Shown one piece after another: positions 1 through 64,000 of a DNA stretch of 64,000 nucleotides; within the stretch, counting starts at the first letter, position 1, and every line of letters begins with the position of its first letter. The notes beneath the pieces are model-generated. The model had not been told where the DNA came from. It made no database searches and was given only the letters and a program-made list of their open reading frames with translations. The position numbers and the translations under genes are program-made. The stretch lies in NCBI GenBank assembly GCA_020073465.1, contig JAIQFC010000001.1, forward strand, positions 248,001-312,000. The letters run 5' to 3'. This DNA is from Terriglobia bacterium. Its GTDB lineage: Bacteria > Acidobacteriota > Terriglobia > Terriglobales > Acidobacteriaceae.

Positions 1-66
1 GGTAGGCGGTGGGCGGACGCCGATGTTTGCGGCCTGCTATCATCGCTGGCGGAGATTCCACGCAGT

Positions 67-348
67 ATGCAGGACTTCGAAGAAGACGACGAGATTCCTC
101 TTATTTCCGGATCAGGAGAAGGACTCATGGATGAAGCACCGGTCACGGGCGCACACGCGCGCCGTAATGAAGACATTGCACTCGATCTGATGAAGTTCAT
201 CGCCATGACCACGGGGTACGGCAAGACGGCCAGCAGCGGCGGAGTCGGCTTCTCGGGCGGAGGTGCGGCGTCGAAACCCGAGGACTACGCTGCGCATTTG
301 CTGGAGCTGTATGGGAAGTGTCTGCAAGCCGTGGGGGGAAAGAAGTAA
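67..348 (+). CDS. Small acidic hypothetical protein
   Basis: This 93-residue protein is not assigned to a family. Its first 25 residues are rich in Asp and Glu, followed by a segment with NEDIALDLMKFIA, a Gly/Ser-rich stretch and a short helical C-terminus ending in GGKK. There is no signal peptide or membrane segment, so it should be cytosolic. A GGAG sequence lies about 11 bases before the ATG. It ends 35 bases before the large transglutaminase-like gene on the same strand and could be co-transcribed with it. The lack of stop codons, the ribosome site and plausible composition support a real gene, but the function is unknown. Confidence 0.6.
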   Translation: MQDFEEDDEIPLISGSGEGLMDEAPVTGAHARRNEDIALDLMKFIAMTTGYGKTASSGGVGFSGGGAASKPEDYAAHLLELYGKCLQAVGGKK

Positions 349-383
349 TCAGGGTCCTGACAACACTCCTGGAGTGACGCCAC

Positions 384-3300
384 ATGCGACGAAAGACTCG
401 GCTCACCCTGCTGTTCGCCCTATTCGTGTGCCTGCCGTGCTTCACCCAAACAAAAGCTGGAGAGAAGGCGGCATCCACTTTGCCGGATTCCTCGAAGGAG
501 GCTTTTGTTGTCGAGCGCTACTCCACGCGCTTGACGGCCGAAAACGACGGTAGCGGCGTCCGGGAACTGACCTCGGAAGTGAGGATCCTCGCCGATGCCG
601 GAGTCAAAGCCTTCGCAGTTTTGAATTTCACCTATACCAGCGCCAATGAAGTGGTGGAGGTCGATTACGTCAGAGTGCGCAAGCCGGACGGGACCGTGGT
701 CAAGACGCCGGATTACAACATCCAGGACATGCCGGGCGAGGTGACGCGGACAGCTCCGCTGTACAGCGACATCCATGAAAAACATATTGCGGTTAAAGGA
801 CTGGGAGTGGGAGACGTGCTCGAATATGCGGTCCGCCATCGCACGGTGAAACCCGAAGTTCCCGGTCATTTCTGGTTCGAGTACTCCTTCGGAAAGAGTT
901 TTATCGTGAGGGACGAGCGGCTGGAAATCAGCGTTCCCAAGGAGAAGTACGTCAAGGTAGCCAGCCCCGAGTTCAAACCGGAGATCAGCGAGGAAGGGAC
1001 CCGCCGCGTCTATCGATGGACTCATTCGAATCTTGTGGTGGAGAGGGACCCGGACGAGATTCCGAAACGGGTTCCGCCGAATCCTTCGGTACAGGTGACG
1101 ACCTTTGCCAGTTGGGAAGACGTCGGGCGGTGGTATGGAGGACTGCAGAAAGATCCTTTGCAGGTAACGCCTGCGATTCAAGCCAAGGCAGCCGAACTGA
1201 CGAAGGGACTGAAAACCGATGACGAGAAGATACGCGCGCTCTATAACTTTGTGTCGCTGCGATACCACTACATCGGATTGGATTTTGGGATCGGCCGCTA
1301 TCAACCGCACGCCGCCGATGACGTCTTCGACAATGGATACGGGGACTGCAAGGACAAGCACACTCTATTGGCGGCGCTGCTGAAGTCGGCGGGATACGAT
1401 GCGTGGCCGGCCCTGATCCACAGCCTCCGCAAGCTTGATCCGGAGGTCCCGTCGCCGGCGCAGTTCAATCACGTGATCACGGTAGTCCCGATTGGCAGCC
1501 AGCTTATCTGGCTCGACACCACGCCTGAGGTTGCGCCTTACGGATTGCTGCTGGGGACGCTTCGGGACAAGCAGGCGCTGGTGATTCCGTCGAACAAGGA
1601 CCCCATGCTGGCAAAGACGCCAGTCAATCCACCGATTCCGCAAGATCAGGAATTCTCGATCAAAGGGAAGTTGGGTTCCGATGACACGTTTACCGGCCAC
1701 GTGGAGCAGTCCTACCGCGGCGGTGATGTCGAGGTCGCACTGAGGGAGACGTTCCGGCAAGTCTCCGAGTCGCAGTGGAAAGAGGCGGTGCAGGGGCTTT
1801 CCTATCGCCTGGGTTTCGTGGGAGACGTCAGCAATGTGAAAGTCAGTTCACCGGAAGATACAGACAAGGCCTTCGAAATCTCGTACGACTATGTACGCAA
1901 ACACTACGGCGACTGGGACAACCGGCAGATTACGGCTCCTTTGCCGCAGATGGGAGTAGAGGTCACAAAAGATTCGAAAGAGAAGAAGCCGTCGGAACCA
2001 GTAGCGCTGGGAGCGGTGGGAAAGATTTCTTACCGCGCCAGGGTGGAACTGCCACCGGGATACTCGGTGGTTGCTCCCTCACCGGTGAATCTGGTGGAGC
2101 CCTACGCGGAATATCACAGCAGGAATGCATTCGAGGACGGGGTGCTGACGAGTTCGAGGGAGTTTATCGTCAAGCAGCCCGAGGTGGCACTCAACGAGTG
2201 GGCTGGTTTCCGGAAGTTCGGCAGGGCGATTGCCGACGATGAGTTCTCGTTTATGCACGTGAACGAATCCTCCGTAGTGGCACAGGGTAGGGCGGAGGAT
2301 GAGGGGGATGAGGGGGGAGAGCAGGATGTCGACGAGATCCTCCGCAAGGGCGAGGCTGCGATGCGGCAGCAGGAAACGAGCCGGGCGCAACGGCTATTCG
2401 AGCAAGTTATTGCGAAGGATCCGAAGCACAAAGGGGCGCATTTTGGTCTCGGCGTCGTGCTGGCCGTCCAGAACAAAATGAGTGAAGCGCTGGCGGAATT
2501 TCACAAGGAAGAGGAGATCGCGCCGGAAGATTCGCGGTCTTATGTCGCGGCAGCTGCGTTTGCCAACATGCGTGGGCGCAAAGACGACGCAGCGGAGGAG
2601 TGGCGCAGACTGTTGAAGGTGGATCCGGGAAATCAGAACGCTGCGCTGGCGTTGAGCGAAATTCTGTATCAGAGAGGCAAGTACACAGAGGCGGCGAGCG
2701 TACTGGAAGTAGCACTGGAGAAGAACGCGGAGAGTCCGAGTCTGAATTTCGAGCTGGCGTCTGCGTATCTAAAGAACGGGCAGGCCGAGAAAGCCCTGTC
2801 GCATATGCGGAAGGCGGCCGAGGCGGGAGGAAATCGCCAGGATCCCATGATGCTGAACAACGTAGCCTACACGTTGGCGGAGGACAAGACAGGACTGGAT
2901 GTGGCCAGGAACTACGCAGAAAAGGCATTGAACGAACTGGATGAGCGTTCGATCAATGACGTGGAGGCCGATGATACCGGTTTGCGAGTGACCTACCAGC
3001 TTTCCCTAGTGTGGGACACTCTGGGATGGGTTTATTTTCAGAGCGGCGATACCAATCGTGCCGGGAGTTTCGTGCGCGCGGCTTGGATTCTCGGGCAGGA
3101 CGCCACCGTCGGCGAGCACCTGGCAGAGATCTGCGAGAAGCAAGGGAAGAGCAAAGAGGCGGCGCATCTGTACGAGCTGGCGATGGCGGCACAATCCTCA
3201 CCGGCGGTGAGAATGATCCCGACCGGTGTTTCGGTAACCGTTCCGCTTGTCCCATCGTTCGACGCAAGCGCCCACGATGCGTGGCGAGAAAATGTTCTTG

Positions 3301-3689
3301 CCCGCTACCGAAAGCTCACTGGGAAGAATCCGTCAAACGAGATTCGACGTCTACCGAATGGGCAGTGGACCCTAAGCCCGGGAGAAGAACTCAGCCACAT
3401 GCGGGCGACCAAGTTGGGCAAAATCCTCGAGAAATCAGGGTCGGCAGAGTTCTCTATTGTGTTTGCGCCGGGGAAAGTCGAGTCGGCAAGATTTGTGAGC
3501 GGGGAAGAATCCCTGGAATCGCTGACCGACCAGATGAAGGCAGCCCATTACCTGGTTGAATTCCCAACAGGCAGCAAGGCCAAGATCCTCCGCCGGGCCG
3601 AACTCAGTTGCACCCCTTCGGCTGGGTGTATTGTGGTCTTGCTGCCGCCAGACAGGGGGAGGGCAGCACAAAACGTGGGCCAGGACTGA
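384..3689 (+). CDS. DUF3857 / transglutaminase-like / TPR protein
   Basis: An exported 1101-residue protein with a signal peptide (residues 1-25), a DUF3857 beta-rich domain (about 45-230), a transglutaminase-like core (about 260-400) and a TPR region (about 650-880). The papain-like triad is visible: Cys322 in GDCKDKH, His363 in FNHVITV and Asp378 in WLDTT, so the core may be catalytic. Family members are thought to act in the periplasm on peptides or polysaccharide partners, but substrates are unknown. The TPR part suggests a scaffolding role. A low-complexity Glu/Gly run near residue 640 links the two halves. It follows the small acidic gene and has a GGAG ribosome site. Domain assignment is solid; the role is inferred. 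Confidence 0.88.
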   Translation: MRRKTRLTLLFALFVCLPCFTQTKAGEKAASTLPDSSKEAFVVERYSTRLTAENDGSGVRELTSEVRILADAGVKAFAVLNFTYTSANEVVEVDYVRVRKPDGTVVKTPDYNIQDMPGEVTRTAPLYSDIHEKHIAVKGLGVGDVLEYAVRHRTVKPEVPGHFWFEYSFGKSFIVRDERLEISVPKEKYVKVASPEFKPEISEEGTRRVYRWTHSNLVVERDPDEIPKRVPPNPSVQVTTFASWEDVGRWYGGLQKDPLQVTPAIQAKAAELTKGLKTDDEKIRALYNFVSLRYHYIGLDFGIGRYQPHAADDVFDNGYGDCKDKHTLLAALLKSAGYDAWPALIHSLRKLDPEVPSPAQFNHVITVVPIGSQLIWLDTTPEVAPYGLLLGTLRDKQALVIPSNKDPMLAKTPVNPPIPQDQEFSIKGKLGSDDTFTGHVEQSYRGGDVEVALRETFRQVSESQWKEAVQGLSYRLGFVGDVSNVKVSSPEDTDKAFEISYDYVRKHYGDWDNRQITAPLPQMGVEVTKDSKEKKPSEPVALGAVGKISYRARVELPPGYSVVAPSPVNLVEPYAEYHSRNAFEDGVLTSSREFIVKQPEVALNEWAGFRKFGRAIADDEFSFMHVNESSVVAQGRAEDEGDEGGEQDVDEILRKGEAAMRQQETSRAQRLFEQVIAKDPKHKGAHFGLGVVLAVQNKMSEALAEFHKEEEIAPEDSRSYVAAAAFANMRGRKDDAAEEWRRLLKVDPGNQNAALALSEILYQRGKYTEAASVLEVALEKNAESPSLNFELASAYLKNGQAEKALSHMRKAAEAGGNRQDPMMLNNVAYTLAEDKTGLDVARNYAEKALNELDERSINDVEADDTGLRVTYQLSLVWDTLGWVYFQSGDTNRAGSFVRAAWILGQDATVGEHLAEICEKQGKSKEAAHLYELAMAAQSSPAVRMIPTGVSVTVPLVPSFDASAHDAWRENVLARYRKLTGKNPSNEIRRLPNGQWTLSPGEELSHMRATKLGKILEKSGSAEFSIVFAPGKVESARFVSGEESLESLTDQMKAAHYLVEFPTGSKAKILRRAELSCTPSAGCIVVLLPPDRGRAAQNVGQD

Positions 3690-3787
3690 GCGTGCTCGTG
3701 ATCCTCAGAGGGGGCGTAATCGGGCGCGGGCCGGTCCTTCCGTAATCTCGTCTTGTGGGCGTTGTACGTCAGATACTTGATCCAGGC

Positions 3788-4165
3788 ATGGAATCTTTCC
3801 CCCCATCGCAGCCCGCTCCGCGGGCTCCGAGAGCGTATTTTGCCGAGCCGACTTCGGCGGTTCTGCGGCTCCACGACGGCCGCCGTGTCCCGGGCAAATT
3901 GAAGGTCGTTTCCATGACGGGTGGTTTGCTCTCCGTAGCTCATCCCGTCGACACCGGCGCCAATGCCAAGTTGATGTTTCTGACGGAGGCCGGGATGGTG
4001 CTGGGTTCCGCAGAAATGCTGAGCCCGCTTTCCTGGAAGCTGCAGCCCTTTCGCTTTGTTGCGCTCAACCACGACGATCAAAGTCGGCTGAAGAGCGTGA
4101 TTCAGTCGTCAATCGACCACAACCGCAGCGGTCAGGAGCAGATCGAACGGTCGCGAGCTTGGTGA
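3788..4165 (+). CDS. PilZ-like domain protein
   Basis: A roughly 125-residue cytosolic protein whose core resembles a PilZ domain: a beta-rich stretch with SMTGGLLSV followed by strands ending in FVALNHDDQSRLKSVI. PilZ domains bind cyclic-di-GMP, but the usual N-terminal RxxxR motif is not visible, so this copy may not bind the nucleotide. An in-frame GTG at 3755 would add 11 residues; neither start has a good ribosome site, and GATACT at 3772-3777 is a possible -10 box close to the ATG. It converges with the prolyl oligopeptidase gene. Confident as a gene, moderate on the family. Confidence 0.65.
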   Translation: MESFPPSQPAPRAPRAYFAEPTSAVLRLHDGRRVPGKLKVVSMTGGLLSVAHPVDTGANAKLMFLTEAGMVLGSAEMLSPLSWKLQPFRFVALNHDDQSRLKSVIQSSIDHNRSGQEQIERSRAW

Positions 4166-4193
4166 CCTTCCGACGCTCCTTAAGGAGTCATTC

Positions 4194-6413
4194 TCATTCC
4201 CTTGGCACGAACTTAACCCCTAACTGGTCAAACAAAAAGCTTAAGACGTCTGCGTCCTGCTCGATGGCTTCGTCGAGGGTAGTACCGAAGCCGTGCCCGG
4301 CACTCGAGGACGTGCGCAGCAGAGCCGGGTGATCGGAACTGCTCGCGGCCTGCAGGCGCGCGGTCATCTTGCGCGACTGCATGGGGTTGACGCGGTGATC
4401 GTTCTCCCCCGTGGGCATGAGAATCGCGGGATACGCCGTGCCGTCCTTGACGTGATGGTACGGGGAGTAGGCGTAGAGGGCCTTGAACTGGTCGGGATCT
4501 TTCACGGTGCCGAATTCGGTGACGTTGAAGGCGCCGTTGGGATCGAGTTCGACGCGCAGCATGTCGTAGATGCCGACATAGGAGACGACTGCGCGGAACA
4601 GGTCGGGACGCTGGGTGAAGGCGGCGCCCATCAGCAGGCCTCCGTTGCTGCCGCCGAGGATCGCAAGATGCGCGGCTGATGTGTATTTCTGGTCGATCAG
4701 GTATTGGGCTGACGCGAGAAAGTCGTCGAAGACGTTCTGCTTATGGGTGAGAGCTCCTGCCTTGTGCCACTCCTCGCCGTATTCTGCGCCGCCGCGGAGG
4801 TTCGCTTCGACGAAGATGCCTCCATAATCGAGCCAGACGCGTGCAAGTGATCCGACGAAATAGGGCTTCTCACTGATGCCGTAGCCGCCGTAACCACTGA
4901 GCAGCGTGGGGTTCGAGCCGTCGAGCTTCGTGCCCTTGCGGCGGATGATGTTCACCGGGATGCGGGTGCCGTCTTTAGAGGTGGCGAAGTCGCGCACCAC
5001 TTCGGCGTCGTCGAATTTCACAGGAGAAGTTTCGAAGAGCGCGGTGCAGGTGGCTTTTCCGCTCGCGGCGTCGTAGTGGTACCAGGCTGGAGGGTCGAGA
5101 AAGGTGGAGGTGTAGAAGAGCACGTCACCGCCGCCGATGGAGAGCACCTGGCCGATGGCGGAAATTGCTGGCAAGGGCAGTTCGCCCTTTGTCTCAAGGG
5201 TGGGTGGGGGTCCGCCGCGGGTGCGGTCCGGAGCGTTCGCCTCGAAAATGCGGACGCGCGAGGGGCCTCCCATGATGTCGATCACGTAGAGGTGGTTCCA
5301 GGCGGGCACAAAGTTTTCGATGGAGGCGCGATCGCTTTCATTGGAGCCGGAGCCGGAGGATTGCGGAACTACGACCTTGGCTTGCGCGAGGTCGATCTGG
5401 GCCAGCGGCAGGCGGAGAATCTGGCCGCGGGGCGCGTCTTTGCGGGAGAGCAGGTAGAGCGCGGGATCCACGCCGAACTTGACGGAGACGATTCCGTCTT
5501 CGAAGTGGGTGAGCTGGGTCCACTTTCCGGCGGAATCCATAAGGTAGTGAGCGAACTGGCCACCATCGCCGTTGGCGACGGCGACGAGCAGCCAGCGTCC
5601 GTCGTCGCTGGTGTGGAGCTGAATTTCTGCGATGCGAGGGAAATCTTTGCCGATGACGTAGGCGTCTTGTTTGGGGTCGGTGCCGAGCTTGTGAAAGTAA
5701 ACCTGCTGGTAAAAGTTGGCATCTTCCGGCGCACGTTCGGTGCCCTGCGGATACCGTGTGTAGTAGAAGCCGGAGTTGTCGGCCTTCCAGGCGATGCTGC
5801 CGCCGCCGGTGGCGAAGTTCACGCGGGGGACGACGTCCGAGAGCTCCTTGCCGGTGGCGACTTCGAAAATGTGAGCAGAGCTATCCTCCGAGCCGTTTTC
5901 GGAGAGCGCGGCAGCGACGTACTTGCCGCCGAAAGAAGGTACGTAGAAATCCACGGCCAACGATCCTTTGGCGCTGGCGGCGTTGGGATCGAAGATGACC
6001 TTCGCGCTGGCGGGATCGTCGGCGGAGCGCAGCACAACCAGCATGGGCTGCTGCTGGGGTGGCTGGTACTTCATGGCGAACAGCATGCCCGCGCGGAACG
6101 TGAGATAAAAGTAGCTGGCCGAGCCAGTGGTGATGAGTTGTTTGAGCCGATCCTGGATCGCGGGGCGCGAAGGCAGATGGTCGAGATAGTCGCGGGTGCG
6201 CGCGTTTTGGGCGGCGCTCCATTGCTTGACGGCGGGATCGTCCCAGTTCTCGAGCCAGCGGTAGTCGTCGGTGACACTGACGCCTTGATATTCGTCGGTG
6301 ACCGGGTGCTTGGGCGTGTCGGGCGGCTTGAGGATCGATGGGTTCTGACCGAAGGCAGCCAGGGTCAACAGGCAGAGGGCGAGACAAGTTCGCAGTGGGC
6401 GCGTGATCTTCAT
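4194..6413 (-). CDS. Prolyl oligopeptidase (S9A family)
   Basis: A 739-residue exported serine peptidase cleaving after proline in short peptides. Residues 1-22 form a signal peptide, so it probably acts in the periplasm. Residues about 30-75 show the family start (YRWLENWDD), followed by a seven-bladed propeller to about residue 440 and an alpha/beta-hydrolase domain. The triad is Ser589 in GGSNGG, Asp672 in GENDHRV and His707 in SAGHG. Length matches the family. A TATAAT -10 box lies 26 bases upstream (6440-6445). The gene stands alone, diverging from the beta-barrel protein gene. A role in peptide nutrition is inferred. Confidence 0.95.
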   Translation of the reverse strand: MKITRPLRTCLALCLLTLAAFGQNPSILKPPDTPKHPVTDEYQGVSVTDDYRWLENWDDPAVKQWSAAQNARTRDYLDHLPSRPAIQDRLKQLITTGSASYFYLTFRAGMLFAMKYQPPQQQPMLVVLRSADDPASAKVIFDPNAASAKGSLAVDFYVPSFGGKYVAAALSENGSEDSSAHIFEVATGKELSDVVPRVNFATGGGSIAWKADNSGFYYTRYPQGTERAPEDANFYQQVYFHKLGTDPKQDAYVIGKDFPRIAEIQLHTSDDGRWLLVAVANGDGGQFAHYLMDSAGKWTQLTHFEDGIVSVKFGVDPALYLLSRKDAPRGQILRLPLAQIDLAQAKVVVPQSSGSGSNESDRASIENFVPAWNHLYVIDIMGGPSRVRIFEANAPDRTRGGPPPTLETKGELPLPAISAIGQVLSIGGGDVLFYTSTFLDPPAWYHYDAASGKATCTALFETSPVKFDDAEVVRDFATSKDGTRIPVNIIRRKGTKLDGSNPTLLSGYGGYGISEKPYFVGSLARVWLDYGGIFVEANLRGGAEYGEEWHKAGALTHKQNVFDDFLASAQYLIDQKYTSAAHLAILGGSNGGLLMGAAFTQRPDLFRAVVSYVGIYDMLRVELDPNGAFNVTEFGTVKDPDQFKALYAYSPYHHVKDGTAYPAILMPTGENDHRVNPMQSRKMTARLQAASSSDHPALLRTSSSAGHGFGTTLDEAIEQDADVLSFLFDQLGVKFVPRE

Positions 6414-6439
6414 GGAAGTGCCTTTCCGGGGCGGCGGAA

Positions 6440-6445
6440 ATTATA
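6440..6445 (-). promoter_or_regulatory. -10 box for the prolyl oligopeptidase gene
   Basis: On the minus strand this reads TATAAT and sits 26 bases before the ATG at 6413. A clear -35 box is not evident. Confidence 0.45.
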
Positions 6446-6549
6446 CGCTGGGTCCCCGCCCGAGTTGGGGGAGCGTCTGACTCCAGCAACAATGCTATCC
6501 TCAGGTTCCACGGCAGGGTGGCCGTGGCTGAAGTACAAGGGAAGCTGGA

Positions 6550-7158
6550 ATGCGAAATTTCGGGAAGATGTTAGTGTGGCTGTTCTTCTTCAGCGCCCCA
6601 GTCCTGGCGCAGGATCAGACGCGACCCAGGCCGAGAACTCCAATTGCCGCTTCGGTTCCGGTCCTTGAAGTCAGCGCCGGCTACGCCTATGTCAGCCTGA
6701 ACATGCCCTCGGCGTCGCGAGTCAACCTCAACGGCGTCGACGGCAACGTGGTAGTCAACTTCACTCCGCGCTGGGGTGCGATGCTGGATTCGAGCTATTC
6801 CCGGGCGGGCAATGTGCTTTCCACCGGGCATGGCGGAAGTGTCCTGAATTTCCTGGCGGGGCCTGTGTTCTATCCGGCAGAGCGCGGAAACGCGCGCATC
6901 TTTGCGCATGCCCTGGCCGGCGCCAGCCGGGTTGACAGCGCTGTTCCAACCAGCACCACGACCTTCCTGGGCGGGCAAGCGACCCGGTTGTCGTATGCGT
7001 TGGGAGCGGGGGTGGAGTATGACGTGTCCCGCCGATTTGGGGTCCGGGGGTGGGCGGACTATTTGCGGACTACCTTTGTAGATCCCGCTGGCAAGTTGCA
7101 GCCCCAAAACAATCTCCGCGCCGTGGTGGGTATCGTCTTCAAGCTCGGGAATCGTTAG
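6550..7158 (+). CDS. Outer-membrane beta-barrel protein
   Basis: A 202-residue protein with a cleavable signal peptide (about 1-20, ending VLAQ) and alternating amphipathic strands typical of an eight-stranded OmpA/OmpX-like barrel, for example EVSAGYAYVSL and LRAVVGIVFKLG. Glycines at strand turns, a GGxATRLSYALGAGVEY strand and the terminal strand support outer-membrane insertion. No periplasmic peptidoglycan-binding domain follows, so it is a stand-alone barrel. It is preceded by a GGGAAG ribosome site and followed by a strong hairpin terminator. A structural role or surface function is inferred only. Confidence 0.72.
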   Translation: MRNFGKMLVWLFFFSAPVLAQDQTRPRPRTPIAASVPVLEVSAGYAYVSLNMPSASRVNLNGVDGNVVVNFTPRWGAMLDSSYSRAGNVLSTGHGGSVLNFLAGPVFYPAERGNARIFAHALAGASRVDSAVPTSTTTFLGGQATRLSYALGAGVEYDVSRRFGVRGWADYLRTTFVDPAGKLQPQNNLRAVVGIVFKLGNR

Positions 7159-7201
7159 GGCCGGCGACAGGGATCGCATGACAGAGATCAGTCATGCAGA
7201 A

Positions 7202-7229
7202 AAAACCGCAGCCCGGAGGCTGCGGTTTT
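7202..7229. terminator. Bidirectional hairpin terminator
   Basis: A perfect 12-bp stem (AAAACCGCAGCC paired with GGCTGCGGTTTT) around a four-base loop, with A and T runs at the two ends. It lies between the convergent beta-barrel and histone H1-like genes and would work in both directions. Confidence 0.85.
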
Positions 7230-7280
7230 GCTGAGTCAGCAGAGCGAGTGAGACGCATACGAAGGGCTCACTGCGGTGCG

Positions 7281-7676
7281 TTAGCGGCGAGCCTTCCTGG
7301 CTTTCTTCTTTGCCTTCTTGGCCGGCTTCTTTGCCGCCTTCTTTTTCGCCGGTTTCTTGGCGGCTTTCTTCTTTGCCTTCTTGGCGGGTTTCTTCTTTGC
7401 GGCCTTTTTCTTGGCGGGTTTCTTCGCCGCTTTCTTTTTCGCGGCGGGTTTGCCACCACCGCCTCCGCCGCTGGTGACAGGTACGGGTTTGGGGGCAGGA
7501 GGCGCGGGAGCGGCTACCGGTTCCGGTTCATTCATCTCTGGCTCCGGCACGCCGGCTTCCTCTTCCTCCTCCTCTTCTTCTTCGAAATCCTCTTCGAGCG
7601 ACTCGCTGTAGGCGCCGCTGTCGCCGAATTCGTCGTCTTCTTCACGTCCATAGAGAGTGGGATCGTAAAACGTCAT
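7281..7676 (-). CDS. Histone H1-like Lys/Ala-rich protein
   Basis: A 131-residue protein of two opposite halves. Residues 1-40 are strongly acidic with a run of Glu (FEEEEEEEEE). After a Pro/Ala hinge and a Gly run, residues about 75-131 are repeats of AAKKPAKKKA type, as in eukaryotic histone H1 tails and bacterial Hc1/AlgP-like proteins, ending ARKARR. The tail should bind DNA without sequence preference and help condense the nucleoid; the acidic head may modulate it. The start is set by AGGAGG just before the ATG at 7676; an upstream in-frame ATG at 7742 is less likely. The repeats make length variation by slippage plausible. Confidence 0.75.
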   Translation of the reverse strand: MTFYDPTLYGREEDDEFGDSGAYSESLEEDFEEEEEEEEEAGVPEPEMNEPEPVAAPAPPAPKPVPVTSGGGGGGKPAAKKKAAKKPAKKKAAKKKPAKKAKKKAAKKPAKKKAAKKPAKKAKKKARKARR

Positions 7677-8027
7677 TGCTCCTCCTGACCTTAATCTTTG
7701 TGGCGGCCCGGTGCGGGAACAACACGCCCGGGCTGCGGGCACGAGAGAATTAAAAGACCACCGGAACTTCTGCTGGAACGGCGCGCGATTATAGCACGAC
7801 GTTTGGTGCAGGCTGCAAGGACTCTGGATACAGCCTGTCTGCCTATCCTGTTATCACAGCCGGTGGGGGAAGGGGAAGAGGAATCGCAGGAACGGGCTCC
7901 GGGCTTCGGCTTTCGGGCTCCGGCCGGACAACACTTCGGGGAATCGGCGGAAAGGCCTTGGGCCGGGAGCCGGGGCCTGCGACCCCGGACCTCCGACCTC
8001 GGACTTCAGAACTGAGAACTGGTTTCC
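7677..8027. other. Intergenic region with promoter and repeat
   Basis: This 351-base gap holds no convincing gene. It contains a minus-strand TATAAT (7788-7793) that could serve the histone H1-like gene with a leader of about 110 bases. Its right part (7977-8025) is one of the window's degenerate spacer repeats built from words such as GGACCTC and GGACTTCAGA. Confidence 0.5.
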
Positions 8028-8336
8028 CTACTTCAGCGTCTTGACGAAGGCTGCCACCGCCTTGGCGTCGTCGGCCGAGAGGCTGGCCATCGGCTTCTTG
8101 TGGGGTGGTTTCTTGGCGTCGTTGCCCTTGGTGAGCAAGTCGGCAATTTGATCGGCCGCCAGGGCAGTACCCTTGACAGCTGGGCCGACCTTGCCCTGGC
8201 CCTCGGGGCCGTGGCAGGTGGAGCACTTGGCTTTGAAGGTGGCGGCTCCGTCTTGCGAGAAGGCGGGCGGAACGATGGCAAAGAAGGCGATCAGTGCTAC
8301 CACGAGAAACGCGATGAGCAAGGTGCTGAGTTTCAT
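8028..8336 (-). CDS. Class I c-type cytochrome
   Basis: A 102-residue exported monohaem cytochrome. Residues 1-27 form a hydrophobic signal or anchor ending PAFSQ. The haem-binding motif CSTCH follows at about residue 37, and a Met in PMASLS is the likely sixth ligand. The final helix (DDAKAVAAFVKTLK) is typical of short soluble cytochromes c. It would carry electrons in the periplasm; the partner cannot be told. The start at 8336 is chosen because AAGGAG precedes it and the signal peptide begins there. Confidence 0.85.
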   Translation of the reverse strand: MKLSTLLIAFLVVALIAFFAIVPPAFSQDGAATFKAKCSTCHGPEGQGKVGPAVKGTALAADQIADLLTKGNDAKKPPHKKPMASLSADDAKAVAAFVKTLK

Positions 8337-8467
8337 GAGGTCTCCTTCGGTGGATCGAAATCTGACGATGGCCCTGGAGCCCACGGAATTGTATCGCCGC
8401 GACTTGCCCGTAGTCGAATGGCTGGAGTCTCGGGTAGTATCAACTCGGCCTGTGGGAAACTGCGGGC

Positions 8468-8587
8468 ATGGCAAAGAAGAAACCTCGCCCCAAGCTTAAG
8501 AAGTCGGCCAAAGGAAGAAAGCCTCTCGCGAGGATATCAGCCAAGTTGTCGCGCGGATCGCTGAAAGGCGCGACAGAGAACAGATGA
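8468..8587 (+). CDS. Possible 39-residue basic peptide
   Basis: An ATG-TGA frame encoding a very basic peptide beginning MAKKKPRPKLKKSAKGRK, in the gap between the cytochrome and Fic genes. The composition recalls small nucleic-acid-binding peptides and the Lys-rich protein upstream. The ribosome site is weak (GGGAAA), and no homologue is recognised, so this may be chance. Confidence 0.3.
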   Translation: MAKKKPRPKLKKSAKGRKPLARISAKLSRGSLKGATENR

Positions 8588-8591
8588 ATCC

Positions 8592-9812
8592 TTAGTGTTC
8601 ATCTGCTGCCAAGAACCCGTAGGTTTTTGACTTGGGGAGGGTCGCAAGCTTTGCAAAGAACTCCGTTTCAGTGATTCTGCTTGGCCAGTCCAATCTGACA
8701 CTAATGTGAAAGATTGGAGCTTTCTGACTACCTTCCATTTCGATTCGCACCGCCCCCAAAGCCTGAAGCCGATTCAAGTCCCGAATGATGGCATTCATCG
8801 GAGCCTTGCGGGAGCTGTAATCGTTCTTGACGGCCTCGACTAGCTGCGTAAATTCTATTCTCCCTTCCACATTCAATAGCTTTTCCAAAAGAGCCAGTTG
8901 CCGCCGCACTATGACCCTCTTCCGAGTGTTTTCGAGCCTAGTAAACAACTCGTGCATCAAATTGCGGAATATCTGTCGAGATACTTCCTCACGGATCATT
9001 TGGCCTAAACGACCGCTCTGCAATGCGATTCCGCGCAGACCGAATTTTAGAAACGGGGTGAGGTCATTGTCATTGGCACGGACGGCGGCCAGCGATTCTA
9101 GATAGGCCCTCTTTTCATCGTAGTAGTAATTGGACATTGCGATGAACAGCGAGTCCTTCAATCCTGCACGTTGCAGCATAAGGGCTTCGAGGGCGCGCGC
9201 CGTTCTGCCATTCCCGTCTAGGAATGGGTGAATAGCCGCAAAATGGTAATGCAGAGCCAACGCTTGCACCAAGAGGTCGTGCCGCTTAAACTCGCCTTGT
9301 ACCTCGGCTGCGAGCCTCTGAAACGCCATGTTGCAGTCCTTGCCGCCGATGGCGCCTCGGTGTTTAGGGCTTCCGAAGGTCACGTTCTGATCGTCCCATC
9401 GAATTCTGCCCGGGGCGCAATGATCGTCATCACAATCGGTCACGATCAGCTTATGTACCGCACAAATCAACTGCTCATCCACGGGTAAGCTATCTGGTAC
9501 CGTGGCAATCCATTTATAGGTACGCACCGCTGCATTGGCCTGTTTTTGGGATCGCGTCCGAAGCTGTTCTGCTGTCTCGGCTTTGATGGCTACCTCAAGT
9601 TCATTCGCGGCAAAATCCGCACCCTCTATTCGGGACGTTCCAGAGACCTCCATTTTTAGCTGAATTTTTTGCAATTCCTCGACCCACCGGCGTTGAAACG
9701 GGATGGTTTTCAGCACTAAAACAGCAGCTTTTGCGTCAGTTAATTCTTGAAAAATCTCTGCTTTTTTGTACTTGATCCAACACGATGGAAGCGCATATTG
9801 AATGACAGACAT
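8592..9812 (-). CDS. Fic family AMPylase
   Basis: A 406-residue Fic protein, an enzyme family that usually transfers AMP from ATP to hydroxyl side chains of target proteins. The complete active-site motif HPFLDGNGRTAR lies at residues 195-206. Residues 59-64 (TSRIEG) match the (S/T)xxxE(G/N) inhibitory helix, with Glu63 expected to block the ATP site, making this a self-inhibited class II Fic. The C-terminal third (from about 310) resembles a winged-helix DNA-binding region, as in Fic/DOC-type regulators. The ATG at 9812 is preferred to a TTG six codons upstream. AT-rich flanks suggest horizontal acquisition. No antitoxin partner is visible. Confidence 0.9.
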   Translation of the reverse strand: MSVIQYALPSCWIKYKKAEIFQELTDAKAAVLVLKTIPFQRRWVEELQKIQLKMEVSGTSRIEGADFAANELEVAIKAETAEQLRTRSQKQANAAVRTYKWIATVPDSLPVDEQLICAVHKLIVTDCDDDHCAPGRIRWDDQNVTFGSPKHRGAIGGKDCNMAFQRLAAEVQGEFKRHDLLVQALALHYHFAAIHPFLDGNGRTARALEALMLQRAGLKDSLFIAMSNYYYDEKRAYLESLAAVRANDNDLTPFLKFGLRGIALQSGRLGQMIREEVSRQIFRNLMHELFTRLENTRKRVIVRRQLALLEKLLNVEGRIEFTQLVEAVKNDYSSRKAPMNAIIRDLNRLQALGAVRIEMEGSQKAPIFHISVRLDWPSRITETEFFAKLATLPKSKTYGFLAADEH

Positions 9813-9813
9813 G

Positions 9814-9846
9814 GTACGAATTATAACCAAGTTTGTGTACGAATAA
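9814..9846. promoter_or_regulatory. Direct repeats upstream of the Fic gene
   Basis: GTACGAATTA (9814-9823) and GTACGAATAA (9837-9846) repeat with a 23-base period immediately before the Fic start codon. They could be a paired operator for the Fic protein's own winged-helix domain. The surrounding 140 bases are far more AT-rich than the rest of the window. Confidence 0.35.
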
Positions 9847-10045
9847 AGGTCTATTTTTAATATGACCTAAGCCATTGAAAATTATATGAATATGGCACAA
9901 TTCGCACAGATATTATCAAAAAATATTGCGCAAAATAATTGATATTATACGGGCCTCGGGATATGCTTTTCTGCGTGAATTGCCAGAGTGTGCCGCCGCC
10001 TTCGGCGGCTGTTGCGTTCGGACTCCAACGGACGTGATGGTAGGG

Positions 10046-12067
10046 TCAGCGGCTCTGCTGGACGATCAGAATCATGCCCGGGCGGAGGATGGCGACGTTG
10101 CGGTTGTCGCGTTTGAGGGCGGCGACGGTTGTCTTGTAGTAAGTGGCGATGGAGTAGAGAGTCTCGCCGGATTTGACCTTGTGGCGGACCACGCTTGCGG
10201 TGTCTTCTTTCTCAATCTTCGCGGACTTGGTGGCGGGAGGCTTGCTGTCTGCGGTTTGCGTGGCCTTCGAACCGCGTTTCGACCTGCTGGGGCGCGAAGA
10301 GGCAGACTCAGTCGCCCGCGAAGTCGGCGTGACTGGCAGGTGGAAAGCGAGAACCTTGCGTCCGGCCAAGCTGTTCCCGCGCAAGCCGTTCCAGCGGCGA
10401 AGCATTTGCGGTGAGATGCCGAGGTTCTCGGCGACGCTCTCGACAGTATCTCCTGCATGAACTCTGTAGCGGGTGATACGGCGGGCGTAGGTCGCCGTGT
10501 CGCTCACACGCTTGCCCGGGGGATTGGGGATGATCACCTTGGCGTCGGCTTCAAGTTCGGTGCCGTCGAGGTGGTTGGCCTGCACGATCGACTTTACCGG
10601 AATGCGATAGGTGCGGGACAGAGAAGCGAGCGTGTCGCCGGAGTGCACGGTGTGATAGCGCCACCAGAGGCGCATGTCCGTGGGGATCGCGGCGATTGCA
10701 GTTTGATATTGGTCCTTGGTCCCTACCGGCAGGTGTAGTTCGAACTTTCCTGTACGTGGTGTCGTCAGCCGCAACAGGCTGGGATTCAGATCCTGCAAAT
10801 CAGCTTGGGTTGTGCCCACGCACTGGGCGACCAGGCGAAGATCCACCGGATAGTCGATGGTGACAGAGTCAAACTTCGCGGGTTCGTCCATGGAGACGTC
10901 ATCGAACCCGTACTGGGACAGATTCTTGGTCACGATGGTGACGGCCAGGATGATCGGGACGTAGTTGCGCGTTTCCTTGGGCAGAACATTGCGGCGGTAG
11001 AGTTCCCAGAAGTCGGCGTAGCCGGTGCGCTTCACCGCAGCTTGCACGGTGCCAGGGCCCGAGTTGTAGGCGGCCATCGCCAGGTACCAGTCGCCAAACT
11101 GGTTATAGAGATCCTTCAGGTGGCGGGCGGCGGCACGGGTGGACTTTTCCGGGTCCTGGCGGTCGTCAACATACATGTTGTGGGAGAGGCCGTATCCCCG
11201 GGCACGGCTGGCCATGAATTGCCAGATGCCGCGTGCGCCGACGCGCGAGACGGCCAGCGGGTGGAATCCAGATTCGGCTTGCGCCAGGTAGATCAAATCC
11301 TGAGGGACGCCTTCCTCCTTGAGAATCGAAACCATCAGGTCGTGATAGCGGCCGGAGCGGGCGAAAGCACGCTCAAAGACGCCGCGTCCACGGTTGGAGA
11401 AGTAGCTGATGTAGCCGGCAACCTGGTCGGTCATCATGAGCGGCAGGTCGGAGTGCGTGGACGCGATCTCCGCCTGCGCCTTGGCCTTGACTCTGGGATC
11501 GGCTGTGGGCGGAGCGATCTCGTTGGTTTCGTCGATCGGCGCGGGTTCGGATTTCTGCTGTTGCGCCTCGGAGTCACCACCCAGACCGTTGGCAGCGAGG
11601 TTTCCGAGGTCGAGACGGTTCACGCCCTCGACGATGCGGTCGAATTCCTTCTGCAGGCGATCGTCGGAACGGATGTCGAGATGGCTGCCCAGCAGCGCGT
11701 TAAAGGCTTTATCGAAATCCTGTTTGGCAGCGTCGGGCTTGCCGGCTTGATAGTCGGTCAGGCCTGTCTGGTAGTCCTTCTCGACTTGAGCGATCAGATC
11801 GGCGATCGGGTCGGACGGGGCCGCTGCGGAGACTGGCTCAGCAGCGCTAGGATTCTGAACCTGCGGTGCGGGTGCCTCCGTCTGGGCTGGCGCTGGAGCC
11901 GGAGTTTTGACCTGCGCGGCTGCCGGGGCTGGGGCGGCGGCCTTCAGTGCAGGGGCGGTCGCCGGGGGCAGAAGCGGGACTGGTTTCTGCGCGGTCTGGC
12001 AGGAGCAGACCACCAGGGTTAGGGAGGCGAGTGCTGCGGTCCGGACATGGAGGTTTGCAAATCGCAT
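10046..12067 (-). CDS. MltD-like lytic transglycosylase, three LysM
   Basis: A 673-residue envelope enzyme that cleaves peptidoglycan between MurNAc and GlcNAc. The N-terminus is a lipoprotein-type signal with Cys21 and Cys23 (VVCSCQ), followed by a Pro/Ala-rich linker to about residue 85. The SLT domain spans about 235-370, with catalytic Glu265 in AQAESGFHP and the GxxGIWQFM motif. Three LysM domains follow (VHSGDTLASLS, VHAGDTVESVA and VKSGETLYSIA), anchoring it on glycan strands. The layout matches MltD, extended by a third LysM and a Ser/Lys-rich linker. It is a single gene preceded by an AT-rich spacer. Anchoring in the outer membrane is inferred. Confidence 0.92.
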   Translation of the reverse strand: MRFANLHVRTAALASLTLVVCSCQTAQKPVPLLPPATAPALKAAAPAPAAAQVKTPAPAPAQTEAPAPQVQNPSAAEPVSAAAPSDPIADLIAQVEKDYQTGLTDYQAGKPDAAKQDFDKAFNALLGSHLDIRSDDRLQKEFDRIVEGVNRLDLGNLAANGLGGDSEAQQQKSEPAPIDETNEIAPPTADPRVKAKAQAEIASTHSDLPLMMTDQVAGYISYFSNRGRGVFERAFARSGRYHDLMVSILKEEGVPQDLIYLAQAESGFHPLAVSRVGARGIWQFMASRARGYGLSHNMYVDDRQDPEKSTRAAARHLKDLYNQFGDWYLAMAAYNSGPGTVQAAVKRTGYADFWELYRRNVLPKETRNYVPIILAVTIVTKNLSQYGFDDVSMDEPAKFDSVTIDYPVDLRLVAQCVGTTQADLQDLNPSLLRLTTPRTGKFELHLPVGTKDQYQTAIAAIPTDMRLWWRYHTVHSGDTLASLSRTYRIPVKSIVQANHLDGTELEADAKVIIPNPPGKRVSDTATYARRITRYRVHAGDTVESVAENLGISPQMLRRWNGLRGNSLAGRKVLAFHLPVTPTSRATESASSRPSRSKRGSKATQTADSKPPATKSAKIEKEDTASVVRHKVKSGETLYSIATYYKTTVAALKRDNRNVAILRPGMILIVQQSR

Positions 12068-12188
12068 ATTTCTCTATGAGTTAGGTGCCTCTCCAAAGGT
12101 GAAGGTCCGGGAATTCTAGCAAAAATCGTACTCGGGCGCCTGCCCACGGTCAACGCCGAAAAGGAGCGCGCGAGGTTACTTTCGGCAC

Positions 12189-12262
12189 CAGAGCCCGGAC
12201 CTTGGACGTCGGACCTTCCCGGTTGCGACGTGCGAGGTCTGAAGTCTGAGGTCCGAGGTCTG
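12189..12262. repeat. Degenerate spacer repeat (GGACCT/AGGTCC words)
   Basis: Reads as shuffled words such as GGACCTTGGACGTCGGACC followed by the complementary AGGTCTGAAGTCTGAGGTCC, so the two halves can pair. Related copies lie at 7977-8025 and on both sides of 20912-21043. Confidence 0.6.
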
Positions 12263-12267
12263 GCCGC

Positions 12268-12705
12268 TTACACCCGCCAATAGTCTGGGCGCCAGTTCTG
12301 AATCGACTTCTTGATATCCGCTCGGGAGAGTTTACCCGAGAGTGCGCGCTCGACGCAGGCGGGCACCTCCGCATCAGAGGCGAAGCGGATCGCGATGAGC
12401 TGCGCCTCGGTCAGTTCGGGGATGCGGGAGCGCAAGGGCTCAGACAACAGAGTGGCCAGGCGCAAGCGTTCTTCCAGACGAATGACGCGATCCTGCACCC
12501 TCAAAGCATAGAGACGGATCTTGAAGATGGCGACGGTGCCGGCGGCAACGAGAACGAAGCGCCCGGCGGAGTGGAGACCGGGATGCCACAGGAACATGAC
12601 AATCGCGGCAATCGTGGAGAGTGCAAAGACCGGCATCACGAAGAAATGAAAAAGGGGATCCCAGCGAGTATGGTTGGCGAGAGTCTGAGGCGGTTTTTCG
12701 GCCAT
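12268..12705 (-). CDS. DUF6526 membrane protein
   Basis: A 145-residue protein matching the DUF6526 pattern: a short N-terminus with NHTRWDPLFHFF, two adjacent membrane helices (about 20-40 and 47-65), then a charged cytosolic helix RLEERLRLATLL and the segment IRFASDAEVPA. The function of the family is unknown. An AAGGAGG site six bases before the ATG fixes the start. It diverges from the alpha/beta hydrolase gene. Confidence 0.75.
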   Translation of the reverse strand: MAEKPPQTLANHTRWDPLFHFFVMPVFALSTIAAIVMFLWHPGLHSAGRFVLVAAGTVAIFKIRLYALRVQDRVIRLEERLRLATLLSEPLRSRIPELTEAQLIAIRFASDAEVPACVERALSGKLSRADIKKSIQNWRPDYWRV

Positions 12706-12836
12706 GACGAGCCTCCTTGGCGCGGATGGAGAAGTGTAGCAGAGGGCGCAGGGTGGCGGTTGATTGTTGCCAGGCGGGGATGCTGCGCCTAAAAGCGGAA
12801 GGCAACCCGTATAATCCTCCGCCGGAGGAAGACTGC

Positions 12837-13934
12837 ATGCGGCGAATGGGGTGGATTGCGGTTGTGACCCTGCTGTCCGGGCTGGGGCGGGCGCAGGCGC
12901 CGACGGTAGCCGACTACACGAAGCTGGCGGTGCAGGGCGACTACGTGGCGCGGGACTTCAAGTTCCACACGGGCGAGAAGCTGGCGGAATTGCACGAGCA
13001 CTACGCATCGTGGGGGACCCCGCACCGCAATGCCGCGGGAGAGATTGACAACGCCATCTTGGTGCTGCACGGCACGATGGGCGCGGGAATCAACTGGGGA
13101 TCCGCGCCCAAGGATGCGAAGGTACATCCTCTGCTGGGGCCGGGTGGAGCGATCGATTCCGGCGAGTATTACGTCATCGCTCCCGACACGATCGGTGCGG
13201 GGAAGTCGTCGAAGCCGAGCGACGGGCTGCGTATGAAGTTTCCGCGCTACAACCTGGAAGACATCGTGGCGGCGGAGCGGTTGCTGGTGGAGCATCTGGG
13301 TGTGAAGCACGTGGTGGCCGTGGTGGGAGCCTCCATGGGCGGTCGCCAGACCTGGCAGTGGGGAGTGCAGTATCCGGAGTTCATGGACGCGCTGGTGCCC
13401 ATGATTTCCTCTCCGTTCGCGAATACCGGCCGCCGCGGCGTGATTGATTTCCTGCCGGAAGCGATCATCAAGGCCGATCCCGCGTGGAAGGAAGGCAACT
13501 ACGAGAAGAATCCCGATGGAGCGCGGCTGGCGGACCTGACCTATTCAATCTTTCTGCGGACGCCAACGTTGCTCCGGGACCAACTGCCCACACGCGACGA
13601 CACGGAGAAGTGGGTGGAAGGGGGTCGCGGGTCGTTCGGCTGGCCCGACGCGAACGACTTCATCTACATGATGGAATTGAGCAACGGCTTCGATGCCTGG
13701 TCACAGATCGACCGGATTCACTGCCCGGTGCTGATTATCAACATGGCGGGCGACAACATGGTGCCGGTGGAACTCCATGATGCGGAGAAGGCCGCAGCCC
13801 GGCTGAAGAACGCGACCTATCTCGAGGTAAAGGAAGAAGCCAAGTACGGGCACGGCGCACTGGGCCGCACGGTGACCATCTGGGGGCCGAAATTGCGCGA
13901 GTGGCTGAAACAGGTGCGACCGTCAGGAAAGTAG
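12837..13934 (+). CDS. Exported alpha/beta hydrolase, MetX-like
   Basis: A 365-residue alpha/beta-hydrolase related to homoserine O-acetyltransferases. The triad is Ser166 in GASMGG, Asp306 in AGDNMVP and His339 in KYGHGAL. Unlike true MetX it begins with a signal peptide (about 1-21, ending GRAQA), so it is probably periplasmic, where acetyl-CoA is absent; hydrolysis of an ester or amide is then more likely than acyl transfer. GGAGGAAG before the ATG at 12837 decides the start; longer in-frame starts exist but remove the signal peptide from the N-terminus. A TATAAT lies at 12810-12815. The substrate is unknown. Confidence 0.82.
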   Translation: MRRMGWIAVVTLLSGLGRAQAPTVADYTKLAVQGDYVARDFKFHTGEKLAELHEHYASWGTPHRNAAGEIDNAILVLHGTMGAGINWGSAPKDAKVHPLLGPGGAIDSGEYYVIAPDTIGAGKSSKPSDGLRMKFPRYNLEDIVAAERLLVEHLGVKHVVAVVGASMGGRQTWQWGVQYPEFMDALVPMISSPFANTGRRGVIDFLPEAIIKADPAWKEGNYEKNPDGARLADLTYSIFLRTPTLLRDQLPTRDDTEKWVEGGRGSFGWPDANDFIYMMELSNGFDAWSQIDRIHCPVLIINMAGDNMVPVELHDAEKAAARLKNATYLEVKEEAKYGHGALGRTVTIWGPKLREWLKQVRPSGK

Positions 13935-13947
13935 GGCGGCAGGGCTG

Positions 13948-13953
13948 TATAAT
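13948..13953 (+). promoter_or_regulatory. -10 box close to the kinase start
   Basis: TATAAT ends nine bases before the ATG at 13963. Transcription starting about seven bases after the box would leave a leader of only a few bases, and no ribosome site is present, so translation may be leaderless. Confidence 0.5.
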
Positions 13954-13962
13954 CGCGCACCG

Positions 13963-16659
13963 ATGTCGCTGACTCCAGGAACCAAGCTTGAGCCTTACGA
14001 AATCATCGCTCCCGCGGGAGCGGGCGGCATGGGAGAAGTGTATCGTGGCCGCGATACGCGGCTGGATCGAACAGTAGCAATCAAAATCCTGCCCTCCCAC
14101 CTTTCCGGCGACCCCGAAGCGAGGGAGCGATTCGAGCGTGAAGCCAAGTCCATTTCAGCTTTGCAGCATGCCAATATCTGCACGCTGTATGACGTCGGGT
14201 CGCAGAATGGCGTCAGCTATCTGGTCATGGAGTATCTGGAAGGCGAGACTCTCGCCGACCGGCTACGCAAGGGCCCACTGCCGCTGGAGCAAGTTTTCCG
14301 CCACGGCGCGGAAATCTGTGACGGGTTGGAGCGCGCACATAAGGGCGGCCAGGTGCATCGCGACCTGAAGCCGGGGAACATCATGCTGACGAAAGCCGGC
14401 GCGAAGCTGATGGACTTCGGGCTGGCAAAGCAGGCAGCGCCGGTATCTCCGTCGTCTTCTTCCGGGTTGACGCAGACGCTGACCACACCCAGTCATCCTC
14501 TGACGGCCCAGGGGATGATTGTGGGGACGTTTCAATACATGTCTCCAGAGCAGGTGGAAGGGAAGGAAGCGGACGCTCGCAGCGACATTTTCTCGCTGGG
14601 CGCGGTGCTCTACGAAATGGCGACAGGCAAGCGCGCCTTTGAAGGCAAGAGCACGGTTTCAATCGCGGCGGCGATTCTTGAAAAAGAACCAGAGCCGATC
14701 ACCAGGGAGCAGCCGCTTAGTCCGGCTGCGCTGCAGCACGTGATCGAGGGATGCCTGGCGAAGGATCCCGAGTCCAGGTGGCAGAGCGCGGGCGACGTTG
14801 GCCGCCAGCTGCGCTGGATCGCGAGCAGCGGATCGCAGGCGGGAGTCCCAGCACCGGGCCGTCGATCGAGCCGAGTGCGTGAGCGCGTGATTTGGGGAGC
14901 TATTGCCGCGCTGCTCCTGGGGACAAGTCTCTGGTTGTACCAGTCCCGACCGCCAGCCCGCGTGCTGCGGGCCTCTCTGCTGCCGCCGCCGGATACGGCT
15001 TTCGATTTCATGGGGGATTTCTCCGGTCCGCCAGTGCTGTCACCGGACGGGACGCGGGTCGTCTTCGCGGCGCACGGAGCGAAAGAACGAAATGCCATCT
15101 GGGTCAGGAGCCTGAACGGCGCGGTTGAGAAGCTGGCTGGCACGGAAGGAGGCTACTGTCCGTTCTGGGCGTACGACGGCCGGTTCGTTGGTTTCTTCGC
15201 CGACAGCAAACTCAAAAAGATACCCGCGGAGGGCGGTCCGGTGACAGTCCTGGCGGATGCTCCGAATGCGCGCGGAGGAGCCTGGGGCAAGGACAACGTG
15301 ATTGTGTATGCCCCGGATTATCGCGGCCCATTGTGGCGAATTGGTGCCGTGGGCACGAGTGTCCCGGCGCAGGCCACGAAAATGGATCTCAGCAAGCACT
15401 CGACTCACCGCTGGCCGGTGTTTCTCCCGGATGGCAAGCATTTCCTGTTTCTGGCCACAAACCATTCCGGTGGAAACCCCCAGCAAAATGGCATCTACTT
15501 CGCTTCTGTCGATGATGACGCAAGCAAACTGGTGCTGGCCACCGATTCGCAGGTTCAGTACGCGGCGGGGTATTTGCTGTTTCACGAGCAGCAGTCCGTG
15601 ATGGCGCAGAAGTTCGACGCCGGGAGCGGCACTTTGTCGGGAGAACCGCAGCCGGTCGTCAACGATGTGCAGTATGACAACGGAACCTGGCACACCACTT
15701 TCACAGCCACCGACGATGGAGTGCTGCTTTATGGGCCGGGATCTTCGGGAATGGCGGACTATGGCCTGGCTTGGACTGATCGAAACGGGAAGTCTCTGGG
15801 CAGCGTCGGCGATCCTACCTCCTATAAAGGGATCAGGCTGTCTCCCGACGGCAAGCGGCTGGTCGTGGCGGTGGGAGATCCCTTGATTGATATTTGGGTT
15901 TTAGACCTGGCCCGCGGAACCCGGACGCGGCTGACGTTCGATGCGGCAACGCACATCGAGCCCTCATGGTCGGCAGACGGACAGAAGGTCGCGTTCATGG
16001 TACAAAATGGGCCGACGATCACAGCCGGTTCAACCTTGCACGCCAAGCTGGCGAATGGCGGTGGTCAGGACGAATTGCTGTTGGCTCCAGATGATTCCGC
16101 TGTCCCCACGACATTGATGTGGCCGCAGTGGTCCGCCGATGGACGTTACCTGGCCTACCAGCAGCAATCAGGGCCGACCGGCGCATCAGTGTGGGCAATG
16201 CCGCTCACGGGGAATCGCAAGCCATTTCCGGTGGTCAAGGCGGAGTCGGCTCAAGGGGCGGTGACATACTATCGCTTGTCACCGGATGGGCGCTGGCTGG
16301 CGTACAGTGCTCGCGATTCGGGCCGGGAAGAGGTCTATGTCACCAGCTTTCCCAGCGGAGCGGGTCGCTGGCAAGTGTCCAGCGACGGAGGCATTTTTCC
16401 GGTTTGGCGCGGGGATGGGAAGGAAATCTTCTTTATTGGATACGACGCCCAGTTGCACGCGACCGAGACGAATCCGGGCCGGGATGAGTTCGCGGTTGGC
16501 CGCACGCAGGCTCTCTTTGCCGTGCGCTACGTCAACCCGTTTTTCGCACCTTATGATGCCAGCCCCGACGGCCAGCGCTTCTTGGTCGCCTTCCCGCTGA
16601 CCACCCAGTCGTCTCCGCTGGCGCTGGTCTCGGACTGGAAGGCGGAGCTGAAAAAGTAG
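13963..16659 (+). CDS. Ser/Thr kinase with TolB-like propeller
   Basis: An 898-residue receptor-like kinase. The cytosolic Hanks-type domain (about 12-285) has the glycine loop GAGGMGEVY, Lys41 in AIKIL, catalytic Asp134 in HRDLKPGN and Asp151 in DFGLA, and a Ser/Thr-rich activation segment with TQTLTTPS. A single membrane helix (about 308-326) leads to a periplasmic domain with repeated WD40/TolB-type blades (SPDGKRLVV, SADGQKVAF, SPDGRWLAY). This architecture is abundant in Acidobacteriota and is thought to sense extracytoplasmic signals and phosphorylate cytosolic targets. No partner gene is evident. All catalytic residues are intact. Confidence 0.95.
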   Translation: MSLTPGTKLEPYEIIAPAGAGGMGEVYRGRDTRLDRTVAIKILPSHLSGDPEARERFEREAKSISALQHANICTLYDVGSQNGVSYLVMEYLEGETLADRLRKGPLPLEQVFRHGAEICDGLERAHKGGQVHRDLKPGNIMLTKAGAKLMDFGLAKQAAPVSPSSSSGLTQTLTTPSHPLTAQGMIVGTFQYMSPEQVEGKEADARSDIFSLGAVLYEMATGKRAFEGKSTVSIAAAILEKEPEPITREQPLSPAALQHVIEGCLAKDPESRWQSAGDVGRQLRWIASSGSQAGVPAPGRRSSRVRERVIWGAIAALLLGTSLWLYQSRPPARVLRASLLPPPDTAFDFMGDFSGPPVLSPDGTRVVFAAHGAKERNAIWVRSLNGAVEKLAGTEGGYCPFWAYDGRFVGFFADSKLKKIPAEGGPVTVLADAPNARGGAWGKDNVIVYAPDYRGPLWRIGAVGTSVPAQATKMDLSKHSTHRWPVFLPDGKHFLFLATNHSGGNPQQNGIYFASVDDDASKLVLATDSQVQYAAGYLLFHEQQSVMAQKFDAGSGTLSGEPQPVVNDVQYDNGTWHTTFTATDDGVLLYGPGSSGMADYGLAWTDRNGKSLGSVGDPTSYKGIRLSPDGKRLVVAVGDPLIDIWVLDLARGTRTRLTFDAATHIEPSWSADGQKVAFMVQNGPTITAGSTLHAKLANGGGQDELLLAPDDSAVPTTLMWPQWSADGRYLAYQQQSGPTGASVWAMPLTGNRKPFPVVKAESAQGAVTYYRLSPDGRWLAYSARDSGREEVYVTSFPSGAGRWQVSSDGGIFPVWRGDGKEIFFIGYDAQLHATETNPGRDEFAVGRTQALFAVRYVNPFFAPYDASPDGQRFLVAFPLTTQSSPLALVSDWKAELKK

Positions 16660-16703
16660 TGCGCAGCCGGAGTCCTTCCGCGAGGGCGTGAATCCAAACA
16701 ATC

Positions 16704-17672
16704 ATGAAAACCATTCAAGTTAAACAGGTCGGCGGACCCGAGGCCATGGAACTGGTGGAGTTGCCGGTTCCGCAGCCCAAGGCGAATGAAGCGGTGGTGA
16801 AGCTGGCCGCTTCGGGCGTGAACTTCATTGATGTGTACATCCGCGAAGGGCGGTACAAGGCGCCGCTGCCTTTTGTGCTGGGGCAGGAAGGTGCGGGTGT
16901 GATCACGGCCGTCGGTGCGGAGGTGAAGTCGGTCAAGGTGGGAGATCACGTGGCCTGGACGGGGCTACTGGGATCGTACGCGGAGTATGCGGCGGTGCCG
17001 GCCGACCGGCTGGTGCCGGTTCCGGCGGGAGTGAGCGATCAGCAGGCTGCGGCGGCGATGCTGCAAGGTATGACGGCGCATTATCTGTCGCATGCCACGT
17101 ATCCACTGCAGCGGGGGGAGACAGCGTTGGTGCATGCAGCGGCGGGCGGCGTGGGATTGCTGCTGGTGCAGATGGCGCACAACATCGGGGCGCGGGTGAT
17201 CGGGACGGTTTCGACCGAAGAGAAGGCGAAGCTGGCGCGCGAAGCCGGGGCGGATGAAGTCATTCTGTACACGCAGGCAGACTTCGAAGTAGAGACGAAG
17301 CGCCTGACCGGCGGCAAGGGCGTCGATGTGGTGTACGACTCCGTGGGGAAGACGACGTTCGACAAGAGCCTGAATGTTCTGAGGCCGCGGGGATTCATGG
17401 TCCTGTTCGGCGGGTCAAGCGGGGCAGTACCGCCATTCGATCTGATTGCGCTGTCGCAGAGGGGATCGCTGTTTGTAACGCGTCCGACACTGGCGCACTA
17501 CACGGCGACGCGAGAGGAACTGGTGGCGCGGTCAGGGGCGGTATTCGGCATGATGGCCGCGGGAAAGCTTAAGCTGCGGATCGAGCACACATATCCGCTG
17601 GCTGAGGCGCAGCGGGCGCATCGAGACCTCGAAGGTCGGAAGACTACGGGGAAGTTGCTGCTGATCCCGTAG
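16704..17672 (+). CDS. NADPH:quinone oxidoreductase
   Basis: A 322-residue zinc-free medium-chain reductase of the QOR type. Residues about 1-120 form the GroES-like substrate domain (LGQEGAGVITAVG), and about 125-265 the Rossmann domain with the AAGGVG nucleotide loop. The zinc-ligand cysteines of alcohol dehydrogenases are absent, which fits a quinone or enone reductase. It acts in the cytosol, probably on reactive carbonyls or quinones. It follows the kinase gene by 44 bases but with no clear functional link. A repeat element begins right after its stop codon. Confidence 0.92.
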   Translation: MKTIQVKQVGGPEAMELVELPVPQPKANEAVVKLAASGVNFIDVYIREGRYKAPLPFVLGQEGAGVITAVGAEVKSVKVGDHVAWTGLLGSYAEYAAVPADRLVPVPAGVSDQQAAAAMLQGMTAHYLSHATYPLQRGETALVHAAAGGVGLLLVQMAHNIGARVIGTVSTEEKAKLAREAGADEVILYTQADFEVETKRLTGGKGVDVVYDSVGKTTFDKSLNVLRPRGFMVLFGGSSGAVPPFDLIALSQRGSLFVTRPTLAHYTATREELVARSGAVFGMMAAGKLKLRIEHTYPLAEAQRAHRDLEGRKTTGKLLLIP

Positions 17673-17675
17673 GAT

Positions 17676-17787
17676 GGTGTGGCGCGGGCGCCCTCGCCCG
17701 CGAAATGCGTGCAGCGCGGGATTCCGGGCATCTGCAACGTTCAACAGAACAAAGTCAAAAGCCGCGGGCGAGGCGCCCGCGCCACAC
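17676..17787. repeat. GTGTGG...CCACAC palindromic repeat element
   Basis: A 112-base element bounded by GTGTGGCGCGGGCGCC on the left and GGCGCCCGCGCCACAC on the right, each end able to fold on itself and with the other. The about 60-base centre is ordinary sequence. It sits between convergent genes and may act as a terminator. Related ends occur at 33326-33449, 37549-37576, 49604-49669 and 51012-51037. Confidence 0.75.
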
Positions 17788-17792
17788 GTGAA

Positions 17793-18452
17793 CTAATGCT
17801 GGCGCGAGTAGTTACTCACGTAGTGCGGGACTTTGCGCGCAGGATCCAACCTCGGGTCGTTGACCGGCGTCCCCGCCGTCATCTCCAACGGCACGACTCC
17901 TGCCCACGTGGGGAAGGAGTAGTCCTCTTCGTCATCAACCGGCGGACCAGTGCGAACTTTGGCCGAGAATTCTTCAATCGGCAGGCGCAGGACGGACGTT
18001 GCTTTCAGTTCGCGTTCGTTGGGCTGGCGAGCATCATCCCAGCGGCCAGGAAGGATGTGTTCGGAGAGCAGGCGGAGAGCTTCCAGTTTTTCTGCCGGCT
18101 GTTCCACCAGCGTGGCCTTCCCCAGGATCACCACAGAGCGGTAATTCATCGAGTGATTGAAGACGGAGCGTGCGAGCACGAGTCCATCGAGCAGGGTGAC
18201 GGTGATACAGACGGGGATGCCTTCCTTCATCTGGCGCAGCATGCGGCTGGCGGCGGAGCCGTGGATGTAAAGGCTCGCGTCTTTGCGGCCGTAGGAAGTC
18301 GGGATCACGAAGGGCTGGCCGTCCGCGACGAAGCCGACGTGGCAGAGGAAGCCCTCGTCGAGGATGCGATAGGCGGTTTCACGGTCGTAAACGCCGCGGT
18401 CCGCCTCGCGGACGACACGAGTGCGCGGCGTGGGCATACTGGGTTGGGACAT
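17793..18452 (-). CDS. PPOX-family FMN-binding protein
   Basis: A 219-residue pyridoxamine 5'-phosphate oxidase-fold protein. The split-barrel core (about 20-160) carries FVIPTSYGRKDASLYIHGS and the MNYRSVVILGKATLVE strand typical of NimA/PPOX-like flavoproteins. Such proteins bind FMN or haem and often detoxify nitro compounds; the real substrate is unknown. The start at 18452 (MSQPSMPTPRTRVVRE) is chosen because the fold begins just after it, although the frame stays open far upstream. It converges with the quinone reductase, separated by the palindromic repeat. Confidence 0.83.
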   Translation of the reverse strand: MSQPSMPTPRTRVVREADRGVYDRETAYRILDEGFLCHVGFVADGQPFVIPTSYGRKDASLYIHGSAASRMLRQMKEGIPVCITVTLLDGLVLARSVFNHSMNYRSVVILGKATLVEQPAEKLEALRLLSEHILPGRWDDARQPNERELKATSVLRLPIEEFSAKVRTGPPVDDEEDYSFPTWAGVVPLEMTAGTPVNDPRLDPARKVPHYVSNYSRQH

Positions 18453-18626
18453 GAGAGACGAACTCCGGGCAAGCGCCAAGGATGGGTGAACGAAAAGTGT
18501 AACATCGGGATTCGGGCCTCGGCTTTCGGGCATTTCGCGGGGCAAGGAAAACGCAAGTAAGGTATCCTGCATCGTTCTTGTGTGTCCCGTCATAGACGTC
18601 TTAGGTCCCCTGCGCTGGAAGGAAGT

Positions 18627-20909
18627 ATGTTGCTTCGTCCTCTTGCCATCCTCCTGCTCGTGGCCAGTGTGGTCCAGGCTGCTGAGATCAAAGGGAAAGT
18701 CACGAACGCTCTTGGGGGAGAAGCGCTGGGACGAGTTGAAGTCTCGGTGCTGGAGACCAAGGCCGGTGCGGTCACCTCCATCAAGGGAGAGTTTGATATT
18801 GCCAACGTCGCACCCGGCAGTTACATGCTGCGGCTGAACGCGGTCGGTTACCGGCTGCTCACGATTCCCTTCACCCTCGCGGCGGCGGACGAGGTAAAGG
18901 ACTTTTCCATCACGCTGGTGCCGGACAACTTTCACCATACGGACAAAGTTGTCGTGCGCGGAGATATCTTCCAGAGCGCGGACTCGCCTGCGACCAACGA
19001 GATCAACCTCACCAGCTCCGAGATCCGGGAGGCCTCGACGGTGTTTGCCGACGACCCGTTCCGCGCGGTGCAGTCGCTGCCCGGGGTTTCGGCGGAGGGG
19101 AATAATGAATTCTTCGCCGAGTTTTCGGTGATGGGAGCACCGTTCTCGAGCGTCTCGATTTATGTGGATGATGTGGTCGTACCAAACCCATTCCATGAAA
19201 TCGGAAACTTCGCGGAGGGCGCGTCGTTGGGAGTGATGACCAGCGAAGTCGTCGAGGAAATGAAGCTGATGCCGGTGGCATATCCGGAGAAGTTCGGTAA
19301 CTCAACCGGAGCAGCGCTCGATATTCGGACCCGTGAGGGAAGCCGGGCCGCGCCACTGTTCCGGTTTTCTGCCGGGATTGCGACCAGCGAATTCCTGAGT
19401 GAGGGCGGATTGGGCCGAGCGCGCAAGGGATCGTGGCTGGTGTCAGCGCGCAAGAGTTACATCAACTACCTGATCCGCGATCGAGTGCAGAGTGCGGCCG
19501 AGGTCGGTTTCTATGACGGGGATGTGAAGCTGAACTACGACCTCACGCCGCGGCAGAACGTGAACTTCTATGCGACCGGTGGGCACACGGACATGAACGA
19601 TCCTACCGCGGCGGATTTTGATTCCTTCGCGAGCGGGAGGAGCGACTTCACGCTGGCGCGGGCAGGATGGCGATGGAGTGTGAGTCCGCGGTTGCTGCTG
19701 GACGCCTGGACAGCCTATTTCCGCGAGCCGGATGAGTTACGCAATCCGGAGCATCACATTCTGACCACAAACGACTATGCGGAACGTGTGGGCGGCAGCA
19801 GCCTGACTTGGAGTTGGGCGAACGACCAAGTCCTTGAAGCTGGGTGGACGACTCGCCGGGTACACGAAAATGCTTCGAACGCGTTCTACGACACGAGCAC
19901 GGGGCAGTTTCAGGGAGCCGTCAACACGTTTGGAACCGAATACCGCCACAGTGGCTATGTGCAGCAGGCTTCGTCTTTCGCCAAGGGCCGGGTGCACCTG
20001 CTGGGAGGCGTGCGGTGGGACAGTCTGCAGCAGGTGGATGTGCATCCATTTTCGCCGCAGATCTCGCTGGCGGTGCGAGCAACGGCGTCGACGGAATTCC
20101 AGCTTGCCGCAGGTCGATATCACCAGTTTCCGGCGCTGGCGGAGTGGGACAACATCTGCGTCAACTTTGGCGGCGTGCCGGAGATATCGAATCACTACAC
20201 CGCGGGAGTGGAACAGCGGGTGGGCCAGAATACGCGCATCCGGCTGCAGCTCTTCGAACGAGAGGACACGTTCTCGGTGGGGCTCATACCGGGCCTGAGC
20301 CTCACGGGGCCGCCGCCGGGACCGTGCCCGCATGCTATCGAGCCGGTACCGGACTCCACGTATCTGCGCGACTATTCACGCGGCGTGCAGCTGGTGGTGC
20401 AGCGGCGAAGCGCGAACCGGCTGTCAGGGTGGCTGGGATACACGCTGGCGAGCGCGCAGCAACGCAGTGAGGCTATCAGTAATCCTGCGCTGTGTCCGCC
20501 GTTCTGTATCACGCCAACAGGCTACGGGCCCTCGCTCGAGGATCAGCGGCATTCCCTGAATGTTTTTGCCATGTACCGGCTGCGGCCAAGCGTCAACCTG
20601 AGCGGGAAATTTCTGTACGGTTCGGGATTCCCGGTGTCGCGAGGCATATTCATCCTGGTGGGCACGACTTACCAGCAGGTGGGGAGCACAACGTTCCGTT
20701 TCCCCTATCAAAGGCTGGATGTTCGCGCCGACAAGGACTGGGCGTTCAAGCGCTGGAAGCTGACTCTCTATGGCGAGGTGCTCAACCTGACCAATCACTA
20801 CAATTCCCGCTACGTGTATTCGTCGGTCATCGTAAATGGCCAGACGCAGGTGAAGACGCTTCAGGGGCTGCCGATCACGCCCACGGCGGGACTGGTGTTT
20901 CAGTTCTGA
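18627..20909 (+). CDS. TonB-dependent receptor with CarboxypepD-reg domain
   Basis: A 760-residue outer-membrane receptor. After a signal peptide (1-20) comes a carboxypeptidase-regulatory-like domain (about 20-105, IKGKVTNALGGEALGRVEV), then a plug (about 120-240, DPFRAVQSLPGVSAEGN and SIYVDDVVVPNP), then a 22-strand barrel ending in the aromatic GLVFQF. It should import a large substrate using TonB energy; the ligand is unknown. GGAAGGAAG before the ATG at 18627 decides the start. It differs from the larger Oar-like receptor at 22159-25953 in size and plug sequence. Confidence 0.88.
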   Translation: MLLRPLAILLLVASVVQAAEIKGKVTNALGGEALGRVEVSVLETKAGAVTSIKGEFDIANVAPGSYMLRLNAVGYRLLTIPFTLAAADEVKDFSITLVPDNFHHTDKVVVRGDIFQSADSPATNEINLTSSEIREASTVFADDPFRAVQSLPGVSAEGNNEFFAEFSVMGAPFSSVSIYVDDVVVPNPFHEIGNFAEGASLGVMTSEVVEEMKLMPVAYPEKFGNSTGAALDIRTREGSRAAPLFRFSAGIATSEFLSEGGLGRARKGSWLVSARKSYINYLIRDRVQSAAEVGFYDGDVKLNYDLTPRQNVNFYATGGHTDMNDPTAADFDSFASGRSDFTLARAGWRWSVSPRLLLDAWTAYFREPDELRNPEHHILTTNDYAERVGGSSLTWSWANDQVLEAGWTTRRVHENASNAFYDTSTGQFQGAVNTFGTEYRHSGYVQQASSFAKGRVHLLGGVRWDSLQQVDVHPFSPQISLAVRATASTEFQLAAGRYHQFPALAEWDNICVNFGGVPEISNHYTAGVEQRVGQNTRIRLQLFEREDTFSVGLIPGLSLTGPPPGPCPHAIEPVPDSTYLRDYSRGVQLVVQRRSANRLSGWLGYTLASAQQRSEAISNPALCPPFCITPTGYGPSLEDQRHSLNVFAMYRLRPSVNLSGKFLYGSGFPVSRGIFILVGTTYQQVGSTTFRFPYQRLDVRADKDWAFKRWKLTLYGEVLNLTNHYNSRYVYSSVIVNGQTQVKTLQGLPITPTAGLVFQF

Positions 20910-20911
20910 GC

Positions 20912-21043
20912 GGGGACCTCGGGCGTCGGACCTCAGACCTTAGGCGTCGGACTTTACTCCTCAGGCTTCGCGGTCCTCTGCGGCATCCTCCGTTCGCTCA
21001 GAATTGCGGTTTAGCCCGAGGTCTGAGGTCCGAGGTCTGTCGC
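20912..21043. repeat. Paired degenerate spacer repeats
   Basis: The spacer between convergent genes consists of GGACCTC/GGCGTCGGAC words on the left and the complementary GAGGTCTGAGGTCCGAGG on the right, around a GC-rich centre. The arms can pair, and the element may act as a terminator. Confidence 0.6.
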
Positions 21044-21994
21044 CTAAAGTTGGTATCGGTTCTCCCGATAGACGCGAGTGAAGAGGATCGCGACTATCAC
21101 GAGCACAATCGGGGTGAAGATGCTGGCTTCGGGGCCGACGCTGCCTCCGGTGAGCCACCCCGGGCCGTTGAAGGTGCAGTTGAACAGATTGCGGTAGGGT
21201 GCGATGCCGCTGTCGGGAACACCATAGAAAAAAGTCTGTCCCCAATCCCATCCGGCGTGAAAGCCGACGGCCCACCAAAGATTTCCCGTGCGGCGGAGGA
21301 AAAGGCAGAAAAGCAAGCCAAAGAGCACAACCGAGAGCAACCCGAATTTCGTCTCGCCAGGATTGCTTGCGTGGGCTAACCCGAACAGCGCTGAGAGCAG
21401 AATTGCGGAGGGCCAGAATCCCATGCCCGTGGTGAGGGTAAATTGCAGGTACCCGCGGAAGGAGAACTCCTCGGCTGAACCGACTATGACGAAAGTTGCG
21501 GCCCATACTACGGTCGCGGAGACAATTGTCGGCCCGTGAATCGCGAGTCCGGTGAGGCGGAAGCCGTGCAACGCGAAGATCCCCAACAGGCTGGTACTGA
21601 TGGCCAGAAAACCGGCGGATGTGCCGACCCAGAAGTGTTGCCGGAATGCGGACTGTGCCGGAAGTCCGTAAGCGCCGAACTTGCGATGCTCGATGCGGCC
21701 CATGATGAGCGCGGCGATCGCGGTGAGTAGAAAGAGCGTGCCCTCAGTGATGCTTAAGCCGAGGGGCGTGAGCATCGACACATTGGCCGTGTGAGTGCCG
21801 CGACCGACAAGGCGGAGCACCAGGGCCAGGGCAGCGGATAGCACGATCACGATCAGAAGAAAAATAAGCACACGCCATCCGGCGCGGATGCCATTCGGTC
21901 CGCGAAGGATCGCTTTCCATTTCGGTTGTGGCGCGGGATTCGATGGCGGCGGGGAAGTTGGCTCCGGTGGGAGAACGACGCCGGGATCGGCCAT
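21044..21994 (-). CDS. CPBP family intramembrane metalloprotease
   Basis: A 316-residue integral membrane protein with about eight helices. The CPBP/CAAX-protease motifs are in order: SAEEFSFRGYLQF (EExxxR), FGLAHASN and FHAGWDWGQ, giving the glutamates and histidines thought to bind the metal. Family members process prenylated or secreted peptides in some bacteria, but the substrate here is unknown. The start at 21994 is supported by AAGGAAG and by the Pro-rich cytosolic N-terminus that follows; an ATG 47 codons upstream is less likely. It lies downstream of the Oar-like receptor on the same strand, about 165 bases away. Confidence 0.87.
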   Translation of the reverse strand: MADPGVVLPPEPTSPPPSNPAPQPKWKAILRGPNGIRAGWRVLIFLLIVIVLSAALALVLRLVGRGTHTANVSMLTPLGLSITEGTLFLLTAIAALIMGRIEHRKFGAYGLPAQSAFRQHFWVGTSAGFLAISTSLLGIFALHGFRLTGLAIHGPTIVSATVVWAATFVIVGSAEEFSFRGYLQFTLTTGMGFWPSAILLSALFGLAHASNPGETKFGLLSVVLFGLLFCLFLRRTGNLWWAVGFHAGWDWGQTFFYGVPDSGIAPYRNLFNCTFNGPGWLTGGSVGPEASIFTPIVLVIVAILFTRVYRENRYQL

Positions 21995-22158
21995 GCAGTC
22001 TTCCTTTCCAAACTGACCGGTCATTGTCGTACTTCCAGTCAGTTCAGGCAAGGCGGATGCCAAAGGATTCGTGCTGCGCGGTGGCCGGCAAACCCGCGAC
22101 CCTCCGGACTCCGTGTGGCTGACGGAGTCCGGCAAGAGCGGATCGTTGAGCCGGTTGC

Positions 22159-25100
22159 CTACCAGTTCACCTTCATCGCGAACTGGAACTGGCGTGGATC
22201 GTAGGCGGCGGTGGGCTGTCCGGCGATGGTGAACAGCGGGCTGACGGCCGCGACGTTCATCTTGTTGGCGATGTTGAACATGTCGGCGATCAGATCCAGA
22301 TTCATGCGCTCACTAAAATTGATGCGCTTGGAAACGCGCAGATCGTCAAACACGGTCCAGGGAGTGAGGCCAGCGTTACGGCCCAGATTGCCGTCGAGTT
22401 GCAGAAGCGTGGGGACAGTTCCCGCAGCAACGAAGCCGTTGATGCAAGGCTCCTGCAGCACGCCTGTCGGAGAGAATTTGGATTTATAGACGGGGCCGCA
22501 GGCGGGATCAACTGTCGTATTTGGACGGCCCGTCAGAGCCGACAACTGAAAATTGTCCGGGTTGCCAGTGACGATATTGAACGGACGACCAGAAGCAACC
22601 TCAATGACGGGAGCAAAGGTCCAGTCGCTGAAGACCTTGCGGGCAAAGCCACTGCCGCCGAGCTTTCCGGTCTGATAGACAGCGCTGAACACGAAGCGGT
22701 GGCGCTGATCAAACAAGGAACTGGAACGATCCACTGCGGGGAAATAGCTGTCCTGCGGCGTCAGCGTGGATTGCAAGTCCGTGGAATCGTCGATGGCATG
22801 CGACCAGGTGTAAGACGCGAGAAACTCGTAGTGGTTGCTGAAGCGCTTGCGCAGGTTTGCGGTGAAGCCATGATAGACGGAACTGCCGTTGGAATAGTTG
22901 GCGTCCATATCACCGAATGGGATGCAGCTCGTGAAGTCGAAGGTCGGAGGCGCCGGATTGCAGCCTGCGTTGAACCCTGGGAGGGCCCGGAGAGCGTCGA
23001 TGCCCTGCATCACGCAGTTGGCGTCACCCGCCAGATAGCGACCGGCAGCGATGGAGGGATTGAGTCCGCCGGGGCGGAAGAAGTTCATCATGGCCGCGTC
23101 CACGTACGGGAACGGGCCCGCAGGGCCGCCCGGAGGGTTGCAGCCGCTGACGATAAAGGGACTGGCGGGAGGAGTCTGGCCGGCGAGGAGTGCGTCGTAG
23201 TAAGCGGCCTCGAAGTTCGCGGTGAGCAAGTCTCCGCGGACGGTGCTGGCGTTGATGGGGCGGTTCAGGTGGCGTCCGCCGTTAAAGTTGTAAGCCAGGT
23301 TGAGAGCGAAGCCGCCGCCCAGGTCCCGTTCGATGCTGAAGTTCGCCTGCTGTGAATAGGCGTACACGAAGTTCTTGGCTTGGGGATAGCCGAAAGGCTG
23401 GAAGCCCAGTGGCATGAAGGTCGAGAGGTTGAGGTAGTTCTGGTTGAGGAAGATTGATTGTGGGAAGTTAGCGCCACAAGTTGTGCTTGGGCCACTGCAG
23501 GAAAAGCGTTGCTGGTCCGGCGAGTAGTTTAGCGCGGCCAGGACGGCGGGATTTTGCGTGGGGGAACAGGGCGAGGCCACCGAACCACTGGCAGAGGGGA
23601 TGAGCCCCTGGAAGATTGGGATTCCGTTCAGATTGCCGGGCTGTCCGGCTCCGCTGCAAAGGCCCGTGCCGACAAAGGCTAGCTGTCCGCTGGAAGAACC
23701 GTCGGAGGCATCGCCGAGAAAATAAAGGCCCAGCAGTGGATGGTCATAGAACAAGCCGTAAGAAGCCCGGACCACGGTCTTGCCATTTCCCTTGGGATCC
23801 CACGCCACGCCAATGCGAGGCTGAATGTTGTTCTTGTCGGTCTGAATACCCTTCTGCAATCCCAGCAAGTTATAGGCGGGAAGCGCCAGTCCCTGAGGGG
23901 CCTTGAACTTGGGCGGAATCTCTACGTCATAACGAACGCCAAAGTTGAGAGTGACATTGGGGTTCACGCGCCAGGAGTCCTGCCAGAAAGCACCGAACGG
24001 AATGTTCTTGAACGTATCCCTGGGGCTTCCCAGTCCCTGAACGTAGGAAGCGGGTAACCCAGCGCCGTAGGCCTGCACGGGGGAAAGGTCGGGGGCGGAT
24101 GAAGGAAAGCCGAAGGGGGCCAGGTTGAAGCTGCCGAAGTCGTAGACGCCGCCGTAGTTGACAGTAAAGATAGCCTGCACTGGAAGGTAGTTGAAATCCG
24201 CGCCGAACTTGGTGTTGTGGCGGCCAATGCTCCAGGAGAAGTTGTCGATGAACTGGTAGCGCGTCTCCGTGCGCTGAATGTAGGAATACGGTTCGCGTCC
24301 GAAATAGGCGAGTCCCGTAATGTTGACTGCCGGGTCGGAGCCGCCGGGGATCTGCGTGTTGTAGAAGTAGGAGAGGCCACGGCGGGCATACTGGAAGCGG
24401 AATTCATTGATCCTGGTGTTGCCCATGGTCCAGGTATCTTGCACCGAGCCGGCGACATCGCGATAGGTTTGCTGGGAAGTGCGGGAGTAGGCATTCTGCC
24501 CGAAGGGCTGGTCTTGCCCGCTGACCTCGATCCCGGTTACCGTGCTGGGGCTGACGTTGGCGCGCAGCATAAGCCGGTTGGCGCTGGTCAGGTTGTGGTC
24601 GAGGCGGAGCGAGTACAGGCTAGTGCCCTCAAACACTGGAAAGTTGCCCACTTGCGACGCTAGCGACTGAAACGAGGTAGGCAGCGCGTTGCACAGCGGA
24701 GCCGTGGTGTTGCAGGTCGTAATGAACTGGGTTAAGGGATTGCTCTGGTTCAACGGGTCCGGCAGACCACCAGGTGCACCGACCAACAAGGCAAACGAAT
24801 CTGGGTATTTGCGATTGACCGCCACGCCGGAAGACGCACCCGTCACGATGGAGTACTGCTGCGCTAAGGCCAGCGGCAGTCCTGGGGTCGCGAGGAACGC
24901 CGCCTGCTCAGGCGTGACTTGGATGCCGAAAGTACCGGCAGGGGCTCCAAAGAACGGCGACGCGTCAAACGGAACGAGGCCGAAATTCCCTTGTCCGATG
25001 CTGGAAAACCCGGTCTCGTGGCGCCGCGTGACTTCGTAGGAGAAATAGTAGTAAGTCTTGTCTTTCTTGAGCGCGCCGCCGAACGCCGCACCCGCCTGCA

Positions 25101-25953
25101 CCCGGGTGTAAGCCGGATCCTTAACCGTGCTGAAGGGGTTGACGGCCTGGAAATTGCGGTTGCGCAGATAGCCGTACACATCGCCGTGGAAGTCATTGGA
25201 GCCAGATCGGGTGATGATGTTCACCACTCCGCCGGAGGCGCGGCCGTACTCCGCCGCATAGTTGTTGGTGATGATCTGGAATTCCTGCACAGCTTCCTGG
25301 GAGACGGTGGAGCGCACGCCGTTGACCGAGTTGTCGGTAGCATCGGTGCCATCGACGTTGACAAGATTGGAACGCGCGCGCTGGCCGCTCATGTTGAGGC
25401 CGGAAGTGGGGGCCGCGCCGAGGTTGGGGGCGGCGTCGTGTACGACTTGCGAATCCGTCAGGGTGAAATTGATGTAGTTGCGGCCGTTGATGGGAAGATT
25501 GTCAATGCGCCGCTGGCCGATGGTGTCGGTGGTGGAACTGCGCGAGGTTTCGACCAACTCCCCTTGCGCACTGACCTCCACGACTTCTTTGCCCGTGGCC
25601 AGCGTCAGCGCTACCGGAAGTTCCACCAGTCCGCCGACGGGGATGGCCACTTCCTTCGCTTCTGCCTTGGCAAAGCCCCTCGCATCGACGGTGACGGTGT
25701 AGGTTCCGGGCGGGAGCAGGCGAACGCCGTAACCACCCTGCCCGTCTCCGGTGCCAGCCCGTTCCAATCCCTTGGCCACGTCTCGTACTGTGACCGTGGC
25801 GTTAATGACCACGTTGCCGGTGGGATCCTTTACGGTTACGTGCAAATCTCCGGTGGCGACGCCGCCCTGGCCGAAGGTGAGTGCAGACAGCAGCAAGCAA
25901 CACAAACCGGTGCCGACAGCTTTCACTCTCTGGATCATGGCGGTGCGATTCAT
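22159..25953 (-). CDS. Oar-like TonB-dependent receptor
   Basis: A 1264-residue outer-membrane protein of the Oar type that is expanded in Acidobacteriota. It has a signal peptide (about 1-29), a carboxypeptidase-regulatory-like domain (about 30-115, DLHVTVKDPTGNVV), a plug with NVDGTDATDNSVNGVRST and GGVVNIITRSGSNDFHG, and a long barrel with aromatic girdles ending in VNW. A TonB-driven role in uptake of large or plant-derived polymers is usual speculation; the ligand is unknown. AAGGGAG upstream fixes the start at 25953. It is the largest gene of the window. Confidence 0.9.
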   Translation of the reverse strand: MNRTAMIQRVKAVGTGLCCLLLSALTFGQGGVATGDLHVTVKDPTGNVVINATVTVRDVAKGLERAGTGDGQGGYGVRLLPPGTYTVTVDARGFAKAEAKEVAIPVGGLVELPVALTLATGKEVVEVSAQGELVETSRSSTTDTIGQRRIDNLPINGRNYINFTLTDSQVVHDAAPNLGAAPTSGLNMSGQRARSNLVNVDGTDATDNSVNGVRSTVSQEAVQEFQIITNNYAAEYGRASGGVVNIITRSGSNDFHGDVYGYLRNRNFQAVNPFSTVKDPAYTRVQAGAAFGGALKKDKTYYYFSYEVTRRHETGFSSIGQGNFGLVPFDASPFFGAPAGTFGIQVTPEQAAFLATPGLPLALAQQYSIVTGASSGVAVNRKYPDSFALLVGAPGGLPDPLNQSNPLTQFITTCNTTAPLCNALPTSFQSLASQVGNFPVFEGTSLYSLRLDHNLTSANRLMLRANVSPSTVTGIEVSGQDQPFGQNAYSRTSQQTYRDVAGSVQDTWTMGNTRINEFRFQYARRGLSYFYNTQIPGGSDPAVNITGLAYFGREPYSYIQRTETRYQFIDNFSWSIGRHNTKFGADFNYLPVQAIFTVNYGGVYDFGSFNLAPFGFPSSAPDLSPVQAYGAGLPASYVQGLGSPRDTFKNIPFGAFWQDSWRVNPNVTLNFGVRYDVEIPPKFKAPQGLALPAYNLLGLQKGIQTDKNNIQPRIGVAWDPKGNGKTVVRASYGLFYDHPLLGLYFLGDASDGSSSGQLAFVGTGLCSGAGQPGNLNGIPIFQGLIPSASGSVASPCSPTQNPAVLAALNYSPDQQRFSCSGPSTTCGANFPQSIFLNQNYLNLSTFMPLGFQPFGYPQAKNFVYAYSQQANFSIERDLGGGFALNLAYNFNGGRHLNRPINASTVRGDLLTANFEAAYYDALLAGQTPPASPFIVSGCNPPGGPAGPFPYVDAAMMNFFRPGGLNPSIAAGRYLAGDANCVMQGIDALRALPGFNAGCNPAPPTFDFTSCIPFGDMDANYSNGSSVYHGFTANLRKRFSNHYEFLASYTWSHAIDDSTDLQSTLTPQDSYFPAVDRSSSLFDQRHRFVFSAVYQTGKLGGSGFARKVFSDWTFAPVIEVASGRPFNIVTGNPDNFQLSALTGRPNTTVDPACGPVYKSKFSPTGVLQEPCINGFVAAGTVPTLLQLDGNLGRNAGLTPWTVFDDLRVSKRINFSERMNLDLIADMFNIANKMNVAAVSPLFTIAGQPTAAYDPRQFQFAMKVNW

Positions 25954-26221
25954 AGTGGTCTCCCTTGAACTCGCGGAACGCGAGTGAACGGCGGAACGAC
26001 TCCCGCGGCGGATTGCCGAAGTAGACACAAAGATCAGGGGGTCTGGCTGATTCCCGGTGGTTTTTATACCAGAACATGCCCCGAAAACAAGTAGGAACGA
26101 AAAGGGGTGGTCCCTGAGTTACCCCGTTTGGATTCCTGGCAGGTCGCCGCCCTGCAGCGGGTAAGGATGGCAAAACGTCGGGCACCTGTCTGTGACCGGC
26201 GTCACGTCCGGGGGGTTTTAG

Positions 26222-26761
26222 CTACGGTCTTGCGGAGACCCGCACCGGAACCGCCGGATTCTGCAACCGTCCCAGAAGCATCGCGGAGCGGCTCAGCTGC
26301 TCGTATCCCTCGAAAACGCGGGACGCAGCCGGGCCCGAATGCGGCCAGGTCAACGCTACATAGATCTTGAGAAGTGCGAACGCTGCGTTGCGGCGGACAA
26401 GAAGAGCGTTGTTGACGAGTTGTCGCGCTGCTTCCGCGGTGCGAGGGTCGTCGGCGGCCATTCCAGCCTGGCCGATGCGTATCAACACCGCAGCATTTCT
26501 TCCGGCCTGTTGCACGTAAGCGGCAATGGCCCGAAGTCGCGCGCGCCTGACTAAGCGGAATTCCGGCCCGGCAAGGCGCCGTCGCAGGAACTCGTCGTCG
26601 GAGACATTCAGGAGATTGCGAAAGGCTTCGACATCGATGGGCTGGATCTGTCCCGCGAAGTTGCTGCCGTCGGAGACTTGGAGGCTGCGGGATACAGTGA
26701 GTCCCAGAATGCAGACCAACGAGAGGAATGCAGCGATCACGATGATGACGGCCAGAGTCAT
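26222..26761 (-). CDS. Small membrane-anchored protein, coupled to 7TM gene
   Basis: A 179-residue protein with one N-terminal membrane helix (about 2-24, LAVIIVIAAFLSLVCILGL) and a helical, Arg/Ala-rich domain facing the cytosol or periplasm. It is not assigned to a family. Its ATG overlaps the stop codon of the upstream 7TM gene in an ATGA arrangement, so the two are translationally coupled and probably made in fixed ratio, as expected for partners in a complex. No catalytic motif is visible. Confidence 0.7.
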   Translation of the reverse strand: MTLAVIIVIAAFLSLVCILGLTVSRSLQVSDGSNFAGQIQPIDVEAFRNLLNVSDDEFLRRRLAGPEFRLVRRARLRAIAAYVQQAGRNAAVLIRIGQAGMAADDPRTAEAARQLVNNALLVRRNAAFALLKIYVALTWPHSGPAASRVFEGYEQLSRSAMLLGRLQNPAVPVRVSARP

Positions 26762-27528
26762 TGTTGCAGCAGACGCTCCAGTTCCCGGTTCCAGAGCTCG
26801 AGATTGTTCTCGGGTAGAGGAACCGCAGGCTTCACGGCGATCTTTTGCGGGACCAGCAGGTAGTAGAACCAAATCAGGACGCAGGCGTGGTAGGTGGCCA
26901 TGTTAAGGAAATCGAGGAGATGGCGCCTCTCTGGGAGTCCGCCATTCGCCATTACAGCCCAGGTGGCAAGGTGGACGCAGGCCGAGATGCTCAATCCCAA
27001 GGCAATGCCAAAGTCCCAATTGCTCCACGCCAGACGGAAGTATCCCGCGAAGAGGAAAATGAAGAGCAGGAGGCCGCACTCGATCATGAAGATCGTTTGT
27101 TCGAGGATATGGGCGCGCGAGATGATCGTGTAATTCGGGTTGTCGATGGGGGCATACGCGGCGGCGACAGTGGCTGCGAACACAAGCGTCACTCCCACCC
27201 CACGCATGGTCAATTTGCCGATCTTGGCTACCGCTGGGTAGGCCCCAAAGACATGGGCAAAAATCTCTCCTACGAGAGCGAACTTCAAGACCGATTCAAG
27301 GAGCAGGCCCGCCCAGAAAACGCGCCAAAACGTCTCCCCGGAAACTGAGGGGATTACGTCAGCTGCGTAGAGGGTAAGTTGTTCAACTGAGCCGAGGACG
27401 GCAAACGCGAAGAAGACAGGAAACTGCTTGTGCAGCTTCCGCCTCCACAGGAGAGTGACCAGGACCAAAAAGAAGATATTCGGCGCTACCCACAGATAGT
27501 GCCAAAGGAGTGAATGCGCCTGCAGCAT
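26758..27528 (-). CDS. Seven-helix membrane protein, unknown family
   Basis: A 256-residue integral membrane protein with about seven hydrophobic helices (for example 14-28, 39-57, 68-90, 110-127, 144-166, 172-192 and 213-228) and a short charged C-terminal tail ending LERLLQQ. There is no transporter, protease or kinase motif. The topology resembles a receptor or sensor module, which is inference only. It overlaps the small anchored protein gene by four bases. A degenerate copy of the 18-bp near-palindrome lies 59-76 bases upstream of its start, linking it to the XRE regulator locus. Confidence 0.75.
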   Translation of the reverse strand: MLQAHSLLWHYLWVAPNIFFLVLVTLLWRRKLHKQFPVFFAFAVLGSVEQLTLYAADVIPSVSGETFWRVFWAGLLLESVLKFALVGEIFAHVFGAYPAVAKIGKLTMRGVGVTLVFAATVAAAYAPIDNPNYTIISRAHILEQTIFMIECGLLLFIFLFAGYFRLAWSNWDFGIALGLSISACVHLATWAVMANGGLPERRHLLDFLNMATYHACVLIWFYYLLVPQKIAVKPAVPLPENNLELWNRELERLLQQ

Positions 27529-27586
27529 GGCCGTAGAGCGGCACTATACCGCGGCAAGCTACAGGCGGCAATATTAAGTCGAACCG

Positions 27587-27604
27587 TGTTCGGCTTTCGT
27601 AAGT
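27587..27604. promoter_or_regulatory. Operator-like site D (degenerate)
   Basis: TGTTCGGCTTTCGTAAGT matches 14 of 18 positions of site C (TGTTCGGAATTCGTAACA). It sits just upstream of the 7TM gene and just downstream of the 42-residue peptide gene. Confidence 0.4.
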
Positions 27605-27631
27605 AAGGCTTCAGCTCGGCTTGCTTCCAGC

Positions 27632-27760
27632 TTACGGCTTACACATCTTCCCGCCACAGCTGGTGCCACCGGCTCCACCGTCGGCATATGCCGCGACTGG
27701 GATCACCAGTGTATTCAGGAAAAGCAGTGCTGCGGCCAGTACGAGTAGCGTGCGCTTCAT
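27632..27760 (-). CDS. 42-residue exported peptide precursor
   Basis: A short frame with a strong AAGGAG site nine bases before its ATG. Residues 1-26 are a textbook signal peptide (basic MKR, hydrophobic core LLVLAAALLFL, AYA cleavage site). The predicted mature part, DGGAGGTSCGGKMCKP, is Gly-rich with two cysteines that could form a disulphide. Nothing in it suggests an enzyme; a secreted signal, bacteriocin-like peptide or structural peptide are all possible. It lies between the 7TM gene and operator site A, all on a divergent arrangement with the 140-residue gene. The gene is well supported; the role is open. Confidence 0.62.
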   Translation of the reverse strand: MKRTLLVLAAALLFLNTLVIPVAAYADGGAGGTSCGGKMCKP

Positions 27761-27845
27761 TTATGTTTTCTCCTTGTTACCGAGGTTGGACCGTGATATT
27801 TTCATGGGCGCGCCGCCGGGCGCGAAGGCCTTCTAAAGCATTGAT

Positions 27846-27863
27846 TGTTCGGAATTTGTAACA
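27846..27863. promoter_or_regulatory. Operator-like site A
   Basis: TGTTCGGAATTTGTAACA, a near-palindrome, lies in the divergent promoter region of the peptide gene (minus) and the 140-residue gene (plus), ending four bases before the latter's ATG. A bound regulator would block or shape transcription of both. Confidence 0.55.
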
Positions 27864-27867
27864 AGCC

Positions 27868-28290
27868 ATGACGCTCAAATCGGCTCTGCAGGATGTACGG
27901 GAAACGACGCTTGCCGCGGTCTCCGGATTGCTGGGCAAGCTGGCCTATTTGGCGTCGTTGCGCAAGAAGCAGGGTGGCTACCAGCACTGGGGGATGTCCC
28001 TGGTTCATGGGGAGGAATCCTCGGAGCGGGCGCTACGGACGGCCCATGCTGAGGTTGTGGCCAGAGTCCTACGGGAACCAATCGGCGCGCTGGTGGACGA
28101 CTTGCAGGAGTCGAGCCAGGATGGGGGCTTGTCCCCTGCCGTTTATGTTGAGGAAATGCGCGGTCGTTTTGACGACTTGCTACCGGACGAGCGGAAAGGC
28201 TCGCCCGCGGCCTGCCATCTTAATTCAGTGCTGGTGGCGCTTTCGACACTGGAGAAGAGTCGAGCGCGTGCCACTCGGTCAACTTCATAG
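27868..28290 (+). CDS. Hypothetical protein, 140 residues
   Basis: A soluble protein with no recognised domain. The N-terminal half (LKSALQDVRETTLAAVSGLLGKLAYLASLR) is helical and partly hydrophobic; a QHWGMSLVHGEESSERALRTAHAEV stretch and an acidic helix follow. No ribosome site precedes the ATG, and site A lies only four bases upstream, so translation may be leaderless. The last 71 bases overlap the end of the XRE regulator gene on the other strand, an unusual tail-to-tail arrangement that could cause antisense effects. The function is unknown, but shared operator-like sites link it to the regulator. Confidence 0.62.
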   Translation: MTLKSALQDVRETTLAAVSGLLGKLAYLASLRKKQGGYQHWGMSLVHGEESSERALRTAHAEVVARVLREPIGALVDDLQESSQDGGLSPAVYVEEMRGRFDDLLPDERKGSPAACHLNSVLVALSTLEKSRARATRSTS

Positions 28291-29026
28291 CGACGCCCAC
28301 GACCTGTCCCAGGACTTCGGCCTCCTGGGGATGACGCAGGATGCGCACTGGAACCGGCGACAAGGGATGCGGTTGCAGGATGATATCTTCGCGGCGCATG
28401 CTGCACCAGCAGCAGGTATGCCCGTCGCGAGTTTCCACAAAGTAGATGGGACGCTCGTACTCGGAGCGCCATGAACCTTCGACGACTTTATTCCGCGATT
28501 CATCGACCTGAATGAAGCTGCCCGGCGGCAGGATGGGATACATGGTGAAATCCTGATTGCCGATGTAGCCGTAGGTGAAGTCGCTATTGGCAAATTGCGC
28601 CAGGTAGGCGAAGGGAACCAGGCCCCATTGTTCGACCATGCGTCCGAGGTTGGTGGTGCGGCGGTCATCGAAGCCGGGATCCATCCGCAGCGGAACCTGG
28701 ACGGAAGACAGACCCGAAAGAGCCTCGGACACGTGGGATTTGGGTGGAGACACCAAGCCGAGATCGGCGGCAGTGTTATTCATATCAACGCCGTACCAGG
28801 CTAGCAGTTCGCGCAAGTCGCGGCGATAGATCACCGACAGGGTATAGAGCCGATAGATGCTGGGCAGAATGCCTTTGGTCTCGATGTCGGAAAGGCGGCT
28901 GGGAGGAATGGAGAATTCTTCGTTGCGATACTTCTCGGCGATGTGAGCACTGGAGTTTTCGACATCGCGCATCGTCAGACCGAGTTTCTCGCGTAGCGTA
29001 CGCAAACTCTTTCCGGCGGGCAGCAT
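28220..29026 (-). CDS. XRE-type regulator with degenerate S24-like domain
   Basis: A 268-residue transcription regulator. Residues about 5-80 form an XRE helix-turn-helix (LRTLREKLGLTMRDVE and SRLSDIETKGILPS). The C-terminal half resembles the LexA/CI (S24) fold: DFTMYPILPPGSFIQVD parallels the usual SMxP segment but with Thr in place of the nucleophilic Ser, the expected Lys is not evident, and the end VLGQVVGVAMKL is typical. Self-cleavage is therefore unlikely. A CCWC cluster in this domain could bind metal or sense redox. A GTG at 29074 would add 16 residues. It likely recognises the four near-palindromes around it. Confidence 0.8.
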   Translation of the reverse strand: MLPAGKSLRTLREKLGLTMRDVENSSAHIAEKYRNEEFSIPPSRLSDIETKGILPSIYRLYTLSVIYRRDLRELLAWYGVDMNNTAADLGLVSPPKSHVSEALSGLSSVQVPLRMDPGFDDRRTTNLGRMVEQWGLVPFAYLAQFANSDFTYGYIGNQDFTMYPILPPGSFIQVDESRNKVVEGSWRSEYERPIYFVETRDGHTCCWCSMRREDIILQPHPLSPVPVRILRHPQEAEVLGQVVGVAMKLTEWHALDSSPVSKAPPALN

Positions 29027-29060
29027 GAACAGGGCCTCCGAAGCGTGGGGGACATAATAC

Positions 29061-29078
29061 CAAAGTGGGATCACTTTG
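29061..29078. promoter_or_regulatory. Inverted repeat at the XRE promoter
   Basis: CAAAGTG, four bases, CACTTTG: a perfect 7-bp inverted repeat just upstream of TATTAT. Its position suits a repressor site, possibly autoregulation. Its sequence differs from the 18-bp motif, so another protein may bind. Confidence 0.4.
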
Positions 29079-29113
29079 TATCGGGTTGTGCAAAATTTTT
29101 GAACGCAGGGTCC

Positions 29114-29131
29114 TGTTACGTTTTCCGAACA
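29114..29131. promoter_or_regulatory. Operator-like site B
   Basis: On the minus strand TGTTCGGAAAACGTAACA, 88 bases upstream of the XRE start. It matches site C at 16 of 18 positions. Confidence 0.55.
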
Positions 29132-29227
29132 GGCTCATCACCGCGTCGTACTTGGCAATTCGAGAGTGTGGCGTGGTTGAAGCTGCGACCTGAGCCTGCG
29201 TGCTTACGGTTGTGGAATTCATGTGGT

Positions 29228-29245
29228 TGTTCGGAATTCGTAACA
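29228..29245. promoter_or_regulatory. Operator-like site C
   Basis: TGTTCGGAATTCGTAACA, the most palindromic copy: TGTT...AACA ends around a GAATTC core with two mismatched pairs. It lies between the XRE gene and the ABC operon and may serve either. Confidence 0.55.
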
Positions 29246-29480
29246 GGTGCGTGACTTTCTGGCGTATTCCTTCCTGTTTTACAGGGCTAACCTTGCCCGG
29301 CCCGCCCAGCAAGAATCCAGTCTCCCGGGGTAAATCGCAGCGCTGATCCCGGATGACATTTGTCACGCCCTTTGAGTGATGGATGGCACTGGTGAACTGC
29401 CTGGCGATGCTCGAATATGGCGTCGTGGCGGGAAGAAAAGCTTCTCGCCAGCAAAATCAGGTGCGGCGGAGAGTATTCAG

Positions 29481-30434
29481 ATGAGTGCGACAATCGAACA
29501 GACGCGGGAGACTCCTTCAATCGAGACCGGAGGGATCGTTGCCAGCCTCGAAGGGGTGAGCAAGAACTATGGCCCGGTTCGGGCCTTGCGCGCGGTGGAT
29601 TTCAACGTGCGCGCAGGAGAACTGGTCGCACTGCTGGGACCGAACGGAGCGGGCAAGACTACGGCGGTGAAGCTATTGCTCGGCCTGATGCCGCCACATG
29701 CCGGCCGGGTCCGAGTCTTCGGTGGCGACCCCACGAATCCCGAAAACCGGAAACGCACAGGGGCAATGTTGCAGGTGGGACGCGTCCCCGAGACGTTGCG
29801 CGTTCGCGAGCACATTGATCTGTTCTCCAGCTATTACCAGAAGCCCATGCCGCTGGGCGAGGTTCTAGCTGCGGCCGGGCTCGAGAAATTGGGCGACCGC
29901 AAGTTCGCAGACCTTTCTGGAGGACAGAGACAACGTGTTCTGTTTGCCCTCGCCATCTGCGGCGATCCTGACGTTCTTTTTCTCGACGAGCCCACGGTCG
30001 GACTGGATGTAGAAGCGCGACGCTTGCTCTGGGATGAAATTCGCAAGCTGGTTGGGCGTGGCAAGACCGTCCTGCTGACCACGCATTATCTGCAGGAGGC
30101 CGACACTCTGGCAGACCGGGTTGCAGTGATCAATCAGGGAGCAATTATTGCGCAGAGCACGCCCGCGGAGATCAAGGCGAAAACGAGCGGCAAAAGGATT
30201 CGTTGCATCACGGCCCTGGACCTCAACAGCCTGCGGGAGATTCACGGCGTGACCGAGGTAAAAGAAGATCGTGAAGCGGTGGAAATTCACGCGCGCGAGG
30301 CCGAGCCCGTTGTGCGCGCCTTGCTGGCGCGCGACCCGCTACTCGCCGGACTCGAAATCACCAGCGCCGGACTGGAAGAAGCATTCCTGGCGCTTACCAG
30401 GGACACCGGGCAAAACGGAAATCAGCAGAACTAA
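29481..30434 (+). CDS. ABC transporter ATP-binding protein
   Basis: A 317-residue ABC-2 type ATPase. Walker A GPNGAGKT is at about 53-60, the signature LSGGQ at 145-149 and Walker B LFLDEP at 167-172, followed by a switch His in TTHYL. The C-terminal region beyond residue 230 is the DrrA/NatA-like extension. It should power the permease encoded 34 bases downstream. GGAGAG precedes the ATG at 29481. The gene opens an operon with permease, mini-protein, kinase and regulator, a pattern seen for drug or lipid exporters such as Bacillus yvfRSTU-type systems. Confidence 0.95.
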   Translation: MSATIEQTRETPSIETGGIVASLEGVSKNYGPVRALRAVDFNVRAGELVALLGPNGAGKTTAVKLLLGLMPPHAGRVRVFGGDPTNPENRKRTGAMLQVGRVPETLRVREHIDLFSSYYQKPMPLGEVLAAAGLEKLGDRKFADLSGGQRQRVLFALAICGDPDVLFLDEPTVGLDVEARRLLWDEIRKLVGRGKTVLLTTHYLQEADTLADRVAVINQGAIIAQSTPAEIKAKTSGKRIRCITALDLNSLREIHGVTEVKEDREAVEIHAREAEPVVRALLARDPLLAGLEITSAGLEEAFLALTRDTGQNGNQQN

Positions 30435-30468
30435 TCCCGCACGAGAATACAAGCGAGGGAGAAATACG

Positions 30469-31284
30469 ATGAGCACGATGACAGCGGCACTTAGCGATAC
30501 GCGGATCGAGCGTTCCCCCGGGCACACGGCGAGGATCTACCTGAAGGAAGCAAAGTATGAGTTCCTCAAGAACCTTCGCCTACGCATGTACACGGCGTCG
30601 GTACTCAGCTTTCCGCTGATGTTCTATGTGCTGTTCGGGCTGGTCCTGAATTCGAAGGAAGCAATCGGCGGCACAGGTGTTCCGACCTACTTGATCGCCA
30701 CCTACGGCACCTTCGGAGTCATGGGCGCGTCCTTGTTCGGGACCGCTGCCGGGCTCGCCGCGGACCGAGGCCTGGGATGGCTGCAGGTGAAGCGGGCCAG
30801 TCCCATGCCGCCCTTCGCCTACTTCATCGCGAAGGTGGTAATGAGTATGATCTTCAGCGCGATTGTGGTGCTCGCGCTCATGGTGCTGGGTATCAGTTTT
30901 GGCGGAGTCCGGATGCCGTTGGCAGACTTGACGAAACTGTTGGGAACGCTGGTTGCCGGCTCGCTTCCTTTCTCAGCCATGGGTTTGGCGGTCGGCTACT
31001 TCGCCGGGCCGACCTCGGCGCCCCCGACCATCAATCTCATTTACCTGCCGATGTCATTCTGCAGCGGGCTGTGGGTACCCTTCATGTTCCTACCGAAGTT
31101 CGTGCGGCAGATTGCGTTGGTGTTGCCTCCTTATCATCTGTCGCAACTCGCGCTGGGCATCGTAGGCGCAGGGCGTCACGAGTCCGCCGCGACGCACTGG
31201 GAAGTGCTGTTTGCGTTTACGCTCATCTGCTTGGGCATCGCGCGCATCGGCTTCCAGCGTGATCAGGAAAAGATGTACGGCTGA
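30469..31284 (+). CDS. ABC-2 type permease
   Basis: A 271-residue membrane protein with about six helices (for example 43-62, 72-95, 121-145, 155-177, 187-205 and 243-260), matching the ABC-2 permease fold. A short amphipathic N-terminus precedes the first helix. It forms the transport channel with the ATPase encoded immediately upstream. The direction is probably export, of a drug, antibiotic or lipid; the substrate is unknown. GAGGGAG lies before the ATG. Confidence 0.92.
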   Translation: MSTMTAALSDTRIERSPGHTARIYLKEAKYEFLKNLRLRMYTASVLSFPLMFYVLFGLVLNSKEAIGGTGVPTYLIATYGTFGVMGASLFGTAAGLAADRGLGWLQVKRASPMPPFAYFIAKVVMSMIFSAIVVLALMVLGISFGGVRMPLADLTKLLGTLVAGSLPFSAMGLAVGYFAGPTSAPPTINLIYLPMSFCSGLWVPFMFLPKFVRQIALVLPPYHLSQLALGIVGAGRHESAATHWEVLFAFTLICLGIARIGFQRDQEKMYG

Positions 31285-31326
31285 AATTCACTGCGAGGCA
31301 ACTTAGAGAACCGGGAGGAGCTGGTC

Positions 31327-31488
31327 ATGAGCGCGGAATCGAAAAAATCGATGGGCTGGACGATCATCCTGATGACCCTCGGAGTAGTAGCTCTCTACGC
31401 CGGTGCAGAATGGTTGCTTCTGTTGGTTCCTGCCGCGGTGCTGGTGTGGTACGGCGCCAGGCCCAGGCTGCGACGTGGCCGGAATTGA
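31327..31488 (+). CDS. 53-residue membrane mini-protein
   Basis: A short gene with an excellent GGAGGAG site six bases before its ATG. The product has a charged start (MSAESKKSMG), two close hydrophobic stretches (about 11-23 and 28-42) and a basic tail RPRLRRGRN. It lies 42 bases after the permease and 76 before the kinase, on the same strand. It may be a small subunit of the exporter or a regulator linking transporter and kinase. No family is recognised. Confidence 0.68.
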   Translation: MSAESKKSMGWTIILMTLGVVALYAGAEWLLLLVPAAVLVWYGARPRLRRGRN

Positions 31489-31564
31489 CCGGAGGGTTGA
31501 GAATAGAGGGGATGACGACGATCATCATTAGCACCAACAAGCGTGTGCCCGGGAAACAGAGTCG

Positions 31565-32692
31565 ATGAAGCTCAGGTCACTGAAGTCGGTGTTCAAGGAC
31601 AAGGAACACGGATGGGGTCCCTTGTTCTGGGTGTTGTATTTGGGATTCTTTTTTGTTCAGCCCGCAGTGGACGGTGTGAGCGCGTGGAAGTGGTTCCTTG
31701 ATGGGCTTGGCGCTCTTGTTTTTCTTGCCCTTTATTTGGGGCTTTTCTGGCTGGAGAAACCACGGGCAGTCGTGCACATCGGCGGCATGGTGTTGTTGGG
31801 AGTTTTATTCTTTCCCTACAACGGCGGCGCCTCCACGTTCTTCATCTTCGCCGGCGCTTTTGTTCCCTTCGTAGTCGAGACCCAAGTTGTAGCACTCGCC
31901 AGCCTCGGAGGAATCGTAGCGGTCGCAGCAGTTGAGAGCTTGCTCCTGTATGTCACAGGCTGGCCTGTCAATGGCTGGAACGTGTTTTTCGCCGCTGTCT
32001 TTCCCCTGGTGGTTGGTGGCAGCAACGTCTTTTTCGCCGAGCGCAACCGGATGAACCGGAAGCTGCGCAAAGCCAACGAAGAAATCGAACATCTGGCCAA
32101 AGTTGCGGAGCGGGAGCGCATCGCCCGCGACCTGCACGATGTGCTGGGGCACACGCTCTCGGTGATCATCCTGAAGTCGGAATTGGCGGGCAAGCTCATC
32201 GACCGAAACCCGGAGCAGGCCGGGGTGGAAATCCGCGAAGTCGAGCAGATCTCGCGCCAGGCATTGTCCGATGTACGGGATGCGATCCGCGGATACCGGT
32301 CGCAGGGGCTTACGGCGGAGCTGGCGTTGGCGAAATCCACTCTGGAAACTGCAGGAGTGACCGTGCGGTGCGACGCCGCGACGACCTTGAAACTTCCGGC
32401 GGTGCAGGAGAGCGTGTTGTCCCTGGCCGTGCGCGAAGCCGTGACCAACGTTGTACGCCACGCCCAGGCTCGCACCTGCGAGTTTCGCATTGAGCAGCAG
32501 AATGGGTCGTGCCGGCTGGAGATCCATGACGATGGCCGGGGCGGCTCTACCCTCGAAGGCAATGGGCTCCGCGGCATGCGCGAAAGAGTGGAAATGCTGG
32601 GCGGAACACTCGATCGCGATACAGCCGCCGGCACCAGGCTCATCATCACGCTGCCCTTGAAAGAAATGACGCCGAAAGGCTGCGCCAATTGA
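31565..32692 (+). CDS. DesK/NarX-type sensor histidine kinase
   Basis: A 375-residue membrane kinase. Five to six helices occupy residues 15-155, with almost no periplasmic loop, so it may sense membrane state or the neighbouring transporter. A coiled coil (155-185) leads to the HisKA_3 box with phospho-acceptor His191 in RDLHDVLGH. The HATPase domain shows AVREAVTNVVRHA (N box), DDGRGG and GNGLRGMRERV. It should phosphorylate the regulator encoded downstream, with which it overlaps by four bases, and probably controls this operon. Confidence 0.93.
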   Translation: MKLRSLKSVFKDKEHGWGPLFWVLYLGFFFVQPAVDGVSAWKWFLDGLGALVFLALYLGLFWLEKPRAVVHIGGMVLLGVLFFPYNGGASTFFIFAGAFVPFVVETQVVALASLGGIVAVAAVESLLLYVTGWPVNGWNVFFAAVFPLVVGGSNVFFAERNRMNRKLRKANEEIEHLAKVAERERIARDLHDVLGHTLSVIILKSELAGKLIDRNPEQAGVEIREVEQISRQALSDVRDAIRGYRSQGLTAELALAKSTLETAGVTVRCDAATTLKLPAVQESVLSLAVREAVTNVVRHAQARTCEFRIEQQNGSCRLEIHDDGRGGSTLEGNGLRGMRERVEMLGGTLDRDTAAGTRLIITLPLKEMTPKGCAN

Positions 32693-33321
32693 ATCCGACC
32701 GTAAAAGAAGGACGTAAAACCATTCGCGTGGTCCTGGCGGAGGATCAGGGCATGGTTTTGGGCGCACTGGCGGCGCTGCTCGAAATCGAAGGCGACATTT
32801 CAGTCGTGGGCCAGGCGCGCAACGGCAAGGAAGCGCTCGATGCAGTCCTGGCGCAGAAGCCGGATGTCTTCATTACCGACATCGAGATGCCGCACATGAG
32901 CGGCCTCGACGTCGCGGTGGAGCTCAAGCGTCGAAAGACGGGAACGCGCATCATTATCGTTACAACATTCGCACGCGCTGGATATCTGCGGCGGGCGCTC
33001 GAAGCCGGTGCGTCGGGGTATCTGCTGAAAGACATGCGCGCTGAAGAACTCGCGGAGGCGGTACGCCGCGTGCAGCAGGGACTGCGCGTGATTCATCCGG
33101 AGCTTGCGACAGAAGCATGGGGCGAGTTGGATCCGCTCACCGATCGCGAGCGCCAGGTGCTTCGTCTGGCTGGTGAGGGCATGGCCAGTGGCGATATTGC
33201 TGCGGAGTTGGGACTGTCGGACGGAACGGTGCGAAATTATCTTTCCGAAGCCATCAGCAAGCTGGGGGCAAGCAATCGCGTGGAAGCAGCGCGGATTGCG
33301 AGAACGAAGGGCTGGCTTTAA
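32689..33321 (+). CDS. NarL/LuxR-type response regulator
   Basis: A 210-residue two-component regulator. The receiver domain (about 10-130) has the acidic pair Glu18/Asp19, phospho-acceptor Asp64 in ITDIEMP and Lys114 in YLLKD. The C-terminal LuxR helix-turn-helix (about 145-205) contains LTDRERQVLRLAGEG and SDGTVRNYLSEAISKLG. Translation appears to start at a TTG at 32689 whose last bases form the kinase stop (TTGA), implying coupling. It is the partner of the upstream kinase. A palindromic repeat starts five bases after its stop. Confidence 0.93.
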   Translation: MNPTVKEGRKTIRVVLAEDQGMVLGALAALLEIEGDISVVGQARNGKEALDAVLAQKPDVFITDIEMPHMSGLDVAVELKRRKTGTRIIIVTTFARAGYLRRALEAGASGYLLKDMRAEELAEAVRRVQQGLRVIHPELATEAWGELDPLTDRERQVLRLAGEGMASGDIAAELGLSDGTVRNYLSEAISKLGASNRVEAARIARTKGWL

Positions 33322-33325
33322 GAAT

Positions 33326-33449
33326 GTGTGGAGCGGACACTCTTGTCCGCTAAGAGCCGGGAGCTATCGGCCAGCTGTCGCAAGGAAGTCTTCCAGCCCT
33401 GAAGTGCATTGCCGCCGTAGGCAGGCGGGCAGGAGTGCCCGCCCCACAC
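33326..33449. repeat. GTGTGG...CCACAC palindromic repeat element
   Basis: A 124-base element with a hairpin at each end: GCGGACACTCTTGTCCGC after GTGTGGA, and GCGGGCAGGAGTGCCCGC before CCCACAC. Same design as 17676-17787 but with a different stem sequence. It separates convergent genes and may terminate both. Confidence 0.7.
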
Positions 33450-33479
33450 GGTTGCTGCTTCTGCCTAAACGTCTAGTGG

Positions 33480-34397
33480 TTACGCTTCCCGCGCGATGCC
33501 AGCCTCTTGTTTCTGCACCGTCTTGTACGCCCAAGCCATACGCGGGGTGTTGTGGGCGACGCCGAAGTGTCCCTGCGGGTTGAGGACGATGATGCCACCG
33601 TGTCCGTTGACGCGTTGCTTCAGGTGGTTCATGGCTTCCTGGGCGGCCCATTCCGGCAGGTTCCCGGCGGAGATGCGGTCGGCGGTCCACTTGGCCAGCA
33701 CCAGTTTCATGATGGGCTCGCCCCAGCCCGTGGTAGAGACTGCAGCGCTCAGGTTGTCGGCGTAGCAACCACATCCGATCAGCGACGAGTCGCCTAATCG
33801 CCCTGGAGCCTTATTCAGCGTGCCTCCGGTTGAGGTAGCCGCAGCGATGTTGCCGTTGCGATCGAGCGCGACGGCACCGACCGTGTCATGCGAAATCGTG
33901 GGTGCGAAGAGATCGTTGCCATGCTGCGCGGCTTCGGCCTGATACTCGCGTAGACGTGCGACCTCGCGCGGGATGACGAGATCTTCGTTCTTGCACAGCG
34001 GAAGACCATGCTCGGCGGCAAGCTTCTCCGCGCCTTCGCCCACAAAATAGACGTGCGGGCTTTCGCTCAGAATCTTCCGGGCGGCACGAACGGGATTGCG
34101 GAGATGCTCGACGCAGCCCACACCACCGGCGCGCAGCGTGGCGCCATCCATGATGAGGGCGTCGAGTTGAACTTTGCCGTCGCGGTTAAGAAAGCTGCCA
34201 CGGCCGGCGTCGAAGGTCTCGTCATCTTCCATGATGACGACGGCTTCTTCGACCGCGTCGAGGGCGGAACCGCCGCGGTCAAGCACACGCCAGCCCGTAG
34301 CCAACGCGTTAGTTACGCCGCGGATGTGGGCGTCGACCATGTCATCAGGCATGGCCCACGCCCCGCCGTGGACGACGAGAACTGGATCGGTTGGCAA
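33480..34397 (-). CDS. Isoaspartyl peptidase / L-asparaginase (Ntn)
   Basis: A 305-residue N-terminal-nucleophile hydrolase (family T2). It is made as a precursor that cuts itself before Thr172 in HDTVGAVALD; the new N-terminal Thr then removes isoaspartyl residues from peptides or hydrolyses asparagine. The VHGGAW start and the GDSSLIGCG and STTGWGE segments are family-specific. The first start available after an in-frame stop is a TTG at 34397. No signal peptide, so cytosolic. It acts in protein-damage turnover or amino-acid recycling. Confidence 0.93.
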   Translation of the reverse strand: MPTDPVLVVHGGAWAMPDDMVDAHIRGVTNALATGWRVLDRGGSALDAVEEAVVIMEDDETFDAGRGSFLNRDGKVQLDALIMDGATLRAGGVGCVEHLRNPVRAARKILSESPHVYFVGEGAEKLAAEHGLPLCKNEDLVIPREVARLREYQAEAAQHGNDLFAPTISHDTVGAVALDRNGNIAAATSTGGTLNKAPGRLGDSSLIGCGCYADNLSAAVSTTGWGEPIMKLVLAKWTADRISAGNLPEWAAQEAMNHLKQRVNGHGGIIVLNPQGHFGVAHNTPRMAWAYKTVQKQEAGIAREA

Positions 34398-34695
34398 GAA
34401 TTATCCCCAGAATCAGTGATGCGACGGGATAGTCTAGCAGGAGCGAGTTGCGAGTGTAACCTCACGTTTCCTCTTTCACCATACCTGCTCCAACTCTGTG
34501 CGGCCTTGACAGATTTGTTGCGAGCAGGTTCCAACTCGGTTCAGAAGCTGCCGATGCGGCGTGAAGCAAGCATTCGCGACTCGTGGGAACGCTTTAGCAG
34601 TAGCTTCGGTTTGCTTTCGTCGGTGTGATTTTCCCACGGATACGTCTCGCTATTCTCAAAGTATCCGCGTTCAATGCGAACATCCTTAGTTGAGT
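34398..34695. other. Spacer without recognised content
   Basis: About 300 bases of lower GC than the neighbours. No convincing gene, repeat or terminator was seen. TTGACA at 34506-34511 lacks a matching -10 box. Confidence 0.35.
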
Positions 34696-35187
34696 CTATT
34701 TTCGGCACGCCTCGGCCTTCAATTGCAGCTTGTTTGCGAAGGCGTTGATGTGCTTGCCGAGCGGCTCTTGGAGATCTGCAATCTCCGTCATCATTGGAGC
34801 TAGAGTGCGCTCCCAATAGACTCCTTTCTCGTTGGCAGGTAACAGATCAAGCAAGGCGCTCAGGGGTGACGACGCATCTCCGACAGAGTTCTCTATCAGA
34901 ATGTCGACGCTCAGCAGGTCAATTGAGCGCTGCTGCCCGATAAAGTCCCGCAGCATCTTCAGATTCTCCAACGTCGCTGTGCGGGCCCGCTCAATTCTGC
35001 TCCCGACCGCGTAGTCCACCTTCATTTTTTCGATGTCAACGGCTTTGATCTGCTTTTGCCATCGTGCCGCGGCAGCGTCTAGCTCACTCATGTAGTCCCG
35101 ATATTGGGATCCACTCATCATTTGGGCCAGACACGGGCACACCGCTACGAACCACAAAACGACCGCACATAAACCCGACGTTTTCAT
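34696..35187 (-). CDS. Exported helical protein, unknown
   Basis: A 163-residue protein with a clear signal peptide (about 1-21, ending CLAQ) and a mature part of long, charged helices (SELDAAAARWQKQIKAVDIEKMKVDY). No family is recognised. Codon use and base composition are less GC-rich than around it. A minus-strand TACAAT ends seven bases before the ATG, with no ribosome site, so the gene may be leaderless. Probably periplasmic. Confidence 0.65.
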   Translation of the reverse strand: MKTSGLCAVVLWFVAVCPCLAQMMSGSQYRDYMSELDAAAARWQKQIKAVDIEKMKVDYAVGSRIERARTATLENLKMLRDFIGQQRSIDLLSVDILIENSVGDASSPLSALLDLLPANEKGVYWERTLAPMMTEIADLQEPLGKHINAFANKLQLKAEACRK

Positions 35188-35230
35188 GGGCGGAATTGTA
35201 ATGCACAGAACACTCGGGGAGTGATGTGGC

Positions 35231-35872
35231 TTATGCGGCCTGCCCGGGGATAAGTGCGACCGGCGGATCTTGCGTACGGGTCCAGGTGTAGCGCATGCGG
35301 TGGATCACGGTGATGGTCGAGAGCACCGCAATGACCCACAACACTGGGGCCATGCGATTGAGGAGTGCGCCGAGGATGACCAGCACGAGGCGTTCCGGGC
35401 GCTCCATGAATCCGACACGGCAGGAACCGATCAGCGATTCGGCGCGGGCGCGGGTGTAGCTGACCATGATGGCGCTGATCATGACGAAGGCCGTCAGCAC
35501 AACGTAGAAGAAGCGATCGCCGCGGGCGTAGAAGACCAGCAAGCCGAGGAACTGCGAGGCGTCGCTGTAGCGATCGACCACCGAATCGAAGAAAGCGCCG
35601 AAACGGGTGACGCGGTTGGTGGCGCGCGCGACCTGGCCATCCACCAGATCAAAGAAGCCGGAGCCAATGATCACCAGCCCGGCATAGATGAACATCCGCT
35701 TCTGATTCGAGGCGTTGGCTGAACCGAACAATACCGCGGCCCACGTGTTCACCACGAGACCCATGAACGTCAGCACGTTGGGATTGATGCGCGACAGGGC
35801 GAGCCAGCGGACGATGGTATCGAGCAACACCCCGCAGGCGCGGCCGAAGGCACTCGTCCAGGACGTCGACAT
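35231..35872 (-). CDS. CDP-alcohol phosphatidyltransferase
   Basis: A 213-residue membrane enzyme with about six helices. The catalytic signature D-G-x2-A-R-x8-G-x3-D-x3-D is complete (VDGQVARA through FDSVVDR), binding the metal and CDP-linked substrate. It joins a CDP-activated lipid to an alcohol, as in synthesis of phosphatidylglycerol phosphate or phosphatidylinositol-type lipids; which alcohol cannot be told. Its ATG shares one base with the greA stop (TGATG), so it is translationally coupled to greA, a combination found in related genomes. Confidence 0.9.
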   Translation of the reverse strand: MSTSWTSAFGRACGVLLDTIVRWLALSRINPNVLTFMGLVVNTWAAVLFGSANASNQKRMFIYAGLVIIGSGFFDLVDGQVARATNRVTRFGAFFDSVVDRYSDASQFLGLLVFYARGDRFFYVVLTAFVMISAIMVSYTRARAESLIGSCRVGFMERPERLVLVILGALLNRMAPVLWVIAVLSTITVIHRMRYTWTRTQDPPVALIPGQAA

Positions 35873-36372
35873 CAGGCGCCCGCCTCTTCGACGCCGGCGT
35901 CTTCAGCCTCGTCGTGGATAGTGCTCAGGCTCAGGATTTCCAGCTCACGCTTGCCGTTGGGGCTGACAACGATCACGGTATCGCCGACTTTCTTATTGAG
36001 CAGGCAGCGTCCGATGGGAGACGTGGTGGAGATTTTACCGGCGGCCACGTCGGACTCTTCACTGGTGACCAGCTTGTATTCCATCTCCTCGTTCTTGGTG
36101 CTGTCGTAGACCTTGACGGTCGAACCCAGCCCCACCTTGTCCTTGGGGATGTTGTTCATGTTGACCATGGAGAGGTCGGCCAGGCGTTTGCCGAGCTGGC
36201 GGACACGCGCCTTGACGAACTCCTGGCGCTGCTTGGCCATGTGGTATTCGGCGTTCTCGCTGAGGTCGCCGAGCGCTGCGGCCTTCTTGATCTCTTTGGG
36301 GAGTTCGTGGATCAGCTCATGTTCGAGCGCCTCGATCTCGTCCCGCAGTTTTCGTCGGATTTGGTCTGTCAT
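35872..36372 (-). CDS. greA: Transcription elongation factor GreA
   Basis: A 166-residue factor that enters the RNA polymerase secondary channel and stimulates cleavage of backtracked transcripts. The N-terminal coiled coil (about 1-75) carries the acidic tip GDLSENAEYH, and the C-terminal FKBP-like domain (about 85-157) has SPIGRCLLNKKVGDTV. The tail after 157 is an acidic extension (DEAEDAGVEEAGA). A TATAAT (minus strand, 36395-36400) lies 22 bases before the ATG. The lipid synthase gene follows with a one-base overlap. Confidence 0.93.
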   Translation of the reverse strand: MTDQIRRKLRDEIEALEHELIHELPKEIKKAAALGDLSENAEYHMAKQRQEFVKARVRQLGKRLADLSMVNMNNIPKDKVGLGSTVKVYDSTKNEEMEYKLVTSEESDVAAGKISTTSPIGRCLLNKKVGDTVIVVSPNGKRELEILSLSTIHDEAEDAGVEEAGA

Positions 36373-36395
36373 TGAGTACGGAACAGCTTACGAGA

Positions 36396-37583
36396 TTATA
36401 ACCCCGGTTTCCGGCTCCGGGCGCCCGGCACAGGGTGCGATGGGTTTCTGGCGCAGGCGGCATCGTCCACAGGCATGGCTTGAATCCAGTCGCGGATGAG
36501 GGCTACTCCTTCTTCGTGGACTACGCTGCGGCCGATCTGGGGCATCATTTCTTTGGGGCGGATGGATGTCATGCGGGCGAGCAGGATTGACTGTTCGGGG
36601 TGTCCGGGAACCAGATCGTAGCTCAGAGTACCGACCCGGCCCGAAGAGTTAGGACTCTTGCAGACTCCAAACGTTCGCAGGCCTGTGTCGGTTACACGCA
36701 GGTCGATCCCCGTGTAACCGGCGGTGCCTCCGGGTTGGTGGCAGTGGGCGCAGTTGTTGTCGAGGTAGGCGCGGGCACGGGCGTCGAGGGTTCCGGCATC
36801 GGGGTCGTTCCAGGCGGCGACTTTCGGCGCCTGGTCGGCTGCGGGCGCTCTTTGCAGATAACCGAACTTCGTCCAATAGGCGAGTTGATTGGCCGGTCCA
36901 TCGGCATAGACGAAGTTCTTGTTCAGGTTGCGTCCTTTGGGTCCGATAGGCAGCACCGCGTGGTTGTTCTCGTGGCACTGCTTGCACTCGTTGGCATTGG
37001 GGATGAAGTAGGTGAAGTCGTGGCGGGTTCCGGCAGAGTCGGTGTAACGGATCGGTACGGGATCAGGCGCAAGATCAAGATGGGCTTCGGTCTGGCTTTC
37101 GTTCCAGATGTAGGGCAAGCCGATCCAGCCGGTCTTGCTGTGCACCAGGAGACGAGTTTCAATCAGCCGCTCTTCATTCTTGCCGGGGTTGCCGTCGACG
37201 GGAAAGGCGAAGCTTTTGGCCAGTACCGTTCCCACGGGGAAGTCGAAGACTCCGTCGTCACGGTAGGAGGCGGAGGTTCCGGGCGGCATCCAGACAAAGC
37301 GGTACTTACTGGCGTAGTCGGAAAACAGCGGGGTGTTCAGATCGTAGGGGATCACCCGCTGGTTGGGTTGCAGGCGGGGGGACTGGCCGACGAACAGGTG
37401 CCAGTCGGAGAGTTTTTCGGGGAAGGGCTCTTGGAGGAATGGGTGTACGGGCGGGGGAGGCAGCCTTCCGCAGGCGGTGAGAATCGCGAGCAGGACGAGC
37501 AGTGCCAGCGCCGCTTTTCCTGTCCTTTGCAGGCTGCGGTGGCACCGGCGCGCGGGCGAGGGCGCCCGCGCCACACGGGGCAT
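36396..37583 (-). CDS. SO2930-family diheme c-type cytochrome lipoprotein
   Basis: A 395-residue lipoprotein (lipobox LTAC at about residue 37) with two CxxCH haem motifs, CKQCH in the middle and CAHCH further on. It matches the HNE_0200/SO2930 family (TIGR03806), whose genes pair with the beta-helix family found immediately upstream here. Electron transfer at the envelope is inferred; the substrate is unknown. The start codon lies one base after the previous stop (TAGCATG) with AGGAGG upstream. Residues 2-11 (PRVARAPSPA) come from a palindromic repeat, giving an unusually long basic signal-peptide head. Confidence 0.85.
   Translation of the reverse strand: MPRVARAPSPARRCHRSLQRTGKAALALLVLLAILTACGRLPPPPVHPFLQEPFPEKLSDWHLFVGQSPRLQPNQRVIPYDLNTPLFSDYASKYRFVWMPPGTSASYRDDGVFDFPVGTVLAKSFAFPVDGNPGKNEERLIETRLLVHSKTGWIGLPYIWNESQTEAHLDLAPDPVPIRYTDSAGTRHDFTYFIPNANECKQCHENNHAVLPIGPKGRNLNKNFVYADGPANQLAYWTKFGYLQRAPAADQAPKVAAWNDPDAGTLDARARAYLDNNCAHCHQPGGTAGYTGIDLRVTDTGLRTFGVCKSPNSSGRVGTLSYDLVPGHPEQSILLARMTSIRPKEMMPQIGRSVVHEEGVALIRDWIQAMPVDDAACARNPSHPVPGARSRKPGL
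37549..37576. repeat. CCACAC-type palindrome inside a gene start
   Basis: CGCGGGCGAGGGCGCCCGCG followed by CCACAC, one arm of the element seen at 17676-17787. It starts seven bases downstream of the diheme lipoprotein start codon and is translated as part of its signal peptide. Confidence 0.7.
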
Positions 37584-37584
37584 G

Positions 37585-38850
37585 CTACTGGCCTCCTGCT
37601 GTGGCCTTATCGGAACCTTCGACGACTTGCGGGATTTTTACCGCTTCCAGCGGCGGCAGTGAGCAGTCGTAAGCTTTCAAGTCGTTCCTTGGATGCTTGA
37701 AGCCGTTGGCTGCGTCGAGGTTCAGGAACGTCGGCGCACCGTTGTTGGAGAGACAGACCTGGCCGGGGTTCTGCCCTTTCTTTCCGGCCGCGATCTTCGG
37801 GTCGACCACGCCGTCATAGAGAATGTCGGGGAGCGAACCGCCTCCGACTTGCATCAACGCTTTCACACCGTCGAGGCGGACGTCGGGCGACTTGTCGCCG
37901 CCGGAGATTTCGTTGTCGTGCAAGTAGATGTGATCGGTGAAGGGACGGAAACGCGTGTCCTTGATGGGAGCAGAAAGCGCCGTGGAGTAGTCGATGACGT
38001 AGACATTCGTCGTGTTGTTGTCGTGGATTCTGTTCTGGAACTCCTCCACGTCGTGAATCGCCATGATGTAAACGCCGGTGCCAGTCGGCAGGTAATAAAT
38101 TGGTCCCAGACTCTTAGGCGCGAAGTTGGGAGTGTTGTTCTCGTAGACCTGGTTGCGGAAGACGCGGACGTGCTGGCCACCCTGCTTGGGCAGGTCCGGC
38201 AGGTTGAAAACGCCGATGCCGCCCGAGTTGTGGGCCGCGATGTTGTCGTAAACGTCGACGTGCTCGGCGTTCTCCACCTCGTAGCCGTCGACGTTGTATT
38301 CGGAACGGTTGCGGCGCAGCACTACATTGTCGGACTGGCCGATGTAGAAACCGGCGTCGGACGCGCCTCTGGCGATCGAATCTTCCACCAGCACGTTCTT
38401 GCACTGCGTGGGATAGATGGCATAAGGGCCGTTCGCGGTGTTGGGCCCACGGGTCCATTCGACGCGCACTCGCCGAACAATCACGCCATCCGCAGCCTGC
38501 ACAGTTAGACCGTCGCCGGCAGTGTCCTCGATGGCGAAATCCTCGGCCGTAAAGTCGTTAGCTTTCACCAGCAGGCCCGACGCGCCCTCCTTCTGACCGG
38601 CAAAGGAAAGGATGGTCTTATCCATGCCCTTCCCACGGATGGTGACCTTGTCGGCGGTGAGGGAGAGCGTGCGGTCGAGGTGGAACTTGCCTTCGGGCAG
38701 CTCAATCACGTCTCCCGGCTTAGCATTGATCAGTTGTTCCTGCAGGCGCTTTTCGAAGTTCGCTGCTGTCGGACGAGTGCAGCCAGTAAGACCAAGACAC
38801 CCCAGGGTTAGGGTGAGTACAGCGAGGAAGGAAACGCCTGATCGGTTCAT
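37585..38850 (-). CDS. Parallel beta-helix lipoprotein (TIGR03805-like)
   Basis: A 421-residue lipoprotein with signal peptide and lipobox (LGLTGC, about residue 24). The body consists of about ten short repeats typical of right-handed beta-helices (for example FTAEDFAIEDTAGDGLTVQ and HVDVYDNIAAHNSGGIGVF), a fold used for binding or cleaving polysaccharides. The family is known to neighbour the diheme protein encoded next, so they likely work together at the cell envelope; substrate unknown. A start at 38850 is chosen because a signal peptide begins there. The two genes are one base apart. Confidence 0.85.
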   Translation of the reverse strand: MNRSGVSFLAVLTLTLGCLGLTGCTRPTAANFEKRLQEQLINAKPGDVIELPEGKFHLDRTLSLTADKVTIRGKGMDKTILSFAGQKEGASGLLVKANDFTAEDFAIEDTAGDGLTVQAADGVIVRRVRVEWTRGPNTANGPYAIYPTQCKNVLVEDSIARGASDAGFYIGQSDNVVLRRNRSEYNVDGYEVENAEHVDVYDNIAAHNSGGIGVFNLPDLPKQGGQHVRVFRNQVYENNTPNFAPKSLGPIYYLPTGTGVYIMAIHDVEEFQNRIHDNNTTNVYVIDYSTALSAPIKDTRFRPFTDHIYLHDNEISGGDKSPDVRLDGVKALMQVGGGSLPDILYDGVVDPKIAAGKKGQNPGQVCLSNNGAPTFLNLDAANGFKHPRNDLKAYDCSLPPLEAVKIPQVVEGSDKATAGGQ

Positions 38851-38953
38851 GGGTCCCCCAAGAGAGGCAGCCCTGCAGAATCTGGAGGGCCGTCGTTTGG
38901 CAGACGACATCCTACATGAACTCGCTCATGAGGCTCTACAGGATGGGTCGGTT

Positions 38954-39493
38954 TCAGGCCTGGAACTCAGAGGCTTCTGGGAAGCGCAACTTGCATTTGG
39001 CGAGGGCCTGCGTGAGGATCTCTTCGACCTTGCTCTCTTCGCAGTTACGTGCCATGGCCAACTCACTGACGAGGAGGTAGCGAGCGCGTTCGAGCATCTT
39101 CTTTTCGCGGAAAGACAGCGGCTTGGCAGCGTGCAGGGCGATCAGGTTCTTGAGGACTCCGGCGACTTCGAGGAGCGAACCGGTGCGCATGCGTTCGGAA
39201 TTCTCCTTGAAGCGGTCCTTCCAGTCGCCGTTGCTGCCGGTGTCGCCAATCGTAAGAAAATCAAGGACTTTCTGGATCTCCCCGTTGCGCACGACGCGCC
39301 GAATCCCGACACTGCCCACGTTATTGCAGGGCACCATCACCTTCAGGCTGCTGGCCTTGATGTTCAGGAGGTAGAACTTCTCCACGGTCGCGCCAATAGA
39401 GCGGCTGCTGATCTGCTCGATAACACCTACGCCGTGATTGGGATAGACGACCTTGTCGCCGATGTGGAAATTCAAGTCACTGCTCATAATCAT
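38954..39493 (-). CDS. CarD-type transcription regulator
   Basis: A 179-residue protein with an N-terminal CarD/TRCF RNA-polymerase-interacting domain (about 8-75, FHIGDKVVYPNHGVGVIEQI) and a helical C-terminal domain (about 80-175, LSFREKKMLERARYLLVSE). It contacts the polymerase beta subunit and stabilises open promoters, notably at rRNA genes. An ATG two codons later (39487) is equally possible. A promoter with TTGCTT and TAACAT, 18 bases apart, precedes it. Confidence 0.93.
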   Translation of the reverse strand: MIMSSDLNFHIGDKVVYPNHGVGVIEQISSRSIGATVEKFYLLNIKASSLKVMVPCNNVGSVGIRRVVRNGEIQKVLDFLTIGDTGSNGDWKDRFKENSERMRTGSLLEVAGVLKNLIALHAAKPLSFREKKMLERARYLLVSELAMARNCEESKVEEILTQALAKCKLRFPEASEFQA

Positions 39494-39546
39494 GCACCCA
39501 GGAAGGTTGGTGGGTTGTGGGGAGAAGCGTTGAACGTCCTTTAATT

Positions 39547-39576
39547 ATGTTACTCCGATAGGCTACCGGAAAGCAA
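39547..39576 (-). promoter_or_regulatory. carD promoter
   Basis: Minus strand: -35 TTGCTT (39571-39576), 18-base spacer, -10 TAACAT (39547-39552), about 55 bases before the start. Confidence 0.45.
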
Positions 39577-39691
39577 GAAGCGAAGTCTGGGCGCGGAGCA
39601 CAGAGCTCCATCGTAGGGTTATAAGGTATCGGAAACAAGGACCTTAGGGGTTTACCGGCCGCGCGCCAACGCGGTTCTTTGCGAGGCCGCA

Positions 39692-39697
39692 TATAAT
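39692..39697 (+). promoter_or_regulatory. -10 box adjoining ruvX start
   Basis: TATAAT ends six bases before the GTG at 39704, so transcription should begin at or next to the start codon. There is no ribosome site. This supports leaderless translation from GTG. Confidence 0.5.
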
Positions 39698-39703
39698 CAC
39701 GGC

Positions 39704-40207
39704 GTGACCGATGACGACCGACGCAACCGCAGCGAGGGGGAACGTCCCGAAATGGAACGAACTGTCGCTGGCTCGACTGGGGCGCGTTCCGCGGGTCGAA
39801 TTCTCGGGCTTGATGTGGGTTCGAGAAGGATCGGAATGGCCGTTTCCGATTTGTTGGGCATCACGGCACAGGGAATCGAGACTCTACAGCGCAGGAACAA
39901 GCGGTCAGACTTCGAGCAGTTGCGACGAGTGATTCGGGAATACAAGGTGCGGGAGATCGTCGTCGGCCTGCCCTTGCGGATGAGCGGAGAGGAAGGGATT
40001 CAGGCAGAGAAGATGCAGGGCTTCGCCGAGGACTTGCGCAAGCGCTTCGGATTGCCTGTGCATCTGTGGGACGAGAGATTGACGTCGGTGGAGGCGAATC
40101 GCCTGCTGCGTGAGACGGAGATTTCTATAGAAAAGCGTGGCAAGGCAGTGGACCGGATGGCGGCGGTGTTGATCCTGCAAGGGTGGATGGAGCGGAGACG
40201 GATCTAA
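39704..40207 (+). CDS. ruvX: Holliday junction resolvase RuvX/YqgF family
   Basis: A 167-residue RNase H-fold nuclease of the YqgF family, implicated in Holliday junction resolution and 16S rRNA processing. Asp37 in GLDVGSRRIG, Glu124 in DERLTS and Asp150 in KAVDRMAA form the metal site. About 30 residues precede the usual fold start; an ATG at 39752 would shorten this, but the -10 box points to the GTG at 39704. It converges with mltG. Confidence 0.9.
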   Translation: MTDDDRRNRSEGERPEMERTVAGSTGARSAGRILGLDVGSRRIGMAVSDLLGITAQGIETLQRRNKRSDFEQLRRVIREYKVREIVVGLPLRMSGEEGIQAEKMQGFAEDLRKRFGLPVHLWDERLTSVEANRLLRETEISIEKRGKAVDRMAAVLILQGWMERRRI

Positions 40208-40239
40208 GCGGCGTCCGGCTCCCGGAATCCGAACTTCAG

Positions 40240-41265
40240 TCAGTGCCCTCGTAACGCGCGGCGGTAGGCGGCTACGTTGCGATTGTGTTCTTCGATGGTG
40301 CGGGCGAAGCGGTGGTGGCCGGTGGCGTCGGCGACGAAATAGTAGTAGTCGCTCTGCGCGGGATGCATGGCGGCTTCGAGCGCGCTCTTTCCAGGATTGC
40401 CGATGGGGCCAGGGGGCAAGCCGGGGTAACGATAGGTGTTGTAAAGCGACCTGAACTGCATGTCTGCGTGGTGCAGAGCTCCGGTGTAAGTTCCGGCGAG
40501 CAGTTCGGCGTAGATGATGCTGGGGTCGGCGTCGAGCGCGATTTTCTTGGCCAGGCGGTTGTAGTAGACGCTGGCGACTAGGGGGCGTTCGTCGAGAACC
40601 GCGGTTTCTTTTTCCACGATCGAAGCCATGATCACCGTGCGCCGGATATCATTCTGGTTACTACCGTCCGGGGCAGCGGAATTTCCTGTCGCTTCTGCGG
40701 CCAACCCGATCTGGCGAGCGACCTGGCGGAACTGCTTGACCATGGCGGCTGCCATGTCCTGCATCGTCATCATGCGCGTGAATTCGTAAGTTTCGGGGAA
40801 GAGATAGCCTTCGAGAGAACGCGCGGCGGGAGCGAAGTCCGCGATGAGTTCTGTGTCGGATTGCGCAACTTTCAGGAAATCATCGGCAGAGCCAAGCCCG
40901 GCGGCTTCGATGGCGCGGGCGATGTCGAACATCGTGTAGCCCTCGGGCACGACCACCGTGTGGAAGTAAACGTCACCCCGCCGAAGGCGTTTCTGAAGAT
41001 CGATGATGGTGGCCGGCTTATTGAACAGGTATTCCCCGGCCTTCAGCGAGCGGCGGCGGTGAAGATAGTGCCAGAGGATGAAGGCACGTTCGCTCCGGAT
41101 CACTCCAGCAGCCTTGAGCTCGGCGGCGATGCGGTGCGTGGAGTATCCCGGTCGCAGCATCACGAAAGTATTCTCGGGTGGCGCAGTCGGACTCAGCAGC
41201 GCCCGCGCGAACCAGCCTGCGGCGGCCAGAACCGTTATCGGGAGGAGCCAAAGAAGTTTTCGCAC
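40240..41265 (-). CDS. mltG: Endolytic transglycosylase MltG
   Basis: A 341-residue inner-membrane enzyme that cuts nascent peptidoglycan and ends strand synthesis. One N-terminal helix (about 2-22) anchors it; a LysM-like domain (about 30-95) precedes the YceG domain. Catalytic Glu218 lies in SIVEKET, the same position as in Escherichia coli MltG, which supports starting at the GTG at 41265 and not at an ATG 49 codons upstream. DADPSIIYAE and the GLPPGPIGNPG motif are conserved. A TATAAC box ends six bases before the GTG, so the transcript may be leaderless. Confidence 0.93.
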   Translation of the reverse strand: MRKLLWLLPITVLAAAGWFARALLSPTAPPENTFVMLRPGYSTHRIAAELKAAGVIRSERAFILWHYLHRRRSLKAGEYLFNKPATIIDLQKRLRRGDVYFHTVVVPEGYTMFDIARAIEAAGLGSADDFLKVAQSDTELIADFAPAARSLEGYLFPETYEFTRMMTMQDMAAAMVKQFRQVARQIGLAAEATGNSAAPDGSNQNDIRRTVIMASIVEKETAVLDERPLVASVYYNRLAKKIALDADPSIIYAELLAGTYTGALHHADMQFRSLYNTYRYPGLPPGPIGNPGKSALEAAMHPAQSDYYYFVADATGHHRFARTIEEHNRNVAAYRRALRGH

Positions 41266-41271
41266 GGGTAG

Positions 41272-41277
41272 GTTATA
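41272..41277 (-). promoter_or_regulatory. -10 box adjoining mltG start
   Basis: TATAAC on the minus strand, six bases before the GTG at 41265, mirroring the ruvX arrangement. Confidence 0.45.
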
Positions 41278-41457
41278 GGTTAGATGATACGGCGTTTCCG
41301 ATTCGCCCTGCACCCGGCTAGGATCTGAGGTTGACCAGTTGGGTTCGCAGGCCGGGGTATGACGGCCTGACCGCGCCCTTCCGCGGGTAAAGCGGGGCGG
41401 ATTGAACCTCACATTCTCTGTATCCTCTCCGACGCGGTATACTCAAATGATCGGGAG

Positions 41458-42405
41458 ATGTCTGTACCCTGCATGAGACGTAGCGCGCCCTTTTGGGCCT
41501 TAACCCTGTTCCTGGCAGTGCTGCCCACCACGGGCTGCCTGTTTCGCACACGTCCGGTCGAGGAGCGATACTCGAAAGCTCCCCTGATCGAATCCTCGCA
41601 GCAAGGGTTGATCGATGCCCTCCGCCAACAAGCGGAGAGGATTCACTCGCTCCAGGCTACGGTGGACATCGATTCATCCGCCGGTGGCGCCAAGAAGGGT
41701 CATGTCACGGACTACAAGGAAATCCGCGGCTACGTGCTGGCGCGCAAGCCAGCCATGCTGCACATGATCGGGCTGATGCCAATTGTCCGCACCACAGCCT
41801 TCGACATGGTGAGTGACGGGAACCAGTTCAAGCTCTGGATTCCGCCTAAGAACCGCTTCATGGTTGGCCGCAACGACGTGGCGACACCCAGCACGGATCA
41901 GCCCATGGAGAACATCCGTCCGCAGAACATTTATGATGCGCTGCTTATCCGGCCCATCGAAGAAAACGAACTTGCGGTGCTGGAGAGAAACTACGAGATT
42001 CTGCACGATTCCAAGGGGAATCCCATCCTGCAGGAAGATTATGAGCTGGTGGTGATCCGCAAGCGGGGCGAGAACGATGCGGTGCTGTCCCGAAAGATTG
42101 TCTTCAGCCGCACCGATCTGCACCCGACCCGGCAATACATCTACGACGAGCAGGGCAAGCTGGCGACCGATGCCCGGTACGCGGAATACAAGGACTACAA
42201 CGGCGTGAGCTTTCCCTCGCGCATTGAAATCTACCGGCCGGAAGAAGAGTACGACATCAAGATGAACGTGCTGAAGCTGGAGATGAACAAGCCGCTGAAG
42301 GATGAGCAATTCGTGTTGGCACAGCCGGCCGGGGCAGAGGTGATTCAGCTGGACCGTCCGCAATCGAGTTCGGTGGCGGTTCCCGCGCCGGATGGAGTGC
42401 AGTAA
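41458..42405 (+). CDS. Outer-membrane lipoprotein, LolA/LolB-like fold
   Basis: A 315-residue lipoprotein: signal peptide with lipobox TTGC (about residue 27), then alternating strands typical of the half-barrel LolA/LolB or DUF4292 fold (LHMIGLMPIVRTTAFDMVSDGNQFKLWIP). Such proteins carry lipids or lipoproteins across the periplasm; assignment here rests on the fold pattern. TATACT (41438-41443) precedes the ATG by 14 bases. An ATG at 41473 is an alternative. An FtsX-type permease follows about 185 bases later. Confidence 0.7.
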   Translation: MSVPCMRRSAPFWALTLFLAVLPTTGCLFRTRPVEERYSKAPLIESSQQGLIDALRQQAERIHSLQATVDIDSSAGGAKKGHVTDYKEIRGYVLARKPAMLHMIGLMPIVRTTAFDMVSDGNQFKLWIPPKNRFMVGRNDVATPSTDQPMENIRPQNIYDALLIRPIEENELAVLERNYEILHDSKGNPILQEDYELVVIRKRGENDAVLSRKIVFSRTDLHPTRQYIYDEQGKLATDARYAEYKDYNGVSFPSRIEIYRPEEEYDIKMNVLKLEMNKPLKDEQFVLAQPAGAEVIQLDRPQSSSVAVPAPDGVQ

Positions 42406-42408
42406 CAG

Positions 42409-42583
42409 CGTTCAGCACTCAGCATTCAGCCGAGAGAAAGCCGTTGGCGAAGCATGGTTTTCCTAGGAGGGCAAGAGCTGATGGCTATGAGCTTTCCATA
42501 TCGGAGGCGTGAGAGTACGCTTCGCTACTGCATAAGGACTCTACGGTTGCCGCAGAGGCTGACTGCTGAGGGCTGAAGGCGGT
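42409..42583. repeat. Degenerate spacer words (CAGCATTCAGC type)
   Basis: The spacer opens with GCGTTCAGCACTCAGCATTCAGC and closes with the complementary GCTGACTGCTGAGGGCTGA, so its ends could pair. No gene is seen between. Confidence 0.5.
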
Positions 42584-42589
42584 TTTCCC

Positions 42590-43696
42590 ATGATGAACAA
42601 AATGGTCGTCGCCAACCTGGTGCACCGGCCCATCCGGTCGCTGATCAGCATTGTGGCCATTGCGCTGGAAGTCACGCTGATCCTGCTGATTGTCGGGCTG
42701 TGCTACGGCATCATGAACGACTCGAAGAACCGGACGGCCGGCATTGGGGCGGACGTGATCGTGCAGCCGCCGGGGTCGTCGTTTCTGGCGGGCATCAGCG
42801 GGGCGCCGGTGTCGGTGAAGATTTCCGATGTGCTCCGGCGGATGCCGCATGTGAAGGTGGTAAGCCCGGTGATCTGGCAGATCGCGACTGGCGGCGGGCT
42901 GGAAGTGATCGATGGCATCGACATTTCTACGTTCGAAGCTCTGGGAGGCCCGTTCCAGTATGTGCAGGGTGGGCCGTTTCAAGGGCCCGACGATGCACTG
43001 GTGGATGACTACATCGCGCGGCAGCGGCACGTCAACGTCGGCGACACGATGGAGATCCTGAACCATCCGTTTCGAATTTCCGGCATCGTGGAAAATGGGC
43101 GGGGAGCGCGGAAGTTCGTGCCCATGGCCACCCTGCAGGATCTGATCGGGGCGAAGGACAAGGCGTCGGTTTTCTATGTCAAGCTGGATGATCCCGCAAA
43201 TGCGGGTGCTGTGGTGGCCGCGGTAAAGAACCAGCCGGGGATGGAAAAGTACTCGGTGCTGTCGACCCCAGACTACCTCAGCATGATGACGCCCAGCCAC
43301 CTGCCGGGATTCAGGCCATTCATCGGAGTGGTGATTGGAGTCAGCCTGGTCATCGGCTTCCTGGTGATCTTTCAGTCGATGTACACGGCGGTCATGGAGC
43401 GGACTCGCGAAATTGGAATTCTGAAGTCGATGGGGGCGTCGAAGTTTTACATTGTCAATGTGGTGCTCCGAGAGACCGTGTTGCTGGCCCTGGCGGGGAT
43501 TGCGGTGGGCATCGCGGTGAGTCTGGCGGCACGCGTCGGAATACAGCAGCGCTGGCCCCTGGTGCACATCGACAAGAGTAACGAGTGGATGATTCGAGCG
43601 ACGTTGATCGCGATTGTGGGCGCGGCGGCCGGGGCGCTGTATCCCGCGTACAAGGCGGCGCAGAAGGATCCGATCGACGCGCTGGCGTACGAGTAG
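42590..43696 (+). CDS. MacB/FtsX-type ABC permease
   Basis: A 368-residue membrane protein with the FtsX-family layout: one helix (about 15-43), a large periplasmic domain (about 50-240), then three helices (about 244-265, 290-312 and 330-350). The motif MERTREIGILKSMGAS after the second helix and the final PIDALAYE are family marks. Relatives export lipoproteins, antibiotics or signals with a separate ATPase, but no ATPase gene is adjacent, so it must use one encoded elsewhere. A possible link to the upstream lipoprotein is only positional. Confidence 0.88.
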   Translation: MMNKMVVANLVHRPIRSLISIVAIALEVTLILLIVGLCYGIMNDSKNRTAGIGADVIVQPPGSSFLAGISGAPVSVKISDVLRRMPHVKVVSPVIWQIATGGGLEVIDGIDISTFEALGGPFQYVQGGPFQGPDDALVDDYIARQRHVNVGDTMEILNHPFRISGIVENGRGARKFVPMATLQDLIGAKDKASVFYVKLDDPANAGAVVAAVKNQPGMEKYSVLSTPDYLSMMTPSHLPGFRPFIGVVIGVSLVIGFLVIFQSMYTAVMERTREIGILKSMGASKFYIVNVVLRETVLLALAGIAVGIAVSLAARVGIQQRWPLVHIDKSNEWMIRATLIAIVGAAAGALYPAYKAAQKDPIDALAYE

Positions 43697-43755
43697 CGGC
43701 TGGCAATTGGCAGTTAGCAAGAGGTCACTAGCCTGTCGTCGCGTCTTGATTCATC

Positions 43756-43832
43756 AACCACAAAAGACACGAAGTTACACGAAGGTTGACCCCTGAGGGT
43801 TTCCTTTGTGCTCCCTTGTGTCCTTGGTGGTT
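43756..43832. repeat. AACCAC...GTGGTT inverted repeat / terminator
   Basis: Two arms of about 30 bases (AACCACAAAAGACACGAAG and its partner ending TGTCCTTGGTGGTT) can pair imperfectly around a short centre. It lies between convergent genes and overlaps the stop codon of the TlpA-like gene. Probably a two-way terminator belonging to a dispersed repeat family. Confidence 0.65.
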
Positions 43833-44358
43833 AGTTAGTTTCTGAATCTTCTTCCTTCGCTTCGATTCCTGCCCGCTTGAGCATTCTTCGTAACGCGCTC
43901 TCTCCGCCTGCGCCGCGCTGCTCAGCGGCGATGTTGCCATCGCGGTCGATGATGACGTAAATCGGATAGCTCTGCGCGTTGTACATCGCGGCGAGATTCG
44001 TGTCCTTGGTCAGCACGATGGGAACCGATCGCGGGTGCTCAACGAGATACTTCTTGACCTTCTGATCTGGCTCGAGAACGTCGACGGCGAGAACGATCAG
44101 GCCCTGCCCAGAGAATTCCTTGGCGATGTCGTCGACCATGGAAGCTTCCTCTTCGCAGTACTTGCACCAGGTGGTCCAGAACTCGAACAGGACAACTTTT
44201 CCTTTGACCGAGGCGTTGTTGAACTGGTCGCCCGCGGTGGTCTTTGCACGAAAGCGGGGAGCGGGCTGGCCGGTCTCATCGCCGGCGAAGGCGGCGAGCG
44301 AGAGGAACGCCAGCGTGACCGGCAGAAAGCGGCGGATAACGACCGATGGCGCTGCCAT
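43831..44358 (-). CDS. TlpA-like thioredoxin-fold protein
   Basis: A 175-residue exported thioredoxin-fold protein. A signal peptide (about 1-25, ending AAFA) is followed by the TlpA/ResA domain. The active-site WCKYC has Cys65 and Cys68, and the cis-proline lies in SYPIYVI. It reduces disulphides or apocytochrome c in the periplasm. The acidic tail AKEEDSETN is unremarkable. The start at 44358 is chosen for the signal peptide. Confidence 0.88.
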   Translation of the reverse strand: MAAPSVVIRRFLPVTLAFLSLAAFAGDETGQPAPRFRAKTTAGDQFNNASVKGKVVLFEFWTTWCKYCEEEASMVDDIAKEFSGQGLIVLAVDVLEPDQKVKKYLVEHPRSVPIVLTKDTNLAAMYNAQSYPIYVIIDRDGNIAAEQRGAGGESALRRMLKRAGIEAKEEDSETN

Positions 44359-44454
44359 GGGCCGGAATGTTAGCACGACCAAGGGCGTCGAATCATCGGT
44401 CCGGAAGGGGAGGCTATCGTCTGCCACCGACGCCTAACCTGTAGTAACAGTTCG

Positions 44455-44484
44455 TTGACAATTCCTTGCAGCCTCCGGTAAATT
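44455..44484 (+). promoter_or_regulatory. Promoter of the rplM cluster
   Basis: TTGACA (44455-44460), 18-base spacer, TAAATT (44479-44484), about 100 bases before rplM: the most consensus-like promoter in the window. Confidence 0.6.
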
Positions 44485-44590
44485 AAAGACTTGGTAGTCG
44501 TGTGGTTGCCCGCCTGATGGCCTGGCGTCCTCGCCGGGGAATCAACGAGCGGTCTTCTTTCGCAGCTTTTTTCATTCTGGGAGAGTTCCG

Positions 44591-45058
44591 ATGTCAACCT
44601 ATTTCCCCAAAGAGGGGGAAATTGTGCGCAAGTGGTACGTCGTGGATGCCGAGGGGCAGACGCTCGGACGTCTGGCTTCGCAGGTGGCGCGCATCCTCAT
44701 GGGCAAAGAAAATCCGCAGTACACGCCCTTTCTCGATACCGGCGATCACGTGATCGTGATCAACGCCGAGAAGATCAAGACGACGGGCATGAAGTCCGAG
44801 CAGAAGCAGTATCACCATTACACCGGCTATCCGGGTGGACTGCGCACGGAAGATTACAGGAAGCGTTTGGTGCGCAAGCCTGAGGCCGTGATTGAAGCGG
44901 CCGTTAAGCGCATGTTGCCCAAGAACAAGTTGGCGGCGCACATGCTTTCGAAGCTGAACGTGTACAAGGGCGACAAGCATCCGCATCAGGCGCAGAAGCC
45001 GCAGGATTTGAAGCTGGAAGTTCGGGAGTATCGGGCGGCGAAGGCCGCGGTTTCGTAA
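44591..45058 (+). CDS. rplM: Ribosomal protein L13
   Basis: A 155-residue large-subunit protein that binds 23S rRNA early in assembly. The [16 protein letters not shown] start, [12 protein letters not shown] and the YxHTGYPGG-like segment [11 protein letters not shown] are characteristic, as is [25 protein letters not shown] precedes the ATG. It is followed by rpsI, as in most bacteria. Confidence 0.98.
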
Positions 45059-45073
45059 TGGCAGTGAATGGTA

Positions 45074-45123
45074 CGCGCGAGATCCTTCGCTCCGCCTGAA
45101 AAGCGGCTGCGCTCAGGATGACG
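45074..45123 (+). repeat. Dispersed GATCCTTCGCTCC repeat, copy 1
   Basis: Contains GATCCTTCGCTCCGCCTGAA followed by GCGGCTGCGCTCAGGATGACG. A near-identical inverted copy is at 63755-63806. It lies in the rplM-rpsI spacer. Confidence 0.65.
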
Positions 45124-45164
45124 CCACAAACTTCAGTACAGAGATACAGGGTGCAGCTTCTGGC

Positions 45165-45199
45165 TTCAGCTGGAGGCTAGCAGCTAGGAGCTAGAAGCT
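45165..45199 (+). repeat. Degenerate CTAG-word repeat with ribosome site
   Basis: GGAGGCTAGCAGCTAGGAGC-type words end three bases before the rpsI start. The stretch AGCTAGGAGCTAGAAGCT (45182-45199) recurs exactly upstream of the ChaN-like gene (61179-61196, minus strand); its AGGAG may be the ribosome site. Confidence 0.6.
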
Positions 45200-45201
45200 A
45201 A

Positions 45202-45597
45202 ATGGCTGAGTTGGTTCAATACTACGGAACGGGACGACGGAAGAGAGCGATTGCCCGGGTTTATCTGCGTCCGGGCAGCGGGGATTTCAAGGTCAACGGC
45301 CGCGCGTTTGAGGAGTATTTCGTGACGCCGGCGCAGCGCTCGGCGGCGAAGGCGCCGCTGGCCTCAACGGACTCGGCTGCGTCGTTCAACGTCATCGCCA
45401 ACGTGCTGGGCGGCGGCGTGCGCGGACAGGCCGATGCGGTGAAGCTTGGGATTGCGCGCGCGTTGATGCAGTTCAACGCCGAGCTGCGCAAAAAGCTGAA
45501 GGCCGAGGGCATGGTGACTCGCGACTCGCGCGGCAAAGAACGTAAGAAGTACGGCCAGAAGGGCGCAAGAAAGCGGTTCCAGTTCAGCAAGCGCTAA
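45202..45597 (+). CDS. rpsI: Ribosomal protein S9
   Basis: A 131-residue small-subunit protein. [16 protein letters not shown] opens the fold, [19 protein letters not shown] is its core, and the C-terminal tail [17 protein letters not shown] reaches the P-site tRNA, ending in the invariant Arg. The start is the ATG at 45202; the upstream CTAG repeat supplies AGGAG at a long spacing. Confidence 0.98.
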
Positions 45598-45604
45598 GCG
45601 TTGC

Positions 45605-45850
45605 TGGCTGTGAGATTGCTCCGCCCCTCGCTTTCGCTCGGGGGTCGGGATGACAAGGATTTTTGGTTTGGCTAGGAGCGAGTAGCTAATAGCTGGTTTT
45701 TAGGTGTTCAATTCTTCCCGTGCCTCGGTACGGGGACGGGAATGGCAATCCGGAAGAACAGCTGCCGGTTGCCAGCGGTCAGTTTCCAGGAATGTGGTTT
45801 CACTGGCAACTGGCAACTGGGTACTGACAACTGGGGTAGCCGGATGCAGA
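45605..45850. repeat. Spacer of mixed degenerate repeats
   Basis: The rpsI-rpsB spacer holds a GCTTTCGCTCGGGGGTCGGGATGAC stretch related to other spacers, GCTAGGAGCGAGTAGCTAAT words, and GGCAACTGGCAACTGGG words. No gene is seen. Confidence 0.5.
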
Positions 45851-45867
45851 CTGAATAAGGAGGTTCA

Positions 45868-46758
45868 TTGGCTACCATCACCATGAAGGAGTTGCTCGAA
45901 GCGGGCGTTCACTTCGGGCATCAGACCAAGCGCTGGAATCCCAAGATGAAGGAATACATCTTCGGAGAGCGCAACGGGATTTACATCATCGACCTGCAGA
46001 AGACGCTGAAGATGTTCAAGGAGGCGTCGAAGTTCGTGCAGGACCTGGCATCCGAAGGCAGGATCGTGCTCTTCGTGGGGACCAAGCGCCAGGCCCAGGA
46101 TGCGATCGCCGAAGAGGCGACGAAGTGCGGCGGTTTCTACATTAACCAGCGCTGGCTGGGCGGACTGCTGACCAACTGGGTCACGGTACAAAAGTCGGTG
46201 AAGCGGCTCAAGGAACTCGACGAGATGGCTACGGATGGCCGCTACGAGTTGCTGCCCAAGAAGGAAGTCATCAAGCTCGAACGCGAGCGCAAGCATTTGC
46301 AGGCCAACCTGGCGGGCATCAAAGAAATGACCCGTCTGCCTGACGCGATCTTTGTGATCGACTCGAACAAGGAGCAGATCGCGGTGCGCGAGGCGCGTAA
46401 ACTGGGAATTCCAGTCGTGGCGGTCGTGGATACGAACTGCGATCCCACGGAAGTGGATTACGTGATTCCGGGCAACGACGATGCCTTGCGGGCGATCCGG
46501 CTGTTTACTTCGAAGATTTCGGAGTCGATTGCCGAGGGAGCGCAGTTGATGACCGACAAGCAGGTTGCCGACCTGCAGGCGGCCTCAGACGCAGCGCAGG
46601 CGGCGGAGGCTGCTGCCGGCGAAGTCCACGCCGAGGCAGCGGCGGTGGATGGCTCGGAAGACATCAGCATGGAAGAAGTGCTGGGGCCGGGCACGCACAA
46701 GAAGCCGGTGGCGAACGAGGAAGCGGAAGTGCCCAAGATCGAGAGCCAGACGGTTTGA
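45868..46758 (+). CDS. rpsB: Ribosomal protein S2
   Basis: A 296-residue small-subunit protein. [22 protein letters not shown], the [16 protein letters not shown] segment and the [13 protein letters not shown] core match the family. A TTG start is chosen because AAGGAGG lies four bases before it and the usual [14 protein letters not shown]-terminus begins there. The Ala/Glu-rich tail after about 230 is an extension beyond most S2 proteins. It is followed by tsf as usual. Confidence 0.97.
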
Positions 46759-46820
46759 AAACCAGTTCTCGGTTCTCAGTAACGACCAAAAACCGGGCAT
46801 TCACCCCTTGAGGGAAATCA

Positions 46821-46848
46821 GACCCGCGCAGGTCGTCCGGCGCGGGTC
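46821..46848. promoter_or_regulatory. Strong hairpin in the rpsB-tsf spacer
   Basis: GACCCGCGC and GCGCGGGTC form a perfect 9-bp stem with a 10-base loop; no T-run follows, so it is a poor terminator. It may pause polymerase, protect RNA ends or adjust tsf expression. Confidence 0.45.
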
Positions 46849-46967
46849 AAAGTTTATAAGCGGCAGTCTCTGGTTTCAGGTTTCCAGTTTCGAGTGGCCT
46901 GAAACAGGACAAACGATCTCAACCACTTGAAACAAGAAACTAGAAACCAGAAATTGGAAACGGATTT

Positions 46968-47624
46968 ATGAGCACCACTACTGTGAACATTTCAGCAGCA
47001 CAAGTGAAGGACCTCCGGGAGAAGACCGGAGCTCCCATGATGGATTGCAAGCAGGCCCTGACCGAGGCCAAGGGCGACATGGAGCAGGCGATTGTTGTCC
47101 TGCGCAAGAAGGGTGTTTCGGTTGCGGCCAAAAAGGCGACGCGGGTAACCAGCGAAGGCTCGGTGGCCAGCTACATTCACGCGGGCGGTAAGATTGGTGT
47201 GCTGGTCGAGGTGAACTGCGAGAGCGATTTCGTGGCGCGCACCGACGACTTCAAGGAACTGGTGCACGATATCGCCATGCACATTGCGGCGAGTGATCCG
47301 AAGTTCGTCCGCAAGGAAGACGTCACGCCAGAGGCATTCGAGCGCGAGAAGGACATTTACCGCGCCCAGGCTGCGGCGACGGGCAAGCCGCCGCAGGTGG
47401 TGGAGAAGATCGTCGCCGGCAAGATGGAGAAGTTCTATGAGGAGGTTTGCCTGCTGGAGCAGCCCTTCATCAAGGACCAGACCATCTCGATTTCGCAGCT
47501 GATTGCGGCCAAGATCGGCAAACTGGGCGAGAATATCGCGGTACGCCGCTTTGCCCGCTTCAAAGTGGGCGACGCGGGCGAGACCATCGCTATCACGAGA
47601 CCGACAGAGCCGAAAGGCGAATAA
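46968..47624 (+). CDS. tsf: Elongation factor Ts
   Basis: A 218-residue short-form EF-Ts that exchanges GDP for GTP on EF-Tu. The N-terminal UBA-like domain (about 7-50, [19 protein letters not shown]) and the core with [16 protein letters not shown] are intact; the dimerisation module of the longer form is reduced, as in Thermus and plastid-type factors. The spacer before it is filled with AACTAGAAACCAGAAATTGG-like words. A terminator follows the gene. Confidence 0.97.
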
Positions 47625-47627
47625 TAC

Positions 47628-47653
47628 AAGGCGCCCGATGGGGCGCCTTTTTT
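47628..47653 (+). terminator. tsf terminator
   Basis: AAGGCGCCC and GGGCGCCTT pair around GATG, followed by a T-run: a classic intrinsic terminator. Confidence 0.88.
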
Positions 47654-47718
47654 GTGCTCCCCATATCTTTTCCGGGAGTTCTTACGGGCAACCGGCCACT
47701 GGAACTGGCAACTGGTCT

Positions 47719-48432
47719 ATGACCCCTGCTTTCAAACGTATTCTGCTCAAGATTTCCGGTGAGGCACTGGCTGCGAACCAGGGCTTTGGTGTGGATACTC
47801 CCCGCATCCACGAGATCGCCGCAGAACTCGCGGACGTTCACACACTGGGCGTGCAAATCGCCGTGGTTGTGGGTGGCGGCAATTTTTTCCGCGGAGTCGC
47901 GCAGCAGGCCAAGGATATGGACCGCGTCTCGGCGGACCACATGGGCATGCTGGCGACGGTCATCAATGCGTTGGCGCTGCAGGATGCGCTCGAGAAGCAG
48001 GGGGTATACACGCGTGTGCAGTCTGCGATTGAGATGAACCAGGTCGCGGAGCCTTTTATCCGGCGGCGGGCGATTCGGCATCTGGAGAAGGGCCGCATCG
48101 TGATTTTCGCGGGTGGGACAGGGAATCCATACTTCTCTACCGACACGGCGGCATCGTTACGCGCAATGGAAATCAAGGCGGATGCGATTCTGAAGGCCAC
48201 GAAGGTCGATGGCATCTACGATGCCGATCCCATGCTGGTGAAAGACGCCAAGAAACTCACCGCGATCACCTATATGGACGTCCTGAAGCAGGGGTTGAAG
48301 GTGATGGATTCGACCGCGATCAGCCTTTGCAAGGACAACAATCTTCCAATCATTATCTTCAGCCTGAATGAGCGCGGCAACATCCGTAGAGTGGTTACCG
48401 GGGAGAAGATTGGATCCATGGTCAGCGCGTAA
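47719..48432 (+). CDS. pyrH: UMP kinase
   Basis: A 237-residue cytosolic kinase converting UMP to UDP. The LLKISGEAL phosphate-binding start, [27 protein letters not shown] and [14 protein letters not shown] are family marks. It belongs to the amino-acid kinase fold and forms hexamers. The ATG at 47719 follows the tsf terminator and words such as GGAACTGGCAACTGG, so it probably has its own promoter. Confidence 0.97.
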
Positions 48433-48584
48433 AACCATTCGCCGCAGATGCACGCAGGTCAACGCAGGTTTTTCAACGGCTCAGTCTGGGGATATCTTCA
48501 AGTGCCGGTTCGCATGTACGGTCTGCGCATGCGTTCACAGACTTTTCAATTTTGAGCTGCGTGCATACGCCGTATTCTGCGGCG

Positions 48585-48590
48585 TATAAT
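48585..48590 (+). promoter_or_regulatory. -10 box before frr
   Basis: TATAAT about 40 bases before the frr start; no clear -35. Confidence 0.4.
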
Positions 48591-48629
48591 GCAGCGTTTT
48601 GATCCTTGCACTATTACGGAGCTGACAAC

Positions 48630-49220
48630 ATGGCTCAAGCAACAATGGCGTCGATTGGCGGCCTGAAAGACACTTATGTGCAACTGAAGACGCGCATGGA
48701 CAAGGCGGTGGAAGATTTTCGCAAGGCGATGGCGGCGACGCGCACGGGGAGAGCATCGGTCCACATGATGGATGGCGTGAGCGTTGACTACTATGGCTCG
48801 CAGATGCCACTGAACCAGATCGCACAGGTACACGCGCCGGAAGCGCAGTTGATTACGGTGCAGCCGTTTGATCCATCGTCGCTGGGTGCGATCGAGAAGG
48901 CGATCCGCTCGGCGGAGCTTGGTCTGAATCCGATGAACGACGGCAAGATCATCCGCGTACCCGTACCTCCGCTCACGCAAGAGCGCCGCCAGGAGATGGT
49001 CAAGCACCTGCATAGAGTGCTGGAGGAGCATCGAACGGCCGTCCGCAATATCCGGCGTGATGGCAACGATGCAATCAAGAAAGCGCTGAAGGACAAAAAG
49101 ATTACCGAGGACGACGAGAAGCGGTCGCTGGATGAGATCCAGAAGCTGACCGACGACGAAATCAAGAAGATGGAAGAAATGAGTAAGGCGAAGGAGAAGG
49201 AAGTGCTGGAACTGAAATGA
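48630..49220 (+). CDS. frr: Ribosome recycling factor
   Basis: A 196-residue tRNA-shaped factor that splits ribosomes with EF-G after termination. The long three-helix bundle includes FRKAMAATRTGRAS and RRQEMVKHLHRVLEEHRTAVRNIRRD, with DEIQKLTDDEIKKMEE at the end. GGAG precedes the ATG at 48630. It is the last gene of the translation cluster. Confidence 0.97.
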   Translation: MAQATMASIGGLKDTYVQLKTRMDKAVEDFRKAMAATRTGRASVHMMDGVSVDYYGSQMPLNQIAQVHAPEAQLITVQPFDPSSLGAIEKAIRSAELGLNPMNDGKIIRVPVPPLTQERRQEMVKHLHRVLEEHRTAVRNIRRDGNDAIKKALKDKKITEDDEKRSLDEIQKLTDDEIKKMEEMSKAKEKEVLELK

Positions 49221-49368
49221 CCGCGCCTTGCGGGCGTCGGGGCCCGCAGCGGTCATCCCGAGCAAAAGCGAGGGAATCTCGGTAGTCAGAGCAGAATCGG
49301 GCCTGCAGGGCATCCTTCACGGGATGCCTTTTGTTTTGCCGGTGGGAATCCACGCGTCCGAGAGGCCG

Positions 49369-49374
49369 TATAAT
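49369..49374 (+). promoter_or_regulatory. -10 box close to molybdoenzyme start
   Basis: TATAAT ends nine bases before the ATG at 49384, with GGAGG between. If transcription begins seven bases after the box, the GGAGG would not be in the RNA. Confidence 0.45.
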
Positions 49375-49383
49375 CGGAGGACC

Positions 49384-51573
49384 ATGAAGAAGGTTGTCCA
49401 TGCCGCTTGTCCGCACGACTGCCCCGATGCTTGCGGGGTTTTGATCACAGTCGAAGACGGGCGGGCGACCAGGATCCAGGGTGATCCGGAGCATCCCGTG
49501 ACGCGCGGGTTTCTGTGCGCCAAGGTGGCGAAGTATCTGGACCGCGTGTATTCGCCCGAGAGAGTGCTTTACCCGATGCGGCGGATTGAACCCAAAGGGC
49601 CTGCAACGGGCGCCGCAAACGCGGGCGAGGGCCCCTTCGACTGTCGCTCAGGGCAGGTCCGCGCCACACAAAACTGGCAACGCATTTCGTGGGATCAAGC
49701 TCTGGACGAGATTGCGACTCGTTTCCGCGGGATCATCCGTGATTTCGGCAGTGAGGCCATCCTGCCTTATTCCTACGGCGGAACGCTGGGGACGCTGAAT
49801 GGCGCTTCCATGGACCGTCGATTCTTCCACCGCCTGGGGGCATCGCAACTCGACCGGACGATCTGCTCGGCGGCGGGGGAAGCCGGGTTGAAGTCGGTTT
49901 ATGGAGCCAAACTCGGCACTGAGCCGGAGCAGTTCCGCCATTCGCGTTACATCATTGCCTGGGCGGCGAACATCCATGGCAACAACGTCCACCTGTGGCC
50001 GTTCATCACAGAGGCGCGCAGGAACGGGGCTAAGCTCGTAGTGATTGATCCTTACCGCACGCGGACGGCGGCCTGTGCGGACTGGTACCTGCCCATCAAC
50101 CCCGGCACTGATGCGGTTCTTGCTCTCGGCATGATGCACGTGATCATCGGAGAGAATCTGCACGACAGTGATTACGTTTCGAAGTATACGGTGGGCTTCG
50201 AGGCACTTCGCGAGAAGGTGAAGGAATATCCGCCGGAGCGCGTGGCGCAGTGGACGGGGATTGCGGCTGACGACATTCGGAAACTGGCTCGCGAGTATGC
50301 GACGGCGCGGCCGTCGGTGATTCGTCTGAACTATGGTGTGCAGCGGTCTGAGGGCGGAGGCATGGCCACGCGCGCGATTGCCATGTTGCCCTGCGTCATC
50401 GGTTCGTGGAAGCAAGTTGGCGGCGGATTGCAGATGTCGACCAGCGGAGCGTTCGAGCTGAATAGCGACGCGTTGAAGCGTCCTGATCTCATGAAGACGG
50501 CGCTGGGCCGCAAGGCGCGAGTCATCAACATGGTGGAACTGGGGCGGGTCCTGAACACTGTGAACGATCCGCCAGTGAAGGCGCTTTTTGTGTACAACTC
50601 AAACCCCGCGGCGGTTTGTCCGAACCATAACGAGGTGATTCGCGGGCTGCAGCGATCGGATCTCTTCACCGTCGTCCACGAGCAGTTCTTCACGGACACG
50701 ACGGATTACGCCGATATGGTCCTGCCAGCCACGACGTTCTTCGAGCACAAAGATCTGCAGAAGGCATACGGGCACTACTACATGCAAGTATCGCAGCAGG
50801 CGATTGCTCCGCTGGGAGAGTGCCATTCCAACGTGGAGGTTTTCCGCGCGCTGGCTCAGAAGATGGGATTCGAAGACGAATGCTTCCGCGAGACTGTGGA
50901 CGAGATGATCGATGCCGCTCTGGATTCCGGCGATCTGTGGTTAAAGGGGATCAGTCGCGAGCGGCTCGAGCGCGAAGGACATGTGCGGCTGAATTTTGTG
51001 TCTCAGAAAGACGCGGGCGACGGCGCCTGCGCCACACAGGCAGCCACACAACCGTTTCTTCCCTTCGCGCAGGGGAACTTCCGGACGCCATCGGGGAAGG
51101 CGGAGCTTTACAGTGCAACGCTTGAGGCGGAAGGGCTCGATCCAGTCGTGGAGTTTACGCCGCCGGTCGAGTCGCGGCACGGTCGCCAGAAGACGGGTTT
51201 CCCGCTTGAGTTGCTGGCCCGGAAGGCCGACAACTTCCTCAACAGCACATTTACCAATGTTCCTTCGGTTCAGGCGATGGAGGAGTCGGGATTGCTCGAG
51301 ATGCATGGCAGCGACGCCCAGGCCCGCGGCATCGCGGACGGCGACAAGGTTAGGGTGTTCAACCCGCGTGGTGAGGTCGTGTTGAAGGCTCGAGTCGACG
51401 GTGCAGTTCAGTCCGGGGTCGTCTCTGCGAGGCTGAATTGGGCTAAGTTGTCCCCGGGTTTCCAGAGTATCAATGCCCTGACCTCAGAAAAACTTACCGA
51501 CATGGGCAACTCGGCTACGTTTTATTCCGTCTTGGTTGAGGTAGAGTTGGCCAAGCCGAAAGCCAGCGGCTAG
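49384..51573 (+). CDS. Molybdopterin oxidoreductase (DMSO-reductase family)
   Basis: A 729-residue molybdenum enzyme. The N-terminal 4Fe-4S site is CPHDCPDAC plus a later Cys in GFLCAK. The domains for the bis-MGD cofactor follow (WDQALDEIA, ICSAAGEAGL, LVVIDPYRTRTA, NPAAVCPNHN), and the C-terminal dinucleotide-binding domain ends the protein. No Tat signal is visible, so it may be cytosolic. The donor and acceptor are unknown. Two insertions (about residues 74-95 and 543-560) are encoded by palindromic repeat sequence yet keep the frame open. Confidence 0.92.
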   Translation: MKKVVHAACPHDCPDACGVLITVEDGRATRIQGDPEHPVTRGFLCAKVAKYLDRVYSPERVLYPMRRIEPKGPATGAANAGEGPFDCRSGQVRATQNWQRISWDQALDEIATRFRGIIRDFGSEAILPYSYGGTLGTLNGASMDRRFFHRLGASQLDRTICSAAGEAGLKSVYGAKLGTEPEQFRHSRYIIAWAANIHGNNVHLWPFITEARRNGAKLVVIDPYRTRTAACADWYLPINPGTDAVLALGMMHVIIGENLHDSDYVSKYTVGFEALREKVKEYPPERVAQWTGIAADDIRKLAREYATARPSVIRLNYGVQRSEGGGMATRAIAMLPCVIGSWKQVGGGLQMSTSGAFELNSDALKRPDLMKTALGRKARVINMVELGRVLNTVNDPPVKALFVYNSNPAAVCPNHNEVIRGLQRSDLFTVVHEQFFTDTTDYADMVLPATTFFEHKDLQKAYGHYYMQVSQQAIAPLGECHSNVEVFRALAQKMGFEDECFRETVDEMIDAALDSGDLWLKGISRERLEREGHVRLNFVSQKDAGDGACATQAATQPFLPFAQGNFRTPSGKAELYSATLEAEGLDPVVEFTPPVESRHGRQKTGFPLELLARKADNFLNSTFTNVPSVQAMEESGLLEMHGSDAQARGIADGDKVRVFNPRGEVVLKARVDGAVQSGVVSARLNWAKLSPGFQSINALTSEKLTDMGNSATFYSVLVEVELAKPKASG
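49604..49669. repeat. Palindromic repeat inside the molybdoenzyme gene
   Basis: Reads GCGGGCGAGGGCCCC then, after an ordinary centre, GGTCCGCGCCACAC. It is translated as a hydrophilic loop between two conserved blocks. Confidence 0.6.
51012..51037. repeat. Second palindromic repeat in the molybdoenzyme gene
   Basis: GCGGGCGACGGCGCCTGC followed by GCCACAC, one arm of the same family, translated in frame just before FAQGNFRTPSGKAELYS. Confidence 0.6.
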
Positions 51574-51647
51574 TGGACGAGTTGCGATCAATGACGAAAT
51601 AAGGGCAGTTCTAAGAGCAACCACGAGATTGGACCTGAGAGTTGCGT

Positions 51648-51678
51648 TTGGACGCTTCCCGATGCTCTACCGTATAAT
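51648..51678 (+). promoter_or_regulatory. bamA promoter
   Basis: TTGGAC (51648-51653), 19-base spacer, TATAAT (51673-51678), with a leader of about 65 bases. Confidence 0.45.
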
Positions 51679-51749
51679 GTCAGTTTTCTTACATCCCAGA
51701 GGCTGAGGTCGTAGCGATTCATCTTCGCTTTCATCCGGAGAACCTTGTT

Positions 51750-54644
51750 GTGCCCAGGCGCGGCTGCGTTGTCCGCACCGCCGCGTCGCCATCTCCTTCA
51801 TTTGCAGGATGTTGGCGCTTGTGGCGTGTCTGCTTCGCGTCGCTGCTGATGCTCGCGGCGTCTCTGAGCTGGGCACAGACCGACGTCGTCTCTGAAATCG
51901 ACGTTAACGGCAATCGCCGGATTCCCGCGGACACGATTCGCGCGCGCATCTTCACCAAGCCGGGTGACATTTACGATCCCGCCAGCCTGGAACGCGATTT
52001 CAATTCGCTGTGGAACACGGGCTACTTCGAAGACATCCGCTTCACCCGGGAACAAACACCGAAAGGCTGGCGCATCATCGTGCAGGTGAAGGAAAAGCCG
52101 ACGATTCGCGAGATCAACTACGTTGGCCTGAGTTCGGTCTCCACCAGCGACGTGCTTGATCGCTTTAAGCAAGCCAAGGTCGGCCTTTCGGTCGAGAGCC
52201 AGTACGACCCCACGCGTATCAAGAAGGCGGAAGTGACTATCAAGGAGTTGCTGTCCGAGCACGGGCGGCAGTTTGCCACGATTCGCACCGAGGTCCGGCA
52301 AATTCCTCCGGCGGCGATCGGAATTACGTTCGTAGTCAAAGAGGGTCCGAAGGTCAAAGTCGGGAAGATCAAGTTCGACGGCAATAAGAACATCAACAGC
52401 CGCCTGCTGCGCGCGGCCATGAAGAACCTGCGGCCGATCGGCGTACCGCACTCGATTTTTCTGGAGAATATTTTCGCCAAGACGTACGACGCGACCAAAC
52501 TCGAAGAAGATACCGAGCGAGTGCGCGCCGAGTACCAGAACCGCGGCTACTTCAAAGTCGTCGTAAGAGACCCGAAAACGGAAATCCACGACACGGGACA
52601 CAAGGGTTTCCACGTTCCCCTGCTGCAGCATGGTGCCGGCAAAGCTGTGGATATCACCATGCCGATCGAGGAAGGCGACAAATACCGTCTGGGCAAGATC
52701 ACGTTCAAGAACAACAAGGCGATCCAGAATGTGGCCGCACTGCGGAACCTGTTCCCGATCAAGGATGGAGACATCTTCAGCCGCGAAAAGGTCGCCAAGG
52801 GCCTGGAGAACCTGCGCAAGGCGTACGGCACACAGGGATTCATCAACTTCACGTCGGTGCCGGGCACGACGTTTGACGACGAAAAGAAGCTGGCGTTCCT
52901 GGAAATCGACGTGGACGAGGGCAAGCAGTTCTACGTCCGGCGCATCGAGTTTCAGGGCAATACCACAACCCGCGATAAGGTCATCCGGCGCGAGTTGGCG
53001 CTGGAAGAAGGCAACATCTACAACTCGCACTTGTGGGAATTGAGTCTTCTGCGGTTGAACCAGCTTTCCTATTTCGATCAGCTCAAGCCGGATGATCCCA
53101 ACACCACCGACAAGAGGCTGGATGAAAAGACTGGCGCCGTCGACCTGACGCTGAAGGTGAAGGAAAAAGGGAAGAACAGCATTGGCCTGAATGGCGGCGT
53201 GAGCGGGCTTGAGGGTGCCTTTGTCGGGCTGAGCTATTCGACCAACAACTTCCTCGGTTTGGGTGAGACGCTGCAGGTTCAAGTCAGCCTGGGAAACCTG
53301 GCGCGCAGTGTATTGTTCGCTTTCACGCAGCCCTACATGTTCGATCGCCCTCTGCAGTTCGGCTTCAGCGTGTACGGGAACAAGATCAGCTTCAACCAGG
53401 CTCGGCAACTTTCGATTTTCAGCGGGCAGAACCTGAATCTTCCCAACGCCGTGCTGCAGAATCTGCAGAATTACACGCAGTCGAGCGCCGGATTCACGAC
53501 CTCGTTGAGCTATCCGCTGCGCCGGTCGTTCAAGCGCGTGGGGATGACGTACTCGCTCGACCGGTCGTCGTTGCTGGCGCTGAGCACGGCGTCCAAGAGT
53601 TTATTTGAATTCCTGGCTTTCCGCGGGATCTCAGGGCCCAACGCGCTATCGGGAATCATTACGAGCAAGATTTTCCCGAACTTCTCCTTCAACACGCTGG
53701 ATAGCGGACTGTACCCCCACAGCGGGCATCAGTTGACACTGGGCGCTGAGTTTGCGGGACTGGGTGGGACGGTCAAATCGATCCGGCCGATCGCCTCGTA
53801 CAAACGCTTTATCCCGGTGCAGAACCACCGCAATGCTATCGGCTTCAATTTTCAGGGATCATTTATCAGCGGTTTTGGGGGCCTGGTAGCGCCGCCGTTC
53901 CAGCGCTTCTACATGGGCGGCGAGAACGACATTCGCGGTTTTGACATCAGATCCGTATCCCCGGTGGCGTTTCTGCCGAGCGCGGGGTCGATTATCCTGA
54001 GAGATCAGCACGGCAACCCGGTGCCGGCGAATCCGGCCCGGCCCTGCAACACTGCGCTGGCCTCGCCCGCGTCGAATTGTGTGACCGTGCCGATTCCGGT
54101 GGATCAGATTGTGTTTCCGGGCGGCGACCTGAGCCTGTCAACGAACGTGGAGTATCGCATCACGATTTTTGGGCCAGTAGTCCTGGCTCCGTTTGTGGAC
54201 GGCGGCATCGATCCCATCATTCGTCGTTCCCAGTTGCAGATCGCCTCGCAGCAGTACCAGGGCGTGGTCAGCACCTTGTTTGGGTGTCCGCAACTGGATC
54301 CAACACGACCCAGCGGCTGTGCGCCGGGCAGCCTGCTGAGCCCCCGTCCTTCGCAGGATCTGCAGGTGCTGGGCTCGACCAACTGGAAGCCGCGAGTGTC
54401 CACCGGGCTTGAGTTGCAGATGTTTCTGCCCGTGGTCAACGCCCCCTTCCGCATCTACTGGGCGTATAACCCGTTGCGGCTGAACAGCCCGGCGAATCCG
54501 CCGATTCCGATCACGCGGGCGATGTTCCCCCCGGGCGCGGCGGGCGATTACACTTTTGCGCTGGCGAAAACCACGTATGCACCCAGCTTCCTGCTACGGG
54601 AGCCCCGGAAGACGTTCCGGTTCACCGTGGCGACTACGTTCTGA
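51750..54644 (+). CDS. bamA: Outer-membrane assembly factor BamA
   Basis: A 964-residue Omp85 protein that inserts beta-barrels into the outer membrane. After a long signal region (about 1-43) come five POTRA domains (about 45-470) and a 16-strand barrel ending in VATTF. The barrel motif GGENDIRGFD matches the conserved (V/I)RGF of loop 6. Extra loops around residues 760-870 lengthen the barrel. The start is a GTG with GGAG upstream. Two Skp-like chaperone genes follow. Confidence 0.95.
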   Translation: MPRRGCVVRTAASPSPSFAGCWRLWRVCFASLLMLAASLSWAQTDVVSEIDVNGNRRIPADTIRARIFTKPGDIYDPASLERDFNSLWNTGYFEDIRFTREQTPKGWRIIVQVKEKPTIREINYVGLSSVSTSDVLDRFKQAKVGLSVESQYDPTRIKKAEVTIKELLSEHGRQFATIRTEVRQIPPAAIGITFVVKEGPKVKVGKIKFDGNKNINSRLLRAAMKNLRPIGVPHSIFLENIFAKTYDATKLEEDTERVRAEYQNRGYFKVVVRDPKTEIHDTGHKGFHVPLLQHGAGKAVDITMPIEEGDKYRLGKITFKNNKAIQNVAALRNLFPIKDGDIFSREKVAKGLENLRKAYGTQGFINFTSVPGTTFDDEKKLAFLEIDVDEGKQFYVRRIEFQGNTTTRDKVIRRELALEEGNIYNSHLWELSLLRLNQLSYFDQLKPDDPNTTDKRLDEKTGAVDLTLKVKEKGKNSIGLNGGVSGLEGAFVGLSYSTNNFLGLGETLQVQVSLGNLARSVLFAFTQPYMFDRPLQFGFSVYGNKISFNQARQLSIFSGQNLNLPNAVLQNLQNYTQSSAGFTTSLSYPLRRSFKRVGMTYSLDRSSLLALSTASKSLFEFLAFRGISGPNALSGIITSKIFPNFSFNTLDSGLYPHSGHQLTLGAEFAGLGGTVKSIRPIASYKRFIPVQNHRNAIGFNFQGSFISGFGGLVAPPFQRFYMGGENDIRGFDIRSVSPVAFLPSAGSIILRDQHGNPVPANPARPCNTALASPASNCVTVPIPVDQIVFPGGDLSLSTNVEYRITIFGPVVLAPFVDGGIDPIIRRSQLQIASQQYQGVVSTLFGCPQLDPTRPSGCAPGSLLSPRPSQDLQVLGSTNWKPRVSTGLELQMFLPVVNAPFRIYWAYNPLRLNSPANPPIPITRAMFPPGAAGDYTFALAKTTYAPSFLLREPRKTFRFTVATTF

Positions 54645-54658
54645 TACGAAAGGCTGGT

Positions 54659-54688
54659 TTGACGGCGAAGGAATGGGGTCTCTATAAT
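54659..54688 (+). promoter_or_regulatory. Promoter before the ompH pair
   Basis: TTGACG (54659-54664), 18-base spacer, TATAAT (54683-54688), about 200 bases before the first OmpH gene. Confidence 0.55.
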
Positions 54689-54886
54689 TACACTGATCCA
54701 CGCCATTGCAGGAGTTGGCAGGGTGGAAGCAACGCCCGCAGCCTCGGCGTGTGACGCTGGCAATCTAGTGCGCCGTTTCCGACGGCGGCCGTTCGCGGCG
54801 GAGACCTCTTTGAGTACGGCCCAGCGTAGACTGAAAAATCTGAAGTCATTCCCGGAACCATGTTCCAAGGAGTTTCAACCAATCCC

Positions 54887-55609
54887 ATGACAAGCAAGGT
54901 TGTGCGACTTTTCCTGGCCGCTGCGGTCCTCGTTGGGATCTCCGCGCTCGCTCAAACCGGCAGTGCGGGTACGCCTGTTGCCTCAGCTGCCACGCCGGCG
55001 GTTTCCACGCCTTCGGTGCCCGCGACGGCCTCCAGCACGCGAGTAGGCACCATTAATGTGGAGCAAGCCGTTGTCGGCTCCAACGAGGGGCGCCGTGATT
55101 TTGAGGCCCTGAGCAAGAAACTGGAGCCCAAGCAGACCGAACTCAAAGGTCAGAACGATGAACTGGAAGCGCTGCAGAAGCAACTGCAAACCCAGCAAGA
55201 TAAGCTGAATGCCGATGCGCTCGCCAGCCTGCAAAAGCAGATCGAGACCAAGAAGAAGTCCTTCGATCGAGCGGTGCAGGATGCGCAAGAGGACGCCCAG
55301 GGTCAGCAGAAGGAAATATTCCAGCGCATTTTGCAGAAGATGGCTCCGGTGATCGTGAAATACGCGCAGGACAACGGCATCGGCATGATCGTGGATACGT
55401 CAAACCCCTGGCCCCAAAGTCCCATTCTGTGGGCGGGTCAGGGAGTAGATATCACCCGGCCGATAGTGGAAGCGTACAACGTACAATCGGGCGTGCCTGC
55501 ACCCGCTTCCGCTGCGACTGCGAAGCCGGCCTCTCCCAAGCCGGTGACCGGTACGTCTGGCGCAACGCCCAAGCCGGCGACGCCGAAACCAACCGAGGCA
55601 CCGAAGTAG
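54887..55609 (+). CDS. OmpH/Skp-like periplasmic chaperone, copy 1
   Basis: A 240-residue exported chaperone that would hold unfolded outer-membrane proteins for BamA. A signal peptide (about 1-22) and Ala/Thr/Pro linker precede VGTINVEQAVVGSNEGRRDFEAL, then long coiled helices (about 65-145) and the QRILQKMAPVIVKYAQDNGIG core. The Ala/Pro/Lys-rich tail after about 200 is unusual. The start at 54887 follows AAGGAG and matches that of copy 2. It lies 26 bases before copy 2, and both follow bamA. Confidence 0.88.
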   Translation: MTSKVVRLFLAAAVLVGISALAQTGSAGTPVASAATPAVSTPSVPATASSTRVGTINVEQAVVGSNEGRRDFEALSKKLEPKQTELKGQNDELEALQKQLQTQQDKLNADALASLQKQIETKKKSFDRAVQDAQEDAQGQQKEIFQRILQKMAPVIVKYAQDNGIGMIVDTSNPWPQSPILWAGQGVDITRPIVEAYNVQSGVPAPASAATAKPASPKPVTGTSGATPKPATPKPTEAPK

Positions 55610-55635
55610 TTCTGAGAAGGAGTTCAACCGATCCA

Positions 55636-56367
55636 ATGACAAGCAAGTCTCTGCGACTTTTCCTGGCGGCTGCGGTTCTCTCTGCGATTTCCGCACTAGC
55701 CCAAACCGGCGGTACGACTGCGCCGGGAGGTTCGTCCACCACGCCTGTTCCCGCTCCTTCCCAGCCTGCGACGGGTGCGAGCACCGGCACACGGGTGGGG
55801 ACCATCAACATTGAGGGCGCCATCTTTGGCACCAACGAGGGCCGTCGTGACTTCGAAGCTCTGCAAAAGAAACTGGAGCCCAAGCAGAATGAGCTCAAGA
55901 GCCAGAATGACGACCTCGATGCGCTGAAGAAGCAATTGAGCACCCAGGGCGACAAGCTGAACGAAGAGGCGCTTGCCAACTTGCGCAAGCAGATCGAAAC
56001 CAAGCAGAAGTCTTTCGATCGTGCCGTACAAGATGCGCAGGAGGAAGCGGGGAACCAGCAGAACGACATCGCTCAACGAATTCTGCAGAAGATGGCGCCC
56101 ATGATCGTGAAGTATGCGCAGGACAACGGTTTCGGCATGATCGTGGACACGACCAAGCCTTGGCCACAGAGTCCAGTGTTGTGGTATGGCGAAGCAGTTG
56201 ACATCACCAAGCCAGTGGTTGACGCTTACAACGCACAGTCTGGTGTGCCTGCCCCAGCTTCAACCGGTACCGCTCCGAAGCCTCCAGTTAGCAGGCCGGT
56301 GGGGGCGACAACGCCCAAGCCCGCGGGCACGGCTCCAAAGCCGGCGCCAACCCAGCCGCCGAAATAG
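55636..56367 (+). CDS. OmpH/Skp-like periplasmic chaperone, copy 2
   Basis: A 243-residue paralog of the preceding gene, nearly identical in signal peptide, coiled region and core (QRILQKMAPMIVKYAQDNGFG), but with a different Pro/Thr-rich linker and tail. The sequence before the start (AAGGAG...ATG) repeats that of copy 1, showing a recent tandem duplication that included the ribosome site. Skp forms trimers, so mixed trimers are possible. A strong terminator follows. Confidence 0.88.
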   Translation: MTSKSLRLFLAAAVLSAISALAQTGGTTAPGGSSTTPVPAPSQPATGASTGTRVGTINIEGAIFGTNEGRRDFEALQKKLEPKQNELKSQNDDLDALKKQLSTQGDKLNEEALANLRKQIETKQKSFDRAVQDAQEEAGNQQNDIAQRILQKMAPMIVKYAQDNGFGMIVDTTKPWPQSPVLWYGEAVDITKPVVDAYNAQSGVPAPASTGTAPKPPVSRPVGATTPKPAGTAPKPAPTQPPK

Positions 56368-56404
56368 TCTTAGAGGACACCACGAGTGTCCGGGAAGTTC
56401 CCAG

Positions 56405-56432
56405 AGGCCGCGTCACAACGCGGCCTTTTTTC
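56405..56432 (+). terminator. Terminator after the ompH pair
   Basis: AGGCCGCG and CGCGGCCT pair around TCACAA, followed by a T-run. Confidence 0.87.
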
Positions 56433-56505
56433 TTTGCGTTCGTGCCGCCCCGATCAGCCGCTCTGGTGTCCATAGCAGCAACGGCATTTCGCCAAGGAGG
56501 ACACC

Positions 56506-57243
56506 ATGTTTGCCGATAGCCTGCTGGAGACTTCATGGGCCCAACGTTCTCGCCGCAGCTGGACCACGCTGAGTTCGTTCGGACTGCAGATGCTGGTGGT
56601 CGGAGGTTTGCTTTTGCTGCCGCTGATCCGGCCAGTGGCATTGCCATTTCTGAGACCGCTGCCGACACCGGTGATGTTGGCTGTTCCGCCCGGACCACCA
56701 CCCGCTGCGCAAGTGCACACGGTGCCGAAGGCCGCGGACAGCAATATGGAGAACGGAAAGATCATCATGCCGCCGTCAATTCCTAGACACGTTCGCGTGT
56801 TCCAGGAGGAGGTCGCCCCACCGCAGATTGCGCAAGTTGGCCCCTATGTGATCGGCAGCCCAGGTCCGGACGGCGCTCGAGACGGGGTTCCCTATTCCAT
56901 CGGGCACCCGTCAAACTCACTGCCCATTCCTCCTCCCCCAACGATTACATCTCATCCTCTGCGGATCTCTGAAATGAGCGAGGGCAACCTGGTCCGCAAA
57001 GTTCAGCCCGCTTACCCGCCGCTCGCGCGTAGCGCGCGGATCCAGGGGAGCGTTGTACTCGCCGCCATCATCAGCAGGGAAGGCACGATCGAGAATCTGC
57101 GCGTACTGGCTGGCCATCCGATGCTGGTTCCGGCGGCGATTGAGGCCGTGCGGCAATGGCGCTATCGGCCGTACATTCTCAACCGGGAACCGATCGAGGT
57201 GGAGACGCAGATCACGGTCAGGTTTTCGCTGTCGGGAAACTGA
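56506..57243 (+). CDS. TonB-like energy transducer
   Basis: A 245-residue TonB-family protein linking inner-membrane energy to outer-membrane receptors. One helix (about 27-46) anchors it; a Pro-rich periplasmic stretch (about 48-155) spans the envelope; the TonB C-terminal domain (about 165-243) has VQPAYPPLARSARIQGSVVL and AVRQWRYRPY. ExbB/ExbD are not encoded nearby. It could serve the receptors at 18.6 and 22.2 kb. AAGGAGG precedes the ATG. Confidence 0.88.
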   Translation: MFADSLLETSWAQRSRRSWTTLSSFGLQMLVVGGLLLLPLIRPVALPFLRPLPTPVMLAVPPGPPPAAQVHTVPKAADSNMENGKIIMPPSIPRHVRVFQEEVAPPQIAQVGPYVIGSPGPDGARDGVPYSIGHPSNSLPIPPPPTITSHPLRISEMSEGNLVRKVQPAYPPLARSARIQGSVVLAAIISREGTIENLRVLAGHPMLVPAAIEAVRQWRYRPYILNREPIEVETQITVRFSLSGN

Positions 57244-57431
57244 GCGAGGGTCTGACATGAACACTTGTGGTGAACGGAGGACGGCCTCGTGGATTTCTGT
57301 ACTACACGTGCCTATAGAAACCCGGTTCCGTACAAAAGGTTGCACAAACGGACGCGTCCAGCAACCTATAGACAAAGGCTCATCCCCAGGACTGCAGGCA
57401 TGCATCCCTGGTGCCCGCTGCCGCATCGAAG

Positions 57432-57453
57432 GAATTAACCGGATAGTTAATTC
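57432..57453. promoter_or_regulatory. Inverted repeat before the BON gene
   Basis: GAATTAAC, six bases, GTTAATTC: a perfect 8-bp inverted repeat about 35 bases before the BON start, a likely regulator site. Confidence 0.4.
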
Positions 57454-57487
57454 GTAAAGATTCGTCAACGGGTCGGAGGTGACCTCT

Positions 57488-58267
57488 ATGACAAAGAAAG
57501 GCTTGCTGAAAACGGCGGGTTCACTGCTGATGGTGGGAGTGCTGAGCGCAACACTCGTTGCCCAGACCTCGGCTGCGGCTCGCTATGACAATCAAATTCA
57601 AACTGCCATCACGCAAAGGCTGGCGGCGAAAAGTCAATTCGCGGATGTGAAATCGGGTGTGGAAGACGGCATCGTGACCCTGACCGGTACCGTCGATCTA
57701 TACCAGCGCAAGCTGGACGCGGCCAAGATCGCTCGAAAAACTGCGAGCGTGCAGGGCGTGCGCAACCTGATTACTGTTGCTGGTCCGACTGTACCGGATG
57801 CGCAACTCGAGCAGAAACTGGCTCGAAAGCTGACCTACGTGCGCGTTGGGTATGACAACACGTTCGAGTACTTCGCCCTGGGTGTGAAGGACGGCGTGGT
57901 GACGGTGGAGGGTCAGGATCGAACCGGCGTAGGTCGCGATGAAGCTTTGGCCGATATCGCGAACATGCCTGGGGTGAAAGATGTGATCGCGAATATCAGC
58001 GTGTCGCCAACGTCGATCTTTGACGATGGCATCCGCTTGCGCACGGCTCGCGCCATCTATCGCGATCCGGTGCTCAGCAAGTACGCGATCGATCCGGCGC
58101 GTTCGATCCGGATCATCGTGGCCAACGGGCACGTCACGTTGTATGGCTCCGTGGATAGCAAAATGGACAAGGAAGTCGCCGGAATCCGTGCTGGCAGCGT
58201 GTTTGGCGCATTCAGCGTGGACAACAAGCTGGTCGTCGAAGGAAAGTCAGGCCAGCAAGGCATGTAA
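57488..58267 (+). CDS. Exported protein with three BON domains
   Basis: A 259-residue periplasmic protein. A signal peptide (about 1-31) precedes three BON-type repeats, each with a helix and a VxxGxVxL-like strand (VEDGIVTLTGTVDLY, VKDGVVTVEGQDRTG, VANGHVTLYGSVDS). BON domains bind phospholipid surfaces, as in OsmY, and protect the envelope under stress. GGAGG eight bases before the ATG fixes the start. The gene lies after the TonB-like gene but with its own 244-base leader region. Confidence 0.88.
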   Translation: MTKKGLLKTAGSLLMVGVLSATLVAQTSAAARYDNQIQTAITQRLAAKSQFADVKSGVEDGIVTLTGTVDLYQRKLDAAKIARKTASVQGVRNLITVAGPTVPDAQLEQKLARKLTYVRVGYDNTFEYFALGVKDGVVTVEGQDRTGVGRDEALADIANMPGVKDVIANISVSPTSIFDDGIRLRTARAIYRDPVLSKYAIDPARSIRIIVANGHVTLYGSVDSKMDKEVAGIRAGSVFGAFSVDNKLVVEGKSGQQGM

Positions 58268-58289
58268 TGTGGTTAGCGGTGGGTGAAGA

Positions 58290-58315
58290 GGGCGCGGTGC
58301 AAGCTGCGCCCTTTT
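58290..58315 (+). terminator. Probable terminator after the BON gene
   Basis: GGGCGC and GCGCCC pair around a ten-base loop, followed by TTTT; weaker than the others. Confidence 0.5.
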
Positions 58316-58735
58316 CTATTTCGGTGGCGTGTGTTGAAACGGTAGCTTGGTGTACCGTTCCTTTTTCACCTCAATGATCAAGGCAACTCGCCCTTCTGGA
58401 TTCCTCATGGGGAAGGGCTTGCCGGTGTATTTGTGTGAAATGGGATCCATGGATTTCAGTTCCGGATCTGGGCGGCGTTCGATCACGCGCCCGCGGATCT
58501 GAATTTCCTCATAGGGGTTGTCGAGATCCACAATCGACAATGCCACTCTCGGATCGCGGCGGGTATTCTTCGCCTTGAGTGAACCTTCCCCGGTACAGAT
58601 CACCAGATGCTCGCCTTCGCGTCCGACCCACACTGGCACCGACTGCGGAGAGCCATCGGGCATGAGGGTGGCGAGATGGGCAAAGTTAGGGCGGTCAATC
58701 AACTTTCTAGCTTCTGGCGATAGTGTGCTGGGCAT
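58316..58735 (-). CDS. PPOX-class F420/FMN-dependent enzyme
   Basis: A 139-residue split-barrel protein of the PPOX class (TIGR03618-like): NFAHLATLMPDGSPQSVPVWVG, LKAKNTRRDPRVALSIVD and the IQIRGRVIERRPD strand. Relatives use F420 or FMN to reduce small molecules; the cofactor here is unknown. The ATG at 58735 is used; a GTG three codons earlier is possible. It follows larB by 37 bases on the same strand and may be co-transcribed. Confidence 0.85.
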   Translation of the reverse strand: MPSTLSPEARKLIDRPNFAHLATLMPDGSPQSVPVWVGREGEHLVICTGEGSLKAKNTRRDPRVALSIVDLDNPYEEIQIRGRVIERRPDPELKSMDPISHKYTGKPFPMRNPEGRVALIIEVKKERYTKLPFQHTPPK

Positions 58736-58772
58736 AGTACCCACTCTTGATTACGCAATCGGGCATTCGGAT

Positions 58773-59531
58773 TCAGGGAAGGCGGTTGATCAGGGATGCG
58801 ACGTAGCCCGCGCCGAAGCCGTTGTCGATGTTCACCACGCTTACGTTTGAGGCGCAGGAATTTAGCATGCCAAGCAGGGCGGCCAATCCCTTGAACGATG
58901 CACCGTAGCCAACGCTCGTCGGTACCGCGATCACTGGGACTCCCACCAGGCCACCCACTACGCTAGGCAGCGCCCCTTCCATACCGGCACACACAATCAC
59001 GACGCGGGCCTTGGAAAGCGCTTCACGATTGGCCAATAGGCGGTGAATGCCCGCGACGCCGACGTCGTAGAAATGTTCTACGTCGTTGCCCATGATCTCG
59101 GCGGTGACCACCGCTTCCTCAGCGATCGGAATATCGCTGGTTCCCGCTGAAACTACGGCGATCGTCCCCTTGCCGTACTTGCGTACGTCGCGCTGCAGAA
59201 TAATCGCGCGCGCCAGTTCCCGGTATTCCGCTGCCCGCACTTTCTTCTTCACCGCAGCGAACTGTTTCTCATCCGCACGCGTGGCCAGAATGTTGCCGCC
59301 GTGCTTAGCGAGTCGTGCAAAAATCCCGGCCAGGTGTGCCGGCGTCTTCCGCTCTCCCAGAATGACTTCGGGCATGCCAGTCCGGAGGGCGCGGTGATGA
59401 TCCACCTTGGCAAAGCCCAGATCCTCGAACGGAAGATGACGCAGGCGCTCGACTGCTTCGTCCGGGGCAAGCTTGCCACGTCGAACCTGGTCGAATAATT
59501 TGCGGATGGCTTCGGCGTTCACGGGAAGCAA
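58773..59531 (-). CDS. larB: Nickel-pincer cofactor carboxylase LarB
   Basis: A 252-residue PurE-like enzyme that carboxylates and hydrolyses nicotinic acid adenine dinucleotide, the first step towards the nickel-pincer cofactor of lactate racemase. [42 protein letters not shown] and [10 protein letters not shown] are family motifs. The first start is a TTG at 59531; GTG at 59522 is an alternative. LarC, LarE and LarA are not in the window, so partners must lie elsewhere or the product serves another pathway. Confidence 0.92.
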
Positions 59532-59591
59532 TCAGCTGTCAGCATTTCAGCCGATCGACTTCTAGATTAGCATCCGAGCCGGACCCAGGTG

Positions 59592-61172
59592 TCAGGTGCG
59601 TTCAGAGCGGGAGAACGCGCGTGCCTTGGCGATCATGGCGGCGCAAATTTTGCGGGCCAGCCCCGGTTCGTCAAGATGAGCGAGGAACAGGCGGCGCAAC
59701 CCGCTTTGCCTGACCTTGCCCGCCAGGTAGGCGTTGTACAGGAGGCTTCCCAGGCGGTATCCCCAACTCTGCGCTGCAGATTCGAAGTTCTCCGCATCGG
59801 CCCGGACGGCAGTCAGTGCTGCTTTCTCGCAGGCAGCGCGCGATAGCTGAGGCGAGTCTTCGGTGTGCGCCGCGGGCCGCGAAGGATGAAGCACGCGCGA
59901 GCCGAAGAACGCCACCGCGTGTTCGATCACTCGCGCGTAGAAATGATCGGCTGAGCGGGCGTGCTCAACAATCCCGTCTGCGGACGTGCCGTTCACCCTG
60001 AGCGGCAAACCTTGGCAGGCCTGATGCAGAAAGTGGGCTGCGTCCTCGGCCGCGTGCATCAATTGAAATTCGCGGACATAGAAAGCGTTGACCTGCGGAA
60101 GGTAAGCGCTGCCCCGTTGTTCCACGCTGGCCAGCATCGTTTCCCGCTCCTGCTCGCTCACGCCTTTGCGCGACAGCAGGCGCCGCAACATTGCGTCGGA
60201 GGAGCTGCCGTGGACCTCCGGCAGCATGTCAATCAGGAACTTGGGCTGCGTACCGTTGTGCGGCGAATAGCGGTTGATCTCGAGAAAGCTGGCGAGGCTG
60301 TCGATCAGGTTGTAGATCGTAGGTGCGAAATCCGGTCCGCCGTCGCAGCGGCTCCACTGGTCGAGAAACAGGCGGTAGCTTTCGTATTTTTCGAGTGGCG
60401 TGGCATTGAAGACGCACAGGACGTCGTCGTTGACCCGCACAGCTTCAACTTTGTCCGCACGCTCCCCCGCAGCGCGCCAGTATAGGGAGTCGACGTTTTG
60501 CAGCACGGTGAGGACTCTTGAGCCGGGCATCTGCTGATCCAGCACGCGGGGCAGGTGACCGGGAGCGAGGTGCGACTCGCCGAACAGAACGAATATCACC
60601 GCGTTCGGGTGCCTTTCGCGAATCTCGGCAATCTTGCTGGCGGCGTGCCGGTCTCGCGCCCCGATCTTGCGCAGATCTTCGCGCGGCATGCAATCCAGAC
60701 CGTAGATCGCCTCGGCGTGGTCGCGGGCCGTCGTCAGCAGCTCGTGGAATGGAGTCCAATCGTAGCCCCAGTCGAGATCAAAGCGGATGCGCTGGCGGAG
60801 TTCACTTTCATCGATCTCGCGGCGCCACCATTCTTCGAGAATGTGCTGGTCGCGGGCAAAGATGGTCTCGACTCCGAGGACCACGCGACGGTCTCCCGCC
60901 AGGGCCCTCTGCTCGATGAGCGATGCGGCGTAACGCTGGGCGGCGGGCAGAGCGTGATAGTCACCGATCAGAACGATGTCGGCCACAGCCAAGGCGTTTT
61001 GAATCTGCTGGGAGTCGAGAAGAGAGTCGTAGTTGCGGAAGGCCTGGCTGAACTCCCGCAGGTATTTGCGGCGATTGTGTGAATCTTGGGCGCGGATTTC
61101 GCGCTCCACGCCGGCCAGCGCGTGCAGCTGCACTGCGCTGCGCCGGGATCGCAAATTGGCCGTCGATGCCAT
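59592..61172 (-). CDS. ChaN-like protein with C-terminal extension
   Basis: A 526-residue protein whose N-terminal half (about 60-270) is a ChaN/Tiki-type domain: IVLIGDYHALPAAQRYAASLIE, VVLGVETIF and FVLFGESHLAPGHL, with conserved acidic and His residues; ChaN binds haem in some bacteria and Tiki relatives are metalloproteases. The C-terminal half is helical and unassigned. There is no signal peptide, unlike typical ChaN. AGGAG inside a spacer repeat may be its ribosome site. It precedes larB on the same strand by about 60 bases. Confidence 0.8.
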   Translation of the reverse strand: MASTANLRSRRSAVQLHALAGVEREIRAQDSHNRRKYLREFSQAFRNYDSLLDSQQIQNALAVADIVLIGDYHALPAAQRYAASLIEQRALAGDRRVVLGVETIFARDQHILEEWWRREIDESELRQRIRFDLDWGYDWTPFHELLTTARDHAEAIYGLDCMPREDLRKIGARDRHAASKIAEIRERHPNAVIFVLFGESHLAPGHLPRVLDQQMPGSRVLTVLQNVDSLYWRAAGERADKVEAVRVNDDVLCVFNATPLEKYESYRLFLDQWSRCDGGPDFAPTIYNLIDSLASFLEINRYSPHNGTQPKFLIDMLPEVHGSSSDAMLRRLLSRKGVSEQERETMLASVEQRGSAYLPQVNAFYVREFQLMHAAEDAAHFLHQACQGLPLRVNGTSADGIVEHARSADHFYARVIEHAVAFFGSRVLHPSRPAAHTEDSPQLSRAACEKAALTAVRADAENFESAAQSWGYRLGSLLYNAYLAGKVRQSGLRRLFLAHLDEPGLARKICAAMIAKARAFSRSERT

Positions 61173-61178
61173 AAGGAC

Positions 61179-61196
61179 AGCTTCTAGCTCCTAGCT
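61179..61196 (-). repeat. Copy of the CTAG-word repeat before ChaN-like gene
   Basis: Minus-strand AGCTAGGAGCTAGAAGCT, identical to 45182-45199 before rpsI; supplies AGGAG upstream of the start. Confidence 0.65.
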
Positions 61197-61258
61197 TCTA
61201 GCCACTGCATCCGCGTCCTCCGACGTGCTCGCCTTGACTTCCGCGGCACCGCGTCCCT

Positions 61259-61906
61259 ATGCTCAAGCGCGAACCTATCGTCGGAGACGACTTGCCGAAT
61301 CACCCGCCCCAGAATCTGACCATCGCCACCACCGGAGCCAGCGGAGCCATATTTCTCAAGCACCTTCTGCTCGCCGTAGTCCGCGACCCGCGCGTGGAAA
61401 CGGTGAATTTCATCGCTTCCGACAGCGCCCTGCGGGTCATGGCCGAAGAACTCGGACTGAAGGGACGCTCCAATCTCATCGGCCAGATTCTCGGTTCTTC
61501 GGGCGGCCGCTCGTTTCGCAAAATCAAAGTTCAATCGAACGCCGACATCGGAGCCAACGTGGCCAGCGGTTCTTATCCCGTCGGCGCCATGGTCGTGATC
61601 CCGTGCAGCGTGGGCACTCTGGCCCGTGTCGCCAACGGCGTCGCGTCACACCTGATCGAGCGCGCGGCCGACGTGTGTCTCAAGGAGAAGCGCCCGTTAG
61701 TGCTCTGCGTCCGCGAGACGCCGCTCAACAAAATCCACATCCGCAACATGTACCGGGCCGCCGATGCCGGAGCGACCGTCTTCCCGCTGATCCCGGCCTT
61801 CTACTACCGGCCCGCGACCTTGGATGCGATGGCCCGCGAGTTTACCTGCCGTGTCCTCGCCCACATCGGCCTGCCCCAACCCGGTGCATTCCGCTGGAAA
61901 GGCTGA
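61259..61906 (+). CDS. ubiX: Flavin prenyltransferase UbiX
   Basis: A 215-residue enzyme that attaches dimethylallyl phosphate to FMN to make the prenylated flavin used by UbiD decarboxylases. The ATTGASGAIFLKHLL start binds FMN; VASGSYPVGAMVVIPCSVGTLARVANG and RPLVLCVRETPLNKIHIRNM are family marks. No UbiD gene is in the window. It diverges from the ChaN-like gene. Role in quinone synthesis is usual. Confidence 0.92.
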   Translation: MLKREPIVGDDLPNHPPQNLTIATTGASGAIFLKHLLLAVVRDPRVETVNFIASDSALRVMAEELGLKGRSNLIGQILGSSGGRSFRKIKVQSNADIGANVASGSYPVGAMVVIPCSVGTLARVANGVASHLIERAADVCLKEKRPLVLCVRETPLNKIHIRNMYRAADAGATVFPLIPAFYYRPATLDAMAREFTCRVLAHIGLPQPGAFRWKG

Positions 61907-62195
61907 CACTTCAGCGAGTTACGCACCTACAGCCAAAAGGTCCTTTACCTGAGTGATCGGCAAATTCAGGGGAGGATTTCAGTGTAGAGAGCCAGAAGTG
62001 CGGGTCCCAGATACCCGCCGGACATGTACGACGGGGCCTTGTGAGAGTCTCAAATCGGCAACGTACAACCTCTCCGGTGGATCCGAGGTTCTTACCCGCC
62101 GGGTGCTTGCGATTGACTTGTGCCGCAAGCAGCACTCCCACCAGCGTTCCCTGAGAGATAGGCTGGACACAGTTTCCCGACGGGGAGGAATCCTG

Positions 62196-63704
62196 ATGCG
62201 TCACTTGGCTTGCCTGATTGCCGCGTGTGCGGTGTGTTTAGCGGCCGACGAACCGCCGTCGCCATCGCTTACCATCTACAACCAAAATTTCGCCGTTGTG
62301 CGGCAGGAGATGCCGCTTGATCTGAAGGCGGGCGTGACCAGTGTCCGCGTTACCGACATCACGATGCACCTGGAGCCGGATTCGGTGATTCTGCGCGACC
62401 CGGCGGGGAAACGTCCGGTGCAGGTGCTGGAACAGAACTATCGTGCTGACCCGGTGTCAGAATCGTTGCTGCTTTCCTTGTACGAGGGGAAGACCATCGA
62501 CTTCCTCGTCCAGCGGGGAGACAAGCAGGAAGTCGTGCCGGGCAAGATTATCCGCAGCGGCTACGTCCCACACAATTCCATGGCGATGAATCGCTACGGC
62601 CAGCAATATTACCAGGCGCAGATGGCTTACTCCCAGGGCGAGCAGCCCATCATCGAGATCGAGGGCAAAGTGCGATTCGGCCTGCCGGGCACTCCGATGT
62701 TTCCGGTACTCGCCGATGACACGGTACTCAAGCCTACGCTGCAATGGCTGCTGGCATCGGACAAGTCTGGACCTCTGCGCGCCGAGTTTTCCTACGTGAG
62801 CGGCGGCCTGACCTGGGAGGCCGACTACAACATTGTCGCGCCCGAGAAGGGTGGGGCTGTCGATCTCGTCGGCTGGGTCACGATGGACAACCAGAGCGGC
62901 AAAGCTTTCGAGAACGCGCGCATCAAGCTTATGGCCGGGGACGTGAGCAAGATACAGCCGGGACAAGAGGGCGACCGCGCCTACGCGTTTAGGCAGGCCG
63001 TGGAGGTCAACGGAGCCATGGCGCCGACAGTCACGGAAAAAGCCTTCGATGAGTATCACCTCTACACCCTTGCCCGTTCCACAACCCTGCATGATCGCGA
63101 GACCAAGCAGGTGGAATTTGTCCGCGCGGGAAAAGTGGCTACCAAACAGGTCTACATTTACGACGGCGCGAAGATTGATCCGAACCGGTACAACGGCTGG
63201 AACCTGGAAACGATCCGTAATCAGGCAGAGTACGGGACGGAATCGAATCCAAAGATTTGGGTGATGCGGGAGTTTTCCAACTCCGAGGCCAACCACCTGG
63301 GCATGCCGCTGCCCAGAGGCCGGGTGCGCTTCTATCGTCGCAACGAGGATGGCCAGATCGAATTCACGGGCGAGAACGTGATCGACCATACTCCGAAGGA
63401 TGAACTGGTCCGCGTTTACACCGGGAATGCATTTGACCTCGTGGGCGAGCGCCGCCGCACCGACTACAAGCTGGACCTTAACAAGCACCTGCTGGATGAG
63501 TCCTTCGAGATCAAGGTTCGCAATCACAAAAAGGAACCGGTGGACGTGCGGGTGGTCGAGCATCTCTATCGTTGGATCAACTGGGATATCTCCGTGCACT
63601 CCGATGCCTTCAAGAAGAACGACAGCAAGACGATTGAGTTTCCGGTGACCATTGCGCCGGACCAGGAGAAGACCATCACCTATACGGCGCACTACACCTG
63701 GTGA
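62196..63704 (+). CDS. Exported DUF4139 protein
   Basis: A 502-residue periplasmic or surface protein: signal peptide (about 1-18), then a beta-rich domain with LTIYNQNFAVVRQEMPLDLKAG and a DUF4139 domain (about 185-500) containing FSYVSGGLTWEADYNIV and the closing KTITYTAHYTW. The family is widespread but of unknown function. GGGGAGGA seven bases before the ATG fixes the start at 62196, although the frame is open further upstream. It stands alone. Confidence 0.82.
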   Translation: MRHLACLIAACAVCLAADEPPSPSLTIYNQNFAVVRQEMPLDLKAGVTSVRVTDITMHLEPDSVILRDPAGKRPVQVLEQNYRADPVSESLLLSLYEGKTIDFLVQRGDKQEVVPGKIIRSGYVPHNSMAMNRYGQQYYQAQMAYSQGEQPIIEIEGKVRFGLPGTPMFPVLADDTVLKPTLQWLLASDKSGPLRAEFSYVSGGLTWEADYNIVAPEKGGAVDLVGWVTMDNQSGKAFENARIKLMAGDVSKIQPGQEGDRAYAFRQAVEVNGAMAPTVTEKAFDEYHLYTLARSTTLHDRETKQVEFVRAGKVATKQVYIYDGAKIDPNRYNGWNLETIRNQAEYGTESNPKIWVMREFSNSEANHLGMPLPRGRVRFYRRNEDGQIEFTGENVIDHTPKDELVRVYTGNAFDLVGERRRTDYKLDLNKHLLDESFEIKVRNHKKEPVDVRVVEHLYRWINWDISVHSDAFKKNDSKTIEFPVTIAPDQEKTITYTAHYTW

Positions 63705-63754
63705 ACTGGTTGTAGTCCAGTTTGAACTCCAGTGATCGGCCGAACCTTGCTGGC

Positions 63755-63806
63755 CGTCATCCTGAGCGCAGCCGTTTTTCAGGCGGGAGCGAAGGATCTG
63801 GCGCGC
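63755..63806 (-). repeat. Dispersed GATCCTTCGCTCC repeat, copy 2
   Basis: Minus-strand copy of the repeat at 45074-45123, with AGATCCTTCGCTCCCGCCTG and GCTGCGCTCAGGATGACG. Confidence 0.65.
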
Positions 63807-63941
63807 ATCGCTCTTCCTTCGTGCGCAAACTGGACCTCTTCGCATGTGGGACACGTTTTTGTCGCCTTACCGACTGGTGATACTATCCGGTATCTTCCCA
63901 TCGCCTAATTGTTATTCCTGATAGAAAATGGAGAAGTGAAC

Positions 63942-64000
63942 GTGAGGTCTCTTTTCTTTCCCGCCGTGCGTTGGACGGTATCGATCACTTTCCTAGCAGC
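63942..64000 (+). CDS. Start of an exported protein (cut by window end)
   Basis: A GTG preceded by GGAGAAG opens a frame beginning MRSLFFPAVRWTVSITFLAA, which looks like a signal peptide. Only about 19 residues are inside the window, so nothing more can be said. Confidence 0.5.
   Translation, partial: MRSLFFPAVRWTVSITFLA

Follow-up and report, generated by a model that had tools for sequence, protein, structure and literature searches.

The window, a 64,000-nucleotide stretch of Terriglobia bacterium DNA from a genome of 5.9 Mb, holds five small genes and three copies of an 18-bp palindrome within little more than 3 kb (Table 1). The genes that the original prediction had listed are all present. 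The 7TM gene is coupled to the anchored-protein gene (26222–27528, minus strand together) by an ATGA in which the stop codon of the former overlaps the ATG of the latter; the 42-residue exported peptide has the strong ribosome site taacaaggagaaaacataaATG in front; and the divergent 140-residue orphan and the XRE regulator lie beyond it, their 3' ends overlapping by 71 bp. The first in-frame start of the XRE gene is at 29074, and matches in relatives begin at the ATG at 29026. The near-palindromes noted in front of these units also proved real, being above chance when compared with the reversed pattern.

Table 1. Genes and palindromes of the locus, in window coordinates
Feature	Positions	Strand	Remarks
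Anchored protein gene	26222–26761	-	179 aa; single TM helix at the N terminus; charged helical domain, predicted to lie in the cytoplasm
7TM protein gene	26758–27528	-	256 aa; candidate peptide receptor
Exported peptide precursor gene	27632–27760	-	42 aa; likely mature part DGGAGGTSCGGKMCKP, cleavage site placed by eye
Operator palindrome, peptide/140-aa intergenic region	27846–27863		TGTTCGGAATTTGTAACA; 4 bp ahead of the 140-aa ATG
140-aa protein gene	27868–28290	+	Family not recognised; convergent with XRE
XRE regulator gene	28220–29074	-	Helix-turn-helix and LexA/CI-like C-terminal part; conserved start at 29026
Operator palindrome upstream of XRE	29114–29131		Differs from the search pattern by one mismatch
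Second operator palindrome upstream of XRE	29228–29245		Exact match to the search pattern

The coding status of all five genes is supported by their pN/pS values (uncorrected proportions from 27–28 sequences each, with pS close to saturation), which were 0.38 for the peptide, 0.40 for the 140-aa protein, 0.41 for the 7TM protein, 0.33 for the anchored protein and 0.12 for XRE. Indels in the peptide gene, among 27–28 sequences, keep the frame and fall in the mature part only. Judged by these patterns, the small ORFs of the module evolve as coding sequence.

In line with the claim that none of the non-regulator proteins belongs to a recognised family, searches of known families gave no match above cut-off for the anchored, 7TM, peptide or 140-aa protein. 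In Pfam, the anchored protein, the peptide and the 140-aa protein were unmatched and the 7TM protein had a sub-threshold match to AgrB (E 0.0081, 16 bits, against a cut-off of 23); in a separate scan, the peptide matched PtrA and the 140-aa protein CopY/TcrY, both below threshold. The five core proteins were unmatched in PHROGs, as were the four scanned with PADLOC. XRE alone among the core proteins had a family above cut-off in these scans; in Pfam its helix-turn-helix (HTH) matches were sub-threshold, and the VIA rows covered the HTH alone, which resembles those of ComR, PlcR, Rgg2, PrgX and CI repressors.

Conservation of the gene set and the peptide family

In 20 same-genus loci chosen from XRE matches on long contigs, the order TonB-dependent receptor, anchored protein, 7TM, peptide, 140-aa protein, XRE was identical throughout (20/20). 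An XRE match, in some cases partial at a contig end, was present in 34 of the 37 genus genomes, and the 7TM protein was found at E < 1e-70 in 32 of them. A six-sequence XRE profile gave matches in 179 of 299 genomes of the class, from 68 of 106 genera; in a sample of 297 taken across the phylum, the only full-length matches outside the class belonged to two genomes, both in a single genus. When fetched loci were scanned with profiles of the anchored, 7TM, 140-aa and XRE proteins, these four larger genes were seen to recur jointly in other families, arranged in three main orders. Among 127 XRE loci, a tally that includes loci at contig ends, 82 had the order of the window, nine had the 7TM, anchored and 140-aa genes on one strand and convergent with XRE, and five had the order 7TM–anchored–XRE–140-aa; the others held XRE only (5), XRE and the 140-aa gene only (17), or XRE and the 140-aa gene together with the anchored gene (5), with the 7TM gene (3) or with the anchored gene on the opposite strand (1). 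That the genes stay linked despite rearrangement argues for a joint function.

The association reaches beyond the class. In another class, locus L347 has all five parts and L348 all except the anchored gene, its contig ending just past the 7TM gene, and the peptides of the two end in ...MDGNVTPPPPPPPP(PP)KS. In the seven stand-alone loci L351–L357, a peptide ORF precedes the 7TM gene in all seven and the anchored gene is present in six; L351 has two 7TM genes, with a peptide ORF before only one of them. Co-occurrence of homologues, whose absence the original prediction had named beforehand as refuting its grouping, was thus found across families, in several gene orders and in another class, and the five small genes form one conserved module. 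The ABC/HK/RR cassette at 29481–33321 was considered as a further part and rejected, as it is missing in 3 of 20 loci with all five genes. A conserved effector gene adjoining the module was likewise discarded: clustering of 942 neighbour proteins yielded no family common to most loci, the largest non-core family occurring at 21 of the 127.

The 30 distinct peptides of the genus have a common layout: an AAGGAG-type site is followed by a leader, a cleavage-like junction between A and D, variable residues and, at the end, C...C(K/R)P. More widely, 85 of 98 non-redundant loci had a short ORF with a ribosome site and a hydrophobic leader directly upstream of the 7TM gene (genus, 27/27; other families, 28/34; remaining loci from the XRE search, 30/37), a count from which L057–L076 were omitted because their genomes are repeated in L097–L123. 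A stricter definition of the peptide retained 77 of the 98, against 27 of 1163 control genes; the run that supplied this control gave 97 of 120 loci, repeated genomes included. The control background is overstated, since its 27 matches include pieces of 7TM genes, module peptides lying before a spurious ORF and a small gene preceding an HK.

Composition within the family is varied. A DG motif occurs in 60 of the 85 peptides and PP or PxP in 58, while after residue 20 exactly two Cys are found in 69 and none in 13. Moreover, seven of the 85 precursors repeat the core two to three times, as with ADGTEPPPPPIPW present three times in L212 and a LNRTDDLFPCPDGDCK-type core three times in L220, and 0 of 500 shuffles reached such repeats. 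By eye, two cores also recur in four of the seven stand-alone loci, and L221 carries a tandem pair of genes with an identical peptide.

The palindrome and its genomic copies

In all 28 genus loci, in 23 of 46 loci of other families and in 26 of 53 remaining loci, the 18-bp palindrome lay no more than 300 bp upstream of XRE, where shuffles predict 0.1–0.3 palindromes; on the side of the 140-aa and peptide genes, the corresponding figures were 25/27, 13/44 and 11/49. Its placement indicates one operator common to the XRE and the peptide/140-aa promoters. Given that XRE is of LexA/CI type (see below) and that one site lies 4 bp before the start codon of the 140-aa gene, XRE would most plausibly act as a repressor.

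Further copies lie elsewhere in the genomes. With up to two mismatches, 15 sites were found in the genome that carries the locus compared to 2 for the reversed pattern; with up to one mismatch, 19 genus genomes held 146 sites (1–15 each, about eight per genome) compared to 3 for the reversed pattern, and the palindrome was absent from 12 genomes of another family. Of 299 class genomes, 46 contained the exact form, TGTTCYGAWWTCRGAACA, and none its reversed control. XRE is present in 44 of these 46, as counted by eye from two match listings, against 179 of 299 overall (Fisher p 5e-9). Away from the module, 57 sites were examined, and only seven of them lie inside ORFs, where 61% would be expected at random. 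From their distribution, the copies mark what appears to be a small, mostly intergenic regulon.

The genes beside these sites are diverse. In the genome carrying the locus they include a PF04185 phosphoesterase and a papain-family protease, and elsewhere a thaumatin/ricin-B protein, a metallophosphoesterase, Crp-type and response regulators, a PilZ protein, an SDH-type protease, a VanY-like protein at the cut-off and unrecognised proteins; a Pfam scan at E 0.01 left ten of 20 site-adjoining proteins unmatched and gave an eleventh a sub-threshold match only. A membrane protein without a Pfam match adjoins sites in four species (one of these sites at two mismatches), and a large unrecognised protein and the PF04185 phosphoesterase do so in three species each; the palindrome-linked target sets vary between species. 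A regulon of secreted proteins was considered and rejected, with signal sequences in 5 of 46 against 6 of 144 (p=0.14). The TonB-dependent receptor gene next to the module (22159–25953) has no operator in front of it at up to two mismatches in its own genome.

Candidate receptor and repressor, and a proposed signalling route

In a low-confidence model, XRE has strands at residues 108–242, and the best Foldseek matches of this model were LexA of T. maritima (E 3.2e-5) and a lambda-186 hybrid repressor, three matches falling at E < 0.001. At the sequence level, the XRE profile aligned weakly with LexA of its own genome (37 columns, probability 19.6), a PDB sequence search with the profile matched the HTH only (best E 0.0063) and not LexA, and PF00717 found no XRE in the genome at E up to 10. 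In 160 XRE rows, which contain repeated genomes and were matched to LexA residues by eye, the position of the LexA Ser is Thr in 128 and that of the Lys is replaced by Cys, with Lys in none, and a CxWC motif is kept in 157, 159 and 158 of the 160 rows, duplicates included. By the model XRE thus resembles LexA/CI repressors, and by the alignment it lacks the Ser-Lys self-cleavage dyad.

The AlphaFold2 model of the 7TM protein (pLDDT 90.2, pTM 0.87) has seven long helices and a C-terminal helix, oriented N-out/C-in by charge distribution, and its helix arrangement is consistent with a GPCR-like fold, with Foldseek E values of 0.067 or worse and Z in the caveat range for helical bundles. The outer half is more variable than the inner (entropy 2.31 vs 1.84). 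In the anchored protein, K/R residues average 0.07 before the TM segment and 2.46 in the 15 residues after it (123 homologues, some from the same genome).

Across 27 genus species, the distances between mature peptides correlated with those between 7TM proteins (r=0.50, 0/1000 permutations) after removal of anchored, 140-aa and XRE distances, and under the same control not with the anchored (-0.04) or 140-aa protein (-0.13). The leader showed no link to the 7TM protein (0.08) and weak links to the anchored (0.27) and 140-aa (0.21) proteins. With XRE alone controlled for, the correlation with the mature peptide was 0.57 for the outer half of the 7TM protein and 0.43 for the inner. Hence, co-variation links the mature peptide to the 7TM protein and not to the anchored or 140-aa protein. 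In the five loci examined where the 7TM gene is absent (four, with the anchored gene present) or truncated (one), no peptide was found in the gap.

The idea of a small signalling or peptide-response module is therefore supported by gene co-occurrence, co-variation of mature peptide and 7TM protein, repeated cores and a common operator. We consider it probable that the module serves peptide-pheromone signalling or self-sensing, with the 7TM protein as receptor, XRE as a CI-like repressor and the peptide as signal rather than effector. The precursor would be exported via its own Sec-type signal sequence and cleaved just ahead of the core, whose start is usually DG, to yield a short peptide with two Cys, rich in Pro, or both. 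This peptide may be bound by the outward side of the 7TM protein, from which the signal would pass through the membrane-anchored cytoplasmic protein as relay to XRE; the 140-aa protein is a probable adaptor or anti-repressor that would help to inactivate XRE. Release of XRE from its 18-bp operators would then allow expression of the peptide, 140-aa and XRE genes and of the small dispersed regulon, with group or self-sensing as the presumed output.

Three other explanations were weighed against this one. The peptide might be a bacteriocin that kills close relatives, the 7TM/anchored pair protecting the producer and XRE controlling production. Toxin and immunity proteins also co-vary, and several operator-linked genes are hydrolase-like or lectin-type; nevertheless, killing loci are usually patchy in distribution, whereas the module occurs, at a single locus, in nearly all genomes of the genus, and many XRE sites lie at loci away from the peptide. 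The missing PADLOC and PHROGs matches point the same way but are little informative on bacteriocins, and overall we regard this explanation as improbable. Similarly unlikely in our estimation is envelope self-monitoring, with the peptide reporting from the periplasm on secretion or redox state and not serving as a cell-to-cell signal: much of the peptide may remain in the periplasm of a diderm cell, and the two-Cys peptides together with the CxWC motif of XRE would suit redox sensing, but co-variation of the mature part with the 7TM protein and the repeated cores would be left unexplained, and the 13 peptides without Cys after residue 20 do not fit. Finally, the 7TM protein could process or transport the peptide as AgrB does, with another protein as true receptor, and an enzyme or transporter would indeed co-vary with its substrate and the sub-threshold AgrB match would fit, yet the peptide has its own signal sequence, neither Cys nor His is invariant among the 7TM proteins (44 and 41 of 63 at the best-conserved positions) and the module has no histidine kinase, the neighbouring HK cassette being missing in the 3 of 20 loci noted above, which makes this a poor candidate.

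Peptide signalling as such is well known, and the receptor–repressor reading has partial parallels. Like the Agr system (AgrB/AgrD/AgrC/AgrA), the module encodes a multi-spanning membrane protein and, next to it, a short exported peptide that varies with it; unlike in Agr, the 7TM protein passes no AgrB model and keeps no invariant Cys or His, the peptide has a signal sequence of its own and no kinase belongs to the module, the adjacent HK/RR pair, absent from the three loci mentioned above, being of HisKA_3/GerE type. With the RRNPP systems (Rgg-SHP, PlcR-PapR, PrgX, ComR-ComS) it shares the link between a short exported peptide and an XRE-type regulator, but the C-terminal part of XRE is predicted, in the low-confidence model, to be beta-rich and LexA-like rather than TPR, with no Pfam TPR match, and the 7TM and anchored partners are conserved. 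LexA and CI (peptidase S24 fold) likewise combine an HTH with such a C-terminal fold and have a palindromic operator at their own promoter, but XRE lacks their catalytic dyad and escapes PF00717. GPCRs, the LYCHOS GPCR-like domain and rhodopsins share 4–12% identity with the 7TM protein among the matches listed, and the retinal-binding helix 7 Lys of microbial rhodopsins is not conserved, Lys occurring within residues 205–225 in 2 of 63 sequences. To our knowledge, the signalling route proposed here matches no known system, and because the peptide, 7TM, anchored and 140-aa proteins also fall in no family found, we regard the module as new. A literature search whose scope excluded most subscription papers and all bioRxiv preprints returned no description of such a module.

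Acidobacteriota are abundant in soil, and it is quite possible, though we hold this more tentatively, that the module is a class-wide acidobacterial pheromone system in which a receptor of GPCR-like fold senses a secreted mini-peptide, made in some cases from a multi-copy precursor, and acts through an anchored adaptor on a CI-like repressor with a genome-wide regulon. For quorum sensing in Acidobacteriota, passages of one review (PMC7661733) name acyl-homoserine lactone genes alone. If true, the proposed system would provide the class with a defined means of communication, complete with its own receptor, regulator and operator and a regulon that can be read, and, should the receptor fold hold, a bacterial peptide receptor of GPCR-like architecture. 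The system is directly testable, as the sequences suffice for synthesis of the core peptides and a reporter is at hand in the operator. It would also account for hundreds of unnamed 42-aa genes, the peptide profile having given 741 matches, of which those named among the 120 listed are 'hypothetical protein'.

Genes flanking the module

The TonB-dependent receptor gene that adjoins the anchored-protein gene was present at all 20 same-genus loci read around the XRE regulator gene, and a palindrome search of the own genome found no operator site ahead of it. The cassette on the other side of the module, in which an ABC transporter is combined with a small 53-aa protein, a histidine kinase and a response regulator, was missing from three of the 20 loci and is a neighbour separable from the module.

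Features near the module, its paralogues and operator-like sites (window positions unless a fetched locus, L, is named)
Feature	Position	Strand	Remark
TonB-dependent receptor (OMP_b-brl_4)	22159-25953		adjoins anchored gene
ABC/histidine kinase/response regulator cassette	29481-33321		between XRE and asparaginase-like gene
7TM paralogue, 308 aa	L342 2275-3198 (own genome, contig C62)	minus	25% identical
Response-regulator-like proteins	L086 1462-2394; L091 2741-3502; L339 2763-3542		
Large protein	L333 2540-4999		adjoins operator-like site

Loci with an altered module

Four loci (L136, L139, L141 and L156) keep the XRE, 140-aa and anchored-protein genes with the 7TM gene absent, and a fifth (L142) keeps the same three with the 7TM gene truncated; no peptide was found at any of the five, which may represent signal-blind lineages. 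At L221, two tandem peptide genes encoding an identical 37-aa precursor lie upstream of the 7TM gene. At L349, from another genus of the same family, neither the 140-aa nor the anchored-protein gene was detected, and XRE and 7TM genes lie close to each other, the latter preceded by a Pro-rich candidate peptide.

Paralogues and genes near operator-like sites

Copies similar to the 7TM paralogue are present in most genus genomes; neither a peptide nor an anchored-protein gene was found beside it at L342. XRE paralogues (L077-L084; 35-41% identity) neighbour a divergently encoded protein of ~550-590 aa with two XRE-like segments (cut by the contig end in L082), possibly a second regulator type. 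The large protein at L333 gave partial matches (PDC-S60, TPR) in the PADLOC search for defence-system genes and could be a defence gene controlled by XRE. Response-regulator-like proteins, which grouped with L149 and L161 on clustering, adjoin two divergent modules, and similar ones, judged by eye, occur near operator sites with two mismatches to the search pattern on own-genome contig C5.
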